5,572 nucleotides of DNA from an uncultured Lachnospiraceae bacterium. Lineage in GTDB: Bacteria; Bacillota; Clostridia; Lachnospirales; Lachnospiraceae. The stretch covers positions 1 through 5,572 of the forward strand of contig CACZSE010000322.1 in assembly GCA_902783735.1 (NCBI GenBank), read 5' to 3'. The first letter of the stretch is position 1. Each line of letters starts with the position of its first letter. The notes beneath the pieces were generated by a model. It searched no databases, was not told where the DNA came from, and saw nothing but the letters and a program-made list of their open reading frames with translations. Made by a program: the position numbers and the translations under genes. Shown one piece after another: positions 1-5,572 of the stretch.

Positions 1-381
1 ACCCTGGTTGATCTCGATATTGTTTTCAGATGATTCACCTTCCGAAAGGCTGTTATCCGAAACTGTTGAGATCACTGCTTCATTATCTGAAACAGTCTCC
101 TGTGCTTCATTGTCCGAAACAGTCTCATCTGCCTCATTGTCTGAAACAGTTACGTCTGTTTCTTCCGGCTTTGTCTCTTCTTCCTGAGAAACTGCCGGTG
201 TCTCATCTGCCGTATCGACGTCATCCTGAACAGTCGTATTGGCATCAGAAACTTCTTCTGCAGCATTTTCCACGCCTGCTTCTGCCGCAAATGTCATGAC
301 CGGCAGCTGCGTAAACGTAAGCAAAAACATGAGAACAATGCTGAGAACCCTGTTTAGTGTGGCTCTTTTTCTTTTACTCAT
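1..381 (-). CDS. Secreted protein with TVSDN repeats, N-terminal part (runs off left edge)
   Basis: The reading frame is open from the ATG at 381 to the window edge (127 codons, no stop), so only the N-terminus is present. Residues 1-11 are basic (MSKRKRATLNR), residues 12-29 are hydrophobic, and a TFA-A site near residues 30-33 fits signal peptidase I, so the protein should be exported. The mature part is acidic and Glu/Asp/Thr/Ser-rich with no predicted fold. From residue 78 to 110 it carries TVSDN four times, at a spacing of 9-10 residues. Such stretches are common as linkers after the signal peptide of large surface proteins in Lachnospiraceae (family knowledge); the functional domain would lie outside the window. 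A purine-rich sequence (GGAAAAGG) ends 2 bases before the ATG and another (GGAAAGGG) ends 12 bases before it, so neither is ideally spaced. An in-frame TTG at 393 is a less likely alternative start. A promoter with an upstream palindrome lies at 456-501. Confidence 0.85.
   Translation of the reverse strand, partial: MSKRKRATLNRVLSIVLMFLLTFTQLPVMTFAAEAGVENAAEEVSDANTTVQDDVDTADETPAVSQEEETKPEETDVTVSDNEADETVSDNEAQETVSDNEAVISTVSDNSLSEGESSENNIEINQG
52..150 (-). repeat. Four imperfect tandem repeats encoding TVSDN units
   Basis: Within the secreted protein, residues 78-110 read as TVSDNEADE, TVSDNEAQE, TVSDNEAVIS and TVSDN. At DNA level this is a 27-bp period with a 3-bp insertion in the third unit. 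Synonymous differences between units (TCA/TCG, GAC/GAT, GAG/GAA) show that the peptide is preserved while the DNA has drifted, so selection acts on the protein. The role is probably that of a flexible spacer near the cell wall; this is inferred. Confidence 0.85.
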
Positions 382-455
382 AGCCTTTTCCAACCCTTTC
401 CTTGTAAACTTATAATGATCCACAAATATTATTGTGACATCAAAATCCAAATGTT

Positions 456-484
456 ATTGTAAATAACCCCTGTCCCAAAGTATA
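456..484 (-). promoter_or_regulatory. Candidate promoter of the secreted repeat protein
   Basis: On the minus strand a -10 hexamer TACAAT (456-461, five of six to consensus) lies 17 bases downstream of a poor -35 hexamer TATACT (479-484). The -35 directly abuts the palindromic element. A weak -35 beside an operator-like palindrome is typical of activator-dependent promoters. The predicted transcript would start near 449, giving a leader of about 70 bases before the ATG at 381. The assignment rests on sequence only and is helped by the parallel arrangement in front of the regulator gene. Confidence 0.45.
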
Positions 485-515
485 GTACCCTTATGGGTAC
501 TTTGCATGTTTTTTA
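484..515 (-). promoter_or_regulatory. Palindromic element copy 1, candidate operator
   Basis: Positions 484-501 form the perfect inverted repeat AGTACCC-TTAT-GGGTACT, followed on the plus strand by a run of six T (509-514). The whole 484-515 block matches 3238-3269 at 29 of 32 positions, with no gaps and in the same orientation. Read on the minus strand, the direction of the gene it precedes, an A-tract lies upstream, then the palindrome, then the promoter. An A-tract there could act as an UP element or part of the site. The likely ligand is the MalT-like regulator encoded next door; this is inferred from position. A terminator reading for the plus strand was considered, but no plus-strand gene lies upstream. 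Confidence 0.6.
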
Positions 516-533
516 ATCCTTCGGTTTCTAATT

Positions 534-797
534 TTATTCTCCAAAGACTCTGGATCTTTGAAGCTCGGCAATGAAATCACCGTAGTCTTCAACGAACTGT
601 CCCAGCCTTAAGCCTGCACTTATCTCATCTCCGTCAAGCTCAAGCGAGACCTTCTTTACAAGATCCTCATCTGAAACTCCCGACTCCATGAGTTTAGCGA
701 TAAACTCATCATCCGTCTCTACCTTTTTTGTCATTCCGTTAAGTTCCAGCAATATTCCGTTCTCCCTGCTGATCCTTACATCAGATTTCCACTTCAT
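534..797 (-). CDS. Small 87-residue acidic protein of unknown function
   Basis: I do not recognise this family. The ATG at 797 is chosen because an excellent GGAGGG (805-810) sits 7 bases upstream; a longer frame starting at TTG 812 would use that Shine-Dalgarno sequence as codons. The product has no signal peptide, membrane segment or cysteine, so it should be cytosolic. It starts with an apparent beta hairpin (VRISRENGILLELNGMTKKV), followed by two similar short helical stretches, FIAKLMES (32-39) and FIAELQRS (75-82), around an acidic middle. The gene begins 18 bases after the stop of the regulator, on the same strand, with no terminator between them, so the two are almost certainly co-transcribed. 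A role as accessory or modulator of the regulator is a guess from context only. No clear hairpin terminator is seen after its TAA. Confidence 0.75.
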   Translation of the reverse strand: MKWKSDVRISRENGILLELNGMTKKVETDDEFIAKLMESGVSDEDLVKKVSLELDGDEISAGLRLGQFVEDYGDFIAELQRSRVFGE

Positions 798-815
798 CGA
801 TATTCCCTCCAATAG

Positions 816-3188
816 TTACCCGCGATGCACCAGTCCCAACTGAACGGCTTTTCTCTCCGCTTCAGCCCTGCTTTTAACACCTAGTTTTTTATATATATTT
901 CTGTTGTGTTTTTTTAATCCGTCATATGTAATGTCCAGTTCTTCGCAGATCTCATCAGTGGATCTGCCATCGCATAACATGGCAAGTACCTGTGCCTCTC
1001 TTTTTGTGAACTGAACGACTTCCTTTGGAATAAATTTGAGATAGTCGGGGAAGCACAGTGCGATCTCCTGACACTCTTTGTAAACCGTATTCAAAAATTC
1101 ACCGTAAGCCGATGTTACCTTTTCATCGTTCATGACCTGTTTTAAGAGCGGTAAAACAGCGGCGCCTTCCAGTGAGATCGTTCTGACAAAATGATACTCA
1201 CATGACAATCCTATACCGGCAATAAGATGTTCCTTCCAATGGTCATCGCCCATTCTGAACAGTATGACAGCCTTAAGGATATCGTTTTCCATCTTATAGA
1301 AGGTTCTTTCGTAGGTCTTTATGTACCCATCCATGAAACATGCAAGATCAAACGCTTCTTCCAAACGATTCTCGGATATGAGGCAGCGTATCTTTATCAT
1401 CTGTCTGTATCTGTCCGAGATGCTGAACGATACCCTTGCTTCCGGAGTCTTTTCTATATAATCCTTTATATCGCTGCCAAAGCCGCCGTATAAAGCAATC
1501 CATGTTCCCATGGCTTTAATATTCGGCTCAAGGTGTCTGGCTTCTTCTTTTGAAGCTTTTTCGCAAAACGTTTCATATACCCTTTTTGCCGAAGGCAGCT
1601 GTCCCTCCACAAGATGCTGTCTGACCTGAATGCCTGTAGATACAAAGCACATCTCGATCTTTCCGCCGTGAGCGGCAGCCTCATAGCCGTCATTACACCT
1701 GGTTAGGACTTCATATGCCGACATCGTTGCTTTTTCAAATCCGCTTTCGGCTAAGGATAATGTAACAAGTCCGTTTCCGAATTTTCCAAGGATGACTTCC
1801 AGGGGTTTACCCATGAATTTTGCTATCTGAGTATCGTTTTTAGACCATTCGCTGAAGTCAAGTCCCCCGTTCATGATAGAGGGTATATTTCCCGTTGCAC
1901 CAAACTCCGGAAGTACGATATCGCCTTTTCTTACCAGCGCAAATACATCCTTCATGATCCTCAAGATACCCTTGGTCCCTCTGTGAGGTAATGCTATATC
2001 AAGATATGCCAGACGGGTTCTCGCTTCTCTGCGTCGTTCTTTTGAGTTATTGGTATCCTTGTAGTACTCCACGAGGTATTTATACCATTCCTCGGATTTT
2101 TCCGGCATAAGTATCAGATCGTAAAGCATGCTCATGCCGGCTGTCAGAACCGGAAGCTCCTTAAGTTCTTCTTCCGGAATGGCAAAGTAGTAGTCCTTGG
2201 TCTCCACATAATGACCGACTCCCGGGTGTGTGTTGACATTCATGATAAGAAGTTCTTTTACCCTTTGAGTCGCCCCTGCCTTTTTATAATATTTTAAGGC
2301 TAACGCAATATCTCCCTTAATTTCATAGAAGTTTGCGGCTCTTCTGAAATTCTCTTCAACTTCCTCTTTTGACCACAGCTGGTCCTGTTTCCAAATGTAG
2401 AATCCCTTCACTTCGGGACGTAATGAATAATACCCCCCGCTGTGATATTTGATCTGATTCATTTTTTCATAACAATACTCTATGACACGGCCTGTGTTTC
2501 TGTCTCCCGTCAGATACTCGGCCATTTCAACATTAAAACTATCGTACTGACATATACTCAGCGCAAAATGAACGAATTCGTCCGACCACTGCTCAAAAAC
2601 AAAGCTGTCCCAAAGACGATAGATATCCTGCCATACGGCAGCCCTGATATCTTCAGAATATCTTTCACCGTCACGCATCCTTTCCACATAACAGTGAAGT
2701 GCGCAAACGTATCCCCCTGACGCTTCCGTAACGGGAGCGATATCCTGCGGATCAAGTTCCACTCCTCTTTCTTGAAAATACTCATCTACTTCTTTGGGTC
2801 CAAAAGTAAAATCCGATTCCTGGACTCGTACGAAACCGAGGTCCATATCTTCTCCCGCGAGATATTTGGGAACCCCGCCTCTTGTGAGCATAACTACCTG
2901 TATGCCTCTTGTTCTGAGCAGTTTTCTTAAATATCTGATGGATTCCGGTTCGGAAAGCCACTGCATGTCTTCTATGATAACGGTGCTTGCCCTGAATGAT
3001 TCCGGATCGGGCATCTCGGTAATATTTCCGTCTTTACAATAAAGCGTCAGCGGATTTTTCCGTCTGTAGAAATTCTCTGCTGCCGCGCTCTTTCCCCATC
3101 CGTTGGCTGCGGTCATAATGACCGGAGCATAAAATTCCTCGGCTTTCTTAAGTTTTTCATACACTTTTGGAAGTTTAATATATTTCAT
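816..3188 (-). CDS. MalT-like (LAL family) LuxR-type transcriptional regulator
   Basis: This 790-residue protein has the architecture of large ATP-binding LuxR regulators: an N-terminal NTPase, a long helical repeat region and a C-terminal DNA-binding domain. The Walker A motif is AANGWGKS (27-34), with a Walker B-like strand TVIIED (69-74) and the LTRGGVPKYL segment (101-110) typical of the family after the next strand. Residues of about 270-700 are helix-rich and TPR-like, the presumed inducer-sensing part. Residues 727-790 are a clear LuxR helix-turn-helix, starting FTKREAQVLAMLCDG and containing HNRNIYKKLGVKSRAEA. Family members are typically ATP- and ligand-dependent activators; the ligand here cannot be read from sequence. 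The start is well fixed: an in-frame TGA lies 18 bases upstream of the ATG, and the next Met is residue 25. The Shine-Dalgarno sequence is weak (GGGACGG, 3194-3200), and the predicted leader is only about 14 bases. The gene is divergent from the lipoprotein gene and lies beside a copy of the palindromic element, suggesting autoregulation. Confidence 0.92.
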   Translation of the reverse strand: MKYIKLPKVYEKLKKAEEFYAPVIMTAANGWGKSAAAENFYRRKNPLTLYCKDGNITEMPDPESFRASTVIIEDMQWLSEPESIRYLRKLLRTRGIQVVMLTRGGVPKYLAGEDMDLGFVRVQESDFTFGPKEVDEYFQERGVELDPQDIAPVTEASGGYVCALHCYVERMRDGERYSEDIRAAVWQDIYRLWDSFVFEQWSDEFVHFALSICQYDSFNVEMAEYLTGDRNTGRVIEYCYEKMNQIKYHSGGYYSLRPEVKGFYIWKQDQLWSKEEVEENFRRAANFYEIKGDIALALKYYKKAGATQRVKELLIMNVNTHPGVGHYVETKDYYFAIPEEELKELPVLTAGMSMLYDLILMPEKSEEWYKYLVEYYKDTNNSKERRREARTRLAYLDIALPHRGTKGILRIMKDVFALVRKGDIVLPEFGATGNIPSIMNGGLDFSEWSKNDTQIAKFMGKPLEVILGKFGNGLVTLSLAESGFEKATMSAYEVLTRCNDGYEAAAHGGKIEMCFVSTGIQVRQHLVEGQLPSAKRVYETFCEKASKEEARHLEPNIKAMGTWIALYGGFGSDIKDYIEKTPEARVSFSISDRYRQMIKIRCLISENRLEEAFDLACFMDGYIKTYERTFYKMENDILKAVILFRMGDDHWKEHLIAGIGLSCEYHFVRTISLEGAAVLPLLKQVMNDEKVTSAYGEFLNTVYKECQEIALCFPDYLKFIPKEVVQFTKREAQVLAMLCDGRSTDEICEELDITYDGLKKHNRNIYKKLGVKSRAEAERKAVQLGLVHRG

Positions 3189-3208
3189 AGCGACCGTCCC
3201 AAGTCAAC

Positions 3209-3238
3209 ATTATATACTGTATGGTTTCTTAACGTGAA
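3209..3238 (-). promoter_or_regulatory. Candidate promoter of the regulator operon
   Basis: On the minus strand a perfect TATAAT (3209-3214) lies 18 bases downstream of a weak -35 hexamer TTCACG (3233-3238). This -35 overlaps the end of the palindromic element. Transcription would start near 3202. The distance from the conserved GGGTAC half-site to the -10 is 24 bases here and 23 in front of the secreted repeat protein, so the two promoters share a layout as well as a motif. Confidence 0.55.
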
Positions 3239-3269
3239 GTACCCTTATGGCTACTTTACCTGTTTTTTA
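3238..3269 (-). promoter_or_regulatory. Palindromic element copy 2, candidate operator
   Basis: The inverted repeat AAGTACCC-TTAT-GGCTACTT (3237-3256) has one mismatch between its arms. A run of six T (3263-3268 on the plus strand) follows, as in copy 1. The three differences from copy 1 fall in one palindrome base and two bases of the spacer between palindrome and T-run. It sits in the divergent region between regulator and lipoprotein genes, directly against the -35 of the regulator promoter. Binding by the regulator itself is the simplest hypothesis. On the plus strand a TTTACC (3255-3260) and TATAAC (3280-3285) could form a weak promoter toward the lipoprotein, but the 19-base spacing is long. 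Confidence 0.6.
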
Positions 3270-3309
3270 TATAAATCATTATAACAGTTTACGATCGATA
3301 GTTATTACA

Positions 3310-3332
3310 GATAATTTGTGTTAATATACAAT
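3310..3332 (+). promoter_or_regulatory. Candidate promoter of the lipoprotein gene
   Basis: On the plus strand a -10 hexamer TACAAT (3327-3332) sits 17 bases after an approximate -35 hexamer. It would give a short leader of about 20 bases. The palindromic element lies about 80 bases upstream of this -10, so any direct effect on this promoter would have to act at a distance. An alternative promoter closer to the element (3255-3285) has poorer spacing. Confidence 0.35.
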
Positions 3333-3360
3333 AGAAAGAAAATTCCGGAGGATGAAGGAT

Positions 3361-4116
3361 ATGAAAAAGAAAAGTTTGATACTTGGATTGTCGTTTTTAC
3401 TGACGATATGTGCGACTGCCTGCGTCGCACAAAAGCTGACCGAAGTAAACAGACCTGAGGAAGTACAGTCTCAGGAGATCACAGCAGAGATGACCGATGA
3501 AGAAAACATCGAGACCACTGAGTCTAAAGAGACTGAAGAGAAGGCCGTTCCGACTCCAACGGCCATACCCACCCCGACCGTTGAGGCCGTAAGTGTCACA
3601 AAGGAGGCTTCCGATAAGGACGAAGCCAAAAAAGATGCTGCTGCGAAAAACGAAGAGAACAAAAAAGATAAAACTTCTGCTGCATCGGATAAAAACAATA
3701 CTGTTCCCGAAAAAACGGAATCTCAGGATGCGCCTGCCCCTGAAGCCGTATCACAGGATCCGGTCAGTGAAGCTCCCGTACAGGAACCGGTCAAAAGCGG
3801 TGTTCCCTCAAAGGAAGAGATATTGGGCAAGATATTCACCCAGTCCTTAAGTGCAACATTTGTAGGAAAAGAAAACGGCGAGACCTTCAGCGATGCCGCC
3901 GATCTTGCCGATGTTGTAATGAGCGCCGACGTAATGGCAGGTTACAATGAAACCACAGGTTCCGTTACCCTGTCCGAAACCTCCGAGGGAATGGTAATGA
4001 ATATGGTCCTTACCTTCGCATATGATCCGTCAGGCAGGATCGTATACAGCGGACCCGTAAATATGGATGCCACGGATTTTACCGCAACAGGAACCGTAAG
4101 CGGCTACATGAAATAA
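3361..4116 (+). CDS. Putative lipoprotein with long charged linker and unknown C-terminal domain
   Basis: I do not recognise the family. The start at ATG 3361 is preferred because GGAGG (3347-3351) is 9 bases upstream; an in-frame ATG at 3352 touches that sequence and leaves no spacing. The 251-residue product begins MKKK, followed by a hydrophobic stretch (5-20) and then ATAC with Cys21, an acceptable though not classical lipobox, so it is probably lipid-anchored on the outer face of the membrane. Residues 22-148 are low in complexity: acidic first, then VPTPTAIPTPT (63-73), then a Lys/Ala/Asp/Glu stretch (80-112), then Pro/Glu/Val-rich sequence. Residues of about 149-251 look like a compact domain, with a short helix (KEEILGKIF) and several beta-type segments such as GSVTLSET and MVMNMVLTFAYD. 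The linker is long enough to extend this domain from the membrane into the wall. The gene is divergent from the regulator, 172 bases away, and ends at a hairpin shared with the convergent gene. Confidence 0.8.
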   Translation: MKKKSLILGLSFLLTICATACVAQKLTEVNRPEEVQSQEITAEMTDEENIETTESKETEEKAVPTPTAIPTPTVEAVSVTKEASDKDEAKKDAAAKNEENKKDKTSAASDKNNTVPEKTESQDAPAPEAVSQDPVSEAPVQEPVKSGVPSKEEILGKIFTQSLSATFVGKENGETFSDAADLADVVMSADVMAGYNETTGSVTLSETSEGMVMNMVLTFAYDPSGRIVYSGPVNMDATDFTATGTVSGYMK

Positions 4117-4121
4117 TATAA

Positions 4122-4162
4122 AAGCAGGATGTTCACAGTATTACTACTCAAACATCCTGCTT
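4122..4162. terminator. Convergent hairpin, likely bidirectional terminator
   Basis: A perfect 12-bp inverted repeat, AAGCAGGATGTT (4122-4133) and AACATCCTGCTT (4151-4162), encloses a 17-base loop. It begins 5 bases after the stop of the lipoprotein gene, and the right arm extends into the last codons of the convergent gene. On the minus strand the stem is followed by a T-rich stretch (TTTTATATTATTT), which favours termination of the minus-strand pair. On the plus strand the following sequence has no strong T-run, so termination in that direction may be weaker. Confidence 0.7.
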
Positions 4163-4527
4163 ATGTATATCATAGCTTCTTCTTTATGAACCTCAAGGTT
4201 TCCCTCGAACAGCTTAAGACCGTTTATATCATGTGTATTCATGATCCCATTTGCAAGGATCTGTGATATATGGACCGCACAGATCCTGCAATCATAAAGA
4301 TCCCGTACCTGTTCGCGTGTAGTAAGGCCTTCCGTCAAGTCTCTTTTACCCATCACCTTTTGCATATAACGATGAAGGATCCTTGCACAGTTCTTTCTAA
4401 GAAGAATATCTTCATGATCTCCGAAATCTTCTCCTTTTGTCCACAAAAGGCCTGCCTCGGGCAAATCGTATCCGGTCCTTTTTCTTTCTTCCGAATCTAT
4501 ACACATCAGAAAATCACCGACTGTCAT
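4144..4527 (-). CDS. Small protein resembling S-layer homology (SLH) sequence
   Basis: The 127-residue product has no signal peptide or membrane segment. The segment from about residue 76 to 126 reads D-L-Y-D-C...HISQILANGIM...LFEGNLEVHKEEAMIYISRMF. This follows the SLH pattern: an early Asp, an aromatic or His position, I..A...GI, then F....V.+.EA...I.R. An earlier stretch (EDILLRKNCARILHRYM, 39-55) matches the second half of that pattern, suggesting one and a half or two degenerate units. SLH domains usually tether exported proteins to wall polymers; without a signal peptide that role is doubtful here, so a related cytosolic fold is possible. The ATG at 4527 is chosen because it follows the stop of the alpha-galactosidase gene by one base, with AAGGCGG just upstream. 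A longer frame starting at TTG 4545 would overlap that gene. The tight junction implies translational coupling. Three cysteines (9, 47, 80) plus Cys83 are notable for a small protein. Confidence 0.7.
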   Translation of the reverse strand: MTVGDFLMCIDSEERKRTGYDLPEAGLLWTKGEDFGDHEDILLRKNCARILHRYMQKVMGKRDLTEGLTTREQVRDLYDCRICAVHISQILANGIMNTHDINGLKLFEGNLEVHKEEAMIYISRMFE

Positions 4528-4528
4528 A

Positions 4529-5572
4529 TCAACCCGCCTTTTCAATGATCAGAGTGATATTTTCATGCGGTGGCATGCTTACTTGCGTATCCATCTTATC
4601 AACCGCGACTTCACGCAACTCACCCGTCCAGACATTCTTTATCCTGACAGTTTTAACATTCTTCAATTCTTCGGGGAAAAGATCTCCCAGTTTTTCAATG
4701 ACCGTATTACGATCGATCCGTATATTTTCATTTGCAGTCTCATCTGACAGATTATAAACCGCAAGTGCCAGTCTTCCACCAAATAAAGGCTTTGCAAGAA
4801 CATCTATGCGATCATTGTTTCTTATATATTCCTTCGAAGGATCTTCACAGTCATATGTGGTCCAGATCCGCTTACCCTGAATCCCGAGTCTGTCCTGATC
4901 TATGTCGATCAGATCCCTGTTTGCAATGATACTGTATATTTTGTCGCCTTTTTTTACTCTTCTTAAATCCATTCCAAGCATAAGAGGGACGTTCATCATG
5001 CACCACATTGACATATGGCTGGCATTCATGGCATCTGTCAGGCCGTTCATACCGATCACCAGCATATCAGGATCGTTCCATCCCCTGCCGATTCCCGCGA
5101 ACTCATCCATAATGACGCATTTATTGTACTGCGATGTGATACTATTGGTATACTCATCCGACCATTTGGCGGTACCGGGGTCTCCCTCAGCCGATCCGAC
5201 ATCGAATGTGATGTCATTTAATATCCTCCAGCTGTCACCTACCTTGTATCCCCAGTCAGAGGGCATTGTCTTACCCCATTCGCATATTGAAAACGCTATA
5301 TCCTTATCGGGCATCTCTTCACGAAGCGCCTCTAATACAGCCGCATATGAGGTCAGAGTATTCTCCTGACGACGGTGATTCATCAGTCTTATCCTGTTTT
5401 TCCCTTTGTGAAGCCTGATCGGAATGTCTTGTGACCATACAAACTCTGTTGAAGAAGCAGTCTCGTTCAAAAGATCATCGTATGTGATATCTCCCGTTGT
5501 ATCTTCTTCACTTCTGATCTGAAGCCATTGTCCGATACCTTCTTCTTTACCGGTCGCATACAAAACCGAGAT
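4529..5572 (-). CDS. GH27 alpha-galactosidase, C-terminal part (5' end outside the window)
   Basis: The frame is open to the right edge, giving 347 visible residues; a TTG at 5563 is internal, not the start. The enzyme should release terminal alpha-linked galactose from plant oligosaccharides or galactomannan. GH27 hallmarks are in order (fragment numbering): FSICEWGK at 94-101, SWRILNDI at 114-121, WNDPDMLVIG at 165-174, a HMSMWCMMNVPLMLGMDL stretch at 186-203, and ANRDLIDIDQD at 217-227. In characterised GH27 enzymes the Asp of the WR...D motif is the acid/base; here it is Asp120 (codon 5213-5215). The nucleophile motif (YxKxD type) should lie upstream and is not visible. Residues 1 to about 64 (VLYATG, IPIRLHKGKNRIRL) look like a beta-sandwich carbohydrate-binding module, placed before the SYAAVLEALREE helix that is part of the barrel. 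So the module appears inserted into the catalytic domain, as in some clostridial relatives. The C-terminal 100 residues form the usual beta domain. Secretion cannot be judged. Confidence 0.93.
   Translation of the reverse strand: MSVLYATGKEEGIGQWLQIRSEEDTTGDITYDDLLNETASSTEFVWSQDIPIRLHKGKNRIRLMNHRRQENTLTSYAAVLEALREEMPDKDIAFSICEWGKTMPSDWGYKVGDSWRILNDITFDVGSAEGDPGTAKWSDEYTNSITSQYNKCVIMDEFAGIGRGWNDPDMLVIGMNGLTDAMNASHMSMWCMMNVPLMLGMDLRRVKKGDKIYSIIANRDLIDIDQDRLGIQGKRIWTTYDCEDPSKEYIRNNDRIDVLAKPLFGGRLALAVYNLSDETANENIRIDRNTVIEKLGDLFPEELKNVKTVRIKNVWTGELREVAVDKMDTQVSMPPHENITLIIEKAG

Follow-up and report, generated by a model that had tools for sequence, protein, structure and literature searches.

The window analysed here, a stretch of 5,572 nucleotides from an uncultured Lachnospiraceae bacterium, holds two copies of a palindromic element that is likely the operator of a MalT-like regulator encoded in the same window. 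The regulator is predicted to bind as a dimer and to activate its own gene, together with that of a small partner protein, and the gene of a predicted exported protein. An operator had been proposed in an earlier note on this DNA, and the reading gained support in silico: the sites track close orthologs of the regulator, they precede the regulator gene or mostly nearby genes, and their arms differ where the recognition helix differs. A defined box would point directly to candidate target genes, and the arm and helix differences between orthologs provide pairs for probing LuxR-type specificity. Among the matches listed in literature searches on MalT-like and LuxR operators in Lachnospiraceae and Firmicutes, and on GGGTACT with LuxR, the element was undescribed, as was any operator for a homolog of this regulator. 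One paper text containing GGGTACT was discarded as a precedent, the string being found in primers only.

Two element copies and the genes behind them

Aligned without gaps and in the same orientation, the copies (positions 484-515 and 3238-3269) are identical at 29 of 32 bases, as the earlier note had claimed. No direct pair of 32-mers spaced 40 nt or more apart in the window agrees better, and ten shuffles in 2-base blocks gave maxima of 21-24. The inverted-repeat core described before is a 7-4-7 palindrome that pairs throughout in copy 1; in copy 2 a single pair is broken. The T6 run described as conserved was found at 509-514 and 3263-3268. Two features had gone unremarked. The element has the direction of the minus strand, and the plus-strand T6 is thus an upstream A-tract; on the element's other side, away from the A-tract, lies a -10-like box at a fixed spacing. 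Read on the minus strand, both copies are part of a longer element, A-tract-nCAGGCAA-RGTANCCATARGGGTACT-ATnC.

Box 1 (AGTACCCATAAGGGTACT, 484-501, minus strand) is the perfect palindrome. Its A6 tract (509-514, minus strand) lies within the conserved flank AAAAAACATGCAA, and a predicted -10 box, TACAAT (456-461, minus strand), starts 22 nt after the box. Box 2 (AGTAGCCATAAGGGTACT, 3238-3255, minus strand) stands before the regulator gene, with its A6 tract (3263-3268, minus strand) within the flank AAAAAACAGGTAA and a predicted -10 box, TATAAT (3209-3214, minus strand), starting 23 nt after the box.

A minus-strand gene was indeed found behind each copy. Behind box 1, an ORF starting at ATG 381 (1-381, cut by the window end) encodes a predicted exported protein with a hydrophobic N-terminal segment and acidic repeats. 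Behind box 2 lies the regulator gene (816-3188, minus strand, ATG 3188), which encodes a STAND protein of 790 aa with a predicted NOD ATPase, a TPR sensor and a C-terminal GerE/LuxR HTH. The N-terminal P-loop NOD module is as in MalT-type STAND LuxR regulators, the TPR sensor resembles domain III of MalT, and the recognition helix of the C-terminal GerE HTH (residues ~715-790) is TYDGLKKHNRNIYKKL. The protein is not MalT itself, scoring 78.3 bits against the cut-off of 537 for NCBIfam NF003420.

A partner of 87 aa (MKWK...FRLAQFVxDYG, 534-797, minus strand) follows the regulator after 18 nt and is likely co-transcribed with it. Of 32 locus rows examined, 11 have an ORF resembling it behind the regulator (one genome counted twice), and so does L219. 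No convincing relative of the partner was found by sequence in Pfam or the PDB. A PqqD-like fold, a guess, gained no support from any search.

The regulator has a patchy distribution, with close orthologs in other genera of the family and none in the 19 same-genus genomes searched, two of which have an ortholog that is 27-28% identical. Horizontal transfer or loss is a possible cause. Elsewhere in the window, 4529-5572 (minus strand) encodes the C-terminal part of an alpha-galactosidase (Melibiase_2, Melibiase_C), beside a 133-aa ORF with no family assignment.

Genome-wide specificity and co-occurrence with the regulator

The window is contig 322 in an assembly of 2.16 Mb and 349 contigs, 77% complete. 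The sites agree with its placement in the Lachnospiraceae, since same-family genomes such as G347 share theirs, at identical coordinates, with genomes from named Lachnospiraceae records. In this genome the 18-bp core occurred at 2 places with at most one mismatch, against 2 for a reversed control pattern, and at 29 places with at most three mismatches, against 112 for the control. The bare core with mismatches was rejected as evidence because it was no commoner than the reversed control in the own genome, in relatives or in ortholog genomes. As the core alone was an unsafe signal, the search turned to the surroundings of regulator orthologs. All 16 places with exact core-pattern matches in the pattern count of the ortholog genomes were pursued.

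From 10 other ortholog genomes, 17 sites were used to build a sequence-only profile of 38 bp, with none taken from the window. These training sites align gap-free over the A-tract, nCAGnCAA, RGTANCCATARGGGTACT and ATnC. Applied to the own 2.16-Mb genome, with 150 of 581 first-look candidates scored, the profile matched 479-514 (minus strand, E 3.2e-10) and 3238-3268 (minus strand, E 6.5e-8), and the sole further match listed up to E 10 had an E-value of 0.095. Built without the window, the profile is, at the level of sequence, decisive against chance. A matrix search of the host genome had been suggested in the earlier note, which named random scatter, copies inside genes, and a role as repeat or terminator as findings that would speak against an operator. 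Among the candidates scored, the search gave two strong sites only, each upstream of a gene. With just two strong copies genome-wide by the profile (150 of 581 candidates scored), a repeat element was rejected.

A contig scan for orthologs of the regulator gave 14 loci, 44-66% identical, one of them a mere fragment. A box with at most one mismatch to RGTANCCNNNRGGGTACT was found in 11 of these loci. The profile matched at E <=1 in 11 of the 14 ortholog genomes, 10 of which had provided the training sites and match by construction; the eleventh (G108) has a weak match of 7.8e-4. The three genomes with no profile match at E 1 were G110, which carries the variant SIG333 described below, G107, whose site is degenerate by a separate matrix, and G111, where the gene was matched as a fragment only.

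Across the family, the profile matched at E 0.001 in 5 of 397 genomes, the window's own included. For this search 17 first-look candidates were scored per genome under stricter filters, so that weak sites may be missed. Six genomes have an ortholog of 58% identity or more; all 5 matched genomes belong to these and none to the remaining 391, with the 58% cut chosen post hoc, after the profile matches were known. At looser cuts, the matched genomes were 5 of 8 at 50% identity and 5 of the 41 with any homolog at E 1e-60 (about one in ten of the 397 sampled). Three of the five (G151, G206 and G347) had given training sites; without them the ratio was 2/3 against 0/391 (Fisher 4e-5). The canonical box, as predicted by the profile, is confined to close orthologs of the regulator, because the share of matched genomes falls to these 5 of 8 and 5 of 41 at the looser cuts.

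Outside the training set, G471 (ortholog 68% identical) repeats the layout. The first of its two sites lies 57 nt ahead of the regulator gene; behind that gene come those of an 89-aa partner and a C11 protease, and then the second site, which precedes a lipoprotein gene. Two genomes with orthologs 51-53% identical and a matching helix (YDGLKKHNKNIY, YDGLKKHNKN; G360 and G467) showed no box in the 16-17 kb around the regulator.

In all, 22 canonical sites were compared, each a single palindrome of the form RGTANCCNNNRGGGTACT. This agrees with the earlier remark that the element is unlike the classical MalT box, taking the MalT consensus as it is generally known: GGA-type, non-palindromic and present in several copies. 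The first downstream gene is the regulator at 4 of the 22 sites; at 15 it encodes a predicted lipoprotein, membrane-anchored or secreted protein, recognised by a lipobox or hydrophobic segment at the N-terminus. Two sites precede a LURP-one-like gene (L057, below the Pfam cut-off, and L061, by likeness to L057), and at one the downstream gene lies beyond the contig end (L178). Two clostripain-type proteases are among the first genes. Twenty sites lie on the regulator's contig, within ~4 kb of it, and those of L073 and L084 on other contigs. Where a locus holds both, the regulator follows a same-strand site in 10 of 13 cases, directly or behind 1-3 genes, and the site follows the regulator in the remaining 3. 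Operator-type sequence sites stand before both the own promoter and a target promoter in the window, L219 and L068. At the site at 10398 in L060, the lipoprotein ORF lies at +70; greedy gene calling had preferred a longer ORF on the opposite strand.

The lipoproteins behind the sites of L059, L063, L064, L068 and L073 have the common motif LTFxDLQDxYxxLxDxYNxVExLYxNDxI, and the three that were scanned gave no Pfam match above the cut-off.

Position at predicted promoters and competing readings

In 21 of 22 sites the element is followed, 21-23 nt on, by the start of a -10-like box that differs from TATAAT by at most one base. In a comparison with shuffled sequence such a box was present at that spacing in 19 of 20 sites, whereas 1000 shuffles gave 0.95 on average and 5 at most. 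The -35 place is poor, with two to four mismatches to TTGACA in all of 20 sites; ahead of the regulator gene a partial -35 (TTCACG, 4/6) adjoins the box. The element keeps a near-constant place directly ahead of the -35 position of the predicted promoters, which fits a LuxR-type activator site. Assuming a start 7 nt beyond the end of the -10 hexamer (near 449 and 3202 in the window), the box would be centred near -44. The A-tract would then fall near -61 to -66, where it might be contacted by the polymerase alpha subunit. The placement of the box, directly ahead of a predicted promoter whose -35 is poor, favours activation.

The arrangement resembles that of AlkS, a LuxR/MalT activator of Pseudomonas putida GPo1, for which excerpts of PMC8784404 describe inverted-repeat operators upstream of the target and own promoters (PalkB and PalkS2) and positive feedback. 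The likeness lies in an operator before both the own and a target promoter; in the window this is known from sequence sites, and activation and feedback are predicted. AlkS differs in belonging to another bacterial class and in having alkane genes as targets. For NarL, the excerpted text of PMC4549865 gives an engineered site, TACCCCTAAAGGGGTA, and a napF site at -40 to -49. The element shares with these 7-2-7 operators the inverted repeat, the half-site TACCC...GGGTA and a LuxR/FixJ-type HTH dimer, which is presumed here. It is not a 7-2-7 operator of the excerpted kind, however, as TACCC and GGGTA are 4 bp apart here and 6 bp apart in NarL; moreover, NarL is a response regulator, whereas the window encodes a STAND-type protein. 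MalT, described as a positive regulator, is activated via NOD opening (excerpts of PMC4381067, PMC10427625). In the latter source malPp800 and pulAp carry four MalT sites (PMC10427625), so that these E. coli promoters with multiple sites contrast with a single palindromic box per promoter here.

It is unlikely that the regulator binds the element and represses its own and the exported-gene promoters until a signal releases it. Repressive autoregulation is common among bacterial regulators, a box so close to a promoter might obstruct polymerase, and the partial -35 (TTCACG, 4/6) of the regulator promoter is in line with this. Yet the box sits ahead of the -35 place, leaving the -10 box and the start uncovered, and a -35 that is two to four mismatches off in all 20 sites would leave the promoters weak unaided. 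AlkS and MalT, characterised relatives by architecture, are both described as activators. That site presence tracks close orthologs, that 20 of the 22 canonical sites lie within ~4 kb on the regulator's contig, and that the arms differ where its recognition helix differs make another owner of the element still less probable. Such an owner, for example a LuxR-type response regulator with the MalT-like regulator as merely one target, would suit the 18 of 22 canonical sites that directly precede non-regulator genes (one at a contig end), as well as the half-site TACCC/GGGTA, which is also that of NarL in the excerpted text.

An RNA hairpin, terminator or leader structure is highly improbable. Copy 1 folds well as RNA (-10.5 kcal/mol, plus strand), but no plus-strand gene reaches it; the fold of copy 2 is weak, no terminator-like site (hairpin with an immediate T-run) was found around either window copy, and no Rfam family reached its gathering score within the window. 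The predicted -10 comes downstream of the box, and the sequence is kept rather than the pairing: in 16 of 22 sites position 5 is G or A, which leaves it unpaired with the G of position 14. At L067 and L169 a box comes right after the regulator stop with a T-run behind it, and may serve there as a terminator too.

With the element as an activator site of the MalT-like regulator, two C-terminal HTH domains would hold the palindrome as a dimer, and the bound regulator would contact RNA polymerase, standing in for a strong -35. With its TPR sensor triggered by a signal, the regulator would raise its own level, hence positive feedback, and would also raise the exported proteins and, probably, the 87-aa partner.

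Palindrome arms and recognition helix across orthologs

Orthologs with the helix (S/T)Y(D/E)GLKKHN(R/K)NIY use RGTANCC...GGGTACT. The ortholog in SIG333/G183 is 63% identical and has the helix SYDTVKKYNSRIY; its three sites, set in the same frame of A-tract, flank and -10, are TGTCCACCTGGGTGGAAT (L166, 3034), TGTCCACCTGGGGGGAAT (L166, 9171, before the regulator) and ATTCCACCTGGGTGGACT (on another contig, L212, 3100). G318, with the helix TANGLKKHNYNLY, has the site ATTACACTTGAGTGTAAT ~290 nt upstream of the regulator, and G379 (helix YNSLKFHN, 40% identical) has CCTACCCGCGGGGGTAGG ~120 nt upstream. In L066 (YAGL) and L067 (YSGL), GGTTACT replaces GGGTACT. In several diverged orthologs, from few variant genomes, the frame thus appears to be kept while the palindrome arms vary together with the recognition helix. 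G360 and G467, with the matching helix and no box found near the regulator, are exceptions.

The frame was also searched with the arms left free. A pattern of A-tract, flank and ATAC with any arms gave 47 matches in 25 genomes, against 21 for a reversed control; 8 of the 47 have at least five of seven arm pairs and 39 have four or fewer, and most frame matches are therefore due to chance. An arms-blind scan gave 21 rows, against 1.2 in block shuffles, with one place entered twice (L069, L166), one row chance-like (L059, 13844) and most others being window or training sites. It provided three places with new arms (SIG333, G318 and G379). Upstream of the regulator, a palindrome with a -10 was found in 13 of 45 regions, against 0.8 expected; three genomes had been entered twice, and deduplication left 12 of 42. 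Three of these places, more than 200 nt upstream of the regulator, may serve other genes.

We tentatively propose, as a reading that could well be wrong, a self-activating switch with a fixed frame (A-tract, CAGGCAA flank, -10 spacing), arms swapped between orthologs in step with the helix, and a partner that controls the regulator. If true, it would offer a natural lock-and-key series for LuxR-type DNA specificity, in a barely studied MalT-like branch of the Lachnospiraceae.

Some loci have further features. In G379 (L170), the genes downstream of the 40%-identical regulator and its partner encode a further MalT-like protein of 902 aa, an AAA-type ATPase and, by eye, a contractile-tail-sheath-like protein, which suggests that a relative of the switch serves a contractile-injection-like cluster. 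The G401 locus (L169, 46% identical) has a box with a T-run that is terminator-like as well. Two inverted box copies, read by eye, lie right after the regulator stop in L067 (6145-6200); as a pair they might fold into one long hairpin, with a T-run, and box and terminator may be combined there.
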